A model generated the notes under the pieces. That model searched no databases. It had not been told where the DNA came from and saw only the letters and a program-made list of their open reading frames with translations. Positions 1 through 64,000 of a stretch of DNA of 64,000 bases are shown piece after piece. Position numbers and translations under genes: made by a program. This DNA is from Agrococcus jejuensis (GTDB taxonomy: Bacteria > Actinomycetota > Actinomycetes > Actinomycetales > Microbacteriaceae). Every line of letters starts with the position of its first letter. Within the stretch, counting starts at the first letter, position 1. The stretch is taken from the NCBI RefSeq assembly GCF_900099705.1, contig NZ_LT629695.1, positions 2,728,001-2,792,000 on the forward strand, given 5' to 3'.

Positions 1-774
1 GCGCAGGCGGTCGTGCACGAGCGGTGGGATGCGATCGAGGCGTGCGTGCGCACCCGCCGCACGCAGACGAACGAGGCACGGCGCCTCGCGACGCTGCTGC
101 CGGCGTTCGCGTCGCAGCCGCAGCCGCTCGCCATCGTCGAGGTCGGTGCATCCATGGGGCTCTGCCTGCAGCCCGGCCGCTGGTCGTACGCCTACGAGAC
201 CGCGGCGGGGGAGCGTGTGCTCGGCGACCCGGCCGCGCCACGGCTCGAGGCGCGCCTCGACGGAGCCGTGCCGCGCATGCCCGACATCGCTTGGTCGGCC
301 GGCCTCGACATCCACCCGCTCTCGGCGGCGAGCGACGACGACGTGCGCTGGCTCGAGACGCTCATCTGGCCGATCGGCGACGGCGAGCCCAACGCCGAGC
401 GGCTCGACCGCCTGCACGCGGCCGTGGCGATCGCGCGCGCGCACGGCCCGACGGTGCGCGACGGCGACCTGCTCGACGGCACGATGGCGCTCGTCGACGA
501 GGCGCGCGACCGTGCGGCGACGACCGTCGTGTTCCACACCGCCGTGCTCGCCTACGTCGCCGCCGAGGGCCGCGCGGCGTTCGCCGAGACGATGCGCGGC
601 AGCGATGCGACGTGGATCTCGAACGAGGGCCTCGGCGTGCTGCCCGAGGTCCGTGTACGGCTCGACGCCCTCGACGCGGGCCCGGGTGCCGCCGACTTCT
701 GCATCGCGGTCGACGAGCAGCCGTTCGCGCTCGCCGACGCGCACGGCGGATGGGTGCGCCTGCTCGAGCGGTGA
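1..774 (+). CDS. DUF2332 family protein, 5' end outside window
   Basis: The frame is open from the first base of the window to a TGA at 772-774, so about 257 C-terminal residues are present and the true start lies upstream. DUF2332 proteins are usually about 320-350 residues. The RRTQTNE block followed by a Leu/Pro-rich stretch and the segment IVEVGASMGLCL are hallmarks of that family. The glycine-rich IVEVGAS segment looks like a nucleotide- or SAM-binding loop, but no activity is established for DUF2332, so no role is assigned. It ends 32 bases before the next same-strand gene, which has its own -10-like box. Confidence 0.8.
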   Translation, partial: AQAVVHERWDAIEACVRTRRTQTNEARRLATLLPAFASQPQPLAIVEVGASMGLCLQPGRWSYAYETAAGERVLGDPAAPRLEARLDGAVPRMPDIAWSAGLDIHPLSAASDDDVRWLETLIWPIGDGEPNAERLDRLHAAVAIARAHGPTVRDGDLLDGTMALVDEARDRAATTVVFHTAVLAYVAAEGRAAFAETMRGSDATWISNEGLGVLPEVRVRLDALDAGPGAADFCIAVDEQPFALADAHGGWVRLLER

Positions 775-794
775 GCGGGCATAGCGCCGAGCGG

Positions 795-800
795 TAGGGT
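795..800 (+). promoter_or_regulatory. -10-like TAGGGT, leaderless spacing
   Basis: TAGGGT ends exactly 6 bases before the GTG at 807, and no purine-rich ribosome site lies between. This spacing puts the expected transcription start at or next to the start codon. No convincing -35 box was seen. Confidence 0.5.
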
Positions 801-806
801 TCCCGG

Positions 807-1223
807 GTGCCCGACGACGATCGCGATGCCCTCAGCTGGGACGGTGACGCCGACGACGAGACGCTCGTGACGAACGAGCCGGAGGCGCCCGCAACCACCG
901 CCGCAGCGGCGAGCGCAGCTCCTGCGGCCGTCGCGATCGCCGCCGACCCCGCCCAGCGCATCCGGGCCGTCGCCGGCCTGCTCTTCCTGCTCATCGCCAT
1001 CGCCGCGGCGGTCGGCTGGGTCGTCGTGATGCTCGAGAACCCCGCGCAGCAGCAGACGATCCTCGGTCTCGCGATGTACCAGCTCGGCGAGCTGCTCGCC
1101 GTGCTCGCGCCCATCGGCTGGTGGCTCGCCGCGCGCCGCCTGTCGACGCAGCCCGTGCCGTGGTGGATCGCCGGCGTCGTCGTGACGGCACCGTGGCCGC
1201 TGCTCGTGGGGGTGCTCGCATGA
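807..1223 (+). CDS. small membrane protein, unknown function
   Basis: 138 residues from a GTG. An acidic, Ala/Thr-rich N-terminal tail (about 1-48) is followed by three likely membrane segments (about 53-75, 83-110 and 117-137). No family is recognised. The stop overlaps the next start as ATGA (1220-1223), so the two membrane proteins are probably translationally coupled and work together. The start is chosen because TAGGGT lies 6 bases upstream, fitting a leaderless mRNA; there is no Shine-Dalgarno. Confidence 0.75.
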   Translation: MPDDDRDALSWDGDADDETLVTNEPEAPATTAAAASAAPAAVAIAADPAQRIRAVAGLLFLLIAIAAAVGWVVVMLENPAQQQTILGLAMYQLGELLAVLAPIGWWLAARRLSTQPVPWWIAGVVVTAPWPLLVGVLA

Positions 1224-1702
1224 CCGACCGCGCCGAGACGAACGAGCCCGAGGGGGCCGAGGTCGTGGAGCCCGAGACGCCCGTCGCCGACGACGTCGAG
1301 ACGGATGTCGACGAGGTCGACGAGCCGAGGGATGCCGCGGACGAGCAGGCGGAGGACGACGAGTCGACCGAGCGCGTCGAGCGTCGCAGCGACGTCGTGA
1401 TCGTGATGGCGGTCTTCGTCGTGCTGTTCGGCTACCAGCTGTACGCGGCGGTCTCGAACCTCATCGGGTTGCCCGAGGTGTACGCGGCCGCCGGCATCAC
1501 CGATGCCGTGCCGTGGGCGATCCTCGTCGCCAACGTGGCCGCGCCGGCCGTGGCGTTCGCCGCAGCCTCCGCCGTCGCGCGCGGCCGCCGGCTCGCGGCC
1601 CGCGCGGGCATCCTGCTGCTCGGCTTCGGCGTGAGCGCGCAGCTGAGCCTGCTCTGCGAGGAGCTCGCGCGGCAGGCGGCGATCGCCGCCTTCTCGCACT
1701 AG
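1220..1702 (+). CDS. small membrane protein with acidic N-terminus
   Basis: 160 residues from an ATG that overlaps the previous stop as ATGA. Residues 1-57 are strikingly acidic (Glu/Asp/Val/Pro-rich, likely disordered and cytoplasmic). Three hydrophobic segments follow at about 58-80, 96-119 and 126-146. It shares its architecture (acidic tail, then three helices) with the upstream gene, suggesting a partner pair, but sequence similarity between them is not obvious. No known family is recognised. Confidence 0.75.
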   Translation: MTDRAETNEPEGAEVVEPETPVADDVETDVDEVDEPRDAADEQAEDDESTERVERRSDVVIVMAVFVVLFGYQLYAAVSNLIGLPEVYAAAGITDAVPWAILVANVAAPAVAFAAASAVARGRRLAARAGILLLGFGVSAQLSLLCEELARQAAIAAFSH

Positions 1703-1710
1703 GCGGGCCC

Positions 1711-2010
1711 GTGATCGCCGATGCCCTCGCCACCGTGCAGGAGTGGCACGCGGACGAGCGATGGGGACGCGTCGTGGTCGAATCCGGCGATGCGGTCTGG
1801 GTGCACTTCTCGGCGATCGAAGGCCGTGTCCTCGGTGCGCTGGAGGTCGGCGAGCAGGTGCGCGTCTGGTGCGAGCCCGGACTGCAGCAGGGCGAGCATC
1901 AGGCAGAGCGCGTCGTGCCGATGACGGGCTACGACCCGAATGCGACGAGGCCGACGCCGCCGAGCGAGGCCTACCGATCCAGCCTGACGATCGTCGACGA
2001 CCCGGAGTAG
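1711..2010 (+). CDS. cold-shock-domain-like small protein
   Basis: 99 residues from a GTG 8 bases after the previous stop. Residues about 9-70 follow the cold-shock fold pattern: an EW-x5-WGRVVVESGD strand pair in place of the usual KWFN-x-GFGFI, then VWVHFSAIEG (matching the VFVHFSAI strand with the RNP2-like aromatic and His), then LxxGxxVxxxxEPG and a final strand. Most aromatic RNP1 positions of true cold-shock proteins are missing, so this is a divergent member whose nucleic-acid binding is an inference. The tail 71-99 is polar. It may be co-transcribed with the two membrane genes before it. Confidence 0.65.
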   Translation: MIADALATVQEWHADERWGRVVVESGDAVWVHFSAIEGRVLGALEVGEQVRVWCEPGLQQGEHQAERVVPMTGYDPNATRPTPPSEAYRSSLTIVDDPE

Positions 2011-2148
2011 GGCCGCCGTCCGGTGGCGCGCGAATCGCGCGTTGGCCGTTTCCTGAACGAGCCGAAGGATGGGCGATTCTTTCGCCGACGCCGTGACGCC
2101 GCGAGGTCGACCCGCCTGATCGACTGCTCGGTGGAGAGGCGAACACCG

Positions 2149-3420
2149 ATGACGATGGATCTGCACGAGGCCGCACTGGCCTATCACCAGCACCCCAGGC
2201 CGGGGAAGATCAGCGTCGAGCTGACGAAGCCGACCGAGGACGCCCGCGACCTCGCACTCGCCTACAGCCCCGGCGTCGCGGCGCCCGTGCGCGAGATCGC
2301 GAAGGATCCCGAGAACGCATACCGGTACACCGGCAAGGGCAACCTCGTCGGCGTGATCACCGACGGCACCGCCATCCTCGGCCTCGGCGATCTCGGTCCG
2401 CTCGCGAGCAAGCCCGTCATGGAGGGCAAGGGCGTGCTGTTCCGCAGGTTCGCGGGCATCGACGTCTTCGACATCGAGGTCGACGCGCGCGATCAGGACG
2501 CGTTCATCGAGACGGTCGCGAGCATCGCGCCGACGTTCGGTGGCATCAACCTCGAGGACATCGCCGCCCCCGCGTGCTTCGAGATCGAGCGCATCCTCAG
2601 CGAGCGCTGCGACATCCCCGTGTTCCACGACGACCAGCACGGCACGGCGATCATCGCTGCCGCGGCGCTGCTGAACGCGCTCGAGCTGACGGACCGTGCG
2701 ATCGCCGACGCTCGCGTCGTCTGCGTCGGCGCCGGGGCCGCCGGCATCTCGACGCTGCGCCTGCTCACGGCGCTCGGCGTGCGCGCCCAGAACCTGCTGC
2801 TCGTCGACTCCCGCGGCGTCGTGCACGCGGATCGCACCGATCTCAACGCGTACAAGGCCGAGTTCGCGCATGCGGGCCCCGAGCGCACGCTCGCGGATGC
2901 GCTCGCCGGTGCCGACGTCTCCATCGGCGTCTCGGGCCCCGGCATCCTCACGCCCGAGCTGCTGCGCTCCATGGCGCCGGCCCCGATCGTGTTCGGGCTC
3001 GCGAACCCCGACCCCGAGATCGACCCGAGCCTCGCGCACGCGACGCGTGCCGACGTGATCATGGCGACGGGGCGCAGCGATCACCCCAACCAGGTCAACA
3101 ACGTGCTCGGCTTCCCGTTCATCTTCCGCGGCGCCCTCGACGTGCGCGCCGCCCGCGTGAACGAGGAGATGAAGCTCGCGGCCGTGCATGCGATCGCGGC
3201 GCTCGCGAAGGAGCCCGTGCCCGCCGAGGTGCGCGCCGCGTACGGCGGCGTCGAGCTCGCGTTCGGCCCCGACTGCATCATCCCCAAGCCGCTCGACCCG
3301 CGCCTGCTGGGCGTCGTGTCGGCCGCGGTCGCACGGGCTGCGGTCGACTCGGGCGTGGCCAGGCGTCCGTATCCGAGCCACTACCCGCTGACGTCGTTGG
3401 AGGACATCGTCTACCACTGA
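2149..3420 (+). CDS. NAD(P)-dependent malic enzyme
   Basis: 423 residues. Oxidatively decarboxylates malate to pyruvate and CO2 in the cytoplasm, linking the TCA cycle to pyruvate. The N-terminal malic domain carries [18 protein letters not shown] and the [10 protein letters not shown] motif (metal/substrate region), followed by a Rossmann domain with [11 protein letters not shown]. The length matches the short bacterial malic enzymes that lack a phosphotransacetylase tail. The ATG at 2149 is preferred over an in-frame GTG at 2023 because GGAGAGG (2132-2138) lies 10 bases upstream and family members begin at this point. NAD versus NADP preference cannot be decided by eye. Confidence 0.93.
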
Positions 3421-3467
3421 CGGCGGGGCGCCACCGGGTCAGCGCGGCACGAAGGCCCGCGCCCGCA

Positions 3468-3863
3468 TCAGATGGCGGCGACCAGCACGAGCGCCGCGAG
3501 CACGACCTGCCCGATCGCGCGCGGCACGAGCGGCACGGCCATCGGGCCGAAGCGGTCGGGGTGACGCGCGGCGTAGGCGTTGGCCGGGAAGACCGCGATG
3601 AGCAGGGCGATGAGGCCGATGCCGGCGGCGAAGCGCACGGGCATCCACGGCGCGAGCAGGCCGATGCCGCCGAGGATCTCGGCGATGCCCGAGATGATGA
3701 CGAGCGAGCGCGCCGAGCGGATGCCGGTGCCCTTGATGCCCGGCGGGATCATCGCGCCCATGCCGCGAGCGACCTTCGGCACGAAGTGCAGCGCGCCCAT
3801 GGCGACGAAGACGACGGCGAGCACGATCCGCAGCACCCACTGCACGACTTCGAAGGCATCCAT
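3468..3863 (-). CDS. DoxX family membrane protein
   Basis: 131 residues with four likely membrane helices and the DoxX/DUF4870-like pattern VLRIVLAVVFVAMGALHF, then SGIAEILGGIGLL and AVFPANAYAA. DoxX-like proteins are integral membrane proteins, some linked to thiol or oxidative stress; the role here is unknown. The ATG at 3863 is preferred because GGGAGG sits 9 bases upstream; an in-frame ATG at 3872 would directly abut that ribosome site. It is convergent with the malic enzyme gene and followed upstream by the YbjQ gene on the same strand. Confidence 0.8.
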   Translation of the reverse strand: MDAFEVVQWVLRIVLAVVFVAMGALHFVPKVARGMGAMIPPGIKGTGIRSARSLVIISGIAEILGGIGLLAPWMPVRFAAGIGLIALLIAVFPANAYAARHPDRFGPMAVPLVPRAIGQVVLAALVLVAAI

Positions 3864-3905
3864 CGCCTCCATCCTCCCGCACGCGGGGAGGCGCGGAGAC
3901 CAGGG

Positions 3906-4391
3906 TCAGCGCGGCGGCATGGGCGCGCCGGGCGGCGGCCACGGCACCTGGCCCTGCACGGGCGGCACCATCTGCGGGGCGCCGTAGCCGTGCGCGGGCG
4001 GCTGCGGCTGCAGCTGCGGCACGGGCTGCGCCACGAGCTGCTGCGACTGCGCCGTCGAGCCGGGGCCGTCGGCGATCGGCTCGACCGTCACGGCCGTGCC
4101 GTACGCGCAGATCTCGGTCCACGCGCTCGCGATCTCGTTGGCGTCGAAGCGCATCGCGAGGATGGCGTTGGCGCCGCGGCGCTGCGCCTCCTCGACCATG
4201 CGCCCCATGACCTGCATGCGCGACTCCACGAGCATCTGCGTGAACTCGGGGATCTCGCCGCCGCCGATCGCACGCCATCCGGCGACCCAGTTCGTGGCGG
4301 CGTCGCGGCTGCGCACCGTGAGGCCCATGACCTCGCCGTGCACCGCGAGCACGCGGAAGCCGGGGAGGTCGTTCGTGGTGACGATGATCAT
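3906..4391 (-). CDS. YbjQ family (UPF0145) protein with Pro/Gln-rich tail
   Basis: 161 residues. Residues 1-105 match the YbjQ fold: an N-terminal TTNDLPGFRVLAVHGEVMGLTVRSR strand region (quoted in parts: TTNDLPG, GEVMGLTVRS), a helix with MVEEAQRRGANAILAMRFD, and the TEICAYGTAVTVEP strand. YbjQ proteins are small pentameric cytoplasmic proteins, proposed to bind metals without a proven function. Residues about 110-161 are an added low-complexity Pro/Gln/Gly tail. The ATG at 4391 has no clear Shine-Dalgarno. Confidence 0.85.
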   Translation of the reverse strand: MIIVTTNDLPGFRVLAVHGEVMGLTVRSRDAATNWVAGWRAIGGGEIPEFTQMLVESRMQVMGRMVEEAQRRGANAILAMRFDANEIASAWTEICAYGTAVTVEPIADGPGSTAQSQQLVAQPVPQLQPQPPAHGYGAPQMVPPVQGQVPWPPPGAPMPPR

Positions 4392-4454
4392 GCGCCCGAG
4401 TCTGGCGCGTGACGCTGCGAGTCCGCCATGCCTCGAGGCGCCGCGGATGCTCGG

Positions 4455-4460
4455 TAGGCT
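4455..4460 (+). promoter_or_regulatory. -10-like TAGGCT upstream of serA
   Basis: TAGGCT lies 54 bases before the serA GTG, leaving a leader of about 48 bases that contains the ribosome site GAGGAGC (4502-4508). The -35 element is not obvious. Confidence 0.4.
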
Positions 4461-4514
4461 CGTCGAGGCACCGCGACGTGCCGAGCCCCCGCCACGCAAT
4501 CGAGGAGCATCCGC

Positions 4515-6110
4515 GTGTCCAAGCCCGTCGTCCTGATCGCCGAGACGCTCTCGAGCGCCACCATCGACGCCCTCGGCCCCGACTTCGAGGTCCGTCACGT
4601 CGACGGCACCGATCGTCCCGCGCTGCTGTCGGCGCTCGCCGACGCGAACGCGCTGCTCGTGCGCTCGGCGACGCAGGTGGATGCGGAGGCCCTCGCGGCC
4701 GCGCCGCACCTGCAGGTCGTCGCCCGTGCCGGCGTCGGCCTCGACAACGTCGACGTGCCCGCCTCGACGAAGGCCGGCGTCATGGTCGTGAACGCGCCGA
4801 CGTCGAACATCATCTCGGCTGCCGAGCTCGCGATCGCGCACATCCTCGGCCTCGCCCGCCACCTGCCCGAGGCGCACGCCTCGCTGAAGGCGGGGGAGTG
4901 GAAGCGCAGCCAGTTCACCGGCGTCGAGCTGTACGAGAAGACCATCGGCATCGTCGGCCTCGGCCGCATCGGCGTGCTCGTCGCCGAGCGCCTCGCCGGG
5001 TTCGGCGTCAAGCTCGTCGCCTTCGACCCCTACGTGAGCCCCGCGCGCGCCGCGCAGCTGGGCGTCGAGCTGCGCACGCTCGACGAGCTCATGGCCGAGT
5101 CGGACTTCATCACGATCCACATCCCGCGCACGCCCGAGACGACGGGCCTCATCGCCGCGCCGCAGCTCGCGCTCGCCAAGCCCACGCTGCGCATCGTCAA
5201 CGCGAGCCGCGGCGGCATCGTCGACGAGGCTGCGCTCGCGGATGCGCTGCGCGAGGGCCGCATCGCCGGCGCCGGCCTCGACGTGTTCGTCTCGGAGCCG
5301 CCGAAGGACGACGCGCTCACGTCGCTCCCGACCATCCAGGTCACGCCCCACCTCGGCGCCTCGACCGACGAGGCGCAGGAGAAGGCGGGCGTCGCCGTGG
5401 CGAAGTCGGTGCGCCTCGCGCTCGCCGGCGACCTCGTGCCCGACGCCGTCAACGTCGCCGGCGGCATCATCGACCCGTACGTGCGCCCGGGCATCGGCCT
5501 CGCCGAGCAGCTCGGCCAGTTCGCGGCGGGCCTCGCGGCCGGCCCCGTGGAGTCGGTCGACGTCGAGGTGCACGGCGACCTCGCCCAGTACGACGTGAAG
5601 GTGCTGCGCCTCGGCGCGCTCAAGGGCTTCTTCTCGCGCATCGTCAGCGAGCAGGGCGTCACGTTCGTCAACGCGCCCGTCATCGCGCAGGAGCGTGGCG
5701 TGACGAGCGAGCTCACGGTCGACGAGCGCAGCGACGAGTACCGCAACACGGTCTCGGTCGTCGCTGCGACGAGCGACGGCCAGCGCGTCTCGGTCACGGG
5801 CACGCTCACGGGCCCGAAGCAGGTCGCGAAGATCGTCGCGATCAACGGCCACGACGTCGAGGTGCCGTTCGCGTCGCACCACGTCGTCATGACGTACGAG
5901 GACCGTCCCGGCATCGTCGCGATCTACGGTCGCGCGCTCGGCGAGGCCGACATCAACATCGCCGGCATGCAGATCGCGCGCACGAACGCGGGCGGCAAGG
6001 CGCTGTCGATCCTCACGATCGACCAGGCCGCGCCCGAGGCGCTGCTCGCGGAGATCGGCGAGGCCATCCAGGCCGACTCGATCCGCGAGATCGACATCGT
6101 CGAGCTCTGA
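4515..6110 (+). CDS. serA: D-3-phosphoglycerate dehydrogenase
   Basis: 531 residues, the long actinobacterial type. Oxidises 3-phosphoglycerate to 3-phosphohydroxypyruvate, the first step of serine synthesis. Visible parts: substrate-domain halves flanking the NAD domain with GIVGLGRIG (about 145-153), the catalytic region INASRGGIVDE (Arg), a downstream acidic residue, and TPHLGAST with the catalytic His; then an intervening domain from about 320 and a C-terminal ACT domain (about 455-531) that in this family senses serine. The GTG start has GAGGAGC 6 bases upstream. It stands alone as a transcription unit. Confidence 0.96.
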   Translation: MSKPVVLIAETLSSATIDALGPDFEVRHVDGTDRPALLSALADANALLVRSATQVDAEALAAAPHLQVVARAGVGLDNVDVPASTKAGVMVVNAPTSNIISAAELAIAHILGLARHLPEAHASLKAGEWKRSQFTGVELYEKTIGIVGLGRIGVLVAERLAGFGVKLVAFDPYVSPARAAQLGVELRTLDELMAESDFITIHIPRTPETTGLIAAPQLALAKPTLRIVNASRGGIVDEAALADALREGRIAGAGLDVFVSEPPKDDALTSLPTIQVTPHLGASTDEAQEKAGVAVAKSVRLALAGDLVPDAVNVAGGIIDPYVRPGIGLAEQLGQFAAGLAAGPVESVDVEVHGDLAQYDVKVLRLGALKGFFSRIVSEQGVTFVNAPVIAQERGVTSELTVDERSDEYRNTVSVVAATSDGQRVSVTGTLTGPKQVAKIVAINGHDVEVPFASHHVVMTYEDRPGIVAIYGRALGEADINIAGMQIARTNAGGKALSILTIDQAAPEALLAEIGEAIQADSIREIDIVEL

Positions 6111-6164
6111 CCCGCGCCGCGCCGCGTCGGGCTGCGTGCCTGGCGCGGTGTCGGAGGTCGCGGC

Positions 6165-6170
6165 TAGCGT
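6165..6170 (+). promoter_or_regulatory. -10-like TAGCGT, leaderless spacing
   Basis: TAGCGT lies 7 bases before the ATG at 6178, with no Shine-Dalgarno between, so the message probably begins at or next to the start codon. Confidence 0.45.
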
Positions 6171-6177
6171 CGCGGGC

Positions 6178-6906
6178 ATGACCTCCACGCAGACGGATCA
6201 GCACTCCTCGGAGAACGACCAGGCTCGCATCGTGCTCGTCCCGGGCTTCTGGCTCGGGGCATGGGCGTGGGACGACGTCGCCGAGCGGCTGCGCGCCGCG
6301 GGGCACGAGGTCGTCGCGCTCACCCTGCCGGGGCTCGAGCCCGGCAGCGACCCTTCGACGGTCACGGTCGAGAGCCACGTGCAGGCGATCCTCGACGCCG
6401 TCGGCGAGGGTCCGGCCGCGCTCGTGTCGCACTCGGGGTCGGCGTTCGCGGCGACGGCCGCGATCGATCGTGCACCGGATGCCGTGCGCCACGTCGTGTG
6501 GGTCGACACGTGCCCCGTCGTCGACGGCGCGGCGATGGATGCGAGCCTCGAGGGCCCTGGCCTCGCGATCGACGCGGTGTGGGACGACGAGCTCGAGGGC
6601 GGCTCGATGCGCGACCTCACCGACGAGCAGCTCGCCACCTTCCGCGAGCGCGCGGTGCTCGAGCCGGCCGCGATCGTGCGCGACCCCGTCGCCCTGCACG
6701 ACGACCGCCGACTCGACGTGCCGCAGACGCTCGTCGCGACGGCGTTCACGGGAGACGAGTACCGCGCGTACGCCGAGCAGGGCGTGCCCTTCCTGCGCGG
6801 CCTCGGCGAGCAGCGCGCGCTGACGATCGTCGACCTGCCGACGGGCCACTGGCCCATGTGGTCGAAGCCGGCCGAGCTCGCGGCGCTCATCGCCGAGCGC
6901 GCCTGA
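6178..6906 (+). CDS. alpha/beta hydrolase
   Basis: 242 residues with an alpha/beta hydrolase layout: strand and oxyanion region VLVPGFWLGAWAWD (about 19-32), nucleophile elbow around Ser86, and a C-terminal PTGHWPMWS supplying the likely catalytic His. The elbow reads S-H-S-G-S instead of G-x-S-x-G, with both flanking glycines replaced by serine, which is unusual and leaves activity uncertain. Substrate unknown. The ATG at 6178 is chosen over an upstream in-frame GTG because TAGCGT precedes it by 7 bases. A lipoprotein gene follows 11 bases downstream. Confidence 0.8.
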   Translation: MTSTQTDQHSSENDQARIVLVPGFWLGAWAWDDVAERLRAAGHEVVALTLPGLEPGSDPSTVTVESHVQAILDAVGEGPAALVSHSGSAFAATAAIDRAPDAVRHVVWVDTCPVVDGAAMDASLEGPGLAIDAVWDDELEGGSMRDLTDEQLATFRERAVLEPAAIVRDPVALHDDRRLDVPQTLVATAFTGDEYRAYAEQGVPFLRGLGEQRALTIVDLPTGHWPMWSKPAELAALIAERA

Positions 6907-6917
6907 CGGAGTCGTCG

Positions 6918-7274
6918 ATGCGCGCGGCGGTCGCGACGATCATCGTCGCCGTGCTCGCGTGCGGCCTGCTCGCCGGGTGCGGAGGCTCGGATGCCGAGGC
7001 GCCCACCGTCGCTCGCTACGAGCCGAGCGGCGAAGGCGGTGACGCCGCGCTGCTCGGGGGAGTCGTGCGCATCGAGCACGGCTGCCTGGTCATCGAATCC
7101 GATGGCGCGCTGCACCTGCCGATCTTCGCGACGACCGACGTTCGCCCCGATGGCTGGGAGGACGGTGACGCGGTCGAGCTCGGCGGCGGGTTCGCGCCAG
7201 GCGTCGACGCGACGGTGCCCGACGCGTGCGCGGGGCTCGGCCTCGATCGCTTCGTCGTGGCCGCGCCGGAGTGA
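6918..7274 (+). CDS. small lipoprotein, unknown function
   Basis: 118 residues. The N-terminus is a lipoprotein signal with lipobox LLAGC; Cys21 would be lipidated and the mature protein anchored outside the membrane. The mature part is about 98 residues, acidic, with two Cys (in HGCLVIESD and VPDACAG) that could form a disulfide. No family is recognised. It follows the hydrolase by 11 bases and ends one base before the stop of the convergent TetR gene. Confidence 0.75.
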   Translation: MRAAVATIIVAVLACGLLAGCGGSDAEAPTVARYEPSGEGGDAALLGGVVRIEHGCLVIESDGALHLPIFATTDVRPDGWEDGDAVELGGGFAPGVDATVPDACAGLGLDRFVVAAPE

Positions 7275-7275
7275 G

Positions 7276-7815
7276 TCAGTCGCGGGCGCGGCGCACGATG
7301 TCGTCGACGGCCGCGACGATGCGCTCGACGTCGTCGTCGCTCGGCGCCCATGCGGGGTCGAGGCCCGACCGCAGGTAGATGCCGTCGCTCATGAGCGCGA
7401 CGACCGGGGCGAGGTCGTCGCCGATCGCGTCGGCGATGACGCCGCGGTAGCCGTCGTCGACGCGCTGCAGCGCCTCGCGCAGCGACGGGTGCTGCTCCGA
7501 CTGGATGAGGCGGAACGCCGCGACGAACGCGCGGTCGATCGCCGTCTCGCGCACGATCGAGCCGCGGATGAACCGGGCGACGGGATCCGCCTCGCCGCGC
7601 AGCGCCTCCGCATCCTCGGCGCCCAGCGCATCCAGGCGCTCCGCGAGCCCCTCGACGAGGGCCTCGCGCGAGCCGAAGTGGTACAGCAGGCCGCCCTTCG
7701 AGACGCCGGCGTGCTCGGCGACGGCCTGCAGCGTCGCGGCGCGCTCGCCCTGCTCGACGACCACCTCCACGAAGGCGTCGAGGATCGCTTCGCGGGCGGT
7801 GGGTCGCTCGGGCAT
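7276..7815 (-). CDS. TetR family regulator of the divergent efflux pump
   Basis: 179 residues with an N-terminal helix-turn-helix (about 28-48, containing AVAEHAGVSKGGLLYHFGSR) and a ligand-binding C-terminal region typical of TetR/AcrR. It is divergent from the MFS gene, and an almost perfect palindrome (7836-7859) lies between them, so it most likely represses both genes until a pump substrate binds. Start ATG 7815: TATGCT ends 6 bases upstream, while GGAGG is only one base from ATG, too close to act as a normal ribosome site, so a leaderless mRNA is likely. Confidence 0.88.
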   Translation of the reverse strand: MPERPTAREAILDAFVEVVVEQGERAATLQAVAEHAGVSKGGLLYHFGSREALVEGLAERLDALGAEDAEALRGEADPVARFIRGSIVRETAIDRAFVAAFRLIQSEQHPSLREALQRVDDGYRGVIADAIGDDLAPVVALMSDGIYLRSGLDPAWAPSDDDVERIVAAVDDIVRRARD

Positions 7816-7821
7816 GCCTCC

Positions 7822-7827
7822 AGCATA
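7822..7827 (-). promoter_or_regulatory. -10-like TATGCT for the TetR gene
   Basis: On the minus strand TATGCT is followed by six bases and then the ATG at 7815, the same spacing seen before many genes here. An alternative is the TACAGT on the minus strand inside the palindrome (7841-7836), which would give a leader of about 20 bases. Confidence 0.4.
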
Positions 7828-7829
7828 CG

Positions 7830-7859
7830 TTGCCAACTGTACCGTCTGGACGGTACAGT
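7830..7859 (+). promoter_or_regulatory. promoter of MFS gene overlapping operator
   Basis: TTGCCA (7830-7835), an 18-base spacer and TACAGT (7854-7859) form a good promoter. The expected start of transcription is at or beside the ATG at 7867, giving a leaderless mRNA. The -10 hexamer is the last six bases of the palindromic operator. Confidence 0.6.
7836..7859. promoter_or_regulatory. TetR-type operator palindrome
   Basis: A perfect inverted repeat with 11-base arms (ACTGTACCGTC and GACGGTACAGT) around a two-base TG centre, between the divergent TetR and MFS genes. It covers the spacer and -10 of the MFS promoter, so a bound repressor would block polymerase. Confidence 0.85.
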
Positions 7860-7866
7860 GATGGCC

Positions 7867-9426
7867 ATGTCCACGATCCAGACCCAGACCTCGCGTGCCG
7901 GTGTGCGTGAGTGGATCGCGCTCGCCGTGCTCATGCTGCCCGTGCTCCTCGTCGCGATCGACAACACCGTGCTCGCCTTCGCCCTGCCCGAGATCGCCGG
8001 AGCGCTCGAGCCCACCGGCGCGCAGCAGCTCTGGATCGTCGACGTCTACCCGCTCGTGCTCGCGGGCCTGCTCGTGCCCATGGGCGTGCTCGGCGACCGC
8101 TTCGGCCGGCGCCGCCTCCTGCTCATCGGCGCCGTCGGCTTCGGCGTCGTCTCGGTGCTGTGCGCCTTCGCGCCCACCGCCGAGCTGCTCATCGCCGGCC
8201 GCGCCCTGCAGGGCCTCTTCGGTGCGACGCTCATGCCGTCGACGATGTCGCTGCTGCGCAGCCTGTTCGTCGACCGCGTGCAGCGCCGCCTCGCCATCGC
8301 CATCTGGGCGACGGGCTTCTCGGTCGGCTCGGCGGTCGGCCCCGCCGTCGGCGGCCTGCTGCTCGCCCACTTCTGGTGGGGCAGCATCTTCCTGCTCGCG
8401 ATCCCGCTGCTGCTGCCGATGCTCGTGCTCGTGCCGCTGCTCGTGCGCGAGAGCCGCGACCCGAAGGCGCCGAAGGTCGACCTCGTCGGCATCGTGCTCG
8501 CGATGCTCACGCTCACGCCGCTCGCCGCGGCCGTGAAGCACGTCGCGACCGACGGCGTCGATGCCGTCGCGATCGGCCTCGCGGCCCTCGCCACCGCATC
8601 CGGCGTGCTGTTCGTGCGCCGCATGCAGCGCGTCGAGCACCCGATGCTCGACCTCGCGCTGCTGCGCGACCGCGCGTTCTCGACCGGCGTGCTCGTGAAC
8701 CTGCTGTCGGTCGTCGCGCTCGTCGGCTTCCTGTTCTTCCTCACGCAGCACCTGCAGCTCGTCGTCGGCATGTCGACGCTCGAGGCGGCGCTCGTGCTGC
8801 TGCCGGGCACCGCCGCGATGATCGTCGCGGGCCTCGGCTCGGTGCGGCTCGTGCGTCGCATCCGTCAGGAGGTCGTCATGGTGGGCGCGCTCGTCGCGTC
8901 GACCATCGCGTACGTGACGGTGGCGGTGCTCGGCGCCGACATCTCGGTCGCGGCCATCGCGGCGGCCTTCGCGCTGCTCGGCGCCGGCATCGGCGCTGCC
9001 GAGACGCTGTCGAACGACCTCGTGCTCGCGAGCGCACCCGTCGACAAGGCCGGTGCCGCGGCGGGCGTCTCCGAGACGGCCTACGAGCTCGGCGCCGTGC
9101 TCGGCACCGCCGTGCTCGGCGGCATCCTCACGTCCGTCTACCAGTCGACGCTCGTCGTGCCGAGCGGCATCGCCGCCGACGACGCCGCGCGAGCGGGGGA
9201 GACCCTCAGCGGCGCGCTGCACGTGTCGGATGCCGTGGGCGGCGAGGCGGGACTCGCGCTCGCCGAGGCCGCGCGCCACGCGTTCGACGCCGGCGTCGTG
9301 TGGACCGCGGGCGCCGGTGCCGTGCTCATCGCATCCGCCGCCGTGCTCACGTGGTGGCGCCTCGTGCGCGGGCGCAGCGGCGGGCCGACGACGGCCGCCG
9401 TCGCGATCGCCGCGGCCGAGCGCTGA
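7867..9426 (+). CDS. MFS drug efflux transporter, DHA2 (14-helix) type
   Basis: 519 residues. Proton-driven exporter of the DHA2 family (QacA/SmvA-like): MLPVLLVAIDNTVLAFALPEI in helix 1 (D-N-T-V-L motif), GVLGDRFGRRR (motif A, loop 2-3), ALQGLFGATLMPST and a motif C-like GSAVGPAVGG. Length and hydrophobic pattern fit 14 helices. Two in-frame ATGs exist (7861 and 7867); 7867 is chosen because TACAGT lies 7 bases upstream and there is no Shine-Dalgarno. Expression is likely controlled by the divergent TetR through the palindrome. Substrate unknown. Confidence 0.9.
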   Translation: MSTIQTQTSRAGVREWIALAVLMLPVLLVAIDNTVLAFALPEIAGALEPTGAQQLWIVDVYPLVLAGLLVPMGVLGDRFGRRRLLLIGAVGFGVVSVLCAFAPTAELLIAGRALQGLFGATLMPSTMSLLRSLFVDRVQRRLAIAIWATGFSVGSAVGPAVGGLLLAHFWWGSIFLLAIPLLLPMLVLVPLLVRESRDPKAPKVDLVGIVLAMLTLTPLAAAVKHVATDGVDAVAIGLAALATASGVLFVRRMQRVEHPMLDLALLRDRAFSTGVLVNLLSVVALVGFLFFLTQHLQLVVGMSTLEAALVLLPGTAAMIVAGLGSVRLVRRIRQEVVMVGALVASTIAYVTVAVLGADISVAAIAAAFALLGAGIGAAETLSNDLVLASAPVDKAGAAAGVSETAYELGAVLGTAVLGGILTSVYQSTLVVPSGIAADDAARAGETLSGALHVSDAVGGEAGLALAEAARHAFDAGVVWTAGAGAVLIASAAVLTWWRLVRGRSGGPTTAAVAIAAAER

Positions 9427-9444
9427 CCGGGCCGTCGGGCGCGC

Positions 9445-9834
9445 TCAGGCTCCGACGAACAGCTCGAGCGCGACGCCGTCGGGATCCTTGAGGCTCAGCG
9501 CCGACCCGTACTCCACGTCGACGATGCCGTCATGGGCGATGCCGACGGCGTCGAGGTGCTCCACCCACGCCTCGAGGTCGTCGCGCGACGCGACGCCCAG
9601 GCCGAGGTGATCGAGGCCCGGTCGGAACGGGCTGAAGTCGCCGTCGGCCCGTGTCTCATGCTGCGTGAGCCCGAGGTTCGTGCCGCCCGGCAGTGCGAAG
9701 AGCCGGCGGAGGAGCCCCTCGCCTGCGAGCGAGGCGACGGGTGGTGCTCCGAGCAGGCGCTCGTAGAACGCGACGCTCGCGTCGAGATCCCGCACCGTGA
9801 TGGCGACGTGGTGGACGCCGTCGATCGTCGGCAT
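9445..9834 (-). CDS. VOC/glyoxalase family protein
   Basis: 129 residues with the beta-alpha-beta-beta-beta repeats of vicinal oxygen chelate proteins: VHHVAITVRDLDASVAFYERLLG at the start (metal His at position 9 or so), PGLDHLGLGVASRDDL in the middle, and LKDPDGVALELFV at the end (metal Glu). Reaction unknown; the family includes lyases, dioxygenases and resistance proteins. Its start overlaps the stop of the DUF6458 gene by one base (TGATG), so the pair is co-translated. Confidence 0.85.
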   Translation of the reverse strand: MPTIDGVHHVAITVRDLDASVAFYERLLGAPPVASLAGEGLLRRLFALPGGTNLGLTQHETRADGDFSPFRPGLDHLGLGVASRDDLEAWVEHLDAVGIAHDGIVDVEYGSALSLKDPDGVALELFVGA

Positions 9835-10088
9835 CAGACGACGTCGTCGCGGCGCTCGACGCGGTCGACCCTGGCACCCGTGCCGGGGTCGACGCTCGTC
9901 GAGCGCACGGTGCGCGAGCCGCTGCGGCGCGCCATCTGCACGGCGCCTGCGATCGTGACGAGCAGTCCGGCACCCATGAGGATGTAGCCGATCAGCATCC
10001 AGTCGACGCCCGGCACCTGCGCCAGGCCGGGCACGGCGAACGCGACGATGGCGCCCGCGGCGAGCAGGAAGATCCCGAATCCGAGCAT
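9834..10088 (-). CDS. DUF6458 family small membrane protein
   Basis: 84 residues: two membrane helices (about 1-20 and 30-52, including WMLIGYILMGAGLLVTI) and a basic, polar cytoplasmic tail ending RVERRDDVV. This matches the small DUF6458 proteins common in Microbacteriaceae and relatives; function unknown. GGAGAG lies a few bases upstream of the ATG. Coupled to the downstream VOC gene by a one-base overlap. Confidence 0.8.
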   Translation of the reverse strand: MLGFGIFLLAAGAIVAFAVPGLAQVPGVDWMLIGYILMGAGLLVTIAGAVQMARRSGSRTVRSTSVDPGTGARVDRVERRDDVV

Positions 10089-10261
10089 GGGTGACTCTCC
10101 GTTCCCGTCGAGCTGGGGATGGGGGAGCGCTCGACGATCGACGCCCGACGCTAGCCCGAGCGGCGCATCCGCGTCCGGCCCTGGACGCCACCGCATCCGG
10201 TGTGCTTGCCTCGCCGCCACTCGCCGCGAACCGGCGTGCTCGCGCGCACGCACGCCGCCGA

Positions 10262-10267
10262 TAGGCT
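10262..10267 (+). promoter_or_regulatory. -10-like TAGGCT upstream of leuB
   Basis: TAGGCT lies 20 bases before the leuB GTG; the implied short leader contains GGGAGG (10276-10281). No -35 box or attenuator-like leader peptide was seen. Confidence 0.45.
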
Positions 10268-10286
10268 CGGAGGTCGGGAGGTACGT

Positions 10287-11333
10287 GTGGAGCAGCTGCA
10301 GCTCGCCGTCATCGGCGGGGATGGCATCGGACCCGAGGTCACGGGCGAGGCGAGGAAGGTGCTGCGCGCTGCGCTCGCAGGCGCCGTCGACCTCGTCGAG
10401 ACGGAGTTCGCGCTCGGCGCGGCCCACTACCTCGAGACCGGCGAGATCCTCCCCGAGGACACCATGGCCGAGATCGCGACGCACGATGCGATCCTGCTGG
10501 GTGCCGTCGGCGGCGATCCCACGGATCCGCGCCTCGCGGGCGGCATCATCGAGCGCGGGCTGCTGCTGAAGCTGCGCTTCGCGTTCGACCACTACGTCAA
10601 CCTGCGCCCCACGGTCGTGCACCCCGCGGTCGAGAGCCCGCTGCGCGAGCCCGGCGACGTCGACTTCGTCGTCGTGCGCGAGGGCACCGAGGGCCCGTAC
10701 GTGGGCAACGGCGGCTCGATCCGCGTCGGCACGCCCCACGAGATCGCGAACGAGACGAGCGTCAACACCGCCTACGGCGTCGAGCGCGTCGTGCGCTTCG
10801 CGTTCGAGCTCGCCGAGACCCGTTCCAAGCGCGTCACGCTGGTGCACAAGACCAACGTGCTCGTGAACGCCGGAGGCCTGTGGCGTCGCATCACCGACGC
10901 CGTGGCCGCCGACCACCCCGACGTGTCCGTCGACTACCTGCACGTCGACGCCGCGACGATCTTCCTCGTCGACCGGCCGAGTCGCTTCGACGTCATCGTC
11001 ACCGACAACCTGTTCGGCGACATCCTCACCGACCTCGCCGGCGCGATCGCCGGCGGCATCGGGCTCGCAGCCTCGGGGAACATCAACCCCGACGGCACCT
11101 TCCCGAGCATGTTCGAGCCCGTGCACGGCTCCGCGCCCGACATCGCGGGCACCGGCACGGCCGATCCCACCGCGGCGATCCTGTCGGCCGCCCTGCTCGC
11201 AGAGCACCAGGGCTACGCCGACGCCGCGAGGCGCATCCGCGACGCCGTCGATCAGGACGTCGCGAGCCGCCCGGCATCCACCACCACCTCCGCGACCGGC
11301 GATCGCATCGCCGCACTCGTCGCAGCAGCGTAA
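10287..11333 (+). CDS. leuB: 3-isopropylmalate dehydrogenase
   Basis: 348 residues. Oxidatively decarboxylates 3-isopropylmalate in leucine synthesis. It shows the beta-decarboxylating dehydrogenase motifs: [13 protein letters not shown] at the N-terminus, the substrate-binding LLLKLRF loop, [11 protein letters not shown], the metal-binding [12 protein letters not shown] and the NAD-binding [13 protein letters not shown]. Length is typical. The GTG at 10287 has GGGAGG 5 bases upstream and matches the family start. ilvE follows 9 bases downstream, so the two branched-chain genes form an operon. Confidence 0.95.
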
Positions 11334-11342
11334 GGAGCCACC

Positions 11343-12440
11343 ATGGCCCTGCAGTTCACGACCACCGCATCCACGAGCGCGAAGTCGGAGGCCGAGCGCG
11401 CCGCCGTGCTCGCCGCCCCCGGATTCGGCAAGCACTTCACCGACCACATGGCCGTCATCGACTGGACGGTCGAGGACGGCTGGCACGACGCGCGCATCCA
11501 GCCGTACGGCCCGTTCTCGGTCGACCCCGCCTCCGCGGTGCTGCACTACGGCCAGGAGATCTTCGAGGGCCTCAAGGCGTACCGCCGCGAGGACGGCTCG
11601 GTGTGGACGTTCCGCCCCGACCAGAACGCGGCCCGCATGCAGCGCTCGGCGCAGCGTCTCGCGCTGCCGCAGCTGCCGACCGAGGACTTCGTCGAGTCGC
11701 TGCGCCAGCTCGTCGGCATCGACGAGGCGTGGGTGCCGACGGGCGGCGAGGACTCGCTGTACCTGCGGCCGTTCATGATCGCCAACGAGGTCTTCCTCGG
11801 CGTGCGCGCGGCGCAGACGGTGCTGTACTCGGTCATCGCGAGCCCCGCGGGCCCGTACTTCCCGGCCGGCGTGAAGCCCGTGTCGATCTGGCTCTCGCGC
11901 GAGTACGCGCGTGCAGGCAAGGGCGGCACCGGCGCGGCGAAGTGCGGCGGCAACTACGCCGCGAGCCTGCTGCCGACGCAGGAGGCGTTCGCGAACGGAT
12001 GCGCGCAGGTGCTCTTCCTCGACGAGTCGGGCGACGCGAACCTCGAGGAGCTCGGCGGCATGAACGTCGTGCTCGTGAAGGCAGACGGCACGCTCGTGAC
12101 GCCGAAGTCGGAGTCGATCCTCGATGGCATCACCCGCAACTCGCTGCTCGAGATGGCGCGCGACCTCGGCCACGCCGTCGAGCACCGCACCGTGACGCTC
12201 GCCGAGTGGCGCGACGGCGTGGCTTCCGGCGAGATCGTCGAGGCGTTCGCGTGCGGCACCGCCGCCGTCATCACGCCCATCGGCGCCATCAAGGCGAAGG
12301 ACGCGGCGGATGCGTTCGGCGACGCCGACGCGCCTGCGGGCCCCGTGACGCTGGCGCTGCGTGCGGCGCTCACCGACCTGCAGTACGGCCGTGCCGACGA
12401 CCCGCACGGCTGGATGACGCAGCTCACCGAGGCGCGCTGA
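11343..12440 (+). CDS. ilvE: branched-chain amino acid aminotransferase
   Basis: 365 residues, fold type IV PLP enzyme that interconverts branched-chain amino acids and their 2-oxo acids. The PLP lysine is Lys200 in GAAKCGGNYAASL, and the GQEIFEGLKAYR and YLRPFMIANE segments are family hallmarks. An AAGGAG ribosome site lies just before the ATG. It sits between leuB and an FAH-family gene whose start overlaps its stop by one base (TGATG), consistent with one operon. Confidence 0.96.
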   Translation: MALQFTTTASTSAKSEAERAAVLAAPGFGKHFTDHMAVIDWTVEDGWHDARIQPYGPFSVDPASAVLHYGQEIFEGLKAYRREDGSVWTFRPDQNAARMQRSAQRLALPQLPTEDFVESLRQLVGIDEAWVPTGGEDSLYLRPFMIANEVFLGVRAAQTVLYSVIASPAGPYFPAGVKPVSIWLSREYARAGKGGTGAAKCGGNYAASLLPTQEAFANGCAQVLFLDESGDANLEELGGMNVVLVKADGTLVTPKSESILDGITRNSLLEMARDLGHAVEHRTVTLAEWRDGVASGEIVEAFACGTAAVITPIGAIKAKDAADAFGDADAPAGPVTLALRAALTDLQYGRADDPHGWMTQLTEAR

Positions 12441-13204
12441 TGCGGATCGTCCGCGCGTCGCACGACGGCCGCATCGTGTTCGGCGTCGTCGACGAGACCG
12501 ACGTCGTCGTGCTCGCCGGCGACCCGCTCTTCGCTGGGTTCGACACGACGGGGGAGCGCATCCCGCTCTCGCAGGTGCAGCTGCTCGCACCCGTGATCCC
12601 GCGCTCGAAGGTCGTCGGCATCGGCCGCAACTACGCGGCGCACGCCGCCGAGCTCGGCAACGACGTGCCCGAGTCGCCGCTCGTGTTCCTGAAGCCGAAC
12701 ACGTCGGTGATCGGCCCGGGCGACCCGATCGTGCTGCCGCCGGAGTCGACGAACGTGCACTTCGAGGGCGAGCTCGCGCTCGTCGTCGGCCGCGTCTCGC
12801 GACGCGTCGCGAAGGCGGATGCGCTCGACCACGTGTTCGGCTGGACGATCGCGAACGACGTGACGGCGCGCGACCTGCAGCAGTCCGACGGCCAGTGGTG
12901 GCGGGCGAAGGGGTTCGACACGTTCTGCCCGCTCGGCCCGGGCATCGAGACCGACCTCGACGTCGCGGACGTGCTCGTGGAGACGCGGCTCGACGGCGAG
13001 ACCAAGCAGTCGGGCTCGACGAAGGACCTCATCTTCGACATCCCGACGCTCGTCGAGCACGTCACGGCGGCCATGACGCTGCTGCCGGGCGACGTCATCC
13101 TCACGGGCACGCCCGCGGGCGTCGGCCCCATGGTGGCCGGCCAGACCGTCGAGGTGTCGATCGCCGGACTCGGCACGCTGCGCAACCCCGTCGTGCAGGG
13201 CTGA
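12440..13204 (+). CDS. fumarylacetoacetate hydrolase family protein
   Basis: 254 residues. C-terminal FAH domain with VVGIGRNYAAHAAELG, the metal-binding HFEGELALVVGR (E-x-E) followed by a distant Asp in ANDVTARDLQ, and the DVILTGTPAGVGPM motif. Members act as acylpyruvases, oxaloacetate decarboxylases or C-C hydrolases; the short N-terminus and position after ilvE are common in actinobacteria and do not fix the substrate. The start overlaps the ilvE stop by one base. Confidence 0.88.
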   Translation: MRIVRASHDGRIVFGVVDETDVVVLAGDPLFAGFDTTGERIPLSQVQLLAPVIPRSKVVGIGRNYAAHAAELGNDVPESPLVFLKPNTSVIGPGDPIVLPPESTNVHFEGELALVVGRVSRRVAKADALDHVFGWTIANDVTARDLQQSDGQWWRAKGFDTFCPLGPGIETDLDVADVLVETRLDGETKQSGSTKDLIFDIPTLVEHVTAAMTLLPGDVILTGTPAGVGPMVAGQTVEVSIAGLGTLRNPVVQG

Positions 13205-13212
13205 CGCGCCCC

Positions 13213-14205
13213 GTGGCGCTCGTGCCGCGGTCGGCGCTCGCCGGCGTCGCCGCGTGCGTCGGCGTCGCGCTCGCGGGGCTCGGCATCCACCACGCCCTGC
13301 TCGCGGCGGGCGTCGACGTGCCGTGGCTCACGCTGTCGGTGCTGCTGGGCCTCGCGCTGGGGCAGACGCCGCTCGCGGCGGACGCGCGGCTCGTGCCGGG
13401 TGCGAAGGTCGCTGGTCGCACGCTCATGCGCGCGGGCATCGTGCTGCTGGGCCTGCAGGTCGTCGTGGCCGACGTCGTGGCGCTCGGGCCCGTGCTCATC
13501 GTCGCGGTCGTCGCGCTCGTGGGCGTGGCGTTCGTGCTCACGTGGTCGCTCGCGCGGCTCGCGGGGATGTCGGCGGATCAGCGCGTGCTCATGGCAGCGG
13601 GCTTCTCGATCTGCGGCGCCTCGGCGATCGGCGCCGTCGCGCAGGCGCGCGGCGCCTCGGAGCGCGACCAGGCGACGCCCGTCGCGCTCGTGACGCTGTG
13701 CGGCACGGCGGCGATCGGCGTGCTGCCGCTGCTGCGCGTGCCGCTGGGCCTCGATGACGCCGCGTTCGGCGCGTGGACGGGCGCCAGCGTGCACGACGTC
13801 GGCCAGGTCGTCGCGACGGCGGCGATCGCGGGGCCGGGCGCGCTCGCGCTCGCCGTGGTCGTGAAGCTCGTGCGCGTCGTGACGCTCGCGCCCATGACGG
13901 CGCTCGTCGCGGCGCAGCGCCGCCGCTCGGGCGACGGCGCGGGCGAGCGACCGCCGATCGTGCCGCTCTTCGTCGTCGGCTTCCTCGTCGCCGTCGCCGT
14001 GCGCGCGCTCGTGCCGCTGCCCGACGCCGTGCTCGACGTCGTGGGCTTCGTGCAGCAGCTGCTGCTCGCATCCGCGCTCGTCGGCCTCCTGTCGCGCGTG
14101 CGCATCGTCGACCTCGTGCGGCAGGACTGGCGCGGCGTGCTCGTGGCGGTCGGCGCATCCACGGGCATCGCGGCGATCGCGCTCGCGATCGTGCAGCTCG
14201 TCTAG
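13213..14205 (+). CDS. YeiH/UPF0324 family putative exporter
   Basis: 330 residues and about ten hydrophobic helices. Segments LTLSVLLGLALGQTP, AGRTLMRAGIVLLGLQV, GFSICGASAIGAVA and the ASVHDVGQVVA motif are characteristic of the YeiH family, called putative sulfate exporters on limited evidence. Start GTG 13213 (alternative GTG 13222), 8 bases after the FAH gene, so probably the end of the leuB-ilvE operon. Its 3' end faces the glutaminase gene across a repeat-containing gap. Confidence 0.85.
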   Translation: MALVPRSALAGVAACVGVALAGLGIHHALLAAGVDVPWLTLSVLLGLALGQTPLAADARLVPGAKVAGRTLMRAGIVLLGLQVVVADVVALGPVLIVAVVALVGVAFVLTWSLARLAGMSADQRVLMAAGFSICGASAIGAVAQARGASERDQATPVALVTLCGTAAIGVLPLLRVPLGLDDAAFGAWTGASVHDVGQVVATAAIAGPGALALAVVVKLVRVVTLAPMTALVAAQRRRSGDGAGERPPIVPLFVVGFLVAVAVRALVPLPDAVLDVVGFVQQLLLASALVGLLSRVRIVDLVRQDWRGVLVAVGASTGIAAIALAIVQLV

Positions 14206-14231
14206 CCTCTGCGGTCGCCCGGCTCAGCCGT

Positions 14232-14330
14232 CGATGGGCCACCTTCTGCGCGATTGGCCACCTTCTGCGATCGATTGGCCAGCTTCTGCGCCTTGGAACG
14301 GTCCATTGGCGCACATCGGCGCCAATCGAT
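14232..14330. repeat. short repeat array in convergent gap (R1)
   Basis: Three direct copies of a 19-base unit (consensus CGATTGGCCACCTTCTGCG) at 14232-14250, 14251-14269 and 14272-14290. Downstream is the hairpin ATTGGCGC-N6-GCGCCAAT (14305-14326), whose right side continues as GCCAATCGAT, an inverted copy of the unit start. It lies between the 3' ends of two convergent genes. The unit resembles those at 24927-25060. Confidence 0.8.
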
Positions 14331-14347
14331 GACCCGGCGCTCGCGCG

Positions 14348-15613
14348 TCAGGGCCGGGAGTCGCGCTCGCGCATCACCTGCGCCTCGGGGCCGTCGCCGA
14401 CGTCGATCACGCCCGCGTCGCCAGTCTCGAGCATGTCGTCGGGATCGACGAAGGTCACCGAGTGACCGTCGAGGACGAGGCGCCTGGCACCCTCGAGCAG
14501 CATGCGACGACCGACGTCGCGCACCTCGTGCACGCGGGCGAGGTCGAGCACGATCTCGCGCGCACCCTCGTCCTCCTGCTCGAGCTCGACGAGCAGCCGC
14601 TCCATGCCGACGAAGTCGACGGACCCCTGTAGCTCGTACACCGACTCCGTCTCGCCGTCGCCGTCGTGGTCGGCGGATGCGTGCCCGTGCGTGAGCGGGC
14701 GCGCGGCGGGCGGCACCTCCATGAGGTGCATGCCCATGTCGCCCGAGAGGCGCTCGAAGATGCGCACGCCCCGCGTCGAGTTGCCGTGCCGATCGAGGCG
14801 CGGCGACAGCGCGGCGAAGCCGCCCTTGCCGGGGAGCGCGCCGATGAGGCCGCCCGAGACGCCCGACTTCGCGGGGATGCCGACGGTCGTGAACCAGTCG
14901 CCGGCCGCGTCGTACATGCCGCACGTCGTCATCACCGCGAGGGTCTGGCGCGCGACCCAGCGCGGCACGACCTGCTCGCCGGTGACGGGATGCGTGCCCG
15001 CGTTCGCGAGCGTCGCGGCCATGACGGCGAGGTCGCCGACGTCGACGAGCAGCGAGCACTGGCGCGTGTAGCCGTCGACGACGGCGTGGGGGTCGGCGTC
15101 GATGATGCCGTGGTTGCGCAGCATGTAGGCGATGGCGTGGTTGCGGTCGGCGGTCGCGAGCTCGGAGGCGTAGACCTGCTCGTCGACCTCGAGGTCGCGG
15201 CCCGCGAAGGCCGCGAAGCCCGCGGCGACGCGGTCGGCGTCGAGCAGCGAGTGCACCGTGATGGCACCGGCGTTGATCATGGGGTTCAGCGGCCGGTTCG
15301 TCGACGGGTCGAGCGAGATCTCGTTGAACGCCTCGCCAGACGGCTCGACGCCCACGTGCTCGAGCACGGCATCCAGCCCGTGGTCGACGAGCGCGAGCGC
15401 GTACGCGAACGGCTTCGAGATCGACTGGATCGTGAAGCGCACGTCGGCGTCGCCGACGGCGTAGCGCGTGCCGTCGGGCGTCGCGAGCGCGAGGGCGAGC
15501 CGCGACGGGTCGGCCTCGGCGAGCTCGGGGATGTACGCGGCGAGCTCGCCGTCATCCTCGTCGGAGCAGGCCTCGAGGACCTCGGTCATGTAGTCGGGCA
15601 GCGGTGAGCGCAC
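14348..15613 (-). CDS. glsA: glutaminase with C-terminal STAS domain
   Basis: 421 residues. Hydrolyses glutamine to glutamate and ammonia. Residues about 1-300 are the serine-beta-lactamase-like glutaminase: catalytic S-I-S-K (Ser64, Lys67) in TIQSISKPFAYAL, NPMINAGAI, the YTRQCSLL motif and PAKSGVSGG. Residues about 310-400 form a STAS-like domain (SVYELQGSVDFVGMERLL, then REIVLDLARVHEVRDVGR), a known fusion in some glutaminases, likely regulatory. The GTG at 15613 is chosen to include the conserved SPLPDYMTEVL; the ATG at 15589 is an alternative. Stop faces the YeiH gene. Confidence 0.9.
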   Translation of the reverse strand: MRSPLPDYMTEVLEACSDEDDGELAAYIPELAEADPSRLALALATPDGTRYAVGDADVRFTIQSISKPFAYALALVDHGLDAVLEHVGVEPSGEAFNEISLDPSTNRPLNPMINAGAITVHSLLDADRVAAGFAAFAGRDLEVDEQVYASELATADRNHAIAYMLRNHGIIDADPHAVVDGYTRQCSLLVDVGDLAVMAATLANAGTHPVTGEQVVPRWVARQTLAVMTTCGMYDAAGDWFTTVGIPAKSGVSGGLIGALPGKGGFAALSPRLDRHGNSTRGVRIFERLSGDMGMHLMEVPPAARPLTHGHASADHDGDGETESVYELQGSVDFVGMERLLVELEQEDEGAREIVLDLARVHEVRDVGRRMLLEGARRLVLDGHSVTFVDPDDMLETGDAGVIDVGDGPEAQVMRERDSRP

Positions 15614-15682
15614 GCATCCACCCGACCACACTCCCGGTCGACGTCGCCATGTCGGGGCTGTCGGCGCGTCGAGCGCCGGGGC

Positions 15683-15688
15683 TATCCT
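15683..15688 (+). promoter_or_regulatory. -10-like TATCCT upstream of DUF937 gene
   Basis: TATCCT ends 6 bases before an in-frame GTG at 15695. A transcript from here could either be leaderless from that GTG or have a 36-base leader with GGAGAGG serving the GTG at 15731. Confidence 0.45.
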
Positions 15689-15730
15689 GACCGCGTGCCG
15701 GCGCCGGCGCCGCACGGAGAGGTGGCGATC

Positions 15731-16390
15731 GTGTCCGAGATCCAGGAGCTCATGGCGCAGCTGCCCGTCGCGCAGATCGCGCGGCAGGCGGGCGTCGACG
15801 AGGCGGATGCGCAGCGCGCGATCCAGTCGGTGCTGCCGGCGCTCGTCGGCGGCATGCAGGCGAACGCGCAGGACGACGCGGGTGCCGCGTCGCTCGAGCG
15901 GGCGCTCGGCAAGCATGCGGGCGCGCTGGATGCGCGGCTCGGAGGCGACGTCGACGCCGATGACGGCGAGCGCATCGTGCAGCACGTCTTCGGCGGCCAG
16001 ACCGACCAGGTCGCTGCGGCGCTCGGCGGCGCGAGCGGCGGCGGCGCGATGGGCGACATCGTGAAGAAGATCCTGCCGATCGTCGCACCCATCGTGCTCG
16101 CGTGGCTCGCGCAGAGGCTGTTCTCGGGCGGCGGCCAGGCCCAGACGCAGCCGTCGGGAGGCGGCGCCGCGCTGCCGACCGGCGGCGACAACCCGTTCGC
16201 GAACTCCGGTGGCGGCGCCGGTGGCACGCTGCCGCGGACGAGCGGGCAGGCTCCGCAGCAGTCAGGCGGTGGCGGCCTGGGCGACCTGCTCGGCGGCATC
16301 CTCGGCAATGGCGATGGAGGCCAGCAGCAGGCTGGCGGGAACATCCTCGGCGATCTGCTGGGCGGGCTGCTGGGCGGCGGTCGCCGCTAG
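15731..16390 (+). CDS. DUF937 family protein with Gly/Gln-rich linker
   Basis: 219 residues. Residues about 1-85 match DUF937 (helical; VAQIARQAGVDEADAQRAI, then LPALVGGMQANAQD). A single hydrophobic helix (about 107-128, KKILPIVAPIVLAWLAQRLF) follows, then a Gly/Gln/Pro-rich tail containing two similar blocks, LGDLLGGILGNG and LGDLLGGLLGGG. DUF937 relates to YidB-like proteins of unknown role. The GTG at 15731 has GGAGAGG 7 bases upstream; a GTG at 15695 would add 12 residues. Confidence 0.8.
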   Translation: MSEIQELMAQLPVAQIARQAGVDEADAQRAIQSVLPALVGGMQANAQDDAGAASLERALGKHAGALDARLGGDVDADDGERIVQHVFGGQTDQVAAALGGASGGGAMGDIVKKILPIVAPIVLAWLAQRLFSGGGQAQTQPSGGGAALPTGGDNPFANSGGGAGGTLPRTSGQAPQQSGGGGLGDLLGGILGNGDGGQQQAGGNILGDLLGGLLGGGRR

Positions 16391-16532
16391 TCGGGGCCGG
16401 CTCGCCGTGCGCACGCGGCGAGCGCGACACGCCCGGGATGCAGCGTGCTCGGCCGCCGTCGATCCGCGCGCGGCAGGGTCGACGCATGAGTGAGGCGTCG
16501 AGTCGCGATGCCCGAACCAGAGGACACGAACC

Positions 16533-17108
16533 ATGGCACGCGAGCTCGTCTACACCGGCTTCATCACCGTCGACGGATCCATCGACTCCCCGGGCGGCAC
16601 CGCCGAGGGGCACCCGAACGGCGGCTGGGTCTTCGAGACCCCGTTCTCGCCGGAGGCCTACTCGCTGAAGGGCGAGGAGCTCGGCGAGACGAGCGCACTG
16701 CTCTTCGGGCGCCGCAGCTACGACGCGTTCTCGCGGTTCTGGCCCGGCTCCGAGGACCACGCGGCGTACAAGGCGCTGCCGAAGCACGTCGTCTCCTCGT
16801 CGCTCGCCGAGGCCGACCTCGTCGACGGATGGGGCGAGCAGACCATCCTGCGCTCGCTCGACGACGTCGCGGCGCTCAAGGAGACCGACGGCGGCGCGAT
16901 CTTCATCCACGGCTCCGGCGACCTCGCCCGCCAGCTCGGCGCCGCGGGGCTCATCGACCGCTACAACCTGCTGATGTTCCCGTTCCTGCTCACGGGCGGC
17001 AGGAGCATCTTCGGCGACGCCGCGCAGTCGCGCACCGACCTGCGGCTGCGCGACTCCGCCGCGTACGACAACGGCGTCGTGAAGCTCGTCTACGACGTCG
17101 TGCGCTGA
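16533..17108 (+). CDS. dihydrofolate reductase family (RibD-C) protein
   Basis: 191 residues of the RibD C-terminal/DHFR-like fold: strand ELVYTGFITVDGSI, a LLFGRRSYDAFSRFWP block (G-R-x-x-Y motif), HVVSSSL, then IFIHGSGDLARQL and a C-terminal IDRYNLLMFPFLLTGGRSIF. These proteins bind NADPH, but most have no known substrate and are not true folate enzymes. AGAGGA lies upstream of the ATG. The last 19 bases overlap the 3' end of the convergent CydB-like gene. Confidence 0.88.
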   Translation: MARELVYTGFITVDGSIDSPGGTAEGHPNGGWVFETPFSPEAYSLKGEELGETSALLFGRRSYDAFSRFWPGSEDHAAYKALPKHVVSSSLAEADLVDGWGEQTILRSLDDVAALKETDGGAIFIHGSGDLARQLGAAGLIDRYNLLMFPFLLTGGRSIFGDAAQSRTDLRLRDSAAYDNGVVKLVYDVVR

Positions 17109-17677
17109 GCGCTCGCGCGCTCCCGATGCGTCCAGTCGAGCATCGGGATGCGCGCTCCCCGCAGCGCCAGCAGCCATACGAGCTGCAGCGCGACGCCGAG
17201 CGCGAGCGCGACGGGCAGCACGGCGTGCAGCACGGCGGTCGCGAGGGGCGACGATGCCGCCTCGGGCGACCACGGCGGAGGTGCGCCGGACGCCCAGGCG
17301 AGCGCGACGGCGCTCGCGACGAGCGCTGTGCCGCACCCCTGCACCGCGGCACCCGCCGCGACGAGCAGCCGCCAGCCCGCTCCCGGGCCGAAGCGCGGAC
17401 CGAGCCACAGCCCGGCGTCGCGCACCACCCACCCGACGAGTGCGACGGTCGCGGGCACCGTGATCCACGGCACGAGCGCGTGGAGCCCCGGCCCCACGAG
17501 CCCGTGGGCGGCGCCGAGCAGCCCGATCGTCCACAGCTCGCCCGCGAGGAACCCGGCGCCGAGCGCCGTGAGATGGCGGGCACCTCCCGGCGCGAGCCCC
17601 GCGAGGCACCTGGCGATCACGCATCCCTCGACGACCACGGATCCGGCGGCGAGCGCCGCGAGCAGCGCGATCGTCAC
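17090..17677 (-). CDS. short cytochrome bd subunit II-like membrane protein
   Basis: 195 residues with about five or six hydrophobic helices. Assignment rests on position directly behind a CydA-like gene (GTGA overlap at 17674-17677) and weak resemblance, such as EGCVIARCLAG and WVVRDAGLWLGPRFG. Normal CydB proteins are about 330-380 residues in two four-helix bundles, so this is little more than half length; no frameshift or neighbouring remnant was seen. CydB mainly scaffolds the haem subunit, so a half-size partner is conceivable. The stop (TAG) lies inside the convergent reductase gene. Confidence 0.6.
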   Translation of the reverse strand: MTIALLAALAAGSVVVEGCVIARCLAGLAPGGARHLTALGAGFLAGELWTIGLLGAAHGLVGPGLHALVPWITVPATVALVGWVVRDAGLWLGPRFGPGAGWRLLVAAGAAVQGCGTALVASAVALAWASGAPPPWSPEAASSPLATAVLHAVLPVALALGVALQLVWLLALRGARIPMLDWTHRERASAQRTTS

Positions 17678-18819
17678 GACGGCGCTGCCAGCGCGTCGAC
17701 CGCGAGGGGCGTCACGCGGTCGACCGCGAGGATGCGGTGCATCGCGACCCACGCGAGCACCGTCGCCGCGATCGAGATCGCCATGAGCACCAGCCCGCCG
17801 GGTACGAGCGCCCACGCGGGCGCGAGCGACGCGGCGTCGGCGGTGCGCACGACGCCGACGACGAACCACGGCTGCCGCGCCTCCTCGCGGTACACCCATC
17901 CCATGAGCGTCGTCGCGAGCGGCACCCACACGAGCGCGACCATGCAGCGTTGCAGCCATCGTGCGCGAGCGATCGCCGTGCGCACGAGCATCGGCACCAT
18001 GACGAGCCAGGTGGCGCCGAGCACGAGCACCCCCACGAGCATCATGAGCGCGAGCAGCAGCCCCCACGCGCCCTCCTCGGCCTCGGTCGCGCCGACGCGG
18101 GCCACCGCGAACTGCGCGAAGCCCGCGACGATCGCCACGGGCGCGCCCAGCGCGACCTGCCAGACCCCGGCGCGCACGAGCGTTCGCGCCACCTCGAAGT
18201 CGGCGCGCCGCAGCATGAGGTGGGCAGCGGCGGCGGCGATCCAGAAGCCGCCGACGACGGCGGACGCGCCGGCCACGTGCCAGGTCGCCGCGACGCCCGA
18301 GGGGTTCAGCAGCATCGCGACGGGGTCGACGAGGGCCCCGTCGGCCGCGACGCCCTCGGGGCGATGGAGGGAGCCGTTGGCGGCGAGCACGATCGCCGCG
18401 GATGCGTACGCCGCGACCGCGACGCCCCACAGCAGCAGCGCGCGCACGCCCGCCGGCCACCGGCCGGCCGACGCGAGCCAGAGCCCCAGCAGCGACGTCT
18501 CGACGAAGAAGGCCAGCACCGTCTCGATCGCGAGGGCCGTGCCGATCGCGTCGTACGCGCCCGACGGCCCGCCCGACCAGTTGAGGCCGAGCTGCACCTC
18601 GACGACGATGCCCGAGACGATGCCGAGCCCGTAGCCGACGACGTAGAGCCTCGCGACGTGGTCGGTGGCACGCGCGAGGTGCGAGCGGCCCGTCGCGGCG
18701 TGCGCCGTCGAGAGCAGCGCGAGCATCGGGGCGAGACCGAGCGTCGTCGCGACGAACAGGAAGTGCAGCCCCGCCGACACCCCGAACTCGACGCGGGCGA
18801 ACGTCAGCAGCGCATCCAC
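17674..18819 (-). CDS. cytochrome bd oxidase subunit I-like, Q-loop missing
   Basis: 381 residues versus about 440-520 for usual CydA. Haem-ligand and proton-path residues are kept at near-standard positions: His19 (EFGVSAGLHF), Glu99 and Glu107, His181 (ATWHVAG, matching the usual His186) and a Met near 260 (LALMMLVG). The REEARQPWFVVGVVRTADA segment matches the family GRQPW motif with Gly changed to Ala. The periplasmic Q-loop is reduced to about 15-20 residues (around 238-252), removing the quinol-contacting Lys and Glu. It should be a membrane haem protein, but quinol oxidation is doubtful. Third gene of a tight four-gene membrane operon. Confidence 0.82.
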   Translation of the reverse strand: MDALLTFARVEFGVSAGLHFLFVATTLGLAPMLALLSTAHAATGRSHLARATDHVARLYVVGYGLGIVSGIVVEVQLGLNWSGGPSGAYDAIGTALAIETVLAFFVETSLLGLWLASAGRWPAGVRALLLWGVAVAAYASAAIVLAANGSLHRPEGVAADGALVDPVAMLLNPSGVAATWHVAGASAVVGGFWIAAAAAHLMLRRADFEVARTLVRAGVWQVALGAPVAIVAGFAQFAVARVGATEAEEGAWGLLLALMMLVGVLVLGATWLVMVPMLVRTAIARARWLQRCMVALVWVPLATTLMGWVYREEARQPWFVVGVVRTADAASLAPAWALVPGGLVLMAISIAATVLAWVAMHRILAVDRVTPLAVDALAAPS

Positions 18820-18820
18820 G

Positions 18821-19108
18821 TCAGCGACCGGGATCCCGGGCCTCGCCGATCCGCGCCTCGCCGCTGTCGTGCGTCGGGCGGCGGGCGAGCGTCAGCACGA
18901 CGCCGAGGCCCGCTCCGAGGAGGGCGCAGACGGGCACGACGAGGGCGATGCCGACCGCTGCTGCGAGCGACAGGTCACCGGCCGCGACGAGCGCGGAGGC
19001 GACGAGATCCTGCACGACGACGCCCGCGAGCCCGCCGCCGACGAGGCCGAGCACGGCCGCGCCGATCGTGCCGAGCACCGAGGGGCGACGCGGCTCGTCG
19101 ACCTGCAC
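18821..19108 (-). CDS. small membrane protein in cyd-like operon
   Basis: 95 residues from a GTG 2 bases after the previous stop, ending one base before the CydA-like start. Two hydrophobic segments (about 13-33 and 45-70, with Gly-rich VLGLVGGGLAGVV) and a charged tail (THDSGEARIGEARDPGR). No family is recognised. Its place between another membrane protein and the bd-like subunits suggests an accessory subunit, which is inference only. Confidence 0.6.
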   Translation of the reverse strand: MQVDEPRRPSVLGTIGAAVLGLVGGGLAGVVVQDLVASALVAAGDLSLAAAVGIALVVPVCALLGAGLGVVLTLARRPTHDSGEARIGEARDPGR

Positions 19109-19110
19109 GA

Positions 19111-19560
19111 TCAGCGCCCCATCGGCGTCACGACGCGACCCTGCGACGCCCGCGGTCGACGCATGCGCTGCACGAGCAGCGCGAGCGCGCCGGCGACGAG
19201 TCCCCACACGGCGTTCATGAGCAGCATCGGCACGATGGTGATCGGGTTCGCGATCGGACCCTGCAGCGTGCCGGTGAGCACGGGGGAGAGGATGGCGCTC
19301 GCGACGATCGCGAGCACGGCGTAGGTGACGCCGGCGAGCATCAGCGTCGGGATCGCGGGCGCGCGGGTGAGGCCCACGACGACGATCCAGACGAGCGTGA
19401 CGACGATCGTGAGGCCGATCGCGAGCACGGGGCCCGCGTCGGCACCGAGCTGCGACTCGAGCGTGCGAGCGAGTGGGCGCACGAGCGCGAAGGCGCCGAG
19501 GGCGACGCCCAGACCCCAGGAGGGTCGGAGACGGGATGCGGGTGCGGGTGCGGTGTCCAT
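19111..19560 (-). CDS. four-helix membrane protein, first gene of cyd-like operon
   Basis: 149 residues with four likely membrane helices (about 14-32, 44-63, 70-92, 106-130) and a basic tail. The segments PVLTGTLQGPIANPITIVPMLL (in parts) and NAVWGLVAGALALLVQRMRR are distinctive, but no known family is recognised. It starts the minus-strand operon that runs through the bd-like pair and is divergent, with 137 bases between, from a two-component system that may control it. Confidence 0.7.
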   Translation of the reverse strand: MDTAPAPASRLRPSWGLGVALGAFALVRPLARTLESQLGADAGPVLAIGLTIVVTLVWIVVVGLTRAPAIPTLMLAGVTYAVLAIVASAILSPVLTGTLQGPIANPITIVPMLLMNAVWGLVAGALALLVQRMRRPRASQGRVVTPMGR

Positions 19561-19685
19561 GCCGACGAGCGTCGTCGCCGGCGGGCTTCCGCACGTCCGT
19601 CGCCGGGCGCGTTCGACGTCGCCTCGCGTCTCGACCCGCCTACGTCGAGAGGCGACGATCCCGCCCACCGCGCCGATCGCGAACC

Positions 19686-19691
19686 TAGGGT
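19686..19691 (+). promoter_or_regulatory. -10-like TAGGGT, leaderless spacing
   Basis: TAGGGT ends 6 bases before the GTG at 19698 of the histidine kinase gene; no ribosome site is needed if the mRNA is leaderless. Confidence 0.45.
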
Positions 19692-19697
19692 GGGGGC

Positions 19698-20818
19698 GTG
19701 GCCGCCGCACCGCGTTCGATGCGCCTGGCCGACGTCGCGCTCGCGATCGTCGTCGCCGGGGCGCTCGCGCTCGTCGTGGCGCTCGCAGGCGCCGCGTCGC
19801 CCGTGGCGTTCGCGCTCACGACGGGCCTCGGCGCCCTCCTGCTGCTGCGCCGGCGCCTGCCGCGCACCGTGCTCGCGCTCAGCGTGCTCGCGACGTGCGC
19901 GTACTACACGCTCGACCAGCCGGCGATGGGCGTCGCCGTGCCGGTCGTCGCGGCCGTGTGGGCGGCCTCCCGTGCAGGGCACGTGCGCACGTCCGTCGTC
20001 GCATCGGCGGCGCTGCTCGCGCTCGCGACGTTCTTCCGCATCCGCGACGGCGTGGAGCCCGTCGGCGTGCTGCTGGGCTACGAGACCGTGTCGAACCTCG
20101 CGCTGCTCGCCGCCGCGATCGCGCTCGGCGCCGCGATGCGCAGCCGTGCGATCGCGGATGCGCAGCGCGCACGCATCGACGAGCTCACGCGTGCGCAGGC
20201 GGAGCGCGAGGCCGACGAGCTCGTGCGGCTCGAGCGGGCCCGCATCTCGCGCGACCTGCACGACACCGTCGGGCACGCCATGGCGGCGATCGCGATGCAG
20301 GCGAGCGTCGGCGAGGAGGCGGTGGGCGGCGACGACGACGCTGCTCGCGCTGCGCTCGGACGCATCCGCCGGCTCGCGTCGCGGTCGCTGCGCGACGTGC
20401 GGCAGACCGTGCGCGCCGTGCGCGACGACGACGCGCCCGCGCGCACCGCGACGCTCGCGGCGCTCGACGACGTGCTCGACGTCGTGCGGTCGGGGAGCGT
20501 CGCCCTGCGCGCCGAGGTACGCGGCGATCTGGATGCGCTGCCCGCTGCGGTCGACGCGGCCGCCTTCCGCGTGCTGCAGGAGGCGCTCACGAACGTCGTA
20601 CGGCACGCGAGCGCCCACGCGGTCGAGGTGCTCGTCGAGGTGCTGCCGACGTCGGTGCACGTGCGGGTCGCCGACGACGGCGTCGGAGCGAGCGGCGTCG
20701 CGGCGGGTGCGGGCCTCGCCGGCATGCGCGAGCGCGTGCGGCTGCTCGGCGGCACCCTCGAGACCCGGGCGGCCGACGGCTTCGTCGTCGACGCGCGCAT
20801 CCCCGTGGAGCCGACGCC

Positions 20819-20822
<4 letters not shown>
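19698..20822 (+). CDS. sensor histidine kinase, NarL/DesK type
   Basis: 374 residues. The N-terminal membrane part has about five hydrophobic segments (10-32, 36-50, 58-72, 76-90, 98-115 and 130-148), then a coiled linker, a HisKA_3 dimerisation domain with phospho-accepting His188 in ISRDLHDTVGHAM, and an ATPase domain with the N-box LQEALTNVVRHA and G-box VADDGVGASG. No large extracellular domain, so it probably senses membrane or intracellular cues. The stop overlaps the response-regulator start (GTGA). Divergent from the cyd-like membrane operon, its likeliest nearby target. Confidence 0.92.
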
Positions 20823-21493
<671 letters not shown>

Positions 21494-21500
21494 TCGGCGT

Positions 21501-21726
21501 CGCTGCCCGTGCTGGCAGGCGACCCCTCGTCGGGCAGCGTGCCGTCGACGAGGGCGGCGGCCACGCTCGCGTCGGCGCACGGCGTCATGCCACCGAGGAT
21601 CGTCGTGCGCTCGTGGCCCTCGACGGTCAGCAGGGGGCTGTCCATGCGCAGACCACGCCGTGCCCTCGGGGCACGCTCGAGCGGCGTGGGACCCTCGATG
21701 CATGGCGTGGAGCACGAGGGAGCTCG
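21501..21726 (-). pseudogene. remnant of a TAP-like alpha/beta hydrolase C-terminus
   Basis: On the minus strand one frame reads [33 protein letters not shown] and [20 protein letters not shown]. This follows the order of the C-terminal domain of tripeptidyl-aminopeptidase-like hydrolases (x-x-TPLEGA, LLTVxGxGH, C-x-D-x-A-V, LxDGxLPxxG). The catalytic His region is altered (EGHERTT in place of GxGHG), nothing upstream encodes the rest of the enzyme, and the fragment runs into the MerR gene. Assignment is by motif resemblance. Confidence 0.45.
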
Positions 21727-22448
21727 CGGAGCTCGCGGGCACGACCCTCAAGACCGTGCGGCACTACCACTCGGTGGGGCTGCTGCCCGAGCCCGAGCGG
21801 CGCGTGAACGGCTACAAGCAGTACGGCGCGGCGCACCTCGTGCGACTGCTGCGCATCCGCAGGCTCGTCGACCTCGGCATCCCGCTCGCCCGCATCGGCG
21901 ACATGGTCGACGACCCCGGCAGCGGCACGGATGCGCTGCGTGCGCTCGACGAGGAGCTCGGCGAGCAGATCGCCAGGCTGCAGCGCGTGCGCGACGAGGT
22001 GTCGTCGATCGTCGAGCACGGCGCGCCCGCCGACCTGCCGGAGGGCTTCAGCTCGGTCGCCGGCAACATGAACGCCGCCGATCGCGCGCTCATGCTCGTG
22101 TACTCGCGGCTGTACGACGACGAGGGCATGCAGCAGATGCGCGAGATGGTCGGCGCGCTGGGGCGCACGCCGCTCGACGACGAGCTCGAGGCGCTGCCCG
22201 ACGACGCCGACGACGCGACGCGGCAGGAGCTCGCCGAGCGGTTCGCGCCGTACCTCGCCGACATCCGTGCGCGGTGGTCGTGGGTCAACGATCCGAGCTC
22301 GCACGCATCCCGCAGCCCCGCCGAGATGCAGGCGACCGTCGTGCGCACGATGCTCGAGATCTACTCGGTGGCGCAGCTCGACGTCATGGCGCGGGCCGAC
22401 GCGATCCTGGGGGAGCAGCAGCCGGAGGCGGCTGCCGACGACGCATAG
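21702..22448 (+). CDS. MerR family regulator
   Basis: 248 residues. N-terminal winged helix-turn-helix: [30 protein letters not shown], the canonical MerR opening (in parts [15 protein letters not shown] and [10 protein letters not shown]), then [22 protein letters not shown] and a dimerisation helix. The long C-terminal part is helical and acidic with no metal-binding cysteines, so it is more like a TipA/BmrR-type or autoregulated MerR than a metal sensor. Target unknown; gltX lies 38 bases downstream. Confidence 0.88.
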
Positions 22449-22486
22449 GCGGTGCGGCACGCCCGCCGCCTAGGATGGAGCACGCC

Positions 22487-23980
22487 ATGAGCGTCCCCTT
22501 CTCCACTGCCACGGGCGCCGACGTGCGCGTCCGCTTCTGCCCCTCTCCGACCGGCACCCCGCATGTCGGCCTCATCCGCACCGCCCTGTTCAACTGGGCG
22601 TATGCGCGGCACACCGGCGGCAAGCTGGTGTTCCGCATCGAGGACACCGACACGGCGCGCGACAGCCAGGAGTCGTACGAGCAGCTGCTCGAGGCGATGC
22701 GCTGGCTCGGCATCGACTGGGACGAGGGCGTCGAGACCGGCGGCCCGCACGAGCCGTACCGCCAGTCGCAGCGCGGTGACATCTATCGCGGCATCATCGA
22801 CCGCCTGGTCGAGGCCGGCCACCTCTACGAGTCGTACGCGACCGCGGAGGAGATGGAGGAGCGCAACCGCGCCGCCGGCCGCGACCCCCGCCAGGGCTAC
22901 GACAACCACGAGCGCGACCTCACCGATGAGCAGAAGGCCGCGTTCAAGGCCGAGGGCCGTCAGCCGAGCCTGCGCCTGCGCGTGCCCGACGAGGACCTCT
23001 CGTTCACCGACCTCGTGCGCGGCGAGATCACCTTCCCCGCCGGCTCGTCGCCCGACTTCGTCGTCGTGCGCCCCAACGGCCAGCCGCTCTACACGTTCGT
23101 GAACCCCGTCGACGACGCGCTCATGGGCGTCACCCACGTCCTGCGCGGCGAGGACCTCCTGTCGTCGACCCCGCGTCAGATCGCGCTCTACCGCGCGCTC
23201 GCCGACGTCGGCGTCGTCGACGCCATCCCGAACTTCGGCCACCTGCCCTACGTCATGGGCGAGGGCAACAAGAAGCTGTCGAAGCGCGACCCGCAGTCGA
23301 ACCTGTTCCTGCTGCGCGAGGCCGGCTTCATCCCCGAGGGCCTGCTCAACTACCTGTCGCTGCTCGGCTGGGCGCTGTCGGCCGACCGCGACGTCTTCAC
23401 GCGCGACGAGCTCGTCGCCGCGTTCGACGTCGCCGACGTGCTGCCGAACCCGTCGCGCTTCGACGCGAAGAAGGCCGAGTCGCTGAACGGCGACCACGTG
23501 CGCGCCCTCGAGCCCGCCGACTTCGCGCAGCGCCTCGTGCCGTACCTCGGCGACGCGCTCTCGACGCCGCCGACCGAGGCCGAGCTCGCGCTGCTCGCCG
23601 AGGCCGCACCGCTCGTGCAGGAGCGCATGCAGCTGCTCGGCGAGGCCGACGGCATGCTGCGCTTCCTCTTCCTGGGCGCCGAGGAGCTGCACTACGAGGA
23701 GGACGCGCTCGGCTCGCTGCGCGACGACGCGCACGCGACGCTCGCCGCCGCATCCGCCGCGCTCGCCGACGAGTCGGTGCCGTTCACGATCGAGGACGTC
23801 GAGCGCGTGCTGCGCGAGGTGCTCATCGACGGGCTCGGGCTCAAGCCGCGCCTCGCGTTCGCGCCGCTGCGCGTGGCCCTCTCGGGTCGCCGCATCTCCC
23901 CGCCGCTGTTCGAGTCGATGGTGCTGCTCGGCCGCGACGAGACCGTCGCGCGCCTGCAGCGCCTCATGGGTCGCATCTGA
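22487..23980 (+). CDS. gltX: glutamate--tRNA ligase
   Basis: 497 residues. Charges tRNA-Glu with glutamate. Class I synthetase motifs: [11 protein letters not shown] (HIGH-type, about 20-29) and [11 protein letters not shown] (KMSKS-type, about 262-268), with the family blocks [26 protein letters not shown] and [12 protein letters not shown] between. The ATG at 22487 has GGAG 6 bases upstream; a TAGGAT box at 22471 may be the -10. The next gene follows by only two bases. Confidence 0.97.
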
Positions 23981-23982
23981 GC

Positions 23983-24894
23983 GTGGACGTCGACGTCGTC
24001 GTGATCGGCGCCGGGCCCGCAGGGCTCGCGGCGTCGCTCAACCTCGCGCGTGCGCACCGCCGCGTGGCGCTGCTCGACTCCAACCGTCCGCGCCACGCGG
24101 CGACGCTCGTGAGCCACGGCTTCCTGAGCCGCGACGGCATCTCGCCGCTCGAGCTGCGCACGCTCGGCCGCGACGAGGTGCTCGCGTACCCGACCGTCAC
24201 CTACGAGCGCACGATCGTGCACTCCATCTCGCCCGTGCCGGGTGGATTCGTGACCGTGGCGAAGCGCCCGGGCAGCGACGAGCAGACCGAGGTGCACAGC
24301 CCCGCCGTGCTCATCGCCACCGGTCTCACCGAGGCGCTGCCGCTGCCGTCGATGGTGCGCGCCTGGTACGGCACGAGCCTGCACTCGTGCATGGACTGCG
24401 ACGGCTACGACAAGCGCGGCAAGCCGCTCGCCCTCATCGGCGAGACCGACGACCTCGCCGAGCGAGCGCTCGTCATCCGCAGGCACACCGACGACCTCGT
24501 CGTCTTCACCAACGGCGTCGGCGACGTGTCGGCCGACGACGAGGCGCGCCTCGCCGCCCTCGGCATCCCCGTGGAGCGCGCGCCGATCGCGGCGATCGAG
24601 GGCGACCGCGAGGGGATGCAGGCGGTCGTGCTCGACGACGGCCGCCGCTCGACGCGCACGGCGGGCTTCGTGCGGCCGCAGTGGCACGCGAGCATCGGCT
24701 TCGCCGATCTGCTCGGCCTCGAGCGCGACGCCGACGGCCTCGTCGTCGTCGACGGCTCGCAGCGCACGAGCGTCGCCGGCATCTACGCCGCAGGCGACAT
24801 CACGCCCGGCTTCCGCCAGCTCGCCGTCGCGGCGGGCGAGGGCACGATCGCGTCGTCGGTGATCAACCGCGACCTGATCGCGGCGGGGCGGTAG
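23983..24894 (+). CDS. thioredoxin reductase-like FAD oxidoreductase
   Basis: 303 residues. FAD-binding GxGxxG in VVVIGAGPAGLAASLN, and near the middle a redox pair Cys136-x-x-Cys139 (HSCMDCDGYD) matching the CATC active site of low-Mr thioredoxin reductases, here CMDC. The C-terminal VAGIYAAGDITPGFRQLAVAAGEG is the second FAD-binding motif. The NADPH-binding region between lacks a clear GGGxxA motif (ALIGETDDLAERA instead), so the electron donor is uncertain; a thioredoxin partner is not encoded nearby. GTG start directly after gltX. Confidence 0.85.
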   Translation: MDVDVVVIGAGPAGLAASLNLARAHRRVALLDSNRPRHAATLVSHGFLSRDGISPLELRTLGRDEVLAYPTVTYERTIVHSISPVPGGFVTVAKRPGSDEQTEVHSPAVLIATGLTEALPLPSMVRAWYGTSLHSCMDCDGYDKRGKPLALIGETDDLAERALVIRRHTDDLVVFTNGVGDVSADDEARLAALGIPVERAPIAAIEGDREGMQAVVLDDGRRSTRTAGFVRPQWHASIGFADLLGLERDADGLVVVDGSQRTSVAGIYAAGDITPGFRQLAVAAGEGTIASSVINRDLIAAGR

Positions 24895-24926
24895 CTCGTC
24901 GCGTCTCACGGGTGCGGTGCGCATCC

Positions 24927-25070
24927 GATGGGTCACTTCCTGCCGCTGATCGGTCACTTTCGCCCGCTGAGGGGTCAGTACCTGCCGAAGTGAGCGGCGT
25001 GTCTCGGCAACAAGCGACCCCTCCTGTACGGAAGTGACCACTCCCCGTCAGGAAGTGACCACTCCTGTCG
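24927..25070. repeat. 21-base tandem and inverted repeat array (R2)
   Basis: Three tandem 21-base units (24927-24947, 24948-24968, 24969-24989; first unit starts GATGGGTCACTTCCTG), then, about 40 bases later, two inverted units carrying GGAAGTGACC at 25030-25039 and 25051-25060, again exactly 21 bases apart. The array fills the gap between two convergent genes. Confidence 0.85.
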
Positions 25071-25090
25071 ATGTCGTGGGGTCGGTGAAC

Positions 25091-27097
25091 TCAGGCCAGC
25101 GCGTCGCGCGCCGCTGCGCCGACGAGCGGCGCGAGCGCCTGCGACGCCATCCACGACAGGTGCGAGCCGTCGGCGGTCACGAGCATGCCGTCGATCGTCG
25201 CGGGGCACACCGCGGAGTCGTCGGCGCACAGCCAGTCCCGAGCGTCCACGAACGTCGTGCCCGGCAACGTCGCGGAGGCGGCCGCGAGCGCGTCGACGCG
25301 CGCGTCGAGCGCCGTGCCGTCGACCGTGCAGCGAGCGGTCGCCGACTCGAGCGCATGCGGCGTCGCGCACGCGGCGAGGGATGCGAACGGCGGGGGAGCG
25401 TCGAGCCAGAGGATGCGCGCGCCCGCGTCGGCGAGCGGCGCGAGGCGCTCGGCGGTACCGGCGGCAGCGGCGATCGGCCCCGCACCGGCGGGCACGACGC
25501 CGTCGGCATCCACGAGCCGCTCCGACCGCAGGCCGTTCGCGACGACGACGAGGTCGGGCGGGTCGGCGAGCAGCCGCTCGGTCGCCCAGTCGCCGTGCGC
25601 CGCGCAGGCGTCGCGGGCGATGTCGGGCACGTCGGTCGTCACGGTCGAGAAGGCGCACGAGCCCATCGTGAGCACCTGGATGCGCGCGTCCGGCAGCCCG
25701 AGCCGCAGCGCCGGCATCCACGAGATCGCCTGCGAGTCACCGACGACGGCGACGTCGAGCGTCGCGTCGGCGGGGCCGTAGACGCAGCGGTCGGCACGGT
25801 CGGGGCCGGCGTCGAGGCAGTCGTCGACGACCCACTCGGGCGCCTGCGATGCGCTGCCGATCGCCTCGGTGCCCGCGAAGGATGCGCCGGCGAGCGTCGC
25901 GTCGATCGCGGCCTGCGCTGCGGCGGGGGAGTCGATGCGGGCGACGTGCGCCGACGCGGGCGAGGCCGCGCCGACCGTGACGACGGCGACGAGCGTCGCG
26001 GCCGCCGCGACGGGCGCGAGGAGGCGCGACGGTCGCCAGCGGGCGAGCAGGTCGAGGCCGTGCAGCACGTGCTGCGAGAGCCACGCGAGCGCGACGCCGC
26101 CGGCGACGAGCAGCAGGCCGTCGACGAGCGGCGTCGCCGACGCGCGGTCGGGCGCCATGAGCCGGTAGGCGACGAGCAGCGGCCACGACCACAGGTACAG
26201 CCCCCACGAGAGGCCGCCGAGCACCACGAGCGGTCGCCAGCCGAGGGCGCGGGCGACGACGGTCGGCGCGCCGGCTGCGCCCGCGACGAGCACGGCGACC
26301 GCGCCTGCGACGGGCACGAGCGCGATCGCGCCCGGGTAGGCGCCGAGCGTCGAGAGCGCGCCGGCACCGAGCACGAGCGCGATGCCCGCGCCCGCGAGCG
26401 CCGTGCGCGCGACGGATGCGAGCCGCAGCGACGGCGCGAGCAGGCCGGCGAGCGCGCCGACCGCGGGCTCCCACAGGCGAGCGGCGGTGTCGAAGTACGC
26501 GGCATCGGGCTCGAGCGCCACGTGCACCTGCGCCCACGCGAACGAGGCGAGGCCGACGCATCCCACCGCCGCGAGCACCCGCCGCCGCGCACCCGCGCGG
26601 GCACCGACGAGCGCGGCGGCCAGCACGACGAGCACGAGCGCGATCGTCGCCTGCAGCTGCACCGACGTCGCCCACAGGTGCTGCACGGGCGAGGCGGTCG
26701 CGGTCTGCGCGAGGTAGTCGGTGCTGCGATCGACGAGCCGCCAGTTGATGGTCCACGTCGCCGCCGACAGCACGTCGAGCAGCACGCCGCGGCGCAGATG
26801 CGGCGGCCACAGCGTGAGCACCGCCAGCGTGACGACGCCCAGCACGAGCCCGGCGAGCGGCAGCTGCCGCACGATCGCACGCCGCACCGTCGACGCGGCC
26901 GCGCGCGGCCCACGGTCGGCGATGGCGGCGACGAGCGGCGGCACGAGCAGGAATCCCGCGACGACGAAGAACACGTCGACGCCGCCCGACACCCGCCCCG
27001 GCCACACGTGGTAGATCGCGACGAGCAGCGACGCGACCGCGCGCATCCCCTCGACGTCGGGGCGTCGGATGCGGGGGCTGGGCTGCTGCGATGCCAT
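25091..27097 (-). CDS. OafA-type acyltransferase with SGNH domain
   Basis: 668 residues. The N-terminal acyltransferase-3 domain has about ten to eleven membrane helices: RRPDVEGMRAVASLLVAIYHVWPG with the family His, GGVDVFFVVAGFL, and later helices to about residue 400. A C-terminal extracytoplasmic SGNH hydrolase-like domain (about 420-668) carries VAVVGDSQAISW (Ser block) and DGSHLSWMA (Asp/His block). This architecture moves acyl groups across the membrane and onto extracellular sugars or peptidoglycan; the acceptor here is unknown. Divergent from the three-paralog operon. Confidence 0.9.
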   Translation of the reverse strand: MASQQPSPRIRRPDVEGMRAVASLLVAIYHVWPGRVSGGVDVFFVVAGFLLVPPLVAAIADRGPRAAASTVRRAIVRQLPLAGLVLGVVTLAVLTLWPPHLRRGVLLDVLSAATWTINWRLVDRSTDYLAQTATASPVQHLWATSVQLQATIALVLVVLAAALVGARAGARRRVLAAVGCVGLASFAWAQVHVALEPDAAYFDTAARLWEPAVGALAGLLAPSLRLASVARTALAGAGIALVLGAGALSTLGAYPGAIALVPVAGAVAVLVAGAAGAPTVVARALGWRPLVVLGGLSWGLYLWSWPLLVAYRLMAPDRASATPLVDGLLLVAGGVALAWLSQHVLHGLDLLARWRPSRLLAPVAAAATLVAVVTVGAASPASAHVARIDSPAAAQAAIDATLAGASFAGTEAIGSASQAPEWVVDDCLDAGPDRADRCVYGPADATLDVAVVGDSQAISWMPALRLGLPDARIQVLTMGSCAFSTVTTDVPDIARDACAAHGDWATERLLADPPDLVVVANGLRSERLVDADGVVPAGAGPIAAAAGTAERLAPLADAGARILWLDAPPPFASLAACATPHALESATARCTVDGTALDARVDALAAASATLPGTTFVDARDWLCADDSAVCPATIDGMLVTADGSHLSWMASQALAPLVGAAARDALA

Positions 27098-27187
27098 GCG
27101 TGTGCGCCCATCGGCCGGGCACGTGGACGATAGCGGCGGCAGGCATCCGGCAGGTGAACGATCCAGGGCGCTCTCGGGCGCCGCTGG

Positions 27188-27193
27188 TATCGT
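27188..27193 (+). promoter_or_regulatory. -10-like TATCGT before three-paralog operon
   Basis: TATCGT lies 23 bases before the ATG at 27217, leaving a short leader that carries a strong GGGGAGG (27204-27210) six bases from the start. Confidence 0.45.
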
Positions 27194-27216
27194 GGACTGC
27201 CCTGGGGAGGTGTGCG

Positions 27217-27972
27217 ATGACGCTGCTGGACGAGCGCGAGACGAGCGCCTCGAACGACGTTGCGATGAGTCCGCAGGAGCGCAAGGCGCGCCGCGCGCGC
27301 ATCCGCCGCTGGATCTTCCCGGCAGTCTCGCTCGTCGTCATCATCGGTGTCGTCGTGACGACGGTGCTGCTCATGAACAGCGGCATCACCGAGGATCGTC
27401 CGCCGACCGCCGACGAGATCTCGGCCGACAACACGTCGCAGATGACGGATGCGGGACGCGCGTACATCGCGCAGCGGCAGACGGCGTCGTTCAACCTCTC
27501 CGACCTGCCGCTCACGGCCGACGAGGTCGGCATGGCCGACGACGACACGGTCGTCGCGTCGAGCAGCATCGGCCTCATCCAGACGACGTTCTTCGTCGGT
27601 CGCGGCGGCGGCATCGACGGCGAGGGCTACTTCCGTTCGCTCATGCGCCAGATGACCGTGACGACCGAGGGTGGCGTCGTGACGAGCATCGCCGCCGAGC
27701 TCGACACGTTCGGCTGGGCGGAGTTCCCGGCGATCGTGCGTGCGATGCAGGACGGCACGACGCAGTTCGGGTGGGAGTTCACACCCGCGATGCAGGCGCA
27801 GCTCGAGGACGAGGTCGGCGCCGCGGTGCGCGACGGCGAGTCGTACGCGACGTCGTTCGACGCCGGCACGGCGATGGGCATCCCCGTGGGTGCCGAGGTC
27901 GCGTGCGACGGCGGCGGCAACTGCAGCCTCGTCTACGTGCTCGAGCCGACCGAGGTGGCGACGGGGTCATGA
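27217..27972 (+). CDS. single-pass membrane protein, paralog A of three
   Basis: 251 residues: a basic cytoplasmic tail (KARRARIRRW, about 23-32), one membrane helix (32-54) and an extracytoplasmic domain of about 195 residues. Features shared with the two downstream genes: PPTADEIS-x5-SQMTDAGRAYI, a SFNLSDLPLTADEVGM block, a FGWEF motif near 184-188, and a C-terminal pair Cys230-x5-Cys236 followed by SLVYVLEP, probably a disulfide. No known family is recognised. GGGGAGG six bases upstream fixes the ATG. It overlaps paralog B as ATGA, so all three are coupled. Confidence 0.8.
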   Translation: MTLLDERETSASNDVAMSPQERKARRARIRRWIFPAVSLVVIIGVVVTTVLLMNSGITEDRPPTADEISADNTSQMTDAGRAYIAQRQTASFNLSDLPLTADEVGMADDDTVVASSSIGLIQTTFFVGRGGGIDGEGYFRSLMRQMTVTTEGGVVTSIAAELDTFGWAEFPAIVRAMQDGTTQFGWEFTPAMQAQLEDEVGAAVRDGESYATSFDAGTAMGIPVGAEVACDGGGNCSLVYVLEPTEVATGS

Positions 27973-28763
27973 TCGCCGAGCTCGAGGGCCGCGACGCGCA
28001 GCAGCGCGATGCTGGCGAGTCCTCGAGTCGGAGGTGGCGGCGACCACGCCGCGAGCTGTCACCGCAGCAGCTGCGTGCCCGCCGCGAGCGGCGCAGGGGA
28101 TGGATGATCCCGTTCGGCGGCCTGTTCGGCGTCGTGGGCGCCTACGTGACGTTCGTGCTCGTGACGGGCGCCGGCACGCACACGGTCGAGCCGCCGACGC
28201 CCGACGAGGTGTCGGCCGCGGGCACGACGCAGTTCGGCGAGGCGGGGCTCGCGTACGTGCGCGAGTGGCGCATCGTGCACGTGAACCTCGAGCACGGGCC
28301 GCTCACCGCCGACGACGTGGGGCTCGACGACGACGCGACCGCCGTGGCCGAGGCGCCGCCCGGGCAGGTCTGGGCGATGGTCGTGGGCATGGATCAGGGC
28401 GGTCTCGCGGGCGACGGGGCCATCCGCCTCGTCGTCGACAGCGTGGCGGTGACGACGGAGGACGGCATGGTGACGAGCCTCGACGTGGCCCGTGCGCCGT
28501 ACGTCTGGGCGTCGTATCCGACGGTCATGAACGATCTGCAGCAGGGCGTCGCGGCGTTCGGCTGGCAGTTCGATCCCGAGGTGCGTGCGGAGATCGACGA
28601 CATCGTGGGCGACGCGGTGCGCGCCGGCGAGGCCGTGACGGTCGCGGTCGATCCCGGCATGGTCTCTGGCGTCGAGGTGGGCGCCGAGATCGTCTGCCGC
28701 GACGATGGCCACTGCGGCATCACGTACGTGCTCGATCCCTCGGTGACGGCGACGACGACATGA
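27969..28763 (+). CDS. single-pass membrane protein, paralog B of three
   Basis: 264 residues: long basic cytoplasmic tail (RRWRRPRREL, RARRERRRGW), one helix (about 45-67), then an extracytoplasmic domain aligned end to end with paralogs A and C: PPTPDEVSAAGTTQFGEAG, the PLTADDVGLDDD block, FGWQFDPE, and Cys243-x5-Cys249 followed by ITYVLDP. It starts on the ATGA overlap with A and ends on the ATGA overlap with C. Unknown function; a heteromeric extracellular complex is an inference from the 1:1:1 coupling. Confidence 0.8.
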   Translation: MIAELEGRDAQQRDAGESSSRRWRRPRRELSPQQLRARRERRRGWMIPFGGLFGVVGAYVTFVLVTGAGTHTVEPPTPDEVSAAGTTQFGEAGLAYVREWRIVHVNLEHGPLTADDVGLDDDATAVAEAPPGQVWAMVVGMDQGGLAGDGAIRLVVDSVAVTTEDGMVTSLDVARAPYVWASYPTVMNDLQQGVAAFGWQFDPEVRAEIDDIVGDAVRAGEAVTVAVDPGMVSGVEVGAEIVCRDDGHCGITYVLDPSVTATTT

Positions 28764-29485
28764 CCGTGCTCGCGCCTCCTCGACCGCCGCGCGCGGCGGA
28801 GGTGCGGCGCGGCCTCTCCGCCCCTGAGCGGCGCACGCGGCGCCGGCTCGTCGTGCGGTGGGTGTCGATCGGCGTCGGGCTGCTGCTCGTGGCCGCGACT
28901 CCGGTCGTGACGAGCATCCTCGCGAGCCATGCGCTGCAGGAGGCGTCGGCGCCACCGTCGCTCGCCGAGGTGTCGCGGCTGGGGCAGACCCAGATGACGC
29001 CGGCGGGCATGGCGTACGCGCAGCTGCACCAGCAGGCCTCGTTCAACCTGCTGCACCTGCCGCAGCCCGCATCCGAGCTCGGCATGCAGGAGAACGCGAC
29101 CGTCGTGCTCGAGCCGTCGGCCGGCGGCATCCAGACGACCGTCGTCGGCCCGTCGGGCGGCGTGGAGGCGTGGGCGTCGAGCATCGCGGCGACGAGCGAG
29201 CGCGGCGACTGGGTGCGGCTCGAGGTCACCGAGGATGCGCTGGGCTTCGGCGACTTCACGCGCCTCATGCAGCGCGTCGACGTGCTCGCGCAGATGCTGG
29301 ACTGGCGCTGGTCGGATCGACTGGCGGATGCAGCCGCGTCCGCGGTCGCGGAGGGTGTGCGCACGGGGGAGACGACGCTCGTGACGGTCGAGGGCAGCGA
29401 CGCGTTCGGCGTGCCGACCTCCGGCCGCATCGAATGCACCGCTCAGGGCGCGTGCACGCTGACGACGGTCTTCGACGTCGGCTGA
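28760..29485 (+). CDS. single-pass membrane protein, paralog C of three
   Basis: 241 residues: basic tail (RRTRRRLVVRW), one helix (about 32-56), extracytoplasmic domain with LAEVSRLGQTQMTPAGMAY, SFNLLHLPQPASELGM, and Cys226-x5-Cys232 followed by LTTVFD. It is closest to A in the SFNL and GGIQTT segments. Last gene of the operon; tRNA-Gln begins 77 bases downstream. No recognised family. Confidence 0.8.
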   Translation: MTVLAPPRPPRAAEVRRGLSAPERRTRRRLVVRWVSIGVGLLLVAATPVVTSILASHALQEASAPPSLAEVSRLGQTQMTPAGMAYAQLHQQASFNLLHLPQPASELGMQENATVVLEPSAGGIQTTVVGPSGGVEAWASSIAATSERGDWVRLEVTEDALGFGDFTRLMQRVDVLAQMLDWRWSDRLADAAASAVAEGVRTGETTLVTVEGSDAFGVPTSGRIECTAQGACTLTTVFDVG

Positions 29486-29534
29486 CGCGCGCCACGCGGG
29501 CCTGCGCCGATTCGCGCGAGGGCCGTGCGTCGGC

Positions 29535-29540
29535 TATGCT
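29535..29540 (+). promoter_or_regulatory. -10-like TATGCT upstream of tRNA-Gln
   Basis: TATGCT lies 22 bases before the mature tRNA 5' end, a normal distance for a tRNA promoter. Confidence 0.45.
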
Positions 29541-29562
29541 CGATCACTGGCCCGAGGGCCAT

Positions 29563-29634
29563 TGGGGTATGGTGTAATTGGCAACACGGCGGTTTCTGGT
29601 TCCGTTGTTCTTGGTTCGAGTCCAGGTACCCCAG
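29563..29634 (+). tRNA. tRNA-Gln (anticodon CTG)
   Basis: Cloverleaf by eye: acceptor TGGGGTA (29563-29569) pairs with TACCCCA (29627-29633); D arm GTGT/ACAC; anticodon loop TTCTGGT with CTG at 29596-29598; T arm with TTCGAGT loop. The discriminator is G; CCA is not encoded in full. The anticodon stem has a T-T mismatch and a G-T pair, which is weaker than usual. Confidence 0.92.
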
Positions 29635-29639
29635 CAAGC

Positions 29640-29667
29640 GAAGCGTCACCCGAGAGGGTGGCGCTTC
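29640..29667 (+). terminator. hairpin terminator after tRNA-Gln
   Basis: GAAGCGTCACCC, loop GAGA, GGGTGGCGCTTC: a 12-bp stem with one G-T pair, followed by the pyrimidine-rich TCTCGTTCT. Placed six bases after the tRNA. Confidence 0.8.
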
Positions 29668-29705
29668 TCTCGTTCTAGGGGGACCAGCGGAGCCCGACGT
29701 GTCGC

Positions 29706-29828
29706 TCAGCGCGCACGACGGGGATCTCGCCTCGGCGTCGGGCTGTTGTAGTGAGTGCCGAGGTTCGACTCGGTCGTCGTATCGTCCTCGGTCTCGTCGG
29801 GATCGTCATCGTACTCAGGACGGCTCAT
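29706..29828 (-). CDS. 40-residue acidic peptide in low-GC patch
   Basis: Very short frame starting MSRPEYDDDPDETEDD, highly acidic then ending with a basic RRDPRRAR tail. It overlaps the 3' end of the preceding 63-residue frame by 14 bases, and its opening (S-R-P-E-Y with acidic run) resembles that frame's opening (G-R-P-D-F-E-Y), suggesting a duplicated small protein. Coding status is uncertain; no Shine-Dalgarno stands out. Confidence 0.4.
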   Translation of the reverse strand: MSRPEYDDDPDETEDDTTTESNLGTHYNSPTPRRDPRRAR

Positions 29829-30006
29829 GGGGCTCCTCAACTCGAGTCGCTCGAAGACCGCTGATGTTGGAGTCGCCGGAATGGGTGAGCTTTGTGACGT
29901 TTCCATCGGCTGAGGTATCGGCGCCGAAGTAGGCATTGTCGATCGAAGTGCCTACTTCGACGTCGGAAACGTCCTCGGCGTCGTACTCGAAATCTGGACG
30001 TCCCAC
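29815..30006 (-). CDS. 63-residue acidic protein in low-GC patch
   Basis: Begins GTG at 30006, overlapping the TAG of the upstream membrane-protein gene (TAGTG), so it is probably translated by re-initiation. Sequence opens GRPDFEYDAEDVSDVEVG and is rich in Asp, Glu, Thr and Ser, with no Cys or membrane segment; likely disordered or a small binding protein. No family is recognised. Base composition is clearly lower in GC than the flanks. Confidence 0.5.
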   Translation of the reverse strand: MGRPDFEYDAEDVSDVEVGTSIDNAYFGADTSADGNVTKLTHSGDSNISGLRATRVEEPHEPS

Positions 30007-30524
30007 TAGCGCGCTCCCAACAGCTCCGCGCTGAACACTGCAGCGAGGCAAACAGCCGCGACGGCGCTCGCGCCAAATCCGGCCAGCACCCAACGGCCAC
30101 GGTTCTTCAGATCGTCCTCGATTGCGTCGAGCACGGTTGCTTTGTCCCTCACGATCTCTGTCTCGACGTGCGCTGCGAGGTGATCGCAATCGATGTGTCG
30201 GTCCACGAGTCGGCGAGCGTTGATCCCAGGACGCGTGCCCGGACGAAGCGCGATTGCGGCGCATGCAAGCGCTGCGCAGGCAAAGCCGAGCGAGACCACT
30301 CCGTAGAGCGGTGCCTGCGTCCACAGTTGGACGGTGGCAGCAGTGAGCAAGATTCCCGCCGTTACGGCGAGGAATGAGCCCTTGTTGCTCACGCCAGCAG
30401 ACCTCGTGGCCGCGTCCGTCGACAACCGATCCAACTCTTCGTTGAGAAGCCTGACCCGATCGAATCTCTTCTGAGCGCGCGCGGCATTGCGCTTAGCTTC
30501 GGCCTTCGCTCTCCGCTCTTTCAC
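30006..30524 (-). CDS. membrane protein with basic coiled N-terminus, unknown
   Basis: 172 residues from GTG. Residues 1-40 are a highly charged, probably coiled helix (MKERRAKAEAKRNAARAQKR, then FDRVRLLNEELDRL); two membrane helices follow (about 50-67 and 73-93), then a soluble segment with DHLAAHVETEIVRDKATVLD and a third helix (about 144-167). The layout recalls small 2-3 helix effector-like proteins of accessory loci, but no family is recognised. A TAGCCT box six bases before the GTG fits a leaderless mRNA. Codon use and GC differ from the neighbours, suggesting transfer. Confidence 0.6.
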   Translation of the reverse strand: MKERRAKAEAKRNAARAQKRFDRVRLLNEELDRLSTDAATRSAGVSNKGSFLAVTAGILLTAATVQLWTQAPLYGVVSLGFACAALACAAIALRPGTRPGINARRLVDRHIDCDHLAAHVETEIVRDKATVLDAIEDDLKNRGRWVLAGFGASAVAAVCLAAVFSAELLGAR

Positions 30525-30530
30525 CTTCTC

Positions 30531-30536
30531 AGGCTA
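30531..30536 (-). promoter_or_regulatory. -10-like TAGCCT, leaderless spacing
   Basis: On the minus strand TAGCCT is followed by GAGAAG and the GTG at 30524. The purine run is too close to the GTG to be a normal ribosome site. Confidence 0.4.
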
Positions 30537-30609
30537 AGGAGAGCCACTGACACGCCAGCGCGCCACGCGCGTGAGCCGCATCGTCCGTTGGTTCCGTTCC
30601 CCAATGAAA

Positions 30610-32523
30610 TCAGCGGCGGAGGAGGATCTGCTTCGCCGCGACGTCGGCCCCTGCGAGCAGGGGCGAGGGTTTGCCTGGGGTAGCGCCGATCGCTGAGCCC
30701 GGCTGCGTCGTCGAGGCAGGGATGCCGAGGACGACGACCGACGGGTCGAGGTCGCCCGACGCGCTGACCAGGTTGTGACCCGTCGAGGACTCCTCGTCCA
30801 CAAGCGCGGGGGAGGTGTCGAGGCCGTCGCCCTCCACGCCCGCGAAGGCGTGCAGGCGGGCTGCGCCGCGGGCGAGCAGCGACTGGAGCAGCGGGTCGGA
30901 GGTCGAGCCCACGCGGCCCTTCGACATGCGGGTCTCCACGAGCACCGGCGCTGACTCGCTGCGGCCCGAGATCGGGGAGGTCGCCACGAACAGGCCCGAC
31001 GACTCGTCGCGCTCGATCGTCAGCTCGGGGCCGAGCAGGTCGAGCACGCCCGCCTCGATGAGGGCGAGCACTTCGCGGGTGCGGCCAGCGGGCGGGCCCG
31101 ACGCCAAGAACAACCCGTCACCGTCGAACCAGCCGAAGACGTCGTGCACCGCGGACTTGCCGGTGAGGGCGCCGCGCAGCGCGAGCCGCACGACCTGGCC
31201 GCGCAGCGCCTGCATCATGCGGTTCACCGCCGCGCGCGGGCTCATCGCCGACTCGGTCATCGAGGCGAGCTCGTCGTCGACGTGGCGCTGCACGATCTCG
31301 GCCCAACCCTCGGCCGAGACAGGCTTGCCGCGCGTCGGACGGCGCAGCCAGTCGACGTGCCACAGCTCGCGCTCGTCGAGCGTCCACTCGCCGAGCACCC
31401 GCTCGATCGAGGGGAGATCCGTCGCCGCATCGAGGGCGTCGAGCCAGCCGGGTGCGACCGCATCCGGGCGAGCGCGGGCGAGCGCGTCGAGGTGGGCGAA
31501 CGCGAAGTCCCGCGCCAGCACCGGCCACACGTCGCGGCGCAGGTTGAAGCCCGTCGACGCCTCCCAGCGGGCGAAGCGCTCGGGCGTCGCGTAGCGGGGC
31601 GTGCCCGGCGCGACGCGGCCGCCGTCGGGCTTCGCACGGTAGGGGAGGCCGCGGCCCGAGCTCGCGACGAGGCGCGGCTCGCGGCCGCTCGGCACGTAGC
31701 GGAGGCGGCCGTGCGGGTCGCCGGGCACCGCAACGAACGAGCCGCCCCACCGCCCCACGAGGTCGCCGACGACATCGAAGAACGTCGCGCCCAGGCCGCG
31801 CACGAGCACGACGGGCCGTTCGGTGCCGGGAGCAGCAGACGGCACGAGCGTCCAGTCCTGCTCGCCCGGCATCCCCGGCCCGACGTAGGCGAGCCCGTGC
31901 CGCTCGGCGAACGCCGTGAACGCCGCGACCTCGGTCGTCGGCTGCGCCTGCACCATGCCCTGCGCGAGCACGACGGTCGGCGCCGACAGCTCGCGACCGT
32001 CCTCGAGCACGACCGTCGCACCGCCGTCGTGCGAGCGCACGTCGATCGCGAGACCGATGGTCTCGTCCACCGTCACGCGGCCGGAGGCGATCGCCGCATC
32101 GAGCTGGTCGCGGAAGTACGCGCCCTGCAGCCGTCGGGTCGGGAAGTCGTCGCCGTGCAGCGTCGCAGCCTCGTCGACGACCCACGCGCCCGTCGCGTGC
32201 TCGCCCGCGTCCACCACCGATGCCGCCCACGCCACGAGGTCCGGGCCGGGCGCCGCCGGACCTGACATGGGCGTCGACTCGTCGGGATGGATCGTCGTGG
32301 TCGCCGCCGTCGTGTTGTTCAGGTAGGCGGCGGGCTGGTCGGTGCGCCACGTCGCCCCGGCGCCGATCTCGACGGCGTCGACGATGGCGACGCGCACGGG
32401 CGGCGCATCCGAATCGACGCGCGCCGCGAGCCGCAGCACCGTCGCGACGCCGCGCGGGCCACCGCCCACGATCACGGCATCGAACGACGCAGCGCCGTCC
32501 GCCGACCCCGCAGACGCAGCCAT
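30610..32523 (-). CDS. FAD/NAD(P)-binding protein linked to iron ABC importer
   Basis: 637 residues. N-terminal dinucleotide-binding motif DAVIVGGGPRGVATVLRLA (about 15-33) as in the FAD_NAD_binding_9 family, and a second Rossmann-like region (LVRGLGATFFDVVG). The long middle region contains RYATPERFARWEASTGF and a C-terminal domain with SGRSESAPVLVETRMSKG. Such proteins are often called FAD-dependent hydroxylases or oxidoreductases without proof. Its ATG overlaps the ABC ATPase stop (TGATG), so it belongs to the importer operon; processing or reduction of an imported iron chelate is inference. Confidence 0.78.
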   Translation of the reverse strand: MAASAGSADGAASFDAVIVGGGPRGVATVLRLAARVDSDAPPVRVAIVDAVEIGAGATWRTDQPAAYLNNTTAATTTIHPDESTPMSGPAAPGPDLVAWAASVVDAGEHATGAWVVDEAATLHGDDFPTRRLQGAYFRDQLDAAIASGRVTVDETIGLAIDVRSHDGGATVVLEDGRELSAPTVVLAQGMVQAQPTTEVAAFTAFAERHGLAYVGPGMPGEQDWTLVPSAAPGTERPVVLVRGLGATFFDVVGDLVGRWGGSFVAVPGDPHGRLRYVPSGREPRLVASSGRGLPYRAKPDGGRVAPGTPRYATPERFARWEASTGFNLRRDVWPVLARDFAFAHLDALARARPDAVAPGWLDALDAATDLPSIERVLGEWTLDERELWHVDWLRRPTRGKPVSAEGWAEIVQRHVDDELASMTESAMSPRAAVNRMMQALRGQVVRLALRGALTGKSAVHDVFGWFDGDGLFLASGPPAGRTREVLALIEAGVLDLLGPELTIERDESSGLFVATSPISGRSESAPVLVETRMSKGRVGSTSDPLLQSLLARGAARLHAFAGVEGDGLDTSPALVDEESSTGHNLVSASGDLDPSVVVLGIPASTTQPGSAIGATPGKPSPLLAGADVAAKQILLRR

Positions 32524-33308
32524 CAGATCTTGTACTCGATGGCGTCGTCGACCGCCGGTCGCACCTCCACCGAGCCGTCGCGCTGCTCGACCGTGATCGG
32601 CAGGCCGTAGACGTCGGTCAGCGCATCCGCCCGCAGCGCCTCCTCGGGCGTGCCATCGGCGACGATGCGGCCACCGTGCAGCAGCACGATCTGGTCGCAG
32701 TAGCGCGCAGCGTGGTTGAGGTCGTGGATGGCGATGAGCGCCGTGACGCCCTTCTCGCGGGTCAGGCGGCGCACGAGGCGCAGCGTCTCGATCTGGTACC
32801 GCAGGTCGAGGGCGCTCGTGGGCTCGTCGAGCACGATCACCGGGGTGTCCTGCGCGACGGCGCGGGCGATGAGCGCGCGCTGCGCCTGGCCGCCCGACAG
32901 CTCGGAGACGTTGCGGTCGACGAGGTCGCCGAGGTTCAACAGGTCGATCGCCTCCTCCACGTGCTGCCAGTCGATCGCCCGCGGCGCGAGGCCGAAGTGC
33001 GGCGTGCGGCCCAGCAGCACCGCCTCGCGCACCGTGAGGTCGAACGGCGCCTCGCCGCTCTGCGGCACGTACGCCACTGTGCGCGCGTGGCTGCGGCGGT
33101 CGAGGCTCGACGCATCCGTGCCGTCGAACGCGATCGCTCCGCCGGAGGCGCGATGCACCTGCGCGAGCACCTTCACGAGGGTCGACTTGCCGGATCCGTT
33201 CGGGCCCAGCAGGGCGCAGAACGATCCGGAGTCCACCTCGAACGAGACGCCGCCGAGCACCTCGCGCTTGCCGTACGAGAACCGCACGCCATCGATCGTG
33301 AGGGTCAT
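32523..33308 (-). CDS. iron/siderophore-type ABC transporter ATPase
   Basis: 261 residues. Walker A GPNGSGKST, Q-loop in AYVPQSGEAPFDLTV, signature LSGGQAQRA, Walker B VIVLDEPTSALD and switch His in IAIHDLNHA. The closest type is FecE/FhuC-like importers. It powers the FecCD-type permease upstream; starts on an ATGA overlap with it and overlaps the FAD gene downstream by one base. Confidence 0.93.
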   Translation of the reverse strand: MTLTIDGVRFSYGKREVLGGVSFEVDSGSFCALLGPNGSGKSTLVKVLAQVHRASGGAIAFDGTDASSLDRRSHARTVAYVPQSGEAPFDLTVREAVLLGRTPHFGLAPRAIDWQHVEEAIDLLNLGDLVDRNVSELSGGQAQRALIARAVAQDTPVIVLDEPTSALDLRYQIETLRLVRRLTREKGVTALIAIHDLNHAARYCDQIVLLHGGRIVADGTPEEALRADALTDVYGLPITVEQRDGSVEVRPAVDDAIEYKI

Positions 33309-34405
33309 CGCAGCGACGTCTTCCTGGTGAGGATGAGGTTGATGAAGATCGGCGCGCCGATGAACGCGACGACGATGCCCACGGGCACGACCGCCGGCGC
33401 GAGCACCGTGCGGCCCACGGTGTCGGCGACGAGCAGCAGCAGGCCGCCCGTGAGCACCGAGAACGGCACGAGGGATCGGTGGTCGGCGCCGATCACGAGG
33501 CGCGCGATGTGCGGCCCGACGAGGCCGACGAAGCCGATGACGCCGCAGAACGACACGATGACGGCGGCGAGCACGACCGCGACGACGACGAGGCCGACGC
33601 GCAGCTGCGTCACCTTCACGCCGAGCGACCGGGCGGCGTCGTCGCCCGCGAACGCGATGGCGTTGAGGTCCTTCGCGAACCACAGCGTGATCGGCACCGC
33701 GAGGGCCACGATGATGCCGACGACGCGCACGTCGTCCCAGTTCGCGTCGTTCACCGATCCGAACGTCCACCGCACGATCGCCTGCAGCGTGTTCTCGCTC
33801 GCGAGGAACTGCAGCCCGGCCGTCATCGCCTCGAACAGCTGCGTCACGGCGATGCCGAGCAGCAGCAGCGTCGCGACGGCCATGCGCTTGATCGTCGCGA
33901 CCGACAGCACGATCGCCGACACCGCGAGCGACACGACGAGCGCGCTCGCGATCGTCGCGATCGGCGGCAGCGTCGTCGTGCCCGCGATCGTGATCGCGAG
34001 GGCGGCGCCGAACGCGGCGGCGGGGGAGACGCCGAGCGTGAACGGGCTCACGAGCGGGTTGCGCAGCAGCCCCTGCATGATGACGCCCGACACCGACAGG
34101 CCGGCGCCCGCGAGGAACGCGAGCAGCACGCGCGGCAGACGCAGCTCCTGGATGATCGGGTAGTACGTCGTCATGTCGCCCGAGATCGTGCCGCCGAAGG
34201 CGCTGAGCCACACCGTCTGCGCCACGTGCCCGAGGTTCGCGCCCGACGTGCCGATGATCACGGCCGTCGCGAGGGCGAGCACGCTCACGGCGGTGCCGCC
34301 GATGAGCAGCACCGCCTTCGCGCCGCCCCGACGGCGGGCGTCGGCGACGAGGTCGTCGTCGACGCCCGGCGCGGGGCTGGGAGTGGTGGATGCGGTGGTC
34401 GTCAC
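33305..34405 (-). CDS. FecCD-type ABC transporter permease
   Basis: 366 residues, about nine or ten helices. Family motifs: RLPRVLLAFLAGAGLSVSGVIMQGLLRNPLVSP (in parts RLPRVLLAFLAGAGL and SGVIMQGLLRNPLV), GLVGPHIARLVIGADHRSLVP near the end. Only one permease gene is present, so it should act as a homodimer. The GTG start overlaps the binding-protein stop (GTGA) and its stop overlaps the ATPase start (ATGA). Confidence 0.93.
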   Translation of the reverse strand: MTTTASTTPSPAPGVDDDLVADARRRGGAKAVLLIGGTAVSVLALATAVIIGTSGANLGHVAQTVWLSAFGGTISGDMTTYYPIIQELRLPRVLLAFLAGAGLSVSGVIMQGLLRNPLVSPFTLGVSPAAAFGAALAITIAGTTTLPPIATIASALVVSLAVSAIVLSVATIKRMAVATLLLLGIAVTQLFEAMTAGLQFLASENTLQAIVRWTFGSVNDANWDDVRVVGIIVALAVPITLWFAKDLNAIAFAGDDAARSLGVKVTQLRVGLVVVAVVLAAVIVSFCGVIGFVGLVGPHIARLVIGADHRSLVPFSVLTGGLLLLVADTVGRTVLAPAVVPVGIVVAFIGAPIFINLILTRKTSLR

Positions 34406-35466
34406 TGGCCGAACGGTCCCTGCACGTAGGCGTCGGCACCCTCGAACTCGGTGTCCTGGAACTCCGTGACCCACCGCTCGAGGTACGCGTCGGCATCCAC
34501 GTCGGCGAACGCATCCGGGTGCAGCCACGTCGCGAGGTAGAGCGCGCCGAGCGACTTCGCGAGCGCGCTCGTCGCCCAGCCGTTCGTCACGTAGATCTGG
34601 CCGTCCTGCACCGCCTGCACGCCCGCGAAGCCGGGGCGCGCGGCGACCTCGTCGGCGATCGTCTGGAAGCGGTCGACCGGCGCGGCGCTCGGCTCGAACT
34701 CGTGCAGGATGACCGCGGGGTTGCGCGTGACGATCTCGGCCGGGTCGACCGTGATCTCCTCCTGCGCGTCGCCGCCCGCGGCATCCGCGAACACGTTCTC
34801 GCCGCCCGCGGCCTCGATGAGCGCGTGGAAGCCGGATCCGGGCAGCACGCTGAGGTACGGGTCGACGGTCTCGAGGTACACCGACACGGGCTCGAGGCCC
34901 TCGGTGCGCTCGGCGAGCAGGTCGTCGATCTCGGTGTGGAAGGCGAGCAGCTCGTCGGCACCTTCCTGGGCGCCGAAGACCTCGCCGAGCAGCTCGACGG
35001 TCTCGTCGAACGCCGAGTAGTCCCACGCGGTCGCGACGACTACGGGGATGTCGAAGCCGTCGAGCTGCTCGACGGCCTCCTGCCAGACGGCGTTGCGCGG
35101 CAGCACGACGACGTCGGGGTCGAGCTCGGCGATCGCCTCGTAGTTCAGCTGGTCGAGGCCCTCGGCGATGACCGCCGAGTCGTCGACGGGCAGGTACGGC
35201 AGGCGCGTGAGCGACGTGCGGTCGACGCCCACGACGGTGTCGCCGGCGCCGATGGCGCGCACGAACTCGTTGGCGTAGCTGTTGAGCACGACGGCGCGCT
35301 CGACGGGGCCGGCGATCTCGACCTCGCGGTCCTGGTCGTCGACGACCGTGAAGGCGCCGTCGGCGTCGCCCGTGGGCTCCTCGACCGTGACGGTGCCGCA
35401 GCCCGTGAGCACGAGGGCGGCGGCCGTGAGGGCCGCGAGGGCGGGGATGCGTGGACGTGCGTGCAT
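34402..35466 (-). CDS. iron/siderophore-type substrate-binding lipoprotein
   Basis: 354 residues. Lipoprotein signal with lipobox LVLTGC (Cys23), then a FecB/BtuF-like fold: VDDQDREVEIAGPVERAVVL opening, IAELDPDVVVLPRN, and PGFAGVQAVQDGQIYV late. Anchored outside the membrane, it delivers the ligand to the downstream permease. The ATG has AGGAGC nine or so bases upstream. Ligand could be a ferric siderophore, haem or another chelate. Confidence 0.92.
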   Translation of the reverse strand: MHARPRIPALAALTAAALVLTGCGTVTVEEPTGDADGAFTVVDDQDREVEIAGPVERAVVLNSYANEFVRAIGAGDTVVGVDRTSLTRLPYLPVDDSAVIAEGLDQLNYEAIAELDPDVVVLPRNAVWQEAVEQLDGFDIPVVVATAWDYSAFDETVELLGEVFGAQEGADELLAFHTEIDDLLAERTEGLEPVSVYLETVDPYLSVLPGSGFHALIEAAGGENVFADAAGGDAQEEITVDPAEIVTRNPAVILHEFEPSAAPVDRFQTIADEVAARPGFAGVQAVQDGQIYVTNGWATSALAKSLGALYLATWLHPDAFADVDADAYLERWVTEFQDTEFEGADAYVQGPFGQ

Positions 35467-35522
35467 GGTGGTGCTCCTGATGGGAGGGGTGGTGCGGGAG
35501 GGGAGGGGGATGCGGGCGGCGC

Positions 35523-36683
35523 TCAGCGCGTCGCGGGCACGGGGAGCGCGGGCTCGCCGAGCGTGAGCATGAGGCGGTTCGCCCAGGCGAAGAACGCCGT
35601 GGCGTCGACGAGGTCGCCGAGCGCGGCGTTGTCGACGCCGAGCGCGCGGAGGCGGTCGAGGTGCGCGGGCGCGAGGCTCGGGCGCAGCGTCGACAGGTGC
35701 GCGGCGGCGTCGACGATCGCGGCCCAGCGCTCGTCCTGCCCGGCGCTCAGCGGGGCGACGTCGGTCGGCTGCCAGTCGGCGTCGCGCTCGAGCTCGGCGG
35801 CGAGCAGCAGGTCGACGTCGTCGGAGCGCTTCGACTGGAACGTCGCCTTGCGAGCGTGCACCGACGCGCAGTAGATGCAGTCGTTGACCTTGCTCGCGAC
35901 GGCGGCGGCGAGCTCGCGCTCGGCGCGCGGCAGGCCGTGATCGCCGAGGAAGACGGCGTTGTCGATCGCGGAGCGCGCCTTGAGCACGGCGGGCACGCGC
36001 GACAGCAGTCGGAAGTAGACGCTGTTCGTCGTCGCCTTCGCGGCGAACGAGTCGACCTGCTCGGGCGTGAGATCGTCCTCCTCGGGGGCCGCGACCCACG
36101 GGATCCACCGCAGCTGCTCCTGCGTGTACGCGATGGGCTTCTGCTCGCCGCCGATCGTGCGGCCACCGAGGTCCTTCTCGCGGCCGCGCGTGTGCGGCGT
36201 GCGGGCCGGGGCTGCGGCCTCGGGCAGCGTGCGGCCGTCGATGGCGGCGTAGCCGGCGAGGACGCGGACGACGTGGCTCGTCGCGGCGACGAGCTGGCTG
36301 ATGAGCACGATCTCGTCGGGCGTGATGCCGCCGATCGCGAGCACGTGCTGGTCCTCGTGCGTGCCGAGCGCCGGCGCGACGGTGACGATGTCGAGGTGCT
36401 CGACGAGCAGGCGCAGGCGGGAGTCGGCGGGCAGGTCGTCGCCGAGCAGCGCCGGGTCGGCGCCCTGCGCGACGTGCCAGTCGGCGAGTGGGCCGCTGCC
36501 CTGCCAGCGCGCGACGATCGCCGCGAAGGCCTGCAGCGTCGCGGTGGGCAGCACCTGCGGCGTCGCGAAGAGGCCGTCGTAGGCGGCCTGCGTCTGCGCC
36601 ACGACCTCGGGTCGGGCCGCGCGCGCGGCAGCGGTGGAGGGGCTCGCGGCGAGCAGATCGCCGAGGACGTCGCGAGTAGACAT
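35523..36683 (-). CDS. fused CMD-domain and alkylhydroperoxidase-domain protein
   Basis: 386 residues made of two carboxymuconolactone-decarboxylase-like halves. The N-terminal half (about 1-170) has no active-site cysteines; the C-terminal half (about 175-386) carries Glu256 and Cys269-x-x-Cys272 with His276 (NDCIYCASVHARKATF), the AhpD-type redox centre. The two halves look like the separately encoded CMD (Avi_7170-type) and peroxidase-related (Avi_7169-type) families, here joined. It precedes the iron-type ABC operon by 56 bases on the same strand. A peroxide-reducing or redox role in chelate release is inference. Confidence 0.8.
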   Translation of the reverse strand: MSTRDVLGDLLAASPSTAAARAARPEVVAQTQAAYDGLFATPQVLPTATLQAFAAIVARWQGSGPLADWHVAQGADPALLGDDLPADSRLRLLVEHLDIVTVAPALGTHEDQHVLAIGGITPDEIVLISQLVAATSHVVRVLAGYAAIDGRTLPEAAAPARTPHTRGREKDLGGRTIGGEQKPIAYTQEQLRWIPWVAAPEEDDLTPEQVDSFAAKATTNSVYFRLLSRVPAVLKARSAIDNAVFLGDHGLPRAERELAAAVASKVNDCIYCASVHARKATFQSKRSDDVDLLLAAELERDADWQPTDVAPLSAGQDERWAAIVDAAAHLSTLRPSLAPAHLDRLRALGVDNAALGDLVDATAFFAWANRLMLTLGEPALPVPATR

Positions 36684-36703
36684 GGTTATGGGGGCTCCAA
36701 GCA

Positions 36704-36722
36704 GAGGTTTGAGCCAACCCTA
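36704..36722. promoter_or_regulatory. possible operator/promoter of iron-type operon
   Basis: AGGTTTGAGCCAACCCTA contains the imperfect palindrome GGTT-TGAGCC-AACC and, on the minus strand, a TAGGGT (36722-36717) that could be a -10 box. It recalls DtxR/IdeR boxes in arm sequence but the spacing differs by a base, so metal regulation is only a guess. Confidence 0.3.
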
Positions 36723-36777
36723 GTCGACCGTCGACACTGCTCCCGACCATGTGACGGGGCGTGACGGCGATGCGCGG

Positions 36778-36800
36778 TACGATGTGCCTACCGTAGGTAC
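36778..36800 (+). promoter_or_regulatory. TA promoter with overlapping operator
   Basis: TACGAT (36778-36783, -10-like) is followed directly by GTGCCTAC-C-GTAGGTAC (36784-36800), an inverted repeat with 8-base arms, one mismatch and a single central base. The site would cover the transcription start, the usual place for Phd/toxin autoregulation. Confidence 0.6.
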
Positions 36801-36809
36801 GGAGGTGCG

Positions 36810-37058
36810 ATGACCACGATCACGAGTCGCGAGTTCAACCGCGACGTGTCGGCCGCGAAGCGCGCCGCCGAGCACGGACCCGTCACGATCACCGACCACG
36901 GGCGCCCGTCGCACGTGCTGCTGACGGCTGCCGAGTTCGCCCGGCTCTCGGGTGCGCTCGAGGCCGTCGGCGATCGCCTCTGGGCGCGCGACGGCATCCA
37001 GATCGACCTCGACCTGCCCGCCCGCACGGTCGAGCCGCCGCGCGAGCTCGACCTGTGA
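36810..37058 (+). CDS. Phd/YefM family antitoxin
   Basis: 82 residues. N-terminal Phd fold ITSREFNRDVSAAKRAAEHGPVTITDHGRPSHVLLT (in parts TSREFNRDVSAAKRAA and GPVTITDHGRPSHVLL), then a flexible acidic tail ending PPRELDL that would wrap the toxin. It binds DNA and neutralises the PIN toxin encoded next. GGAGG lies 4 bases before the ATG. The stop overlaps the toxin start (GTGA). Confidence 0.93.
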   Translation: MTTITSREFNRDVSAAKRAAEHGPVTITDHGRPSHVLLTAAEFARLSGALEAVGDRLWARDGIQIDLDLPARTVEPPRELDL

Positions 37059-37462
37059 GGCACCTGCTCGACACGAACGTGCTCAGCGACGCGCGCCGAC
37101 GCCGCTCGCCGAGCCTCGAGACCTGGATCGCGGCGCAGCCGGTGGGTGAGCTCGCGATCAGCGCCGTCACGATCCTCGAGCTCGAGCGGGGCATTCGCCG
37201 CCTCGAGCGCACGGACGCGGACGGAGCGCGACCGCTGCGACGCTGGCTCGACGACGACGTCGTGCCGCTGTTCGACGGTCGCATCCTGCCGGTCGACGCC
37301 CGCGTCGCCGCGGCTGCGGCCGCACTGCACGTGCCCGACCCGATGCCCGAGATGGATGCGCTCATCGCCGCGACGGCCCTCGTGCACGACCTCACGCTCG
37401 TCACCCGCAACGTCGGCGACTTCCGTCGCACGACGCTGCGGGTGCTCGACCCGTCGGCGTAG
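37055..37462 (+). CDS. PIN-domain (VapC-type) toxin
   Basis: 135 residues. PIN ribonuclease with the expected acidic quartet: Asp6 in LLDTNVLSD, Glu42/Glu44 in AVTILELERGI, Asp101 in MPEMDALIAATA and Asp122 after TRNVGDF. Cuts RNA (often tRNA or rRNA) when not held by the antitoxin. Translationally coupled to the Phd gene by a GTGA overlap. The pair may stabilise this region or act in stress. Confidence 0.93.
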   Translation: MRHLLDTNVLSDARRRRSPSLETWIAAQPVGELAISAVTILELERGIRRLERTDADGARPLRRWLDDDVVPLFDGRILPVDARVAAAAAALHVPDPMPEMDALIAATALVHDLTLVTRNVGDFRRTTLRVLDPSA

Positions 37463-37471
37463 GGCTGGCCG

Positions 37472-37576
37472 TTGCGAGGTGCGCTTCTCGCGTTGAGGTG
37501 CGGTTGTAGCCGCACCTCAACGCGAGAAGCGCACCTCGCAATCACGAAGCGCACCTCAACGCGAGAAGCGCACCTC
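37472..37576. repeat. perfect 32-bp inverted repeat plus extra copy (R3)
   Basis: The left arm 37472-37503 and right arm 37510-37541 are perfectly complementary over 32 bases around a six-base loop TTGTAG. A further exact 26-base copy of part of the right arm lies at 37551-37576 (first copy 37512-37537). The arms are built from GAGGTGCGCTTCTCGCG-type units. It lies between the convergent toxin and aldo-keto reductase genes. Confidence 0.92.
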
Positions 37577-37584
37577 CGAACGGG

Positions 37585-38469
37585 CTACGCCTCGGGGATG
37601 GGGCGCAGCATCTCGGGCGTGAACTCGCGCTCGGGCTCAGGGCCGCTCGGCGAGCCCGTGTCGAGCGCGTCGATGCTCGCGAGCTGCGCATCCGTCAGCG
37701 CGAACCCATCCACGTCGAGGTTCTGCGCGATGCGCTCGGGGTTCGTCGACTTGGGGATCGCCTGGCGACCCTGCTGCACGTGCCAGCGCAGCATCACCTG
37801 CGCAGGCGTGACGCTGTGCTCGGCGGCGATGGCCTGCAGCGTCTCGTCGTCCATGACGCTGCGTCGGTCGCCCCACGGCCCGGGGTAGAACGTGATGCCG
37901 CCGATGGGCGACCACGCCTGCGTGAGGATGCCGTGCTCACGGTGGAACGCCTGCAGCGCCGGCTGCGAGTGGTACGGGTGCAGCTCGACCTGGTTGAGGT
38001 GCGGCACGACCTCGGTCGCGTCCATGAGCTGCTCGAGGCGGTGGATGGGGAAGTTGCTGACGCCGATCGCCCGCACGCGGCCGTCGGCGAGCAGCCGCTC
38101 GAGGGCCTCGTAGGAGGCGATGGTGCGGTCGAAGAGGTTGGCGGCGACCTGGTGCAGGATCAGCACGTCGAGCTGCTCGAGGCCGAGCTTGCCCGTGGCC
38201 TTGTCGAACGCGTGCAGCGTCTCGTCGTAGCCGTAGTCGGTCGCCCAGATCTTCGTCTCGACGACGACGTCGGCGCGGTCGACGCCTGAGGCGCGCAGGC
38301 CCTCGCCGACCTCGCGCTCGTTGCCGTACGCGGCGGCGGTGTCGACGTGTCGGTAGCCGACGCGCAGGGCGGTCTCGACGGCCTCGGCCGTCTCGGCGGG
38401 GCTCGACTGGAAGACGCCGAAGCCGATGGCCGGCAGCGTGACGCCGTTGGAGAGCGTGAAGGTGTCCAT
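37585..38469 (-). CDS. aldo/keto reductase
   Basis: 294 residues, TIM-barrel NADPH-dependent carbonyl reductase. Motifs: GYRHVDTAAAYGNEREVGEGL (catalytic Asp and Tyr), VVETKIWATDYG (Lys), LILHQVA (His, usually LIHxP), IGVSNFPIHRLEQL, NQVELHPY and IPKSTNPERI (cofactor). Substrate unknown. On the minus strand TAGCGT lies 7 bases before the ATG, fitting a leaderless message. Confidence 0.93.
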   Translation of the reverse strand: MDTFTLSNGVTLPAIGFGVFQSSPAETAEAVETALRVGYRHVDTAAAYGNEREVGEGLRASGVDRADVVVETKIWATDYGYDETLHAFDKATGKLGLEQLDVLILHQVAANLFDRTIASYEALERLLADGRVRAIGVSNFPIHRLEQLMDATEVVPHLNQVELHPYHSQPALQAFHREHGILTQAWSPIGGITFYPGPWGDRRSVMDDETLQAIAAEHSVTPAQVMLRWHVQQGRQAIPKSTNPERIAQNLDVDGFALTDAQLASIDALDTGSPSGPEPEREFTPEMLRPIPEA

Positions 38470-38476
38470 GCCCTCG

Positions 38477-38482
38477 ACGCTA
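38477..38482 (-). promoter_or_regulatory. -10-like TAGCGT, leaderless spacing
   Basis: Seven bases separate TAGCGT from the ATG at 38469 of the aldo/keto reductase; no ribosome site lies between. Confidence 0.45.
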
Positions 38483-38534
38483 CGGATCGGCGCGATGCCG
38501 GAGGAGGGTGCGTCGGTACCCGTCTCGACGGGAA

Positions 38535-38540
38535 TAGGGT
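38535..38540 (+). promoter_or_regulatory. -10-like TAGGGT, leaderless spacing
   Basis: Six bases separate TAGGGT from the ATG at 38547. It is back to back with the aldo/keto reductase promoter. Confidence 0.5.
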
Positions 38541-38546
38541 CGGGCC

Positions 38547-38951
38547 ATGATCGTCGTCGCCGCCGTGCTCGCCGCCCTCGCGGCCCTCGTGCACGTCTAC
38601 ATCTTCGTGCTCGAGACCATCCGCTGGACGGAGCCCGCGACGCGGCGCATCTTCGGCACGACCGAGGAGACCGCGGCGATCACGAAGCCGCTCGCCGCGA
38701 ACCAGGGCGTCTACAACCTGCTGCTCGCGATCGTCGCGGCCGCTGGCGTCGTGCTCGTGCTCGTCGCCGACCCGACGTCGGGGGAGCGCGCGGCGGGGGA
38801 TGCGCTGCTCACGGCCGGGCTCGGATCCATGCTCGTCGCCGCGCTGTACCTCGTGACGACCGACCGGTCGAAGCTGCGCGCTGCCGCTGTGCAGGGCACG
38901 TTGCCGCTGCTCGGGCTGCTGGCGCTGCTCGTGGCGACGCTCACCGCATAG
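38547..38951 (+). CDS. DUF1304 family membrane protein
   Basis: 134 residues with four membrane helices. VVAAVLAALAALVHVYIFVLETIRW at the start and NQGVYNLLLAIVA in the middle are the DUF1304 signature. Function unknown. ATG chosen from the TAGGGT box six bases upstream. Confidence 0.88.
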   Translation: MIVVAAVLAALAALVHVYIFVLETIRWTEPATRRIFGTTEETAAITKPLAANQGVYNLLLAIVAAAGVVLVLVADPTSGERAAGDALLTAGLGSMLVAALYLVTTDRSKLRAAAVQGTLPLLGLLALLVATLTA

Positions 38952-38985
38952 GCGCAACCCGATGCCGTCGCCGGGCGCGCGCGGG

Positions 38986-38991
38986 TAGCGT
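38986..38991 (+). promoter_or_regulatory. -10-like TAGCGT, leaderless spacing
   Basis: Seven bases separate TAGCGT from the ATG at 38999. Confidence 0.45.
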
Positions 38992-38998
38992 GGCCCGC

Positions 38999-39379
38999 AT
39001 GCGTCGCGCCGCCAAGGTCCTGCTCGGTCTCGCCCTCGTCGGGGCGGGCATCAGTCACCTCACGGTGGCCCGGCGCGAGTTCCAGGCGCAGGTGCCCGCC
39101 GCGATCCCGATGGATGCCGACGACGTCGTCGTGTGGTCGGGCGTCGCCGAGATCGCGCTCGGCAGCGCGCTCGTGCTCGCCCCGGCACGCGCCGAGCGCA
39201 CCGTCGGCACGGTCGCGGCGGGGTTCTTCACCGCGATCTTCCCCGGCAACGTCGAGCAGTTCGCCGACGGCCGCGACGGCTTCGGGCTCGACACCGACGG
39301 CAAGCGCTTCGCGCGGCTGTTCTTCCAGCCGGTGCTCATTGCATGGGCGCTGTGGTCGACCCACGGCCCGCGCCGGTGA
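38999..39379 (+). CDS. DoxX-like small membrane protein
   Basis: 126 residues, four likely helices. AKVLLGLALVGAGISHLTVARREFQAQVP, VVWSGVAEIALGSALVL and AAGFFTAIFPGNVEQF are typical of DoxX-like (YphA/DUF4345-type) proteins and echo the DoxX gene near 3.5 kb (SGIAEILGGIGL, AVFPANAYA). Role unknown. The stop overlaps the next start (GTGA). Confidence 0.82.
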   Translation: MRRAAKVLLGLALVGAGISHLTVARREFQAQVPAAIPMDADDVVVWSGVAEIALGSALVLAPARAERTVGTVAAGFFTAIFPGNVEQFADGRDGFGLDTDGKRFARLFFQPVLIAWALWSTHGPRR

Positions 39380-40380
39380 CGGACGGGCGCCTGACCGTCG
39401 ACCATCGCGCGCGGTGGACGAGCGACGCCTGGCGCGCCGACATGCACGCCTGGATCCGCGACGCGCTCGCAGCCCGCGGCGAGACCGTGACCGCGATCGC
39501 CGAGCATCGCGTGCGCATCTGGTCGGCGGTGCTGCGCATCGAGACGGATGCGGGCGTGCGATGGGCGAAGGAGAACCACCCGGGGTCGGCGAGCGAGATG
39601 GCGGCGACGGCGATCGCGCATCGCGTCGCGCCGACGCTCGTGCTCGAGCCTCTCGCGGTCGACGCCGCCCGCGCGCGGATGCTCACGGCGGATGCTGGGC
39701 TGCTGCACGAGGGCGGCGAGGCGCCGCTCGCGACCCGCATCGAGCTCGCCGAGACCGCCGCGGCCCTGCAGCGCGCGCTCGTGCCGCACGCCGACGAGCT
39801 CGTCGCGGCGGGCGTGCCCGACATCCGACCCGAGCGGCTCGTCGAGCACCTGCGCGAGCGCGTGGCGCAGGCGGGCGCGCTGCCGGTCGAGCATCCGCTG
39901 CACCTCGACGCCGGCGCCCGTGTGCGCATCGCCGCGCTCGAGCCGCGCATCCACGACCTCCTCGCGGAGCTCGCCGACGCGCGCGTGCCTGCGAGCCTCG
40001 AGCACGACGACCTGCACCTCGGCAACGCGTTCGAGGTCGACGGACGCATCCGCATCGGCGACCTCGGCGATGCCGTGGTCGCGCATCCGTTCGGCACGCT
40101 GCGCGTCATGCTCGGCGTCGCCCGCGCTCGCGACGTGCCCGCCGACGATCGCGCCCGCATCCGCGCCGCCTACCTCGACGGGTTCGCCGACCTCGCCGAC
40201 CGGGCGACGCTCGAGCGCGCTGCCGACGCGGCGATCGCCCTCTCGGGCGTGCAGCGGTGGGAGGCGTGGTGGCGCCTCATGCGCGACGCACCCGTCGCCG
40301 CGATCGACGAGTACCGCCCGTTCGTGCAGCCGCTGCTGCGCACGCTCGGCGACGTCGACGCCGCGATCGCGAACCACTGA
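39376..40380 (+). CDS. aminoglycoside phosphotransferase-family kinase-like protein
   Basis: 334 residues. Kinase-like fold with the catalytic loop LEHDDLHLGNAF (H-x-D-x4-N form) and the metal-binding IRIGDLGDAVVAHPFG. N-lobe: VRIWSAVLRIETDAGVRWAKE with a Lys for ATP. These genes are usually small-molecule kinases of unknown substrate rather than resistance genes. GTG 39376 overlaps the previous stop (GTGA). Confidence 0.82.
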   Translation: MTDGRLTVDHRARWTSDAWRADMHAWIRDALAARGETVTAIAEHRVRIWSAVLRIETDAGVRWAKENHPGSASEMAATAIAHRVAPTLVLEPLAVDAARARMLTADAGLLHEGGEAPLATRIELAETAAALQRALVPHADELVAAGVPDIRPERLVEHLRERVAQAGALPVEHPLHLDAGARVRIAALEPRIHDLLAELADARVPASLEHDDLHLGNAFEVDGRIRIGDLGDAVVAHPFGTLRVMLGVARARDVPADDRARIRAAYLDGFADLADRATLERAADAAIALSGVQRWEAWWRLMRDAPVAAIDEYRPFVQPLLRTLGDVDAAIANH

Positions 40381-40446
40381 TCGCGGCGCCCCGATCGCTC
40401 CAGCGTCCTGCCAGCGCGCCCTCAGGATGGGATGCCGCCAGCCGCA

Positions 40447-40452
40447 TACGCT
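40447..40452 (+). promoter_or_regulatory. -10-like TACGCT, leaderless spacing
   Basis: Seven bases separate TACGCT from the GTG at 40460. Confidence 0.4.
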
Positions 40453-40459
40453 CGCGAGC

Positions 40460-41035
40460 GTGACCGACTCCCAGCAGTACGACCGCATCACCGTCCGCCA
40501 GAAGCTCAGCCTCACGGTGAACCGCTTCGAGATCCGCGGAGGCGGCAAGGACGGGCCGATCCTCGGCATCGCCCAGCAGAAGCGCCTGGCGCTCAAGGAG
40601 CAGGTGACCTTCTTCGCCGACGAGGCGCGCACGCAGCCCGTGTTCGCGTTCAAGGCCCGCCAGATCATGGACCTCGGCGCCACCTACGACATCACCGACG
40701 GCGCCGGCAACCCCATCGGCTGGTTCCAGAAGGACTTCGGCAAGAGCCTGCTGCGCTCGACGTTCAACGTCGGCGTGCCGAGCCAGGGTCTCGAGGGATC
40801 GGGCCACGAGCGCAACCAGGTGCTCGCGATCCTTCGTCGCGTCATCGACATCGGTTGGCCGATGCACTTCGACTTCGCGGCCAACGACGGCACGCCGATC
40901 CTCTCGGTCGAGCGCGCGTGGGCGGTGCGCGACGTCTACGACGTGCAGCTGCCCGCCGCACCCAACGGCGCGCGCCTCGACTGGCGCGTCGGCGCGGCCC
41001 TCGCGGTGGGCCTCGACGTGCTGATGCAGCGCTGA
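40460..41035 (+). CDS. LURP-one/scramblase-like family protein
   Basis: 191 residues with the 12-strand barrel pattern of LURP-one-related proteins: ITVRQKLSLTVNRFEI, alternating strand repeats such as FKARQIMDLGATYDIT and GNPIGWFQKDFGKSLLRSTF, and a closing hydrophobic helix VGAALAVGLDVLMQR. Related to the Tubby C-terminal and scramblase folds; biochemical role in bacteria unknown. Start GTG 40460 from the TACGCT box; an upstream ATG in frame is possible. Confidence 0.82.
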   Translation: MTDSQQYDRITVRQKLSLTVNRFEIRGGGKDGPILGIAQQKRLALKEQVTFFADEARTQPVFAFKARQIMDLGATYDITDGAGNPIGWFQKDFGKSLLRSTFNVGVPSQGLEGSGHERNQVLAILRRVIDIGWPMHFDFAANDGTPILSVERAWAVRDVYDVQLPAAPNGARLDWRVGAALAVGLDVLMQR

Positions 41036-41097
41036 CGCAGCCTCGACAGCACGACGGCACCGGCACCGTCGCGTCGACCTCTGCGAGGATCGACGAC

Positions 41098-42030
41098 ATG
41101 AAGGTGCTGGTGCCGTCGTCCGTCTCCCTCGACCTGCCTGGTCACGACGTCGTGGTCTTCGACCCCGCCGAGCCGATCCCGGTCGAGCATCGGGATGCGG
41201 AGGCGCTCGTCGAGTGGGTGCTGCCCGCCGACCGGCTCGCCGAGGCCGCGCGCGACCTGCCGCGCCTGCGGCTCGTGCAGACGCTGTCGGCCGGACCCGA
41301 CGCCATCGCCGGTGCGGGCTTCGGCGCCGACGTCGCCCTCGCATCGGGCCGCTCGCTGCACGACGCGACGGTCGCCGAGCACGCGCTCGCGATGCTGCTC
41401 GCCCTCGTGCGCGACCTGCCGCGCCTCGCCGCTGCGCAGGCCGAGGGGCGGTGGGACGACGCGTACCGCACCGACCAGGCCGACCCCGAGACGGGCGGAT
41501 GGTTCACGCTCGACGGCGCGCACGTCGCGATCTGGGGCTTCGGCGGCATCGCGCAGCGCCTCGCGCCCATGCTCGAGGCGCTCGGCGCCCGCGTGACGGG
41601 CGTCGCCCGCTCGACGGGCGAGCGCGGCGGCTACCCGGTCGTCTCGCACGACCTGCTGCCCGAGCTGCTGCCGCGCGTCGACGTGCTCGTGTCGATCCTG
41701 CCCGCGACGGCCGCGACCGACGGCGTCGTCGACGCCGGCATCCTCGCGGCGCTGCCCGACCACGCGCTCTTCGTCAACGTCGGCCGCGGCGCCGTCGTCG
41801 ACGAGCCCGCGCTGCGCGCCGCGCTCGAGCAGCGCAGCATCCGCGCCGCCGCGATCGACGTCACGCGCGTCGAGCCGCTGCCCGCAGGCGACCCGCTGTG
41901 GACGACGCCGAACCTGCTCATCACGCCGCACGTCGCGGGCGGCCGGCCGCGCGGCGCCGCAGCACTGGTGCTCGAGAACCTCGCGGCGATCGCCGCCGAC
42001 GAGCCCGTGCGCAACCGCGTCGAGCGCTAG
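41098..42030 (+). CDS. D-2-hydroxyacid dehydrogenase family protein
   Basis: 310 residues. Rossmann motif in HVAIWGFGGIAQRLAPMLEALG, then FVNVGRGAVVDEPAL (catalytic Arg region), a Glu in DVTRVEPLPAGDPLWTTPN and TPHVAGGRP with the catalytic His. Reduces or oxidises a small 2-hydroxy acid with NAD(P); substrate unknown. The N-terminal substrate domain is short. Monocistronic between the LURP-one gene and a lipoprotein gene. Confidence 0.9.
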   Translation: MKVLVPSSVSLDLPGHDVVVFDPAEPIPVEHRDAEALVEWVLPADRLAEAARDLPRLRLVQTLSAGPDAIAGAGFGADVALASGRSLHDATVAEHALAMLLALVRDLPRLAAAQAEGRWDDAYRTDQADPETGGWFTLDGAHVAIWGFGGIAQRLAPMLEALGARVTGVARSTGERGGYPVVSHDLLPELLPRVDVLVSILPATAATDGVVDAGILAALPDHALFVNVGRGAVVDEPALRAALEQRSIRAAAIDVTRVEPLPAGDPLWTTPNLLITPHVAGGRPRGAAALVLENLAAIAADEPVRNRVER

Positions 42031-42064
42031 AGCGGCGGGCGGCGTTCATCCCAGCCTCGCTCCG

Positions 42065-42070
42065 TAGGGT
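42065..42070 (+). promoter_or_regulatory. -10-like TAGGGT, leaderless spacing
   Basis: Six bases separate TAGGGT from the ATG at 42077. Confidence 0.5.
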
Positions 42071-42076
42071 GCAGGC

Positions 42077-42637
42077 ATGACTCGACGCGACGTCGCCCTC
42101 GCCGCTGCCGCACTCCTCGTCGTGACCCTCGCCGGCTGCTCGAGCACCGACCATGACGGGGTCCCCGCACCGACGCCGTCGCCGAGCGTCGCACCGATCG
42201 AGGTGCCCGTCGAGCCGACCCACGTGCAGTACGTGCCGTCGGACCTCACCCCGCCGGGCGTGCAGGGGCCGGGCATCTGGAACGGCGATCAGGCGCAGGT
42301 GGTGATCGCTGCGAGCATCGACGGCCTCGCGCTGCCGCTCCCGCCCGGCGCCGAGTACGACTTCGACGACATCGACGCCGACGTGGGCTGGGAGATCGGC
42401 ACACTGGAGTCGGCCGTCGCGTTCCAGTGGCACTGCGCGTGGCTCGCGGAGTGGGACGCCGCTCGCGATGCCGGCGACGACGCCCTCGAGGCCGAGATCG
42501 CCGCCCTCACCGACCGGTTCTGGACGCTGCCGCACATCGACCTCCTCGAGGTCGACGGCGTCACCTTCCGCGACCAGCAGGTCGAGGCGGCTCCCGAGGG
42601 CGCCGACCTGCGGGTCTGGTCGCTCCGCAACTGCTGA
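42077..42637 (+). CDS. lipoprotein, unknown function
   Basis: 186 residues with lipobox TLAGC (Cys21). A Pro/Thr/Val-rich linker (about 25-60) leads to a domain with EYDFDDIDADVGWEIGTLE and a C-terminal RVWSLRNC. Three Cys occur in the mature chain (WHCAWL and the last residue among them). No family is recognised. A strong bidirectional hairpin follows. Confidence 0.72.
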   Translation: MTRRDVALAAAALLVVTLAGCSSTDHDGVPAPTPSPSVAPIEVPVEPTHVQYVPSDLTPPGVQGPGIWNGDQAQVVIAASIDGLALPLPPGAEYDFDDIDADVGWEIGTLESAVAFQWHCAWLAEWDAARDAGDDALEAEIAALTDRFWTLPHIDLLEVDGVTFRDQQVEAAPEGADLRVWSLRNC

Positions 42638-42657
42638 CGGCGCAGGATCCGCACATG

Positions 42658-42697
42658 ACAGGGGCCCTCAGGTGCAGCGCGCACCTGAGGGCCCTGT
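42658..42697. terminator. bidirectional hairpin between lipoprotein and hpaI
   Basis: ACAGGGGCCCTCAGGTGC, loop AGCGC, GCACCTGAGGGCCCTGT: 17 paired bases with one bulged G, and no T-run. It serves convergent genes ending at 42637 and 42717. Confidence 0.85.
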
Positions 42698-42716
42698 CCC
42701 GCGCAGGTCCGACGCG

Positions 42717-43505
42717 TCAGTACGTGCCGGTCTCGCCGTCGGTCGGCACGAGGCGGCCCACGGCGGCGCGGGCGCTCGCGGCGAGCAGCGTGACGTCGGC
42801 CGCGACGACCACGAACGCGGCGCCGGCCGCGAGGTAGTGGTCAGCGTCGGCGGGCGCGAAGGCGTTGACGCCGACGGGCGTGCCCGCCGCACGACCGGCC
42901 TCGATGACCGAGACGACCGCATCTCGTACCTCGGACGCGGGCGGGAAGCCCATCGACCCTGCGAGGTCGGCGGGGCCGACGAAGATCGCGTCGACGCCCT
43001 CGACCGCCGCGATGGCGGCGGCGTTCGCGACGCCCTCCACGGTCTCGATCTGCACCGCGAGGGCCACGAGCTCGTGCGCCGTCGCGACGTAGTCGGGCAC
43101 GGCCGACCAGCGGGATGCGCGGGCGAGCATCGAGCCGATGCCGCGGATGCCGCGCGGCGGGTACCGCATGGCCTGCACGGCGGCGATCGCCTCGGACTCC
43201 GTCGACACCATCGGCACGACGAGGCTCTGCGCGCCCGCATCCAGCACCTGCTTGATGATGACGGCGTCGTTCCACGGCACGCGCACGACCGCGGTCGCGT
43301 CGTACGGCTCGATCGCCTGCAGCACGCCCATGAGGCCGTCGATGCCGATGGGGGAGTGCTCGCCGTCGACGAGCACGAGGTCGGCGCCCGACCCGGCCAT
43401 GATCTCGGCCGTGATGGGGCTCGACGCCGCCGTCCACACGCCCACGAGCGCGCGGTCGGCGCTCGTCAGGCGATCGGCGAACGTCGGCTTCAGTCGAATC
43501 GGCAC
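42717..43505 (-). CDS. hpaI: HpcH/HpaI aldolase (4-hydroxy-2-oxoheptanedioate aldolase)
   Basis: 262 residues, class II aldolase of the HpaI family: LVLVDGEHSPIGID (catalytic His), AGAQSLVVPMV, QIETVEGVANAAAIAAVEGVDAIFVGPADLAGSMG (metal Glu/Asp; shown in family order) . It splits 4-hydroxy-2-oxoheptanedioate to pyruvate and succinic semialdehyde, the last step of homoprotocatechuate breakdown. The GTG at 43505 overlaps the end of hpaH by 16 bases. Last gene of the operon, followed by the hairpin at 42658-42697. Confidence 0.9.
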   Translation of the reverse strand: MPIRLKPTFADRLTSADRALVGVWTAASSPITAEIMAGSGADLVLVDGEHSPIGIDGLMGVLQAIEPYDATAVVRVPWNDAVIIKQVLDAGAQSLVVPMVSTESEAIAAVQAMRYPPRGIRGIGSMLARASRWSAVPDYVATAHELVALAVQIETVEGVANAAAIAAVEGVDAIFVGPADLAGSMGFPPASEVRDAVVSVIEAGRAAGTPVGVNAFAPADADHYLAAGAAFVVVAADVTLLAASARAAVGRLVPTDGETGTY

Positions 43506-44296
43506 GTGATGACTCCAAGATCGCGGTAGTCGCAGGCGATCTCGTCGCCGCGCTCGACCCACATGGGCTTCGTGAACGATCCTGCCAGCACGATCTCGCC
43601 CGCCTCGAGCCGGTCGCCGTGCGCGCCGACCTTGCCGGCGAGCCACGCGACGCCGCGCGCGGGATGCCCGAGCACGGCGCCCGAGACGCCCGAGTCCTCG
43701 ATCTCGCCGTTCCTCGACAGCATCGCCCCGACCCAGCGCAGGTCGACGTCCGCCGGACGCACGCGCGTGCCACCCACGACCATCGCGCCGAGCGCCGCGT
43801 TGTCGCTGATGGTGTCGACGATCGTGCGCCCCTCCATCTGGATGTGCGAGTCGAGCACCTCGAGCGCCGGCACGACCCACTCGGTCGCGGCGAGCACGTC
43901 GGCCTCCGTCGCGCCCGCGCCGAGGGGCGCGCCGAGCACGAACGCGAGCTCGACCTCGATGCGCACGTTCGAGTACCGGTCGAAGTCGAGCACGGATCCC
44001 GACTCGAACACCTGGTCGTCGAAGATCACGCCGTAGTCGGGCTCGGTGATGCCGGTCGCCACCTGCATGACCTTGCTCGTGAGCCCGATCTTTCGACCCA
44101 CGACGCGGTGGCCGTCGGCCTCGCGCCGCGAGCGCCAGATGCGCTGCACCGCGTACGAGTCGTCGACCGTCATGCCCGGATGCCGTGCCGAGAGCCGCTC
44201 GACCGTGCCGCGCGTGCGCGTGGCCTCGGCGAGCTCGTCGGCGAGCGTCGTGACGGTGGCGTCGTCGAGACCCCGGCCCGAGGCGGGCGTCGTCAC
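43490..44296 (-). CDS. hpaH: 2-oxo-hepta-3-ene-1,7-dioate hydratase
   Basis: 268 residues of the MhpD/HpaH hydratase family: VGRKIGLTSKVMQVATGITEPDYGVI opening segment, the metal-binding RIEVELAFVLGAPL (E-x-E), and GAHGDRLEAGEIVLAGSFTKPM late. It adds water to the C5-C7 dienoate product of the decarboxylation step. The GTG start overlaps the hpaD stop (GTGA). Confidence 0.9.
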   Translation of the reverse strand: MTTPASGRGLDDATVTTLADELAEATRTRGTVERLSARHPGMTVDDSYAVQRIWRSRREADGHRVVGRKIGLTSKVMQVATGITEPDYGVIFDDQVFESGSVLDFDRYSNVRIEVELAFVLGAPLGAGATEADVLAATEWVVPALEVLDSHIQMEGRTIVDTISDNAALGAMVVGGTRVRPADVDLRWVGAMLSRNGEIEDSGVSGAVLGHPARGVAWLAGKVGAHGDRLEAGEIVLAGSFTKPMWVERGDEIACDYRDLGVITCRFD

Positions 44297-45408
44297 AGCT
44301 GGTTGCCGATCTTGAAGCCCTTCGACGCCTGGCCGCGGTACGTGCCGTCCTCGTCGTCGGCGCGCGTGTACGAGAAGCCGTCGGCGCCGATCGTCACCTC
44401 CATCTCGGAGGAGTCCGTGCGCTCCACGGTCTCGACGACGTTGCCGTCGAGGTCGAGCACGAACGAAGCCTCGGTGTACCAGGACGGCACGACGGGGTTG
44501 CCCCACCAGTCGCGGCGCTGGTTGTCGTGCACGTCCCACGTGATCGTGGGGTTGTCGGGGTCGCCCGTCCAGTAGTCCTGGGTGTAGATCTCGATCCGGT
44601 GTCCGTCGGGGTCGGTGATGTAGAGGTAGAACGCGTTCGAGACGCCGTGGCGGCCGGGGCCGCGCTCGATGTGGTCGCTCATGCGCAGCGCGCCGAGCTT
44701 GTCGCAGATCTGGATGATGTTGTGCTTCTCGTGCGTCGAGAACGCGACGTGGTGCATGCGCGGGCCGGCGCCGCCCGTGAGCGCGGTGTCGTGCACGGTG
44801 CCCTTGCGGTGCATCCACGCGGCGTACGTGACGCCCTGGTCGTCCTTGATGTCCTCGGTGACGCGGAAGCCGAGGTCCTCGAGGTAGCCGCGGCCGCGCG
44901 GCACGTCGGGCGTGACCTGGTTGAAGTGGTCGAGGCGCACGAGCTCGCCGGCCGAGTACAGGTCGTAGCGCATGTGCAGGCGCTCGACGTGCTCGACCTC
45001 GTAGAAGAACTCGTAGGGGAAGCCCAGCGGGTCCTGCACGCGCACGCTGTCGCCGAGGCCCTTGACGAAGCCGTCGCGGCGGCGCTCGGTGCGGCATCCG
45101 AGCTCCTGGAACCACGCCTCCGCCTTGTCGACGTCCTCGGGGGTGCGCACGCGGTACGAGAACGCGGCGACGGCGGCGACGGGACCCTTGCGCAGGATGA
45201 GGTTGTGGTGGATGAACTCCTCGAACGAGCGCAGGTAGATCGCCTCGTCGTCCTCCTCGGTCACGTGCAGGCCGAGCACGTCGACGTAGAACGCGCGGCT
45301 GGCGGCGAGGTCGGTGACGACGAGCTCCATGGATGCGCAGCGCACGATGTCGGGCGCCGGAGCCGTGGGCGTGGGGATGGGGTTCGGGTTGGCCGTGATG
45401 GCGGTCAT
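44293..45408 (-). CDS. hpaD: 3,4-dihydroxyphenylacetate 2,3-dioxygenase
   Basis: 371 residues, type I (vicinal oxygen chelate) extradiol dioxygenase. Iron ligands fall at His161 (RLDHFNQV), His220 (RMHHVAFS) and Glu273 (GHRIEIY), exactly six residues after those of the Brevibacterium fuscum enzyme (155, 214, 267). Cleaves homoprotocatechuate to 5-carboxymethyl-2-hydroxymuconate semialdehyde. GAGGAGC lies before the ATG. The N-terminal tail (about 20 residues) is Pro/Thr-rich. Confidence 0.95.
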   Translation of the reverse strand: MTAITANPNPIPTPTAPAPDIVRCASMELVVTDLAASRAFYVDVLGLHVTEEDDEAIYLRSFEEFIHHNLILRKGPVAAVAAFSYRVRTPEDVDKAEAWFQELGCRTERRRDGFVKGLGDSVRVQDPLGFPYEFFYEVEHVERLHMRYDLYSAGELVRLDHFNQVTPDVPRGRGYLEDLGFRVTEDIKDDQGVTYAAWMHRKGTVHDTALTGGAGPRMHHVAFSTHEKHNIIQICDKLGALRMSDHIERGPGRHGVSNAFYLYITDPDGHRIEIYTQDYWTGDPDNPTITWDVHDNQRRDWWGNPVVPSWYTEASFVLDLDGNVVETVERTDSSEMEVTIGADGFSYTRADDEDGTYRGQASKGFKIGNQL

Positions 45409-45457
45409 GGTCTGCTCCTCTTCGAGCGGGATTCGCGGGGTCGGTGGCGCCGAGGCG

Positions 45458-46948
45458 TCAGTGGGCGCCGAAGCGAGCGGTGTGCACGTCGCCGAGCGTG
45501 ATGTGCACGGCCTGCTGGTCGGAGTAGAAGTCGAGCGAGCGGTAGCCGCCCTCGTGGCCGAGGCCCGATGCCTTCACGCCGCCGAATGGGCTGCGCAGGT
45601 CGCGCACGTTGTGGCTGTTGAGCCAGACCATGCCGGCCTCGATCGACTGCGCGAACGTGTGCGCGCGGGTGAGGTCGTTCGTCCACACGTAGGCGGCGAG
45701 GCCGTAGCGCGTGTCGTTCGCGAGGGTGAGCGCCTCCTCGTCGGAGTCGAACGGCGTGATGCCGACGACGGGGCCGAAGATCTCCTCCTGGAAGATCCTC
45801 GCGGTCGGTGGCACGTCGGCGAACACCGTGGGCGCGACGTAGTTGCCGGTGTCGAGGCCCTCGGGGCGGCCGCCGCCGGCGACGAGGCGACCCTCGCCCC
45901 TGCCGATCTCGACGTACGACATCACCTTGTCGTAGTGCTCGGGGTGCACGAGCGCGCCCACCTCGGTCCTGGGGTCTGACGGGTCGCCCACGACGATGCG
46001 CTTCGCGCGCTCGGCGTAGCGCTCGACGAACTCGTCGTACACGGCACGCTCGACGAGGATGCGGCTGCCTGCGGTGCAGCGCTCGCCGTTCAGCGAGAAG
46101 ACGCCGAAGAGCGTGGAGTCGATCGCGGCGTCGAGGTCGGCGTCGGCGAAGACGACGGCCGGGCTCTTGCCGCCGAGCTCCATCGACATGGCCTTGAGGT
46201 GCTCGGCGCAGTTGCGGAAGATCAGCTGGCCCGTCGACGACTCGCCCGTGAACGAGATGAGCGGCACGTCGGGGTGCTTCACGAGCGCGTCGCCCGCATC
46301 CTCGCCGATGCCGTGCACGAGGTTGAAGACGCCGTCGGGCAGACCCGCCTCGGCGAAGATGCCCGCCCACAGCGAGGCAGACAGGGGCGTGAACTCGGCG
46401 GGCTTCAGCACGACGGTGCAGCCGGAGGCGAGCGCGGGCGCCAGCTTCCACGACTCGAGCATGAAGGGCGTGTTCCACGGCGTGATGAGGCCCGCGACGC
46501 CCTTGGGCTTGCGGTTGACGTAGTTCAGCTGCTGCCCGGGCACCTTGTAGGCGTCGTCGCGCTGGGCGACGATGAGGTCGGCGAAGAAGCGGAAGTTCTC
46601 GGCGGCGCGCTGCGCCTGGCCCTTCGCCTGCGTGATGGGCAGGCCCGAGTCGAACGACTCGTACTGGGCGAGCTCCGCGTCGCGCGATGCGACGACGTCG
46701 GCGATGCGCATGAGGATGCGGGCGCGCTCGCGCGCCTTCATGCGCGGCCACGGCCCCTCCTCGAACGCGAGCGTGGCCGCGGCGACGGCGGCGTCGACGT
46801 CGGCCTGCTGGCCGGCGGCGGCGGTCGCGTAGGGCTCGTTCGTGACGGGGTCGATGACCTCGAACGTCTCGCCGCCGATCGAGTCGACGGCCTTGCCGCC
46901 GATGTGGTGCTGCAGGTGGGTGGGCAGGTTCGCAGGACGGTTCGTCAT
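45458..46948 (-). CDS. hpaE: 5-carboxymethyl-2-hydroxymuconate semialdehyde dehydrogenase
   Basis: 496 residues, NAD-dependent aldehyde dehydrogenase with GLITPWNTPFMLESWKLAPALA, the MELGGKSP catalytic Glu and FSLNGERCTAGSRILV catalytic Cys. Family choice as HpaE rests on location between hpaD and the GntR gene and on the SFTGESSTGQ and DDAYKVPGQQLNYVNRKP segments. It oxidises the ring-cleavage aldehyde to the dicarboxylate. GAGGAGC precedes the ATG. Confidence 0.92.
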   Translation of the reverse strand: MTNRPANLPTHLQHHIGGKAVDSIGGETFEVIDPVTNEPYATAAAGQQADVDAAVAAATLAFEEGPWPRMKARERARILMRIADVVASRDAELAQYESFDSGLPITQAKGQAQRAAENFRFFADLIVAQRDDAYKVPGQQLNYVNRKPKGVAGLITPWNTPFMLESWKLAPALASGCTVVLKPAEFTPLSASLWAGIFAEAGLPDGVFNLVHGIGEDAGDALVKHPDVPLISFTGESSTGQLIFRNCAEHLKAMSMELGGKSPAVVFADADLDAAIDSTLFGVFSLNGERCTAGSRILVERAVYDEFVERYAERAKRIVVGDPSDPRTEVGALVHPEHYDKVMSYVEIGRGEGRLVAGGGRPEGLDTGNYVAPTVFADVPPTARIFQEEIFGPVVGITPFDSDEEALTLANDTRYGLAAYVWTNDLTRAHTFAQSIEAGMVWLNSHNVRDLRSPFGGVKASGLGHEGGYRSLDFYSDQQAVHITLGDVHTARFGAH

Positions 46949-46973
46949 GGCTCCTCTTCCGTGAGGCGTGGGG

Positions 46974-47645
46974 TCAGTGGATCTCGGGCGCGCGGGCGTC
47001 GTCGCTCGTGCGGTCGAGGTAGGCGTGGAGGGAGGCGAGGCGGTGCTCGCGCACGGCGAGCTCGACGTCGTGCGCGGGGGCGCCGGTCTCGAGCAGGTGC
47101 AGGATGCGCTCGTGCTCCTCGACGGAGTCACGGGCGCGGCCGGGCACGAATCCGAACGTCGACTGGCGCAGGCGCGAGAGGCGCCGCCAGCCGTCGTCGA
47201 CGAGCCCCTTGAGCTGCTCGTTGGGGCACGGGTCGGTGAGCGTGCGGTGGAAGGCCTCGTTGAGGCGCGTGAGCCGCACGGGGTCGAATGCGGCGAGGCT
47301 CTCGCGCATCTGCTCGTTGAGCGAGCGCGCCTCGGCCACGTCGGCCTCCGACAGCGACGACACGGCGAGGCCGATCGCGGCGCCCTCGACCATCGCGAGC
47401 GTCTCGGTGGTGTCGTGCAGGTCGGCGGGGTCGATCTCGGTGACGCGGGCGCCGACGTTGCGCTCGAACGTCACGACGCCCTCGGCCTCGAGTCGGCGCA
47501 GCGCCTCGCGCACCGGCACGACCGACATCTCGAGCTCGCGCGCGATCGCGTCGAGCACGAGGCGGTAGCCGGGGCCGTACACGCCGCGCTCGATGCGCTC
47601 GTGCAAGTGCTCGTACGCGCGCTGCGACTTGCTCGACTCGCTCAT
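46974..47645 (-). CDS. GntR family (FadR-type) regulator of the hpa operon
   Basis: 223 residues. N-terminal winged helix (YEHLHERIERGVYGPGYRL, VVPVREALRRLEAEGVV) and an all-helical FCD effector domain with metal-type residues (LNEAFHRTL, EHERILHLL, AVREHRLASL). It is the second gene of the operon, starting on an ATGA overlap with hpaG, so it would be autoregulated. Its likely site is the palindrome ATCGTATACGAT at the hpaG start; ligand probably a pathway intermediate. Confidence 0.9.
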   Translation of the reverse strand: MSESSKSQRAYEHLHERIERGVYGPGYRLVLDAIARELEMSVVPVREALRRLEAEGVVTFERNVGARVTEIDPADLHDTTETLAMVEGAAIGLAVSSLSEADVAEARSLNEQMRESLAAFDPVRLTRLNEAFHRTLTDPCPNEQLKGLVDDGWRRLSRLRQSTFGFVPGRARDSVEEHERILHLLETGAPAHDVELAVREHRLASLHAYLDRTSDDARAPEIH

Positions 47646-49165
47646 GCGCCGGCCCCCTCGGTGCTGGACTGCTCGGTGCTGGCCCGCTCGGTGCTGGCCT
47701 GCTCGGCCTCGAAGCGCGCGCGCCACGACGCATCCATCGGGAAGAGCCCGTCGACCGGGTGGCCCTCCTCGACCATGCGGGCGATGAACGCCTCCTCGGC
47801 CTCCTGCACCTCGGCCTCGTCGACGAGCTCGCCGATGATGGCGGGCGGGATCACGAGGATGCCGTCGTCGTCGGCCACGATCACGTCGCCGGGCTGCACC
47901 GTGGTGCCGCCGCACGCGATCGTCTCGTCGACGCCCCACGGCACGTGCCAGCGGCCGAGCACGCTGGGGTGCGCGCCCGAGTGGTAGGTCGGGATGCCGA
48001 TCTCGGTCACGGCGCCGAGGTCGCGCACGCCGCCGTCGGTCACGATGCCGGCGGCGCCGAGCGTGCGGGCGCGCAGGGCGATGATGTCGCCGAGCGTGCC
48101 CGAGCGGGTCTCGCCGCGCGCATCCATGACGAGCACCTCGCCGGGCTGCAGCGAGTCGACCGCGCGCTTCTGCGCGTTGTAGCCGCCGCCGTGGGCCGTG
48201 AAGAGATCCTCGCGGTTCGGCACGTAGCGCAGCGTGCGAGCGACGCCCGTCATGCGGGTGCCGGGCTGCGACGGGTGGAGGCCGTCGATCGTCGCGTTCA
48301 CGATGCCGCGCTTGCGCAGCAGCGACGACAGCGTCGCGGTGGCGACGCGCTCGATGCGCGCGATGAGGGCGTCGTCGAGCACCGGTGCGGTGGGTGCCTG
48401 GAAGTCGGCGACGGGACGGCCGGATGCGTCGGCCCACTGCTCGGGCGTGGCCTTGGGCTGCGCCGAGTAGGCGGGCAGGGGAGCGGTGCCCTGCACCGCG
48501 GTGGTCGTGAGCCGACCGGTGGTCAGTCCGCCGCCCGTGACCTCGACCTCAATGGTCTGGCCGGGTGCGAACGTCGACGCGCCCGCGGGGGTGCCGGTGA
48601 GGATGACGTCGCCGGGCTCGAGCGTCATGAGCTGCGAGAGGTCGGAGACGATCTGGGGCAGCGAGAACAGGAGCGTCGAGGTGTCGTCGGCCTGCACGAG
48701 CTCGCCGTCGCGCCACACGCGGATCTCGATGGCGTGCGGGTCGAGGTCGGCGGCGGGCAGCAGCGCGGGGCCGACGGGCGTGAAGCCGTCGCCGCCCTTC
48801 GAGCGCACGTTGGCGCCCTTGTCGGCCCAGCGCAGGTCGAAGACGCCGAGGTCGTTCGCGGCGGTCACGAACGCGACCGCATCCCACGCCTCCGCCTCGC
48901 TCACGCGGCGCACCTCGCGGCCGATGACGAGGGCGATCTCGCCCTCGAAGCCGAGGATCTCGCAGCCGGCGGGCAGCTCGACGGCGCCGCCGGTCGTGAG
49001 CGACGTCGCGGGCTTGAGGAAGTAGCCGGGCGCCTCGGGCGTGCGACCCTTCTGGGCCGCGCGGGCGGCGTAGCCGATGTGCATCGCCACGACCTTGCCC
49101 GGCTTGGTGCCCAGCAGGTCCCATGCGGCGCCTGCGGCAGCCGCGCTCGTCGTCGAGTCGCTCAT
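47642..49165 (-). CDS. hpaG: HpaG-type FAH decarboxylase/isomerase fused to an RraA-like domain
   Basis: 507 residues from ATG 49165 (ATG 49174 would add three). Residues about 1-255: FAH domain with HIGYAARAAQKG, metal-binding FEGEIALVIGREV, an Asp in WADKGANVRSKGGDGF and DVILTGTPAGAST; this is the 5-oxopent-3-ene-1,2,5-tricarboxylate decarboxylase/isomerase step. Residues about 285-490: RraA/HMG-aldolase-like domain with LRARTLGAAGIVTDGGVRDL (the R-D metal motif) and ADDDGILVIPP. A short repetitive tail (STERASTEQSSTEGAGA) follows. The added aldolase/decarboxylase-like domain is unusual. First gene of the operon. Confidence 0.85.
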   Translation of the reverse strand: MSDSTTSAAAAGAAWDLLGTKPGKVVAMHIGYAARAAQKGRTPEAPGYFLKPATSLTTGGAVELPAGCEILGFEGEIALVIGREVRRVSEAEAWDAVAFVTAANDLGVFDLRWADKGANVRSKGGDGFTPVGPALLPAADLDPHAIEIRVWRDGELVQADDTSTLLFSLPQIVSDLSQLMTLEPGDVILTGTPAGASTFAPGQTIEVEVTGGGLTTGRLTTTAVQGTAPLPAYSAQPKATPEQWADASGRPVADFQAPTAPVLDDALIARIERVATATLSSLLRKRGIVNATIDGLHPSQPGTRMTGVARTLRYVPNREDLFTAHGGGYNAQKRAVDSLQPGEVLVMDARGETRSGTLGDIIALRARTLGAAGIVTDGGVRDLGAVTEIGIPTYHSGAHPSVLGRWHVPWGVDETIACGGTTVQPGDVIVADDDGILVIPPAIIGELVDEAEVQEAEEAFIARMVEEGHPVDGLFPMDASWRARFEAEQASTERASTEQSSTEGAGA

Positions 49166-49172
49166 GTTCGTC

Positions 49173-49201
49173 ATCGTATACGATCCGGCGATCCGCGCAA
49201 G
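49173..49201 (-). promoter_or_regulatory. hpa operon promoter with GntR palindrome
   Basis: The perfect 12-base palindrome ATCGTATACGAT (49173-49184) fits FadR-type GntR sites. On the minus strand it contains TACGAT (49178-49173), 7 bases before ATG 49165; TTGCGC 16 bases further upstream is a weak -35. A bound regulator would cover the -10. Confidence 0.65.
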
Positions 49202-49257
49202 GGGCGAGTCGCGCGCTGCGCGGATCGTCGAGTCGCGTGCGCTCGGCGACAGGCGCG

Positions 49258-50220
49258 TCAGCCGGCGAGGCGCCGCAGCTCGCGCGGCGACGCGCCGAAC
49301 GCGGCCTTGCAGACGCGGCTGAAGTGCGCCGCATCCGTGAAGCCCCATCGGTGCGCGATCTCGAGCACCGACGTCGACTGCTGCGCCGCATCCTGCAGGT
49401 CGGTGCGGCACCGTTCGAGCCTGCGCTCGCGCACCCACGTCGACACGGTCGTGCCCTCCTCGCTGAAGAGATACTGCACCGTGCGCGACGAGAGGAAGCA
49501 CGCGCTCGCGACCTGCGCCGTGTTGAGGCCCGCGTCGCCCAGGTGCTCCTCGACGTACGAGACGCAGCGCTCGAAGTCGCGCCGCGTGCCCGCGACCTGC
49601 CGGTCGAGCTCCGCAGAGATGAGCGCCGTCACGAGGTCGAGCGCGCTGCGCAGGATGCGCACGCCCGCTGCGCCGCGCAGCTCGTCGAGGTGCGCCGCCA
49701 TGTGCTGCATGAACGGGCAGATCACGGTGCCGATGCCCTCGTCGCCAGGCAGGCGCACGGCGGTCATGCGGTGGATGTGCTGGGCCGAGAGCCCGAGCAT
49801 GCGGTGCGGGAACATCATGACGAGCGAGCGCGTGCCCGTCTCGAACTCGAGCGTGTACGGGCGCGACGTGTCGTAGATCGCGACGTCGCCTGGCTGCAGC
49901 ACCGCCTGCCTGCCGTCCTGCGCGACGATGCCCGTGCCCTCGAGCTGCAGCGTGAGCTTGAGGTGGTGCGGGTCGTCGGGGCTGATGCGCGTCGCCTCGC
50001 GTTCGACGCGGTGCGGGTCGGCGACGATCTCGGTGACGCACGAGTCACCGACGTGCAGCGCGCGCAGCGTGCCGTGGAAGGCGCCGGCGGGCGACGAGAT
50101 GTCGAGCGGCACGAAGCGATTGCTCACGAGCTGCCGCCACTGCTCGAAGGTGCGCGCCTCGCCCGTCTCGAGCGTGCCCGAGCCCGACGGCTCGCGGCGC
50201 AGGATCGTGGTGGGCTCCAT
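49258..50220 (-). CDS. AraC family regulator
   Basis: 320 residues. N-terminal cupin-like AraC-binding-2 domain (KLTLQLEGTGIVAQDGRQAVLQPGDVAIYDTSRPYTLEF in family order; key block QPGDVAIYDTSRPY) as in FeaR-like regulators, then two C-terminal helix-turn-helix motifs (VASACFLSSRTVQYLFSEEG and ILEIAHRWGFTDAAHFSRVCK-type). The ATG at 50220 has GGGAGG six bases upstream. It is divergent from the CMD/TRAP operon, its likely target, and downstream of the hpa promoter region. Confidence 0.92.
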   Translation of the reverse strand: MEPTTILRREPSGSGTLETGEARTFEQWRQLVSNRFVPLDISSPAGAFHGTLRALHVGDSCVTEIVADPHRVEREATRISPDDPHHLKLTLQLEGTGIVAQDGRQAVLQPGDVAIYDTSRPYTLEFETGTRSLVMMFPHRMLGLSAQHIHRMTAVRLPGDEGIGTVICPFMQHMAAHLDELRGAAGVRILRSALDLVTALISAELDRQVAGTRRDFERCVSYVEEHLGDAGLNTAQVASACFLSSRTVQYLFSEEGTTVSTWVRERRLERCRTDLQDAAQQSTSVLEIAHRWGFTDAAHFSRVCKAAFGASPRELRRLAG

Positions 50221-50424
50221 CGCCGACCTCCCGTCGCATCCCCGCACGGTCGTCGTCGACCGAGGGTGCGGCGAGCGTAGCAGCGGCCTCACGCGCGCCG
50301 GGCGGCTCGGCGAGGGAGCGTGCGCCGAGGGTCGGCTGCGCTGCGCGCTCGGTCAAGAACCGAGGGAAGCTCCGCCGACAGGATGGGCGCACGGCCCACC
50401 GTGGTGCCGCAGCAGGAGGATCCA

Positions 50425-50856
50425 GTGCTCTACGACGACCTGTACGACGTCGGCATCGCCCAGCGCCGCCGCATGTTCGGCCCCGAGGGTGCCGAGGGGC
50501 AGACCGAGGCGACCACCGACCTCGACGACAAGCTGCAGGAGGTCGTGACGCGCATCTGCTTCGGCGACATCTGGCAGCGCGAGGGCCTCGCGGTCGTCGA
50601 CCGGTCGAAGATCACCGTCGGCATGCTCGTGGCGCTCGGCAAGGCGCACGAGATCCGGGTGCACCTGCGCGGCGCGCTCGCGAACGGCGTCTCGCCGGTC
50701 GAGCTGCGCGAGATCGTGCTGCACGCGTTCCTGTACGCGGGCATCCCCGCCGCCGTCGAGGGCATGCGCGCCCTCAAGGAGGTGCTCGCCGAGCGCGGCG
50801 TCGACCTCGACGTCGAGGGCGGCCTCGCTGCCGCCACGAGGGAGGCCCGCGCATGA
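50425..50856 (+). CDS. carboxymuconolactone decarboxylase family protein
   Basis: 143 residues, PcaC-like: IAQRRRMFG near the start, then LQEVVTRICFGDIWQREGLAVVDRSKITVGMLVALGK and ELREIVLHAFLYAGIPAAVEGM, with the family His in VLHAF. PcaC removes CO2 from 4-carboxymuconolactone in the protocatechuate pathway; here no other pca genes are nearby, so the substrate is uncertain. GTG 50425 has AGGAGGA four bases upstream. Operon leader for the dehydrogenase and TRAP genes (ATGA overlap). Confidence 0.88.
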   Translation: MLYDDLYDVGIAQRRRMFGPEGAEGQTEATTDLDDKLQEVVTRICFGDIWQREGLAVVDRSKITVGMLVALGKAHEIRVHLRGALANGVSPVELREIVLHAFLYAGIPAAVEGMRALKEVLAERGVDLDVEGGLAAATREARA

Positions 50857-51719
50857 CCGTCGTCGGCTTCATCGGGCTCGGGGTCATGGGCGACCCCATG
50901 TCGTCGAACGTCGCGAAGGCGGGCTTCGACCTGCGCCTGCACGACGCCGACCCGCAGGTGTCGGCGGCGCTCGCCGAGCGCATCGGGGCGACGGCCGTCG
51001 ACCGCGACGGGCTCGCCGCGTGCGACGTCGTCGTCTGCATGCTGCCCACGAGCGCCATCGTGCGCGCGGTGCTCGTCGACGGCGACGCGCTCGCGGCACC
51101 GCTGCGACCCGGCACCGTCGTCGTCGACATGTCGTCGTCCGACCCGTCGGAGACCGTCGAGACCGGCCGCGCCCTCGCCGCCCACGGCGTCGTGCTCGTC
51201 GACGCGCCCGTCTCGGGCGCTCGCGAGCGCGCCGTGGCCGGCACGCTAGCGATCATGCTCGGCGGCGACGACGAGGATGCCATCGCACGGGCCATCCCGG
51301 TCATCGAGGCCATGAGCTCGACGATCACGCGCACGGGTGCGCTCGGCACCGGGCACGCGATGAAGGCCCTCAACAACTTCGTCGCTGCCGCTGCCTACGC
51401 GGCGTCCTCGGAGGCGCTCGTCGCCGGCGAGCGCTTCGGCCTCGACCGCCGCGTCATGCTCGACATCCTCAACGTGTCCACGGGCATGAGCTGGGTCACC
51501 CAGAACGTCACAGGCCCGCAGATCCTCGACGGCGCGTTCGCGTCGGGCTTCGCGCTGCCGCTCATGACGAAGGACGTGCGCATCGCCCAGCAGGTGCAGC
51601 GCGCCGTCGGCCACGAGGCGCCCGTGTGCGACGCCGTCGCAGGCGCGCTCGGCGACGCGCTCGACGCGCTCGGCACCGTCGACCACACCCGCGCCTACGA
51701 GTTCTGGGAGCAGCGATGA
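50853..51719 (+). CDS. beta-hydroxyacid dehydrogenase (GarR/3-HIBDH family)
   Basis: 288 residues. N-terminal Rossmann motif GFIGLGVMGDPMSSNVAKAG, substrate block DAPVSGARERAVAGTLAIMLGG and catalytic Lys171 in TGHAMKALNNFVAA. It interconverts a 3-hydroxy acid (tartronate, 3-hydroxyisobutyrate and similar) and its semialdehyde with NAD(P). Overlaps the CMD gene upstream and DctQ gene downstream by ATGA, so its substrate is probably derived from what the TRAP system imports. Confidence 0.92.
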   Translation: MTVVGFIGLGVMGDPMSSNVAKAGFDLRLHDADPQVSAALAERIGATAVDRDGLAACDVVVCMLPTSAIVRAVLVDGDALAAPLRPGTVVVDMSSSDPSETVETGRALAAHGVVLVDAPVSGARERAVAGTLAIMLGGDDEDAIARAIPVIEAMSSTITRTGALGTGHAMKALNNFVAAAAYAASSEALVAGERFGLDRRVMLDILNVSTGMSWVTQNVTGPQILDGAFASGFALPLMTKDVRIAQQVQRAVGHEAPVCDAVAGALGDALDALGTVDHTRAYEFWEQR

Positions 51720-52258
51720 CGACCTCGGCCGTCGAGCGCATCGTGCGCCCCGTGGACCGCGTCGTGCGCCGCATCGCCAGCGCCCTCGCGGTGCTCGCGG
51801 CGCTCGCGATCGTCGTGCTCATGCTCGCGATCTGCGCCGACGTCGCCGTGCGCACCGCGACGGGCGCCAGCCTGCCCGGCATGGTCGAGCTCGCGGAGTC
51901 GAGCCTCGTCGTCGCCGTCTACCTCGCGATCGCCTGGGGGCTCGTGCGTGGCGAGCACGTCGTCGTCACGCTGCTCACCGACCGCCTCGGCCATCGCGCC
52001 AACCACGTGCTCGCGATCATCGCGGGCGTCGCCGTGGTCGTGCTGCTCGCGTGGGCGACCGTCGCGACCGCCGAGCGCGCCGCCGAGGCCACGCGGGTCG
52101 GCGAGGAGCGCTTCGGCCTCGTGCGCTGGCCGCTGTGGCCGCTGCGCTGGGCCATCGTCGTCGGCTTCGGCGTCACGCTCGTCGTCGCCCTGGTGCAGCT
52201 CGTCGACGCCGTCCGCGGCCGCCTGCCGCATCGCGAGGGGGTGCAGCATGACGCCTGA
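51716..52258 (+). CDS. TRAP transporter small permease (DctQ)
   Basis: 180 residues with four membrane helices and the DctQ pattern ADVAVRTATGASLPGMVELAESSLVVAVYLAIAWG (in parts, RTATGASLPGMVELAE) and a basic linker; the C-terminal part has FGLVRWPLWPLRWAIVVGF. Pairs with the large permease gene that begins 11 bases before its stop. Secondary, sodium-coupled uptake of an organic acid. Confidence 0.92.
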   Translation: MTTSAVERIVRPVDRVVRRIASALAVLAALAIVVLMLAICADVAVRTATGASLPGMVELAESSLVVAVYLAIAWGLVRGEHVVVTLLTDRLGHRANHVLAIIAGVAVVVLLAWATVATAERAAEATRVGEERFGLVRWPLWPLRWAIVVGFGVTLVVALVQLVDAVRGRLPHREGVQHDA

Positions 52259-53588
52259 GGCAGGGGTCGCGACCCTCGTGGTGCTCGTCGTGCTCATCGG
52301 CGCGCTCGCCATCCGCATCCCGGTCGCGTTCGCACTCGGCGGCGCGGGCCTCGTCGGACTCGTGCTGCTGCGCGACGTCGACTACGCGACGAGCGTGCTC
52401 GGCGCGACGCCGTTCACGACCACGGCGAGCTTCTCGCTCACGATCGTGCCGATGTTCATCCTCATGGGCATGTTCGCCGTGCGTGCCCGCATCGCCGAGC
52501 ACGTGTTCGCGATCGCGAACCGCACCGTGCGCCGACTGCCAGGTGGCCTCGGGGTCGCCACGGTCATGGCCTGCGCCGGCTTCTCGGCCGTCTCGGGGTC
52601 GAGCATCGGCACCGCCGCGACGATGGCGAGGCTGTCGGTGGGGGAGATGCGCAAGGCCGGCTACCCCGCGCACCTCGCGACCGCGCTCGTCGCCGTCGCG
52701 GGCACGCTCGGCGTGATGATCCCGCCCTCGACGTTCCTCGTGCTCTACGCGATCATGGCGAGCCAGTCGGTCGCGCAGATGCTCGCCGCCGGCATCGTGC
52801 CCGGCCTCATGTCGGCAGCCGCCTACATGGCGTACATCATGCTCATCGGCTCGCGGCAGGTGCGCACGCCCGAGACGCTCGAGGATGCCGTCGCCGACGC
52901 CGCATCCGGTGCCGCGCGTCCGCGGCTGCCGTGGCGCGGCCTCGTGCGCGTCGTCATCCTGTTCGCCATCGTCATCGGCGGCATGTACTCGGGGCTGTTC
53001 ACGTCGACGGAGTCGGCGGCGATCGGCGCGGTCGCCGCGCTCGCGATGCTCGTGCTCGAGCGTCGCCGCGACGGCGGCAAGGCCATCCTCGAGCACCTGC
53101 GCGGAGCCCTGTCGGAGGCCGGCTCGACGACCGCGATGGTGTTCCTCATCATCGTCGGCTCGGCGATCCTCTCGGCGTTCTTCGTCGTCGCTCGCGTGCC
53201 CGACGCCATCACGGCGGCGGTCACCGACCTCGCCCTGCCGCCGATGGTCACGATGGCGCTGCTGCTCGTGTGCCTCATCCCGCTCGGCATGGTGCTCGAG
53301 TCGCTGTCGATCCTCGTGATCACGGTGCCGATCCTGCTGCCGATCGCGGATGCGCTCGGGTTCGACGCCATCTGGCTCGGCGTGCTGATCGTCAAGCTCA
53401 TCGAGATCGGCATGGTCACGCCGCCCGTCGGCATCAACTGCTTCGTCGTCGCGGGCACGACGGGGGAGCGGCCCGAGACGGTCTTCCGTGGCGTCGCGCC
53501 GCTGTTCGGCGTCGACCTCGTCGTCACGACCATCCTCTTCCTCTCGCCGGCGCTCGTGCTCTGGCTGCCATCCCTCGTGCGGCAATGA
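52248..53588 (+). CDS. TRAP transporter large permease (DctM)
   Basis: 446 residues, about twelve helices. Family segments: IRIPVAFALGGAGLVGL, PMFILMGMFAVRARIAE, GFSAVSGSSIGTAATMARL, LGVMIPPSTFLVLYAI and VTPPVGINCFVVAG. Channel subunit of the tripartite importer, between DctQ and the binding protein. Overlaps DctQ by 11 bases. Confidence 0.95.
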   Translation: MTPEAGVATLVVLVVLIGALAIRIPVAFALGGAGLVGLVLLRDVDYATSVLGATPFTTTASFSLTIVPMFILMGMFAVRARIAEHVFAIANRTVRRLPGGLGVATVMACAGFSAVSGSSIGTAATMARLSVGEMRKAGYPAHLATALVAVAGTLGVMIPPSTFLVLYAIMASQSVAQMLAAGIVPGLMSAAAYMAYIMLIGSRQVRTPETLEDAVADAASGAARPRLPWRGLVRVVILFAIVIGGMYSGLFTSTESAAIGAVAALAMLVLERRRDGGKAILEHLRGALSEAGSTTAMVFLIIVGSAILSAFFVVARVPDAITAAVTDLALPPMVTMALLLVCLIPLGMVLESLSILVITVPILLPIADALGFDAIWLGVLIVKLIEIGMVTPPVGINCFVVAGTTGERPETVFRGVAPLFGVDLVVTTILFLSPALVLWLPSLVRQ

Positions 53589-53641
53589 CCGCCGTCACCG
53601 ACCAGCACCCCACCACCCAGCACCTCACGGAAGGACGAACG

Positions 53642-54778
53642 ATGACGTTCACCCCCACCACCCGCGCCACCCGTCGCGCGACCATCGCGGTCGCACTCGT
53701 GGGCGCCCTCGCGCTCGGCGCCTGCTCGAGCGGCGGCGGAGCATCGGCCGACGGCGGCGACGACGCCATCGAGCTCACGCTCGCCACGTCTGCGATCGCA
53801 AGCACCCCGAACGCGGCGGCGCAGGACTGGTTCCTCGACGCCGTCGAGGAGGCGACCGACGGCTCGGTCACGTTCGACCGCACGGCGCCCGAGGCCATCT
53901 GCACCGCGGCCGAGATCGTCGAGTGCCTGCGCGACGGCCGCGCCGACGTCGGCGTGACGATCCCCGACTACACGCCCCAGTACTTCCCGACCGTCTCGGT
54001 CGTCGGCATCCCGTTCGTCGGCCAGAACTCGGCGGCCATCACGGCGAGCCTGTACGACGTGCACACGAACGACGAGCAGGCGATCGCGCTCATGGAGCAG
54101 AACGGCCTGCACTTCGTGAGCGCGTGGCCGGTCGGCCGCCTGCTGCTCGGCACCGATGCGCCCGTCGAGTCGGTCGCCGACCTCGAGGGCATCTCGGCGC
54201 GCGCGTCGGGGCCCGTCGTGCAGCAGGTGCTGTCGGATGCGGGCATGGCGATCACGGCTGTGACGGCGAGCGAGTCGTACGAGGCCGTCGAGCGCGGCGT
54301 CATCGACGGCGTCGGCGGCGCGATCGACTTCGCCGTGAACTACCGGATCATGGAGCTGCTGCCGTACTGGACGGATCCGGGCATCGGGCAGTACTCGACG
54401 TTCGGCATGTGGTTCTCGGCCGACGCGTGGGACCGACTGAGCGCTGAGCAGCAGGAGGCGATCTCGGCCGTCGAGCAGGAGTTCAACGACGGCGCCGCCG
54501 TCGAGGCCTTCAACGCGCAGGCCGCCGAGCAGTGCGACGCCATGCTCGAAGCGACGACGGTCGAGGACCTCTCGGCGTGGAGCGACGACGCGACCGCGGA
54601 GTGGGTCGACCAGGTCGGCGACACGGCGCGCGACACGTGGACGAGCGTGGCGGGCGACTTCGGCCTCGACGACCCGGACGCATTCCTCGACGCGTACGAG
54701 TCGGCGCTCGACGAGCACGCCGACCTCGAGTACGTCGACGCGACGACGTCGTGCGTGGAGGCGTTCGCAGACCGCTGA
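53642..54778 (+). CDS. TRAP transporter substrate-binding lipoprotein (DctP-like)
   Basis: 378 residues. Lipoprotein signal with LALGAC (Cys28) and a Ser/Gly linker, then a DctP fold: AAQDWFLDAVEEATDGSVTF, DVGVTIPDYTPQYFPTVSVVGIPF, and the RASGPVVQQVLSDAGM Arg motif for the carboxylate. GGAAGGA precedes the ATG; the previous gene ends 53 bases upstream. Substrate likely a carboxylate, not identified. A strong terminator follows. Confidence 0.9.
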   Translation: MTFTPTTRATRRATIAVALVGALALGACSSGGGASADGGDDAIELTLATSAIASTPNAAAQDWFLDAVEEATDGSVTFDRTAPEAICTAAEIVECLRDGRADVGVTIPDYTPQYFPTVSVVGIPFVGQNSAAITASLYDVHTNDEQAIALMEQNGLHFVSAWPVGRLLLGTDAPVESVADLEGISARASGPVVQQVLSDAGMAITAVTASESYEAVERGVIDGVGGAIDFAVNYRIMELLPYWTDPGIGQYSTFGMWFSADAWDRLSAEQQEAISAVEQEFNDGAAVEAFNAQAAEQCDAMLEATTVEDLSAWSDDATAEWVDQVGDTARDTWTSVAGDFGLDDPDAFLDAYESALDEHADLEYVDATTSCVEAFADR

Positions 54779-54784
54779 CGCGCC

Positions 54785-54832
54785 GCACGCGACGCGGCCG
54801 CCCGGGAGACCGGGCGGCCGCGTCCTGCGTGC
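54785..54832 (+). terminator. hairpin terminator after TRAP operon
   Basis: GACGCGGCCGCCCGG (54791-54805), loop GAGA, CCGGGCGGCCGCGTC (54810-54824) is a perfect 15-bp stem, extended by GCACGC/GCGTGC outside a two-base bulge. No T-run follows. Confidence 0.88.
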
Positions 54833-54862
54833 CCCGCGTGGTTGCGGATGCGCGCACGGGTC

Positions 54863-54891
54863 TTGACGGATCGTGCACACGATCGTATATG
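54863..54891 (+). promoter_or_regulatory. promoter of MHS permease with palindrome in spacer
   Basis: TTGACG (54863-54868), 17 bases, TATATG (54886-54891). The whole spacer minus one base is the inverted repeat GATCGTGCACACGATC (54869-54884; 7-base arms, CA centre), whose ATCGT half resembles the hpaG site. Confidence 0.65.
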
Positions 54892-54963
54892 CTCGCGCCG
54901 TCGGGCCTCGGCCCGGCGAAGGACGAGGGCGTCACGAGCGATCGGGCCGCCTCTCGGCAATTC

Positions 54964-54994
54964 CTGACCGATCGTTCGGGAAGTGGGCTAGGCT
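54964..54994 (+). promoter_or_regulatory. possible second promoter of MHS permease
   Basis: CTGACC (54964-54969) and TAGGCT (54989-54994), spaced 19 bases, lie 43 bases before the GTG. Weaker than the upstream promoter. Confidence 0.35.
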
Positions 54995-55037
54995 CCCGCT
55001 TGGTCGATGACGATCCCTCACGGACGAAGGAGTCCAC

Positions 55038-56471
55038 GTGTCCAGCACATCCCACGCGCGCACCTCAGCGCGTGAGCGCAACAAGGTCCTCGGCGCAGTC
55101 GTCGTCGGCACCACCATCGAGTGGTACGACTTCTTCATCTACGCCTTCATGGCGAACCTCGTGTTCGCCCAGCTGTTCTTCCTGCCCGCCGGCCCCGACG
55201 TCGCCTCGATCCTCTCGCTCGTCACGATCGGCATCTCGTTCCTCTTCCGCCCGCTCGGCGCCTTCCTCGCCGGCCACTTCGGCGACAAGATCGGCCGCCG
55301 CCCGATGCTCGTCATCACGCTGCTGCTCATGGGCCTCGCGACGACGCTCGTCGGTGCGCTGCCGACCTTCGAGCAGGCGGGCGTGCTCGCGCCGATCCTG
55401 CTCATGCTGCTGCGCATCCTGCAGGGCCTCTCGGCAGGCGGCGAGTGGGGTGGCGCCGTGCTCATGGCCATCGAGCACGCGCCCGCCAACCGTCGCGGCA
55501 TGTACGGCTCGTTCGTGCAGGCGGGCGTGCCGCTCGGTCTCATGCTCGCGACCGGCATCCTCGCCGCGATCCGCGCGCTGTTCCCGGGCGACGCCTTCCT
55601 CGAGGTCGGCTGGCGCATCCCGTTCTTCGTCTCGATCCTGCTGGTCGTCATCGGCTTCGTCGTGCGCCGCTCGGTCGACGAGTCGCCCGTGTTCCAGGAG
55701 ATCAAGGAGACGTCGCAGGAGCAGTCGGCACCCATCGTGCAGGTGTTCCGCAAGTACGGCCTCATCGTGCTGACGTGCGCCATGATCTTCTGCGCCAACA
55801 ACGCGGCCGGCTACATGACGACCGGCGGCTACGTGCAGGGCCTCGCCTCGCGGCCCACCGACGGCACCCCGCCCGGCCTCGGCTTCGACCCGGTCGGCGT
55901 GCAGCTCGCCGCGTTCGCGGGCTCGGTCACGTGGCTCGTCTTCACCTTCCTCGCCGGCTACCTCTCCGACCGCATCGGCCGCAAGCGCGTCTACCTCGCC
56001 GGTTGGATCGTGCTCGCGCTCGGCATCCTGCCGCTGTTCGAGCTCGTCTACACGGGCGTCGAGGGCGTCGCGATCGCGACGATCCTGCTCGGCGTCGGCC
56101 TCGGCCTCACGTACGGCGCGCAGGCGGCCTGGTACGCGGAGTCCTTCCCCGCGTCGGTGCGCTTCTCGGGCGTCTCGATCGCGTACGCGCTCGGCGCCAT
56201 CATCGGCGGCGCGTTCGCCCCGACGATCGCGCAGGCGCTGCTGCAGTCGACGGGCACGACGTGGGCGATCGTGGGCTACCTGCTCGTGACCGTCGTCGTC
56301 TCGATCGTCGGCACGCTGCTGACGAAGGACCGCACCGGCATCCCGCTGTCGGTCGAGTTCGAGCGCTCGGGCAAGTGGGATGGCTGGCGCCGCGGCGACG
56401 CCGTCGACGCCACCGACCTGTCGGCCGTCGACCGCGAGGCCATCGCGCAGGCGGAGGCCGTCTCGAAGTAG
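55038..56471 (+). CDS. MFS transporter, metabolite:H+ symporter (MHS) family
   Basis: 477 residues, 12 helices. MHS hallmarks: VVVGTTIEWYDFFIYAFMANLVF (E-W-Y-D-F in helix 1), FGDKIGRRPMLV (motif A), GLSAGGEWGGAVLMAIEHAP, and YLSDRIGRKRVY after helix 6. Relatives take up shikimate, alpha-ketoglutarate, citrate, proline or aromatic acids. AAGGAG precedes the GTG. The promoter palindrome and the nearby hpa operon make an aromatic acid a reasonable but unproved substrate. Confidence 0.92.
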   Translation: MSSTSHARTSARERNKVLGAVVVGTTIEWYDFFIYAFMANLVFAQLFFLPAGPDVASILSLVTIGISFLFRPLGAFLAGHFGDKIGRRPMLVITLLLMGLATTLVGALPTFEQAGVLAPILLMLLRILQGLSAGGEWGGAVLMAIEHAPANRRGMYGSFVQAGVPLGLMLATGILAAIRALFPGDAFLEVGWRIPFFVSILLVVIGFVVRRSVDESPVFQEIKETSQEQSAPIVQVFRKYGLIVLTCAMIFCANNAAGYMTTGGYVQGLASRPTDGTPPGLGFDPVGVQLAAFAGSVTWLVFTFLAGYLSDRIGRKRVYLAGWIVLALGILPLFELVYTGVEGVAIATILLGVGLGLTYGAQAAWYAESFPASVRFSGVSIAYALGAIIGGAFAPTIAQALLQSTGTTWAIVGYLLVTVVVSIVGTLLTKDRTGIPLSVEFERSGKWDGWRRGDAVDATDLSAVDREAIAQAEAVSK

Positions 56472-56476
56472 GCGAC

Positions 56477-56528
56477 CGCATGCACGGAGCCCCCGTCGAC
56501 CATCGGTCGGCGGGGGCTCCGTCGTGCG
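56477..56528. terminator. bidirectional hairpin between permease and rimK
   Basis: GGAGCCCCCGTCGACC, loop ATC, GGTCGGCGGGGGCTCC: 16 pairs with one G-T, extended outside by CCGCA/CAC and GTG/CGG partial pairing. It lies between convergent genes ending at 56471 and 56535. Confidence 0.85.
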
Positions 56529-56534
56529 GGCCGC

Positions 56535-57734
56535 TCAGTCCTCCTGCAGCGACTCCATCGCGTCCTTCGGCAGGCGCTTGACGCGCTTGCGACGCTTGGG
56601 GCGCTCAGGGATCATCGAGCGCATCTCCTCGAGGCGGCCGAAGCACAGCAGGCGGTCCTCGGCCTCCAGCACCTCGCGGCCCTTCGCGTTGGGGATGACC
56701 GACGTGCCGCGGTGCACCGTGAGCACCGTGATGTCGCGCTCCCAGAGGCCCGACTCCTTGATGGTCTTGCCCACGAGCTCCGCGTCGCCGTGCACGACGA
56801 GCTCGGCGACGCCGTAGCCGGTCGAGATCGACAGGCGCTCGCGCACGTCGATCTGCGGGAACGCCACCTGGTCGCCGATGTAGTCGACGATCGCGCCCGC
56901 GATGTCGAGGTTCGTCGCCCGCTCGATGCCCTCGAGGCCGGGGGAGGAGTTGACCTCCATGACGAGCGGTCCGTCGTTGCCCTCGAGCATGTCGACGCCG
57001 GCGACCTTGAGACCCATGATCTGCGCGGCGCGCACGGCGACGCGCTCGTACTCGGCATCGAGCGTGACGGCCTCCACCGATCCTCCGCGGTGCACGTTCG
57101 AGCGGAACTCGTCGCCCTGCGCCACGCGACGCATCGCCGCGACGACGCGGTCGCCGACGACGAGGGCGCGGATGTCGCGGCCCTTCGACTCCGTCACGAA
57201 GCGCTGGATGAGCACCTGCTGCCGCGTCGACTGCAGCGTCTCGATGATGGCCTCCGCCACCTTGATCGTCGGCGCGAGGATGACGCCGATGCCCTGCGTG
57301 CCCTCGAGCAGCTTCAGCACGACGGGCGCGCCGCCGACGCGCTCGATCGCCGGGATGACGTCGGCGCGGTCGCGCACGAACGTCGTCGCCGGCATGCCGA
57401 TGTCGTGGCGGGCGAGGATCTGCGTCGCGCGCAGCTTGTCGCGCGAGTTCGTGATGCCGTTGGCCGTGTTCGGCGTGTAGACGTCCATCTGCTCGAACTG
57501 CCGCACGACGGCGGTGCCGAAGTACGTGATCGAGTTGCCGATGCGCGGCAGGATCGCGTCGTAGTCGCGCAGCTGCCGACCGCGGAACTGCAGATCGGGC
57601 GCGTCGCCGGACAGGTCGATCGAGAACCGCAGCGTGTTGAGCACCTTGACGTCGTGGCCCCGATCCACGGCCGCCGCCCGCAGGCGTCGGGTGCTGTACG
57701 AGCGCGGGGCGCGGGAGAGGATCGCGAGCCTCAT
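56535..57734 (-). CDS. rimK: RimK-type ATP-grasp ligase with C-terminal RCK_C-like domain
   Basis: 399 residues. Residues about 1-290: RimK pre-ATP-grasp and ATP-grasp (Lys141 in VVLKLLEGTQGIGV, metal residues in VMEVNSSPGLEGIE, about 258-271). E. coli RimK adds glutamates to ribosomal protein S6. Residues about 297-372 are an added TrkA-C/RCK_C-like domain (GYGVAELVVHGDAELVGKTI and LEAEDRLLCFGRLEEM), followed by a very basic tail (RPKRRKRVKRLPK). Divergent by 36 bases from the retropepsin gene, its usual partner. Confidence 0.92.
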   Translation of the reverse strand: MRLAILSRAPRSYSTRRLRAAAVDRGHDVKVLNTLRFSIDLSGDAPDLQFRGRQLRDYDAILPRIGNSITYFGTAVVRQFEQMDVYTPNTANGITNSRDKLRATQILARHDIGMPATTFVRDRADVIPAIERVGGAPVVLKLLEGTQGIGVILAPTIKVAEAIIETLQSTRQQVLIQRFVTESKGRDIRALVVGDRVVAAMRRVAQGDEFRSNVHRGGSVEAVTLDAEYERVAVRAAQIMGLKVAGVDMLEGNDGPLVMEVNSSPGLEGIERATNLDIAGAIVDYIGDQVAFPQIDVRERLSISTGYGVAELVVHGDAELVGKTIKESGLWERDITVLTVHRGTSVIPNAKGREVLEAEDRLLCFGRLEEMRSMIPERPKRRKRVKRLPKDAMESLQED

Positions 57735-57770
57735 CGAATGTCCACCTGGCTTCCCTGGTTGGATGGATGC

Positions 57771-58259
57771 ATGACCGCCGACCATCCTGCCAGCCCCCTC
57801 GCGGCCGGCTGGCGCGAGTGGGTGGGGTTGCCATCGTTCGGCGTCGAGCACGTGAAGGCGAAGCTCGACACCGGCGCCCGCTCGTCGGCGCTGCACGCGT
57901 TCGACCTCGAGGAGCACGAGGTCGACGGCATCGCGCGCGTGCGCTTCGCGATCCACCCGTGGCAGCGCTCGACGAGCGACTCCGTCGACGTCGACGTGCC
58001 GATCCACGACCGCCGGATCATCCGATCGTCGAACGGCACCGAGCAGGAGCGCATCGTCATCGTGACGCCGATCCGCCTGCTGGGCCGCACGATCGAGACC
58101 GAGATGACGCTCACGCGCCGCGACGAGATGGGCTTCCGCATGCTCGTGGGCCGCGAGGCGCTGCGCCAGGGGTTCCTCGTCGACTCGGCGAGCTCGTACC
58201 TCGGCGGGCGCCCGTCGCGCGACGTGCGCTCGCGGAACCGGAGGCGCGAGGGTGCGTGA
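57771..58259 (+). CDS. retropepsin-like RimB/Zn_protease family protein
   Basis: 162 residues of the family often misnamed ATP-dependent zinc protease: EWVGLPSFGVEHVKAKLDTGARSSALHA (Asp33 in LDTGARSS, the aspartic protease motif), later RRDEMGFRMLVGREALRQGFLVDSASSY. In Pseudomonas the related RimB trims what RimK adds. Start ATG 57771. The end overlaps the next start by eight bases. Confidence 0.9.
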   Translation: MTADHPASPLAAGWREWVGLPSFGVEHVKAKLDTGARSSALHAFDLEEHEVDGIARVRFAIHPWQRSTSDSVDVDVPIHDRRIIRSSNGTEQERIVIVTPIRLLGRTIETEMTLTRRDEMGFRMLVGREALRQGFLVDSASSYLGGRPSRDVRSRNRRREGA

Positions 58260-59202
58260 GTCGTTCGCGATCGGCACCGTGCGCGTGCGGGCCGGTCAGC
58301 GGCAGGAGGTCGAGCTGCCGATCACGCGGCTCGTGACCGGCGGCGACGCAGGCCTGCCCGTGCTCGTCGTGCACGGCCGCGAGCCCGGACCCACGGTGTG
58401 GGTGGACGCGGCGATCCACGGCGACGAGGTGCTGGGCGTCGAGATCGTGCGCCAGGTGCTCGCGCAGGTGTCGCCGAAGACGCTGCGCGGCACGCTGCTG
58501 GCCGTGCCGGTCGTGAACGTGCTGGGCTTCATGACGGGCGACCGCTACCTGCCCGACGGCCGCGACCTCAACCGCTCGTTCCCCGGGTCGGCGCGCGGGT
58601 CGCTCGCGAGCCGCATCGCGCACCTGCTCATGACCGAGGTCATCAGCAAGTCCGACGTCGGCATCGACCTGCACACCGCGTCCGCGCGCCGGGCGAACCT
58701 GCCGCAGATCCGCGCCGACCTCGAGGACGCCGAGACGCGCAGGCTCGCCGAGGCGTTCGGCGCACCCCTCATGCTGCACGCGCGGCTGCGCGACGGCTCG
58801 CTGCGCCAGGCCGCGCGCGAGGCCGGCGGCACGGTGCTGCTGTACGAGGCGGGCGAGGCCATGCGCTTCGACGACGAGTCGATCGCGGTCGGCGTCGCCG
58901 GCGTGCTGCGCGTGCTCGCGGCGCTCGACATGCTCGACGGCGAGAGCTTCGACGACGAGCCGCCGCTCGCGAGCTTCTCGAGCGGCTGGGTGCGGGCGCG
59001 CGGCTCGGGCATCCTGCGCATGGAGGTCGACCTGGGCGCGCTCGTCGAGGAGGGGCAGCGGCTCGGTCGCATCGCCGACGCGTTCGGCAGCAACGCGCGC
59101 ATCGTGCGCGCCGACCGCGACGGCATGATCATCGGGCTCACGCGGGCCCCCATCGTGCAGGCGGGCGACGGGCTCGTGCACATCGCGGCGCTCGGGGAGT
59201 GA
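58252..59202 (+). CDS. succinylglutamate desuccinylase/aspartoacylase family protein
   Basis: 316 residues, M14-like zinc carboxypeptidase fold: zinc ligands His56 and Glu59 in AAIHGDEVLG, a second His in VGIDLHTASA, and catalytic Glu in VLLYEAGEAMRF. C-terminal small beta domain (SSGWVRARGSGILRMEVDLGALVEEGQ). In many bacteria this gene accompanies rimK and the retropepsin gene. Substrate probably an acyl-amino acid or peptide tail. Confidence 0.9.
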   Translation: MRESFAIGTVRVRAGQRQEVELPITRLVTGGDAGLPVLVVHGREPGPTVWVDAAIHGDEVLGVEIVRQVLAQVSPKTLRGTLLAVPVVNVLGFMTGDRYLPDGRDLNRSFPGSARGSLASRIAHLLMTEVISKSDVGIDLHTASARRANLPQIRADLEDAETRRLAEAFGAPLMLHARLRDGSLRQAAREAGGTVLLYEAGEAMRFDDESIAVGVAGVLRVLAALDMLDGESFDDEPPLASFSSGWVRARGSGILRMEVDLGALVEEGQRLGRIADAFGSNARIVRADRDGMIIGLTRAPIVQAGDGLVHIAALGE

Positions 59203-60251
59203 CCGCCGTGCCCGGCCCGCTGCACCACGTGCGCGGGGTGCTCGGCGAGAGCGTGCGGCTCGGCCCGGCACCGGGGGCGCACCGCGTCGCGATCCGCGGC
59301 GCCATCGTGCTCGCCGTCGCGCTCGGCACGCTGCTCGCGGTCGACCGACTCGACCTCGGCATCGCAGCGGCGTTCGGCGCGTTCGCGTCGATCTACGGCG
59401 GGCGCCGGCCGTCGCGCACGCGCTGGCGTGCCCAGGCGTGGATGGGCGCGCTGCTCACCGCGACGGCTGCGGTGGGCGCGCTCGTGGGCATGACGCCGTG
59501 GAGCACGTGGCTCGCGATCCCGCTCGTCGCGGTCGTGGCGGGGCTCGCGACGTGGGCGTCGGATGCCCAGGGCTGGCGCCCACCGGGCCCGTTCTTCCTG
59601 GTCTTCGCAGCCGGGGCGTGCGCGTCGGTGCCCTTCGCGCCCGCCGACGTGCCGCTCGTGCCGCTCGTGTCGGCGGCGACCGCGGCGCTCGCGGTCGGGC
59701 TCGGCGCGCTCGAGCAGCTCGTGCTGCCGACGCGCAAGGCGCCCCCGCCCGCGCCGCCGCGGGATCCGGCGATCCGCTGGCAGGTCGCGCGCGCCGTCGT
59801 CGGCGTCGGCGCCGCGGGTGCGCTCGCGACCGCCGTGTCGGGCTGGCTGCCCGGCGGCGACCATCCGTACTGGGCGATGCTCTCGGCCGCCGTCGCCTTC
59901 GCGGTGCCGCACGTGCACGGGCAGCTCGCGCGCGGCGTGCAGCGCGTCGTCGGCACGTTCGTGGGTCTCGGCGTCGCCTGGCTGCTGCTGTCGGCGGGGC
60001 TGCCGCCGCTCGCGACCATCGCGGTCGTCGTCGCGCTGCAGTTCGTGATCGAGCTCGTGATCGGTTGGAACTACGCCATCGGCCTCGTCGCCATCACGCC
60101 GCTCGCGATGCTGCTCGTGCACCTCGCGGCACCCGCACCGATCGACGCGCTGCTGCTGTCGCGCCTCGTCGAGACGGCGCTCGGCGTCGCCGTGGGGTCG
60201 CTCGCGATCGTGGCGATCCGGCCGCGGGGACGCGGGCGCGGCACGAGGTGA
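59199..60251 (+). CDS. FUSC family membrane protein
   Basis: 350 residues, eight or more helices in two similar halves: IAAAFGAFASIYGGRRPSRTRWRAQA in the first and AMLSAAVAFAVPHVHGQLARGVQRVVGTFVGLGV in the second (in parts PHVHGQLARGVQRVVGT). FUSC proteins relate to aromatic acid exporters and aluminium-activated channels; substrate unknown. The GTG overlaps the previous stop (GTGA). Its last four codons and stop form part of the inverted repeat R4. Confidence 0.85.
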   Translation: MTAVPGPLHHVRGVLGESVRLGPAPGAHRVAIRGAIVLAVALGTLLAVDRLDLGIAAAFGAFASIYGGRRPSRTRWRAQAWMGALLTATAAVGALVGMTPWSTWLAIPLVAVVAGLATWASDAQGWRPPGPFFLVFAAGACASVPFAPADVPLVPLVSAATAALAVGLGALEQLVLPTRKAPPPAPPRDPAIRWQVARAVVGVGAAGALATAVSGWLPGGDHPYWAMLSAAVAFAVPHVHGQLARGVQRVVGTFVGLGVAWLLLSAGLPPLATIAVVVALQFVIELVIGWNYAIGLVAITPLAMLLVHLAAPAPIDALLLSRLVETALGVAVGSLAIVAIRPRGRGRGTR

Positions 60252-60312
60252 CGCTGAGGATGCCTTGGGCTGCGATCTGCAGACGAACCCACCCTCAGCG
60301 TCACCTCGTGCC
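60240..60312. repeat. 20-bp inverted repeat across a stop codon (R4)
   Basis: GGCACGAGGTGACGCTGAGG (60240-60259) and its exact reverse complement (60293-60312) around a 33-base loop. The left arm contains the FUSC gene stop TGA (60249-60251). The convergent aldehyde dehydrogenase gene ends at 60324, so this is a likely bidirectional terminator. Confidence 0.9.
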
Positions 60313-60323
60313 GGGTCCCGGCT

Positions 60324-61751
60324 TCAGCCGTTGATGACGTGCGGCACCGCGACGGCCTTGAGGCCCTCGACGCCGAACTCGAGCCCGTAGCCCGAGCCCT
60401 TGATGCCGCCGAACGGCACCATCGGGTGCACGCCACCGTGCGAGTTGATCCACACCGTGCCGGCCTGGATGCGCGCGGCGATCTCGCGGGCTCTCGCGGC
60501 ATCCGCCGACCACACGGAGGCGCCGAGGCCCACGTCGAGCCCGTTGGCGAGGCCGATGACCTCGTCGAGGTCGGAGTAGCGCACGATCGGCAGCGCCGGG
60601 CCGAACTGCTCCTCGACGACGAGCGGCGCGTGCGCGTCGATGTCGGCGACGAGCGTCGTCGGGTAGAAGTTGCCCGCTGCGGCGCGGTCGGGTTCGCCGC
60701 CCAGCACCACGCGGGCGCCGCCGGCCTTCGCGTCCTCCACGAGACGGTCGACGATCGCCAGCTGGTCGGCGGTCGTGAGCGGGCCGAGCGCGCTCGACTC
60801 GTCGACGCCGTAGCCCATCGGCACCTGCGCCGCGACGGCGCGCAGCGCCTCGACCACGTCGTCGTAGACGTCGTCATGCACGTACAGGCGCTTGAGCGCC
60901 GCGCACGTCTGACCCGTGTTGATGAACGCGCCCCAGAACAGATCCTGCGCGATCGCCTGCGCATCCACGTCGGGCAGCACGATGCCCGGGTCGTTGCCGC
61001 CGAGCTCGAGCGTGAGGCGCGGCAGGTTCGCGGCGCTCGCGGCCACGATCGCCTTGCCCGTGCGGGTGGAGCCCGTGAACATGAGCTTGCCGAACGCGTC
61101 GTGGCCGGTGAGGGCGACGCCGAGGTCGCGGTCGCCCGACAGCACGGTGAGCACGCCCGCGGGCAGCACCTGGTTGAGGATGGCCCCGACGGCGAGCACC
61201 GAGAGCGGCGTGTGCTCGCTGGGCTTCATGATCACGGCGTTGCCCATGCGCAGCGCCGGAGCGAGCTGCCACGCGGCGATGAGCGCTGGCCAGTTCCATG
61301 GGCCGATCGCGCCGACGAGGCCGACGGCGCGGTACGCGATCGTGGCGCGCGGCTCGTCGAGCAGCGTCTCCTCGGACAGCTCGGTCGCGGCCGCGGTGCG
61401 CAGCCACGCCGAGACGCCGCCCGCCTCGAACCGCGAGCCCGGCCCGTTGAGGGGCTTGCCCTGCTCGCGCGAGATGAGCTCGGCGAGCGCTGCGGCCGAC
61501 CGGTCGACGGCATCCGCGGCCCCGACGAGGATCTCCGAGCGGCGCGCGTGGCCGAGCGCCTCCCACGCGGGCTGCGCTGCGCGCGCCGCCGCGACGGCCG
61601 CGTCGAGGTCGGCAGGCGTCGCGATCGGCGCGTGCGCGATGACCTCGTCGGTCGCCGGGTCCGTCACGGGTGCGCCGTCGGCGACCGAGATCGCGGCCAG
61701 CAGGCCCTCGTACGTCTCGAGCGACCCGGTGGTCGTCTGCTCCAGGGTCAT
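60324..61751 (-). CDS. aldehyde dehydrogenase family protein
   Basis: 475 residues. Cofactor-binding GAIGPWNWPALIAAWQLAPALR, catalytic Glu in TLELGGNDPGIV and Cys in NTGQTCAALKRLYV. It oxidises an aldehyde or semialdehyde with NAD(P); the ELGGNDP/NTGQTC pattern is common in succinate-semialdehyde-type and betaine-aldehyde-type enzymes. GGAGAGG precedes the ATG. Stands alone; could complete breakdown of succinic semialdehyde made by HpaI, which is inference. Confidence 0.92.
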   Translation of the reverse strand: MTLEQTTTGSLETYEGLLAAISVADGAPVTDPATDEVIAHAPIATPADLDAAVAAARAAQPAWEALGHARRSEILVGAADAVDRSAAALAELISREQGKPLNGPGSRFEAGGVSAWLRTAAATELSEETLLDEPRATIAYRAVGLVGAIGPWNWPALIAAWQLAPALRMGNAVIMKPSEHTPLSVLAVGAILNQVLPAGVLTVLSGDRDLGVALTGHDAFGKLMFTGSTRTGKAIVAASAANLPRLTLELGGNDPGIVLPDVDAQAIAQDLFWGAFINTGQTCAALKRLYVHDDVYDDVVEALRAVAAQVPMGYGVDESSALGPLTTADQLAIVDRLVEDAKAGGARVVLGGEPDRAAAGNFYPTTLVADIDAHAPLVVEEQFGPALPIVRYSDLDEVIGLANGLDVGLGASVWSADAARAREIAARIQAGTVWINSHGGVHPMVPFGGIKGSGYGLEFGVEGLKAVAVPHVING

Positions 61752-61913
61752 GGCCCCACCTCTCCATCGAACGGGGTGCGCGCGAGGGCGCCGATGCCCG
61801 AACCGTAGCCGCGGAGGCGCCCGTGCGTCGCGGGCACGGGCACCATGCGGCGCGAGCCGACAACACGGCAGCGCCGTGCGTCAACTCGTGCCGTCGTGGC
61901 CGCGCGACTTGAC

Positions 61914-61927
61914 CCTCGGCGCCGAGG
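61914..61927. promoter_or_regulatory. 14-base GC palindrome beside TTGACC
   Basis: CCTCGGCGCCGAGG is perfectly palindromic and directly follows TTGAC (61909-61913), in the 264-base gap between the aldehyde dehydrogenase and EthD genes. It may be a regulator site; no -10 box is convincing. Confidence 0.35.
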
Positions 61928-62015
61928 ACATGGCGCGGAGTGCACGGTCGGCTCGGTGCGCCCGCGCTCGTGCCACGCTGGCCGTGCCGCATGCCCGAGA
62001 CCGCAGGAGCCTCCG

Positions 62016-62318
62016 ATGCACCGACTCGTCGTCCTCTACCCGCAGCCGATCGATCCCGCCGCCTTCGCCGACCACTACGTGTCGACGCATCTGCCGCTCG
62101 CCGACCGGCTGCCCGGACTCCTCGCATCCCGATACAGCCTCGAGGTGCACGGCGAGGGCAGCCCGTACTTCGCGGTGTTCGAGGCTGACTTCGCCGACCC
62201 CGCCGCGATGGCCGCCGCCATGGCATCGCCGGAGGGGCAGGCGGTCGCAGCCGACGTGCCGAGCTATGCGACAGGCGGCGCGGTCGTCATCGACTATCCG
62301 GTGACCGAGCGGACGTAG
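62016..62318 (+). CDS. EthD family protein
   Basis: 100 residues, ferredoxin-like dimeric alpha/beta barrel fold: HRLVVLYPQPIDPAAFADHYVSTHLPLADRLPG matches the EthD opening (short parts DPAAFADHYVSTHLPLA). EthD proteins help ether-degrading P450s or act as small aromatic-polyketide enzymes; role here unknown. CAGGAGC lies 8 bases before the ATG. Monocistronic and convergent with the MFS gene. Confidence 0.85.
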   Translation: MHRLVVLYPQPIDPAAFADHYVSTHLPLADRLPGLLASRYSLEVHGEGSPYFAVFEADFADPAAMAAAMASPEGQAVAADVPSYATGGAVVIDYPVTERT

Positions 62319-62357
62319 CCGCACCATCCGGCAGCGACCAAGCGCCGCTCGCTCGGC

Positions 62358-63659
62358 TCACGAGCCGACGACCGTCGAGGTGGCTGCGGGCGACGCTGCG
62401 AGGCTGGTCGCATCGACCGTCGCACCCGGGTGCCGCGCCGCATCCACGATGTGCGCCCGCAGCACGACGACGATCGCGACGACCATGATCGCGGCGCCGA
62501 GCCAGTAGGGGGCGGCGTGGCTGACGCCGGCGTAGAGCGCGCCGGCGACCAGCGGGGCGATGGCGCCCATCGCGGCGCTCACCGACTGCGTCGAGCCGCC
62601 GAGCCATCCCTGCTCGTCGTCGGCGACGGCGTTCGACATCGCGCCGTCCATCGTCGCCTGCGATGCGCCCTGGCCGGCCGCGAGGGCGAGGGCGCCGAGG
62701 ATGAAGAGCCACGGCTCCGACACCGCCGAGGCGACGATCGCGAGGGCGGCGAGGCCGAGCGTCTGCGCGACGATGCCGGCGACGATGACGCCGCGCTCGC
62801 CCATGCGCGGCAGCAGCAGGCCCAGCAGCACGCCCTGCACGACGATGTCGATGATGCCGACGGAGGCGATGAGCAGGCCGATGGCCGTCGGGCCCCACGA
62901 GATCGCGTCGAGCGCGAGCACCGAGAAGTTGTTGACGAAGAAGCCGAACGGCAGCGCCAGCAGCGCGAACGCGAGCATCAGGCCGCGCAGCTCGGGGCGG
63001 CGGAACGCCATCGACACGGCGGCGAGCGGGTGCACGTCGCGCAGCGCGATGCGCTCGATGCGCTTCGCGGCGGGCAGCGACTCGGGCAGCAGCACGAGGC
63101 TCAGGATGGCGATGACGAGCGAGATGCCTGCGGTGACGAGCACGGGCAGCTGCACGCTCACGGCGGCGAGCAGGCCGCCGACGGCGGGGCCGACCATGGT
63201 GCCGATGCCGGCGAGGGCGCCGAGGAGGCCGAAGCGCTTCGCGCGGTCCTCGGGCTTCGTGATGTCGGCGAGGTAGGCGAAGAGGGCGGGGAGGTCGCCG
63301 GCGGTGAGCCCCTGCACGATGCGGGCGAGCAGCAGCACCCACAGCGAGCCGCCGAGGCCGAAGAGCGTCATCGAGAACGCGGCGCCGAAGGCGGCGACGA
63401 CGATGACGGGGCGGCGGCCGAAGCGGTCGGACAGGCGGCCGAGGAAGGGTGCGACGAGGAATGCGCAGAGGCCGTTGACGGCCTCGAGCACGCCGACCCA
63501 CACGGCGAGCTCGTCCTCGCCGCCGACGTGCTCGAGCACGACGAAGGGGAGCACGGGCAGCACGACCGTCATGCCGGCGGTCGTGAGCGTGGTGAGCACG
63601 ATGAGCATGGCCCAGGCGCGGCGGGCGTCGCGCGGGGCGAGGGTCTGAGGTGAAGTCAC
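62358..63659 (-). CDS. MFS efflux transporter, DHA1 (TetA-like) type
   Basis: 433 residues, 12 helices. GRLSDRFGRRPVIV (motif A), ARIVQGLTAGDLPALFAYLADIT (in parts ARIVQGLTAGDLPALF), LGALAGIGTMVGPAVGG (motif C, typical of antiporters). Similar in layout to TetA-type drug exporters; substrate unknown. Start GTG 63659: a TTGACA-16-TACAGT promoter ends six bases before it, giving a leaderless mRNA. Divergent from a TetR gene with a shared operator. Confidence 0.9.
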   Translation of the reverse strand: MTSPQTLAPRDARRAWAMLIVLTTLTTAGMTVVLPVLPFVVLEHVGGEDELAVWVGVLEAVNGLCAFLVAPFLGRLSDRFGRRPVIVVAAFGAAFSMTLFGLGGSLWVLLLARIVQGLTAGDLPALFAYLADITKPEDRAKRFGLLGALAGIGTMVGPAVGGLLAAVSVQLPVLVTAGISLVIAILSLVLLPESLPAAKRIERIALRDVHPLAAVSMAFRRPELRGLMLAFALLALPFGFFVNNFSVLALDAISWGPTAIGLLIASVGIIDIVVQGVLLGLLLPRMGERGVIVAGIVAQTLGLAALAIVASAVSEPWLFILGALALAAGQGASQATMDGAMSNAVADDEQGWLGGSTQSVSAAMGAIAPLVAGALYAGVSHAAPYWLGAAIMVVAIVVVLRAHIVDAARHPGATVDATSLAASPAATSTVVGS

Positions 63660-63663
63660 GCCA

Positions 63664-63684
63664 AAACTGTACTCACTACAGTTT
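63664..63684. promoter_or_regulatory. TetR-type operator palindrome
   Basis: AAACTGTA, CTCAC, TACAGTTT: perfect 8-base arms around five bases, between divergent MFS and TetR genes. Its left arm, read on the minus strand, supplies the -10 TACAGT of the MFS promoter. Confidence 0.85.
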
Positions 63685-63693
63685 CGGTGTCAA
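63666..63693 (-). promoter_or_regulatory. MFS promoter TTGACA-16-TACAGT
   Basis: On the minus strand TTGACA (63693-63688), a 16-base spacer and TACAGT (63671-63666). Six bases then separate it from the GTG at 63659. The best promoter match in the window. Confidence 0.75.
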
Positions 63694-63716
63694 GTCATGA
63701 ATGGAGCGAATTCGGA

Positions 63717-63722
63717 TAGGGT
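63717..63722 (+). promoter_or_regulatory. -10-like TAGGGT, leaderless spacing
   Basis: Six bases separate TAGGGT from the ATG at 63729 of the TetR gene. Confidence 0.5.
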
Positions 63723-63728
63723 GTGCGC

Positions 63729-64000
63729 ATGAGCACGACGGAGCCCCTCGGCAGGCGCGAGCGCAAGAAGGCAGCCACCCGCAAGGCGATCTCCGACATG
63801 GCGACGCTCATGTTCATGGAGCACGGCTTCGACGCCGTGAGCGTCAAGCAGGTCGCCGACGCGGCCGACGTGTCGCCGACGACGGTCTTCGCGCACTTCC
63901 CGCAGAAGGAGGCGCTCGTCTTCGACGAGGACGACGAGCAGCGCGAGCAGCTCGTGACCGCCGTGCGCGAGCGCGAGCCGGGCACGAGCATCCACGACGC
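63729..64000 (+). CDS. TetR family regulator, 3' end outside window
   Basis: The first 90 residues are present and the frame is still open at the window end. RRERKKAATRKAISDMATLMF then a helix-turn-helix VKQVADAADVSPTTVFAHFPQKEALV (in parts VADAADVSPTTVFAHFPQKE) is a standard TetR DNA-binding domain. Divergent from the MFS exporter, with the operator at 63664-63684 between; likely represses both. Confidence 0.9.
   Translation, partial: MSTTEPLGRRERKKAATRKAISDMATLMFMEHGFDAVSVKQVADAADVSPTTVFAHFPQKEALVFDEDDEQREQLVTAVREREPGTSIHD

Follow-up and report, generated by a model that had tools for sequence, protein, structure and literature searches.

Three genes, A, B and C, lie in tandem in the window, the 64,000-nucleotide stretch of DNA analysed here (Table 1). 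Both junctions, A/B and B/C, are 4-bp ATGA overlaps, which bears out the coordinates and the overlaps given in the original prediction. The three proteins have the single-pass plan that it had described: an arginine-rich or basic N-terminal tail, one transmembrane (TM) helix and one outer domain. Searched against its own genome, protein A finds B at E 1.5e-53 (40%) and C at 7.7e-28 (31%), and BLASTP of A against C gives 6e-26. Paralogy of A, B and C is far beyond chance. The copies are 29–38% alike in pairwise comparison, with four exact 14-mer words in common between A and B, two between A and C and none between B and C.

Table 1. Features at the A, B, C locus, in window coordinates
Feature	Position	Strand	Remarks and basis
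gltX, glutamyl-tRNA synthetase	22508..23980	+	left landmark of the slot; start approximate; 490-aa frame, matches in relatives
FAD/NAD-dependent oxidoreductase	23983..24894	+	frequent second landmark; Pfam Pyr_redox_2 1.5e-20
Dispersed repeat	24927..25068	.	~21-bp units in inverted arrangement; 26 own-genome matches, itself included
AT3 acyltransferase with SGNH domain	25091..27097	-	divergent neighbour, variable allele; Pfam SGNH 2.1e-24, Acyl_transf_3 2e-15
Gene A	27217..27972	+	251 aa, one membrane pass and an outer domain; open frame, homology, model
Long helix of A	27271..27378	+	residues 19–54, holds the membrane span; model of A
C-x5-C of A	27904..27924	+	Cys230 and Cys236, candidate disulfide across beta-hairpin; alignment, model
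Gene B	27969..28763	+	264 aa; in the window genome, missing in G007 (A. jejuensis contig); open frame, locus comparison
Gene C	28760..29485	+	241 aa; open frame, BLASTP, A. jejuensis comparison
tRNA-Gln (CTG)	29563..29635	+	right landmark of the slot; tRNA call

The 264-aa start of B, within the ATGA overlap, is the more likely one because a metagenome relative, P0089 (88% identical), is also 264 aa long. The database version of B (P0090) has 219 aa and is 100% identical over 83% of B, which fits translation from an internal start, the basic tail being left off. The pattern GGAGGTN6ATG has no match in the window and is uninformative. A fourth paralogue, D, lies about 0.53 Mb away (G000:C1:2220136-2220813; L004:1471-2172); it is strongly diverged and sits a little downstream of a tRNA-Arg gene. 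Within the window, ARAGORN calls a tRNA-Arg at 31716–31813, inside a 637-aa FAD-NAD(P)-binding frame (30610–32523); this call is probably false.

Fold and family of the outer domain

Protein A was modelled with AlphaFold from an 87-row alignment (mean pLDDT 90.4, pTM 0.76). In the model, helix 19–54 begins in the basic tail and is followed by a single alpha/beta domain. Structure prediction, suggested as a check on the original prediction, thus returned one predicted outer domain for A but no clear match when its fold was compared with known structures. The motifs said to run through all three proteins hold in part. C-x5-C is found in A, B and C; in A it flanks the turn of the last beta-hairpin, and at least 90% of alignment rows have it. 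C departs at other blocks, with AEVS in place of DE[IV]S, LDW in place of FGW and LPQPASELG in place of LPLTADEVG.

Under the positive-inside rule, the domain is placed outside the cell. The location evidence within A, B and C is predictive (one TM helix and a basic N-tail), and the lipoboxes of relatives described below support the outward orientation that we infer. A role at the cell surface, as first proposed, remains likely.

The domain family is without a name in the libraries searched, in line with the earlier failure to recognise one. Pfam and NCBIfam models gave nothing above cut-off for A, B or C, the sub-threshold matches falling mostly in the tail/TM stretch, and nothing above cut-off for seven relatives. 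A Pfam scan of 87 members returned weak families (best E 0.0036), none of them a named immunity family among the 25 of 27 families listed. Sequence-profile searches of the PDB reached E 0.32 for the TM family and 0.19 for the related lipoproteins, neither significant. Matches to CU044_5270, PspM, SpoIIQ and anti-sigma models are confined to the tail/TM stretch and were dismissed as composition. Among the closest known systems we presumptively enter Mog1/PsbP/DcrB-like folds.

A variable slot between gltX and tRNA-Gln

The 490-aa frame that we take from its sequence to be gltX has a counterpart at E<=1e-100 in 22 of the 24 same-genus genomes searched. Eleven of these 24 genomes have a match to the A/B/C family at E<=0.01. 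Two of them, G002 and G023, were left out as weak tail/TM matches, giving nine carriers of a full-length member and 15 genomes without one. Three tandem copies occur in the window genome alone, which has its distant copy besides; G007, an A. jejuensis contig, has two (A and C), and the other seven carriers have one each. The original prediction had taken the triplet to be kept as a unit and had read a 1:1:1 complex from it. With one carrier of nine having three tandem copies, that reading gives way, and the unpaired copies found among related genomes are an outcome that had been named beforehand as contrary to it.

Across the family, 17 of 398 Microbacteriaceae genomes matched better than 1e-7; 31 of the 48 genomes listed were dropped, with E 3.9e-6 or worse and nearly all matches in the tail/TM part. 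An order-level search took in 396 genomes and added the TM-family members of G613 and G709. Genome searches scored at most six (family), seven (order) or three (effector) candidates per genome, at which depth weak members can be missed, and one further search scored the 8000 best candidates alone.

We fetched 20 loci: the slots of eight other Agrococcus genomes, the distant copy of the window genome and 11 of 12 loci from other genera (G318 omitted). Among 19 slot loci, gltX and tRNA-Gln(CTG) are present in all 19 and the FAD oxidoreductase in 11. In 15 of them no more than 150 bp separate the tRNA gene from the family gene; in four (L043, L045, L052, L055) the distance is 0.6–6.6 kb. The G709 member lies beyond tRNA-Gln, about 3.3 kb from gltX, and the G613 locus has no gltX within the 14 kb fetched.

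Forty regions following gltX, taken from genomes that have no full-length member (13 of Agrococcus and 27 others), gave no profile match at E<=0.05. They hold tRNA-Gln in 38 cases, 22 of them at a spacing that fits one gene of ~0.9 kb, the oxidoreductase in 33 and AT3 in none. Inspected by eye, 14 of the 40, mostly those with a long interval, hold other genes, such as one for a seven-helix protein. Differing extra genes, for example one for a multi-helix protein, are seen in the interval at L061-L063, L070, L082, L085 and L086. Since the genes between gltX and tRNA-Gln differ, the slot is variable.

One address across genera and a mostly single copy suit an ordinary accessory envelope gene, and we counted them against the immunity-like reading set out below. 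The chief alternative to that reading is a plain envelope protein. Its outward domain would bind a wall or membrane component or scaffold a membrane complex; the gene would owe its place beside gltX to history, with a duplication now and then, and the lipoprotein branch would have been recruited separately beside effectors. Against this account stands the rarity of the TM family (17/398), which argues for no core role.

Copy history and the divergent acyltransferase

In a tree of 50 proteins, with long branches flagged, the single-copy Agrococcus genes cluster with C (95/89), and A joins its own orthologues (88/98). These two groups and B part at a single fork without order (93/87), and the distant copy D falls outside (97/89). 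A placement of B as the deepest branch was withdrawn, as the tree leaves B, A, and C with the single-copy genes at one fork. Beyond the window, one relative of B's own kind is known, the metagenome protein named above.

A and C form an ATGA-joined pair in A. jejuensis; A. versicolor has both under consecutive locus numbers (07840/07850), and a jgi contig probably has both as well. Set against A. jejuensis, B has come or gone cleanly between its two neighbours. The recurring pair and the three distinct copies with overlapping genes count in favour of a stable 1:1:1 surface heterotrimer of A, B and C; against it, B is missing in A. jejuensis and seven genomes have a single copy. We regard such a heterotrimer as extremely unlikely; an A–C dimer is possible. 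G013, whose GltX is 93% identical, is without the whole block: similarity ends at window position 24895 and returns at 29472.

Protein identity between the window and A. jejuensis is 97.6% for gltX, 96.4% for the oxidoreductase, 92.0% for A and 93.4% for C, against 57% for the acyltransferase. DNA identity, taken in 200-base steps, runs at 94–98% up to the oxidoreductase, 65–74% in the acyltransferase and 90–95% from A on. Synonymous divergence follows the same course, with a dS of 0.58 for the acyltransferase, 0.19 for A and 0.22 for C. A swapped acyltransferase allele would be the best account of this mosaic. The core word of the dispersed repeat next to the acyltransferase gene has no exact match in the A. 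jejuensis locus L056.

The acyltransferase is also less constant a neighbour than had been supposed, with an AT3 gene in the slot in two of nine same-genus carriers (the window genome and A. jejuensis). In those two the divergent gene adjoins the family genes, which counts in favour of A, B and C as partners of the AT3-SGNH protein in surface-polymer modification. This partnership is very unlikely. The slots of the other seven carriers lack AT3, homologues of which occur elsewhere in all 24 same-genus genomes. Between the two slot alleles 43% of residues differ, compared with 7–8% for A and C, so the acyltransferase and A/C do not travel together.

For A and C, dN/dS against A. jejuensis is 0.23 and 0.17. 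Both genes are under purifying selection, with no sign of diversification, which suits the plain envelope protein and was counted against the immunity-like reading. Values of dN/dS near 1 among A, B and C were set aside as meaningless at such divergence and at a third-position GC of 0.92–0.94.

Related lipoproteins are encoded with WXG100/DUF2515-like proteins

The order-level search also matched lipobox-type proteins without a TM helix in two other families (G434, G582, G640). With one such lipoprotein as the query, 149 genomes from the family of G434 gave eight matches in seven genomes, G434 and G582 included. A lipobox-type cysteine is predicted in all ten rows of the lipoprotein alignment. 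By hhalign, the 87-row TM-family alignment matches the lipoproteins at a probability of 98.5 (E 3.7e-15, 170 columns), and a 17-row alignment of the triplet and close homologues does so at 96.6 (E 6.5e-10, 185 columns). A profile built without lipoproteins recovers 10 of 11 lipoprotein loci, the one missed being a truncated copy. These profile comparisons show that the outer domain of A, B and C is homologous to the actinobacterial lipoproteins. The lipoproteins are ~16–20% identical to A, a distance that we counted against the immunity-like reading.

At eight loci of G434's family, a gene of ~490–515 codons with a WXG100-like head lies directly upstream of the lipoprotein gene in five, as a fragment in two and not at all in one; the G640 locus has no WXG100-like upstream gene. 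Taking the 11 lipoprotein loci together, seven have a full-length WXG100/DUF2515-like gene directly upstream, two have fragments and two have none. The seven intact cassettes (L116, L117, L130, L132, L135, L136, L137) are from Micrococcales, and in six the two genes overlap by 4 bp (ATGA or GTGA, with starts of our choosing); the overlap in L132 is longer. L131 and L133 are decayed cassettes, with effector fragments beside a truncated (L131) or intact (L133) lipoprotein gene, as though a lipoprotein gene might persist after its effector is lost.

Five upstream proteins were scanned. At E<=0.1, Pfam DUF2515 matches all five (best 7.3e-7), T7SS_signal three and WXG100 two; NCBIfam WXG100_ESAT6 matches all five below cut-off. 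The proteins look like type VII secretion substrates, with secretion and a toxin role both putative, and we call them effectors on that footing. DUF2515 has no assigned function, and the matches to WXG100 fall under cut-offs; both points count against the immunity-like reading. A literature search returned no paper on DUF2515, and none on gltX, a membrane protein and Microbacteriaceae in combination.

When the effector alignment was run against the 398 Microbacteriaceae genomes, 28 matched at E<=1e-10. Among the matches listed, only those of G212 and G296 are full length, the others reaching at most the first 154 positions, and both full-length genes have a lipoprotein gene directly behind. 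The gene layout of effector and lipoprotein, taken by analogy, resembles that of toxin and immunity protein. No effector gene lies beside a TM-anchored member at any of the 23 loci scanned, the 64-kb window included, and none was seen in the 16-kb surroundings of D (L044). Nor did the ten Agrococcus genomes of the 398-genome draw, the window genome among them, give an effector match at E<=1e-10 with at most three candidates scored per genome.

Instead of inhibiting a type VII-like substrate, the lipoprotein may be its partner in secretion or at the surface (a chaperone, receptor or anchor). The 4-bp overlaps of effector and lipoprotein genes would suit a stoichiometric partner of this sort. 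We think it quite unlikely, as no such substrate was found in the ten Agrococcus genomes and as the export partners of TslA, where PMC10730906 describes them, are small helical proteins, in contrast to the present alpha/beta domain, which has an outer anchor of its own.

An immunity-like reading of the domain

We tentatively favour, at somewhat less than even confidence, a reading of A, B and C as orphan, membrane-anchored, immunity-like surface proteins. A secreted WXG100-headed protein paired with a surface lipoprotein would resemble a type VII toxin–immunity pair, and it is from this likeness that we take the domain as an immunity-like binder of effectors and A, B and C as its orphans. The reading draws on the lipoprotein homology, the effector–lipoprotein linkage (seen from the lipoprotein side at 7 of 11 loci and from the effector side for both full-length genes of the 398 genomes), copy numbers of zero, one, two and three, and the divergence of the copies.

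In outline, the single alpha/beta domain of A, B and C would face outward and bind another protein. It would belong to a domain family with two anchored forms, TM copies found mostly in the gltX–tRNA-Gln slot and lipoproteins co-encoded with WXG100/DUF2515-like proteins. By binding it, the domain would neutralise an effector active on the membrane's outer face. A, B and C, with no effector of their own found, would be orphans, and differing copies may cover differing effectors. The plain envelope protein is an alternative that we hold to be almost as probable. It sits well with the slot beside gltX at 19 of 19 loci across genera and with the lack of an effector near TM-anchored members (0/23), a lack that we count against the immunity-like reading. 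It fits poorly with homologous lipoproteins that are tied to effector-like genes.

A broader form of the immunity-like reading is unlikely, though it can be stated. In it, the cassettes would form an actinobacterial effector–immunity system not described before. Agrococcus and other Microbacteriaceae would have kept the immunity domain alone, now anchored through a TM helix and arrayed as orphans, in varying number, in the gltX–tRNA-Gln slot. If the partner is a toxin, type VII-style antagonism would extend to Micrococcales; the type VII literature that we found is mostly Firmicute and in part mycobacterial. Immunity domains would then outlive their effectors at a fixed chromosomal address. 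In either event three anonymous genes gain a place in a single domain family that can be tested and has a candidate partner, and if the immunity-like reading is false, the triplet is still a copy-number variant and not a conserved three-part machine.

Comparison with known type VII immunity proteins

An adjoining effector gene would be expected of a surface immunity protein of a type VII secretion system. The homologous lipoproteins have an effector-like gene at the seven loci given above and the TM-anchored members at none of the 23 scanned. In the Pfam and NCBIfam scans given above, A, B, C and their relatives match no described immunity family. A broader search of the type VII literature found no title on the A/B/C domain family among those listed.

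The nearest likeness is to TilA and the DUF576 tandem lipoproteins. TilA, a surface lipoprotein of Staphylococcus aureus, binds the T7 lipase TslA and inhibits it, and strains differ in how many TilA homologues they have (PMC10730906). Common to both are an outward, membrane-anchored protein and variable numbers of non-identical copies (PMC10730906, in part), and the lipoprotein relatives of A, B and C adjoin a type VII-style gene. Unlike TilA, A, B and C are TM-anchored with no effector nearby, and the likeness comes from gene comparison. No family named DUF576 appeared in Pfam scans of members at E<=1 (in the 87-member scan, among the 25 of 27 families listed). The proteins with a WXG100/T7SS_signal head and a DUF2515-like C-terminus are the genetic partner of the lipoprotein branch, with none in the window; their WXG100 and T7SS_signal matches lie under the curated cut-offs where cut-offs are shown.

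In the available part of PMC9484751, the immunity genes esaG and tipC are described as multiple non-identical paralogues, arranged in strings, with gain and loss. Unlike the long shared blocks described there, none were seen among A, B and C, whose common 14-mer words are the few counted above; profile scans were the check on any relation to EsaG and TipC. What EsaG and TipC share with A, B and C is a run of diverged copies that are gained and lost (PMC9484751).
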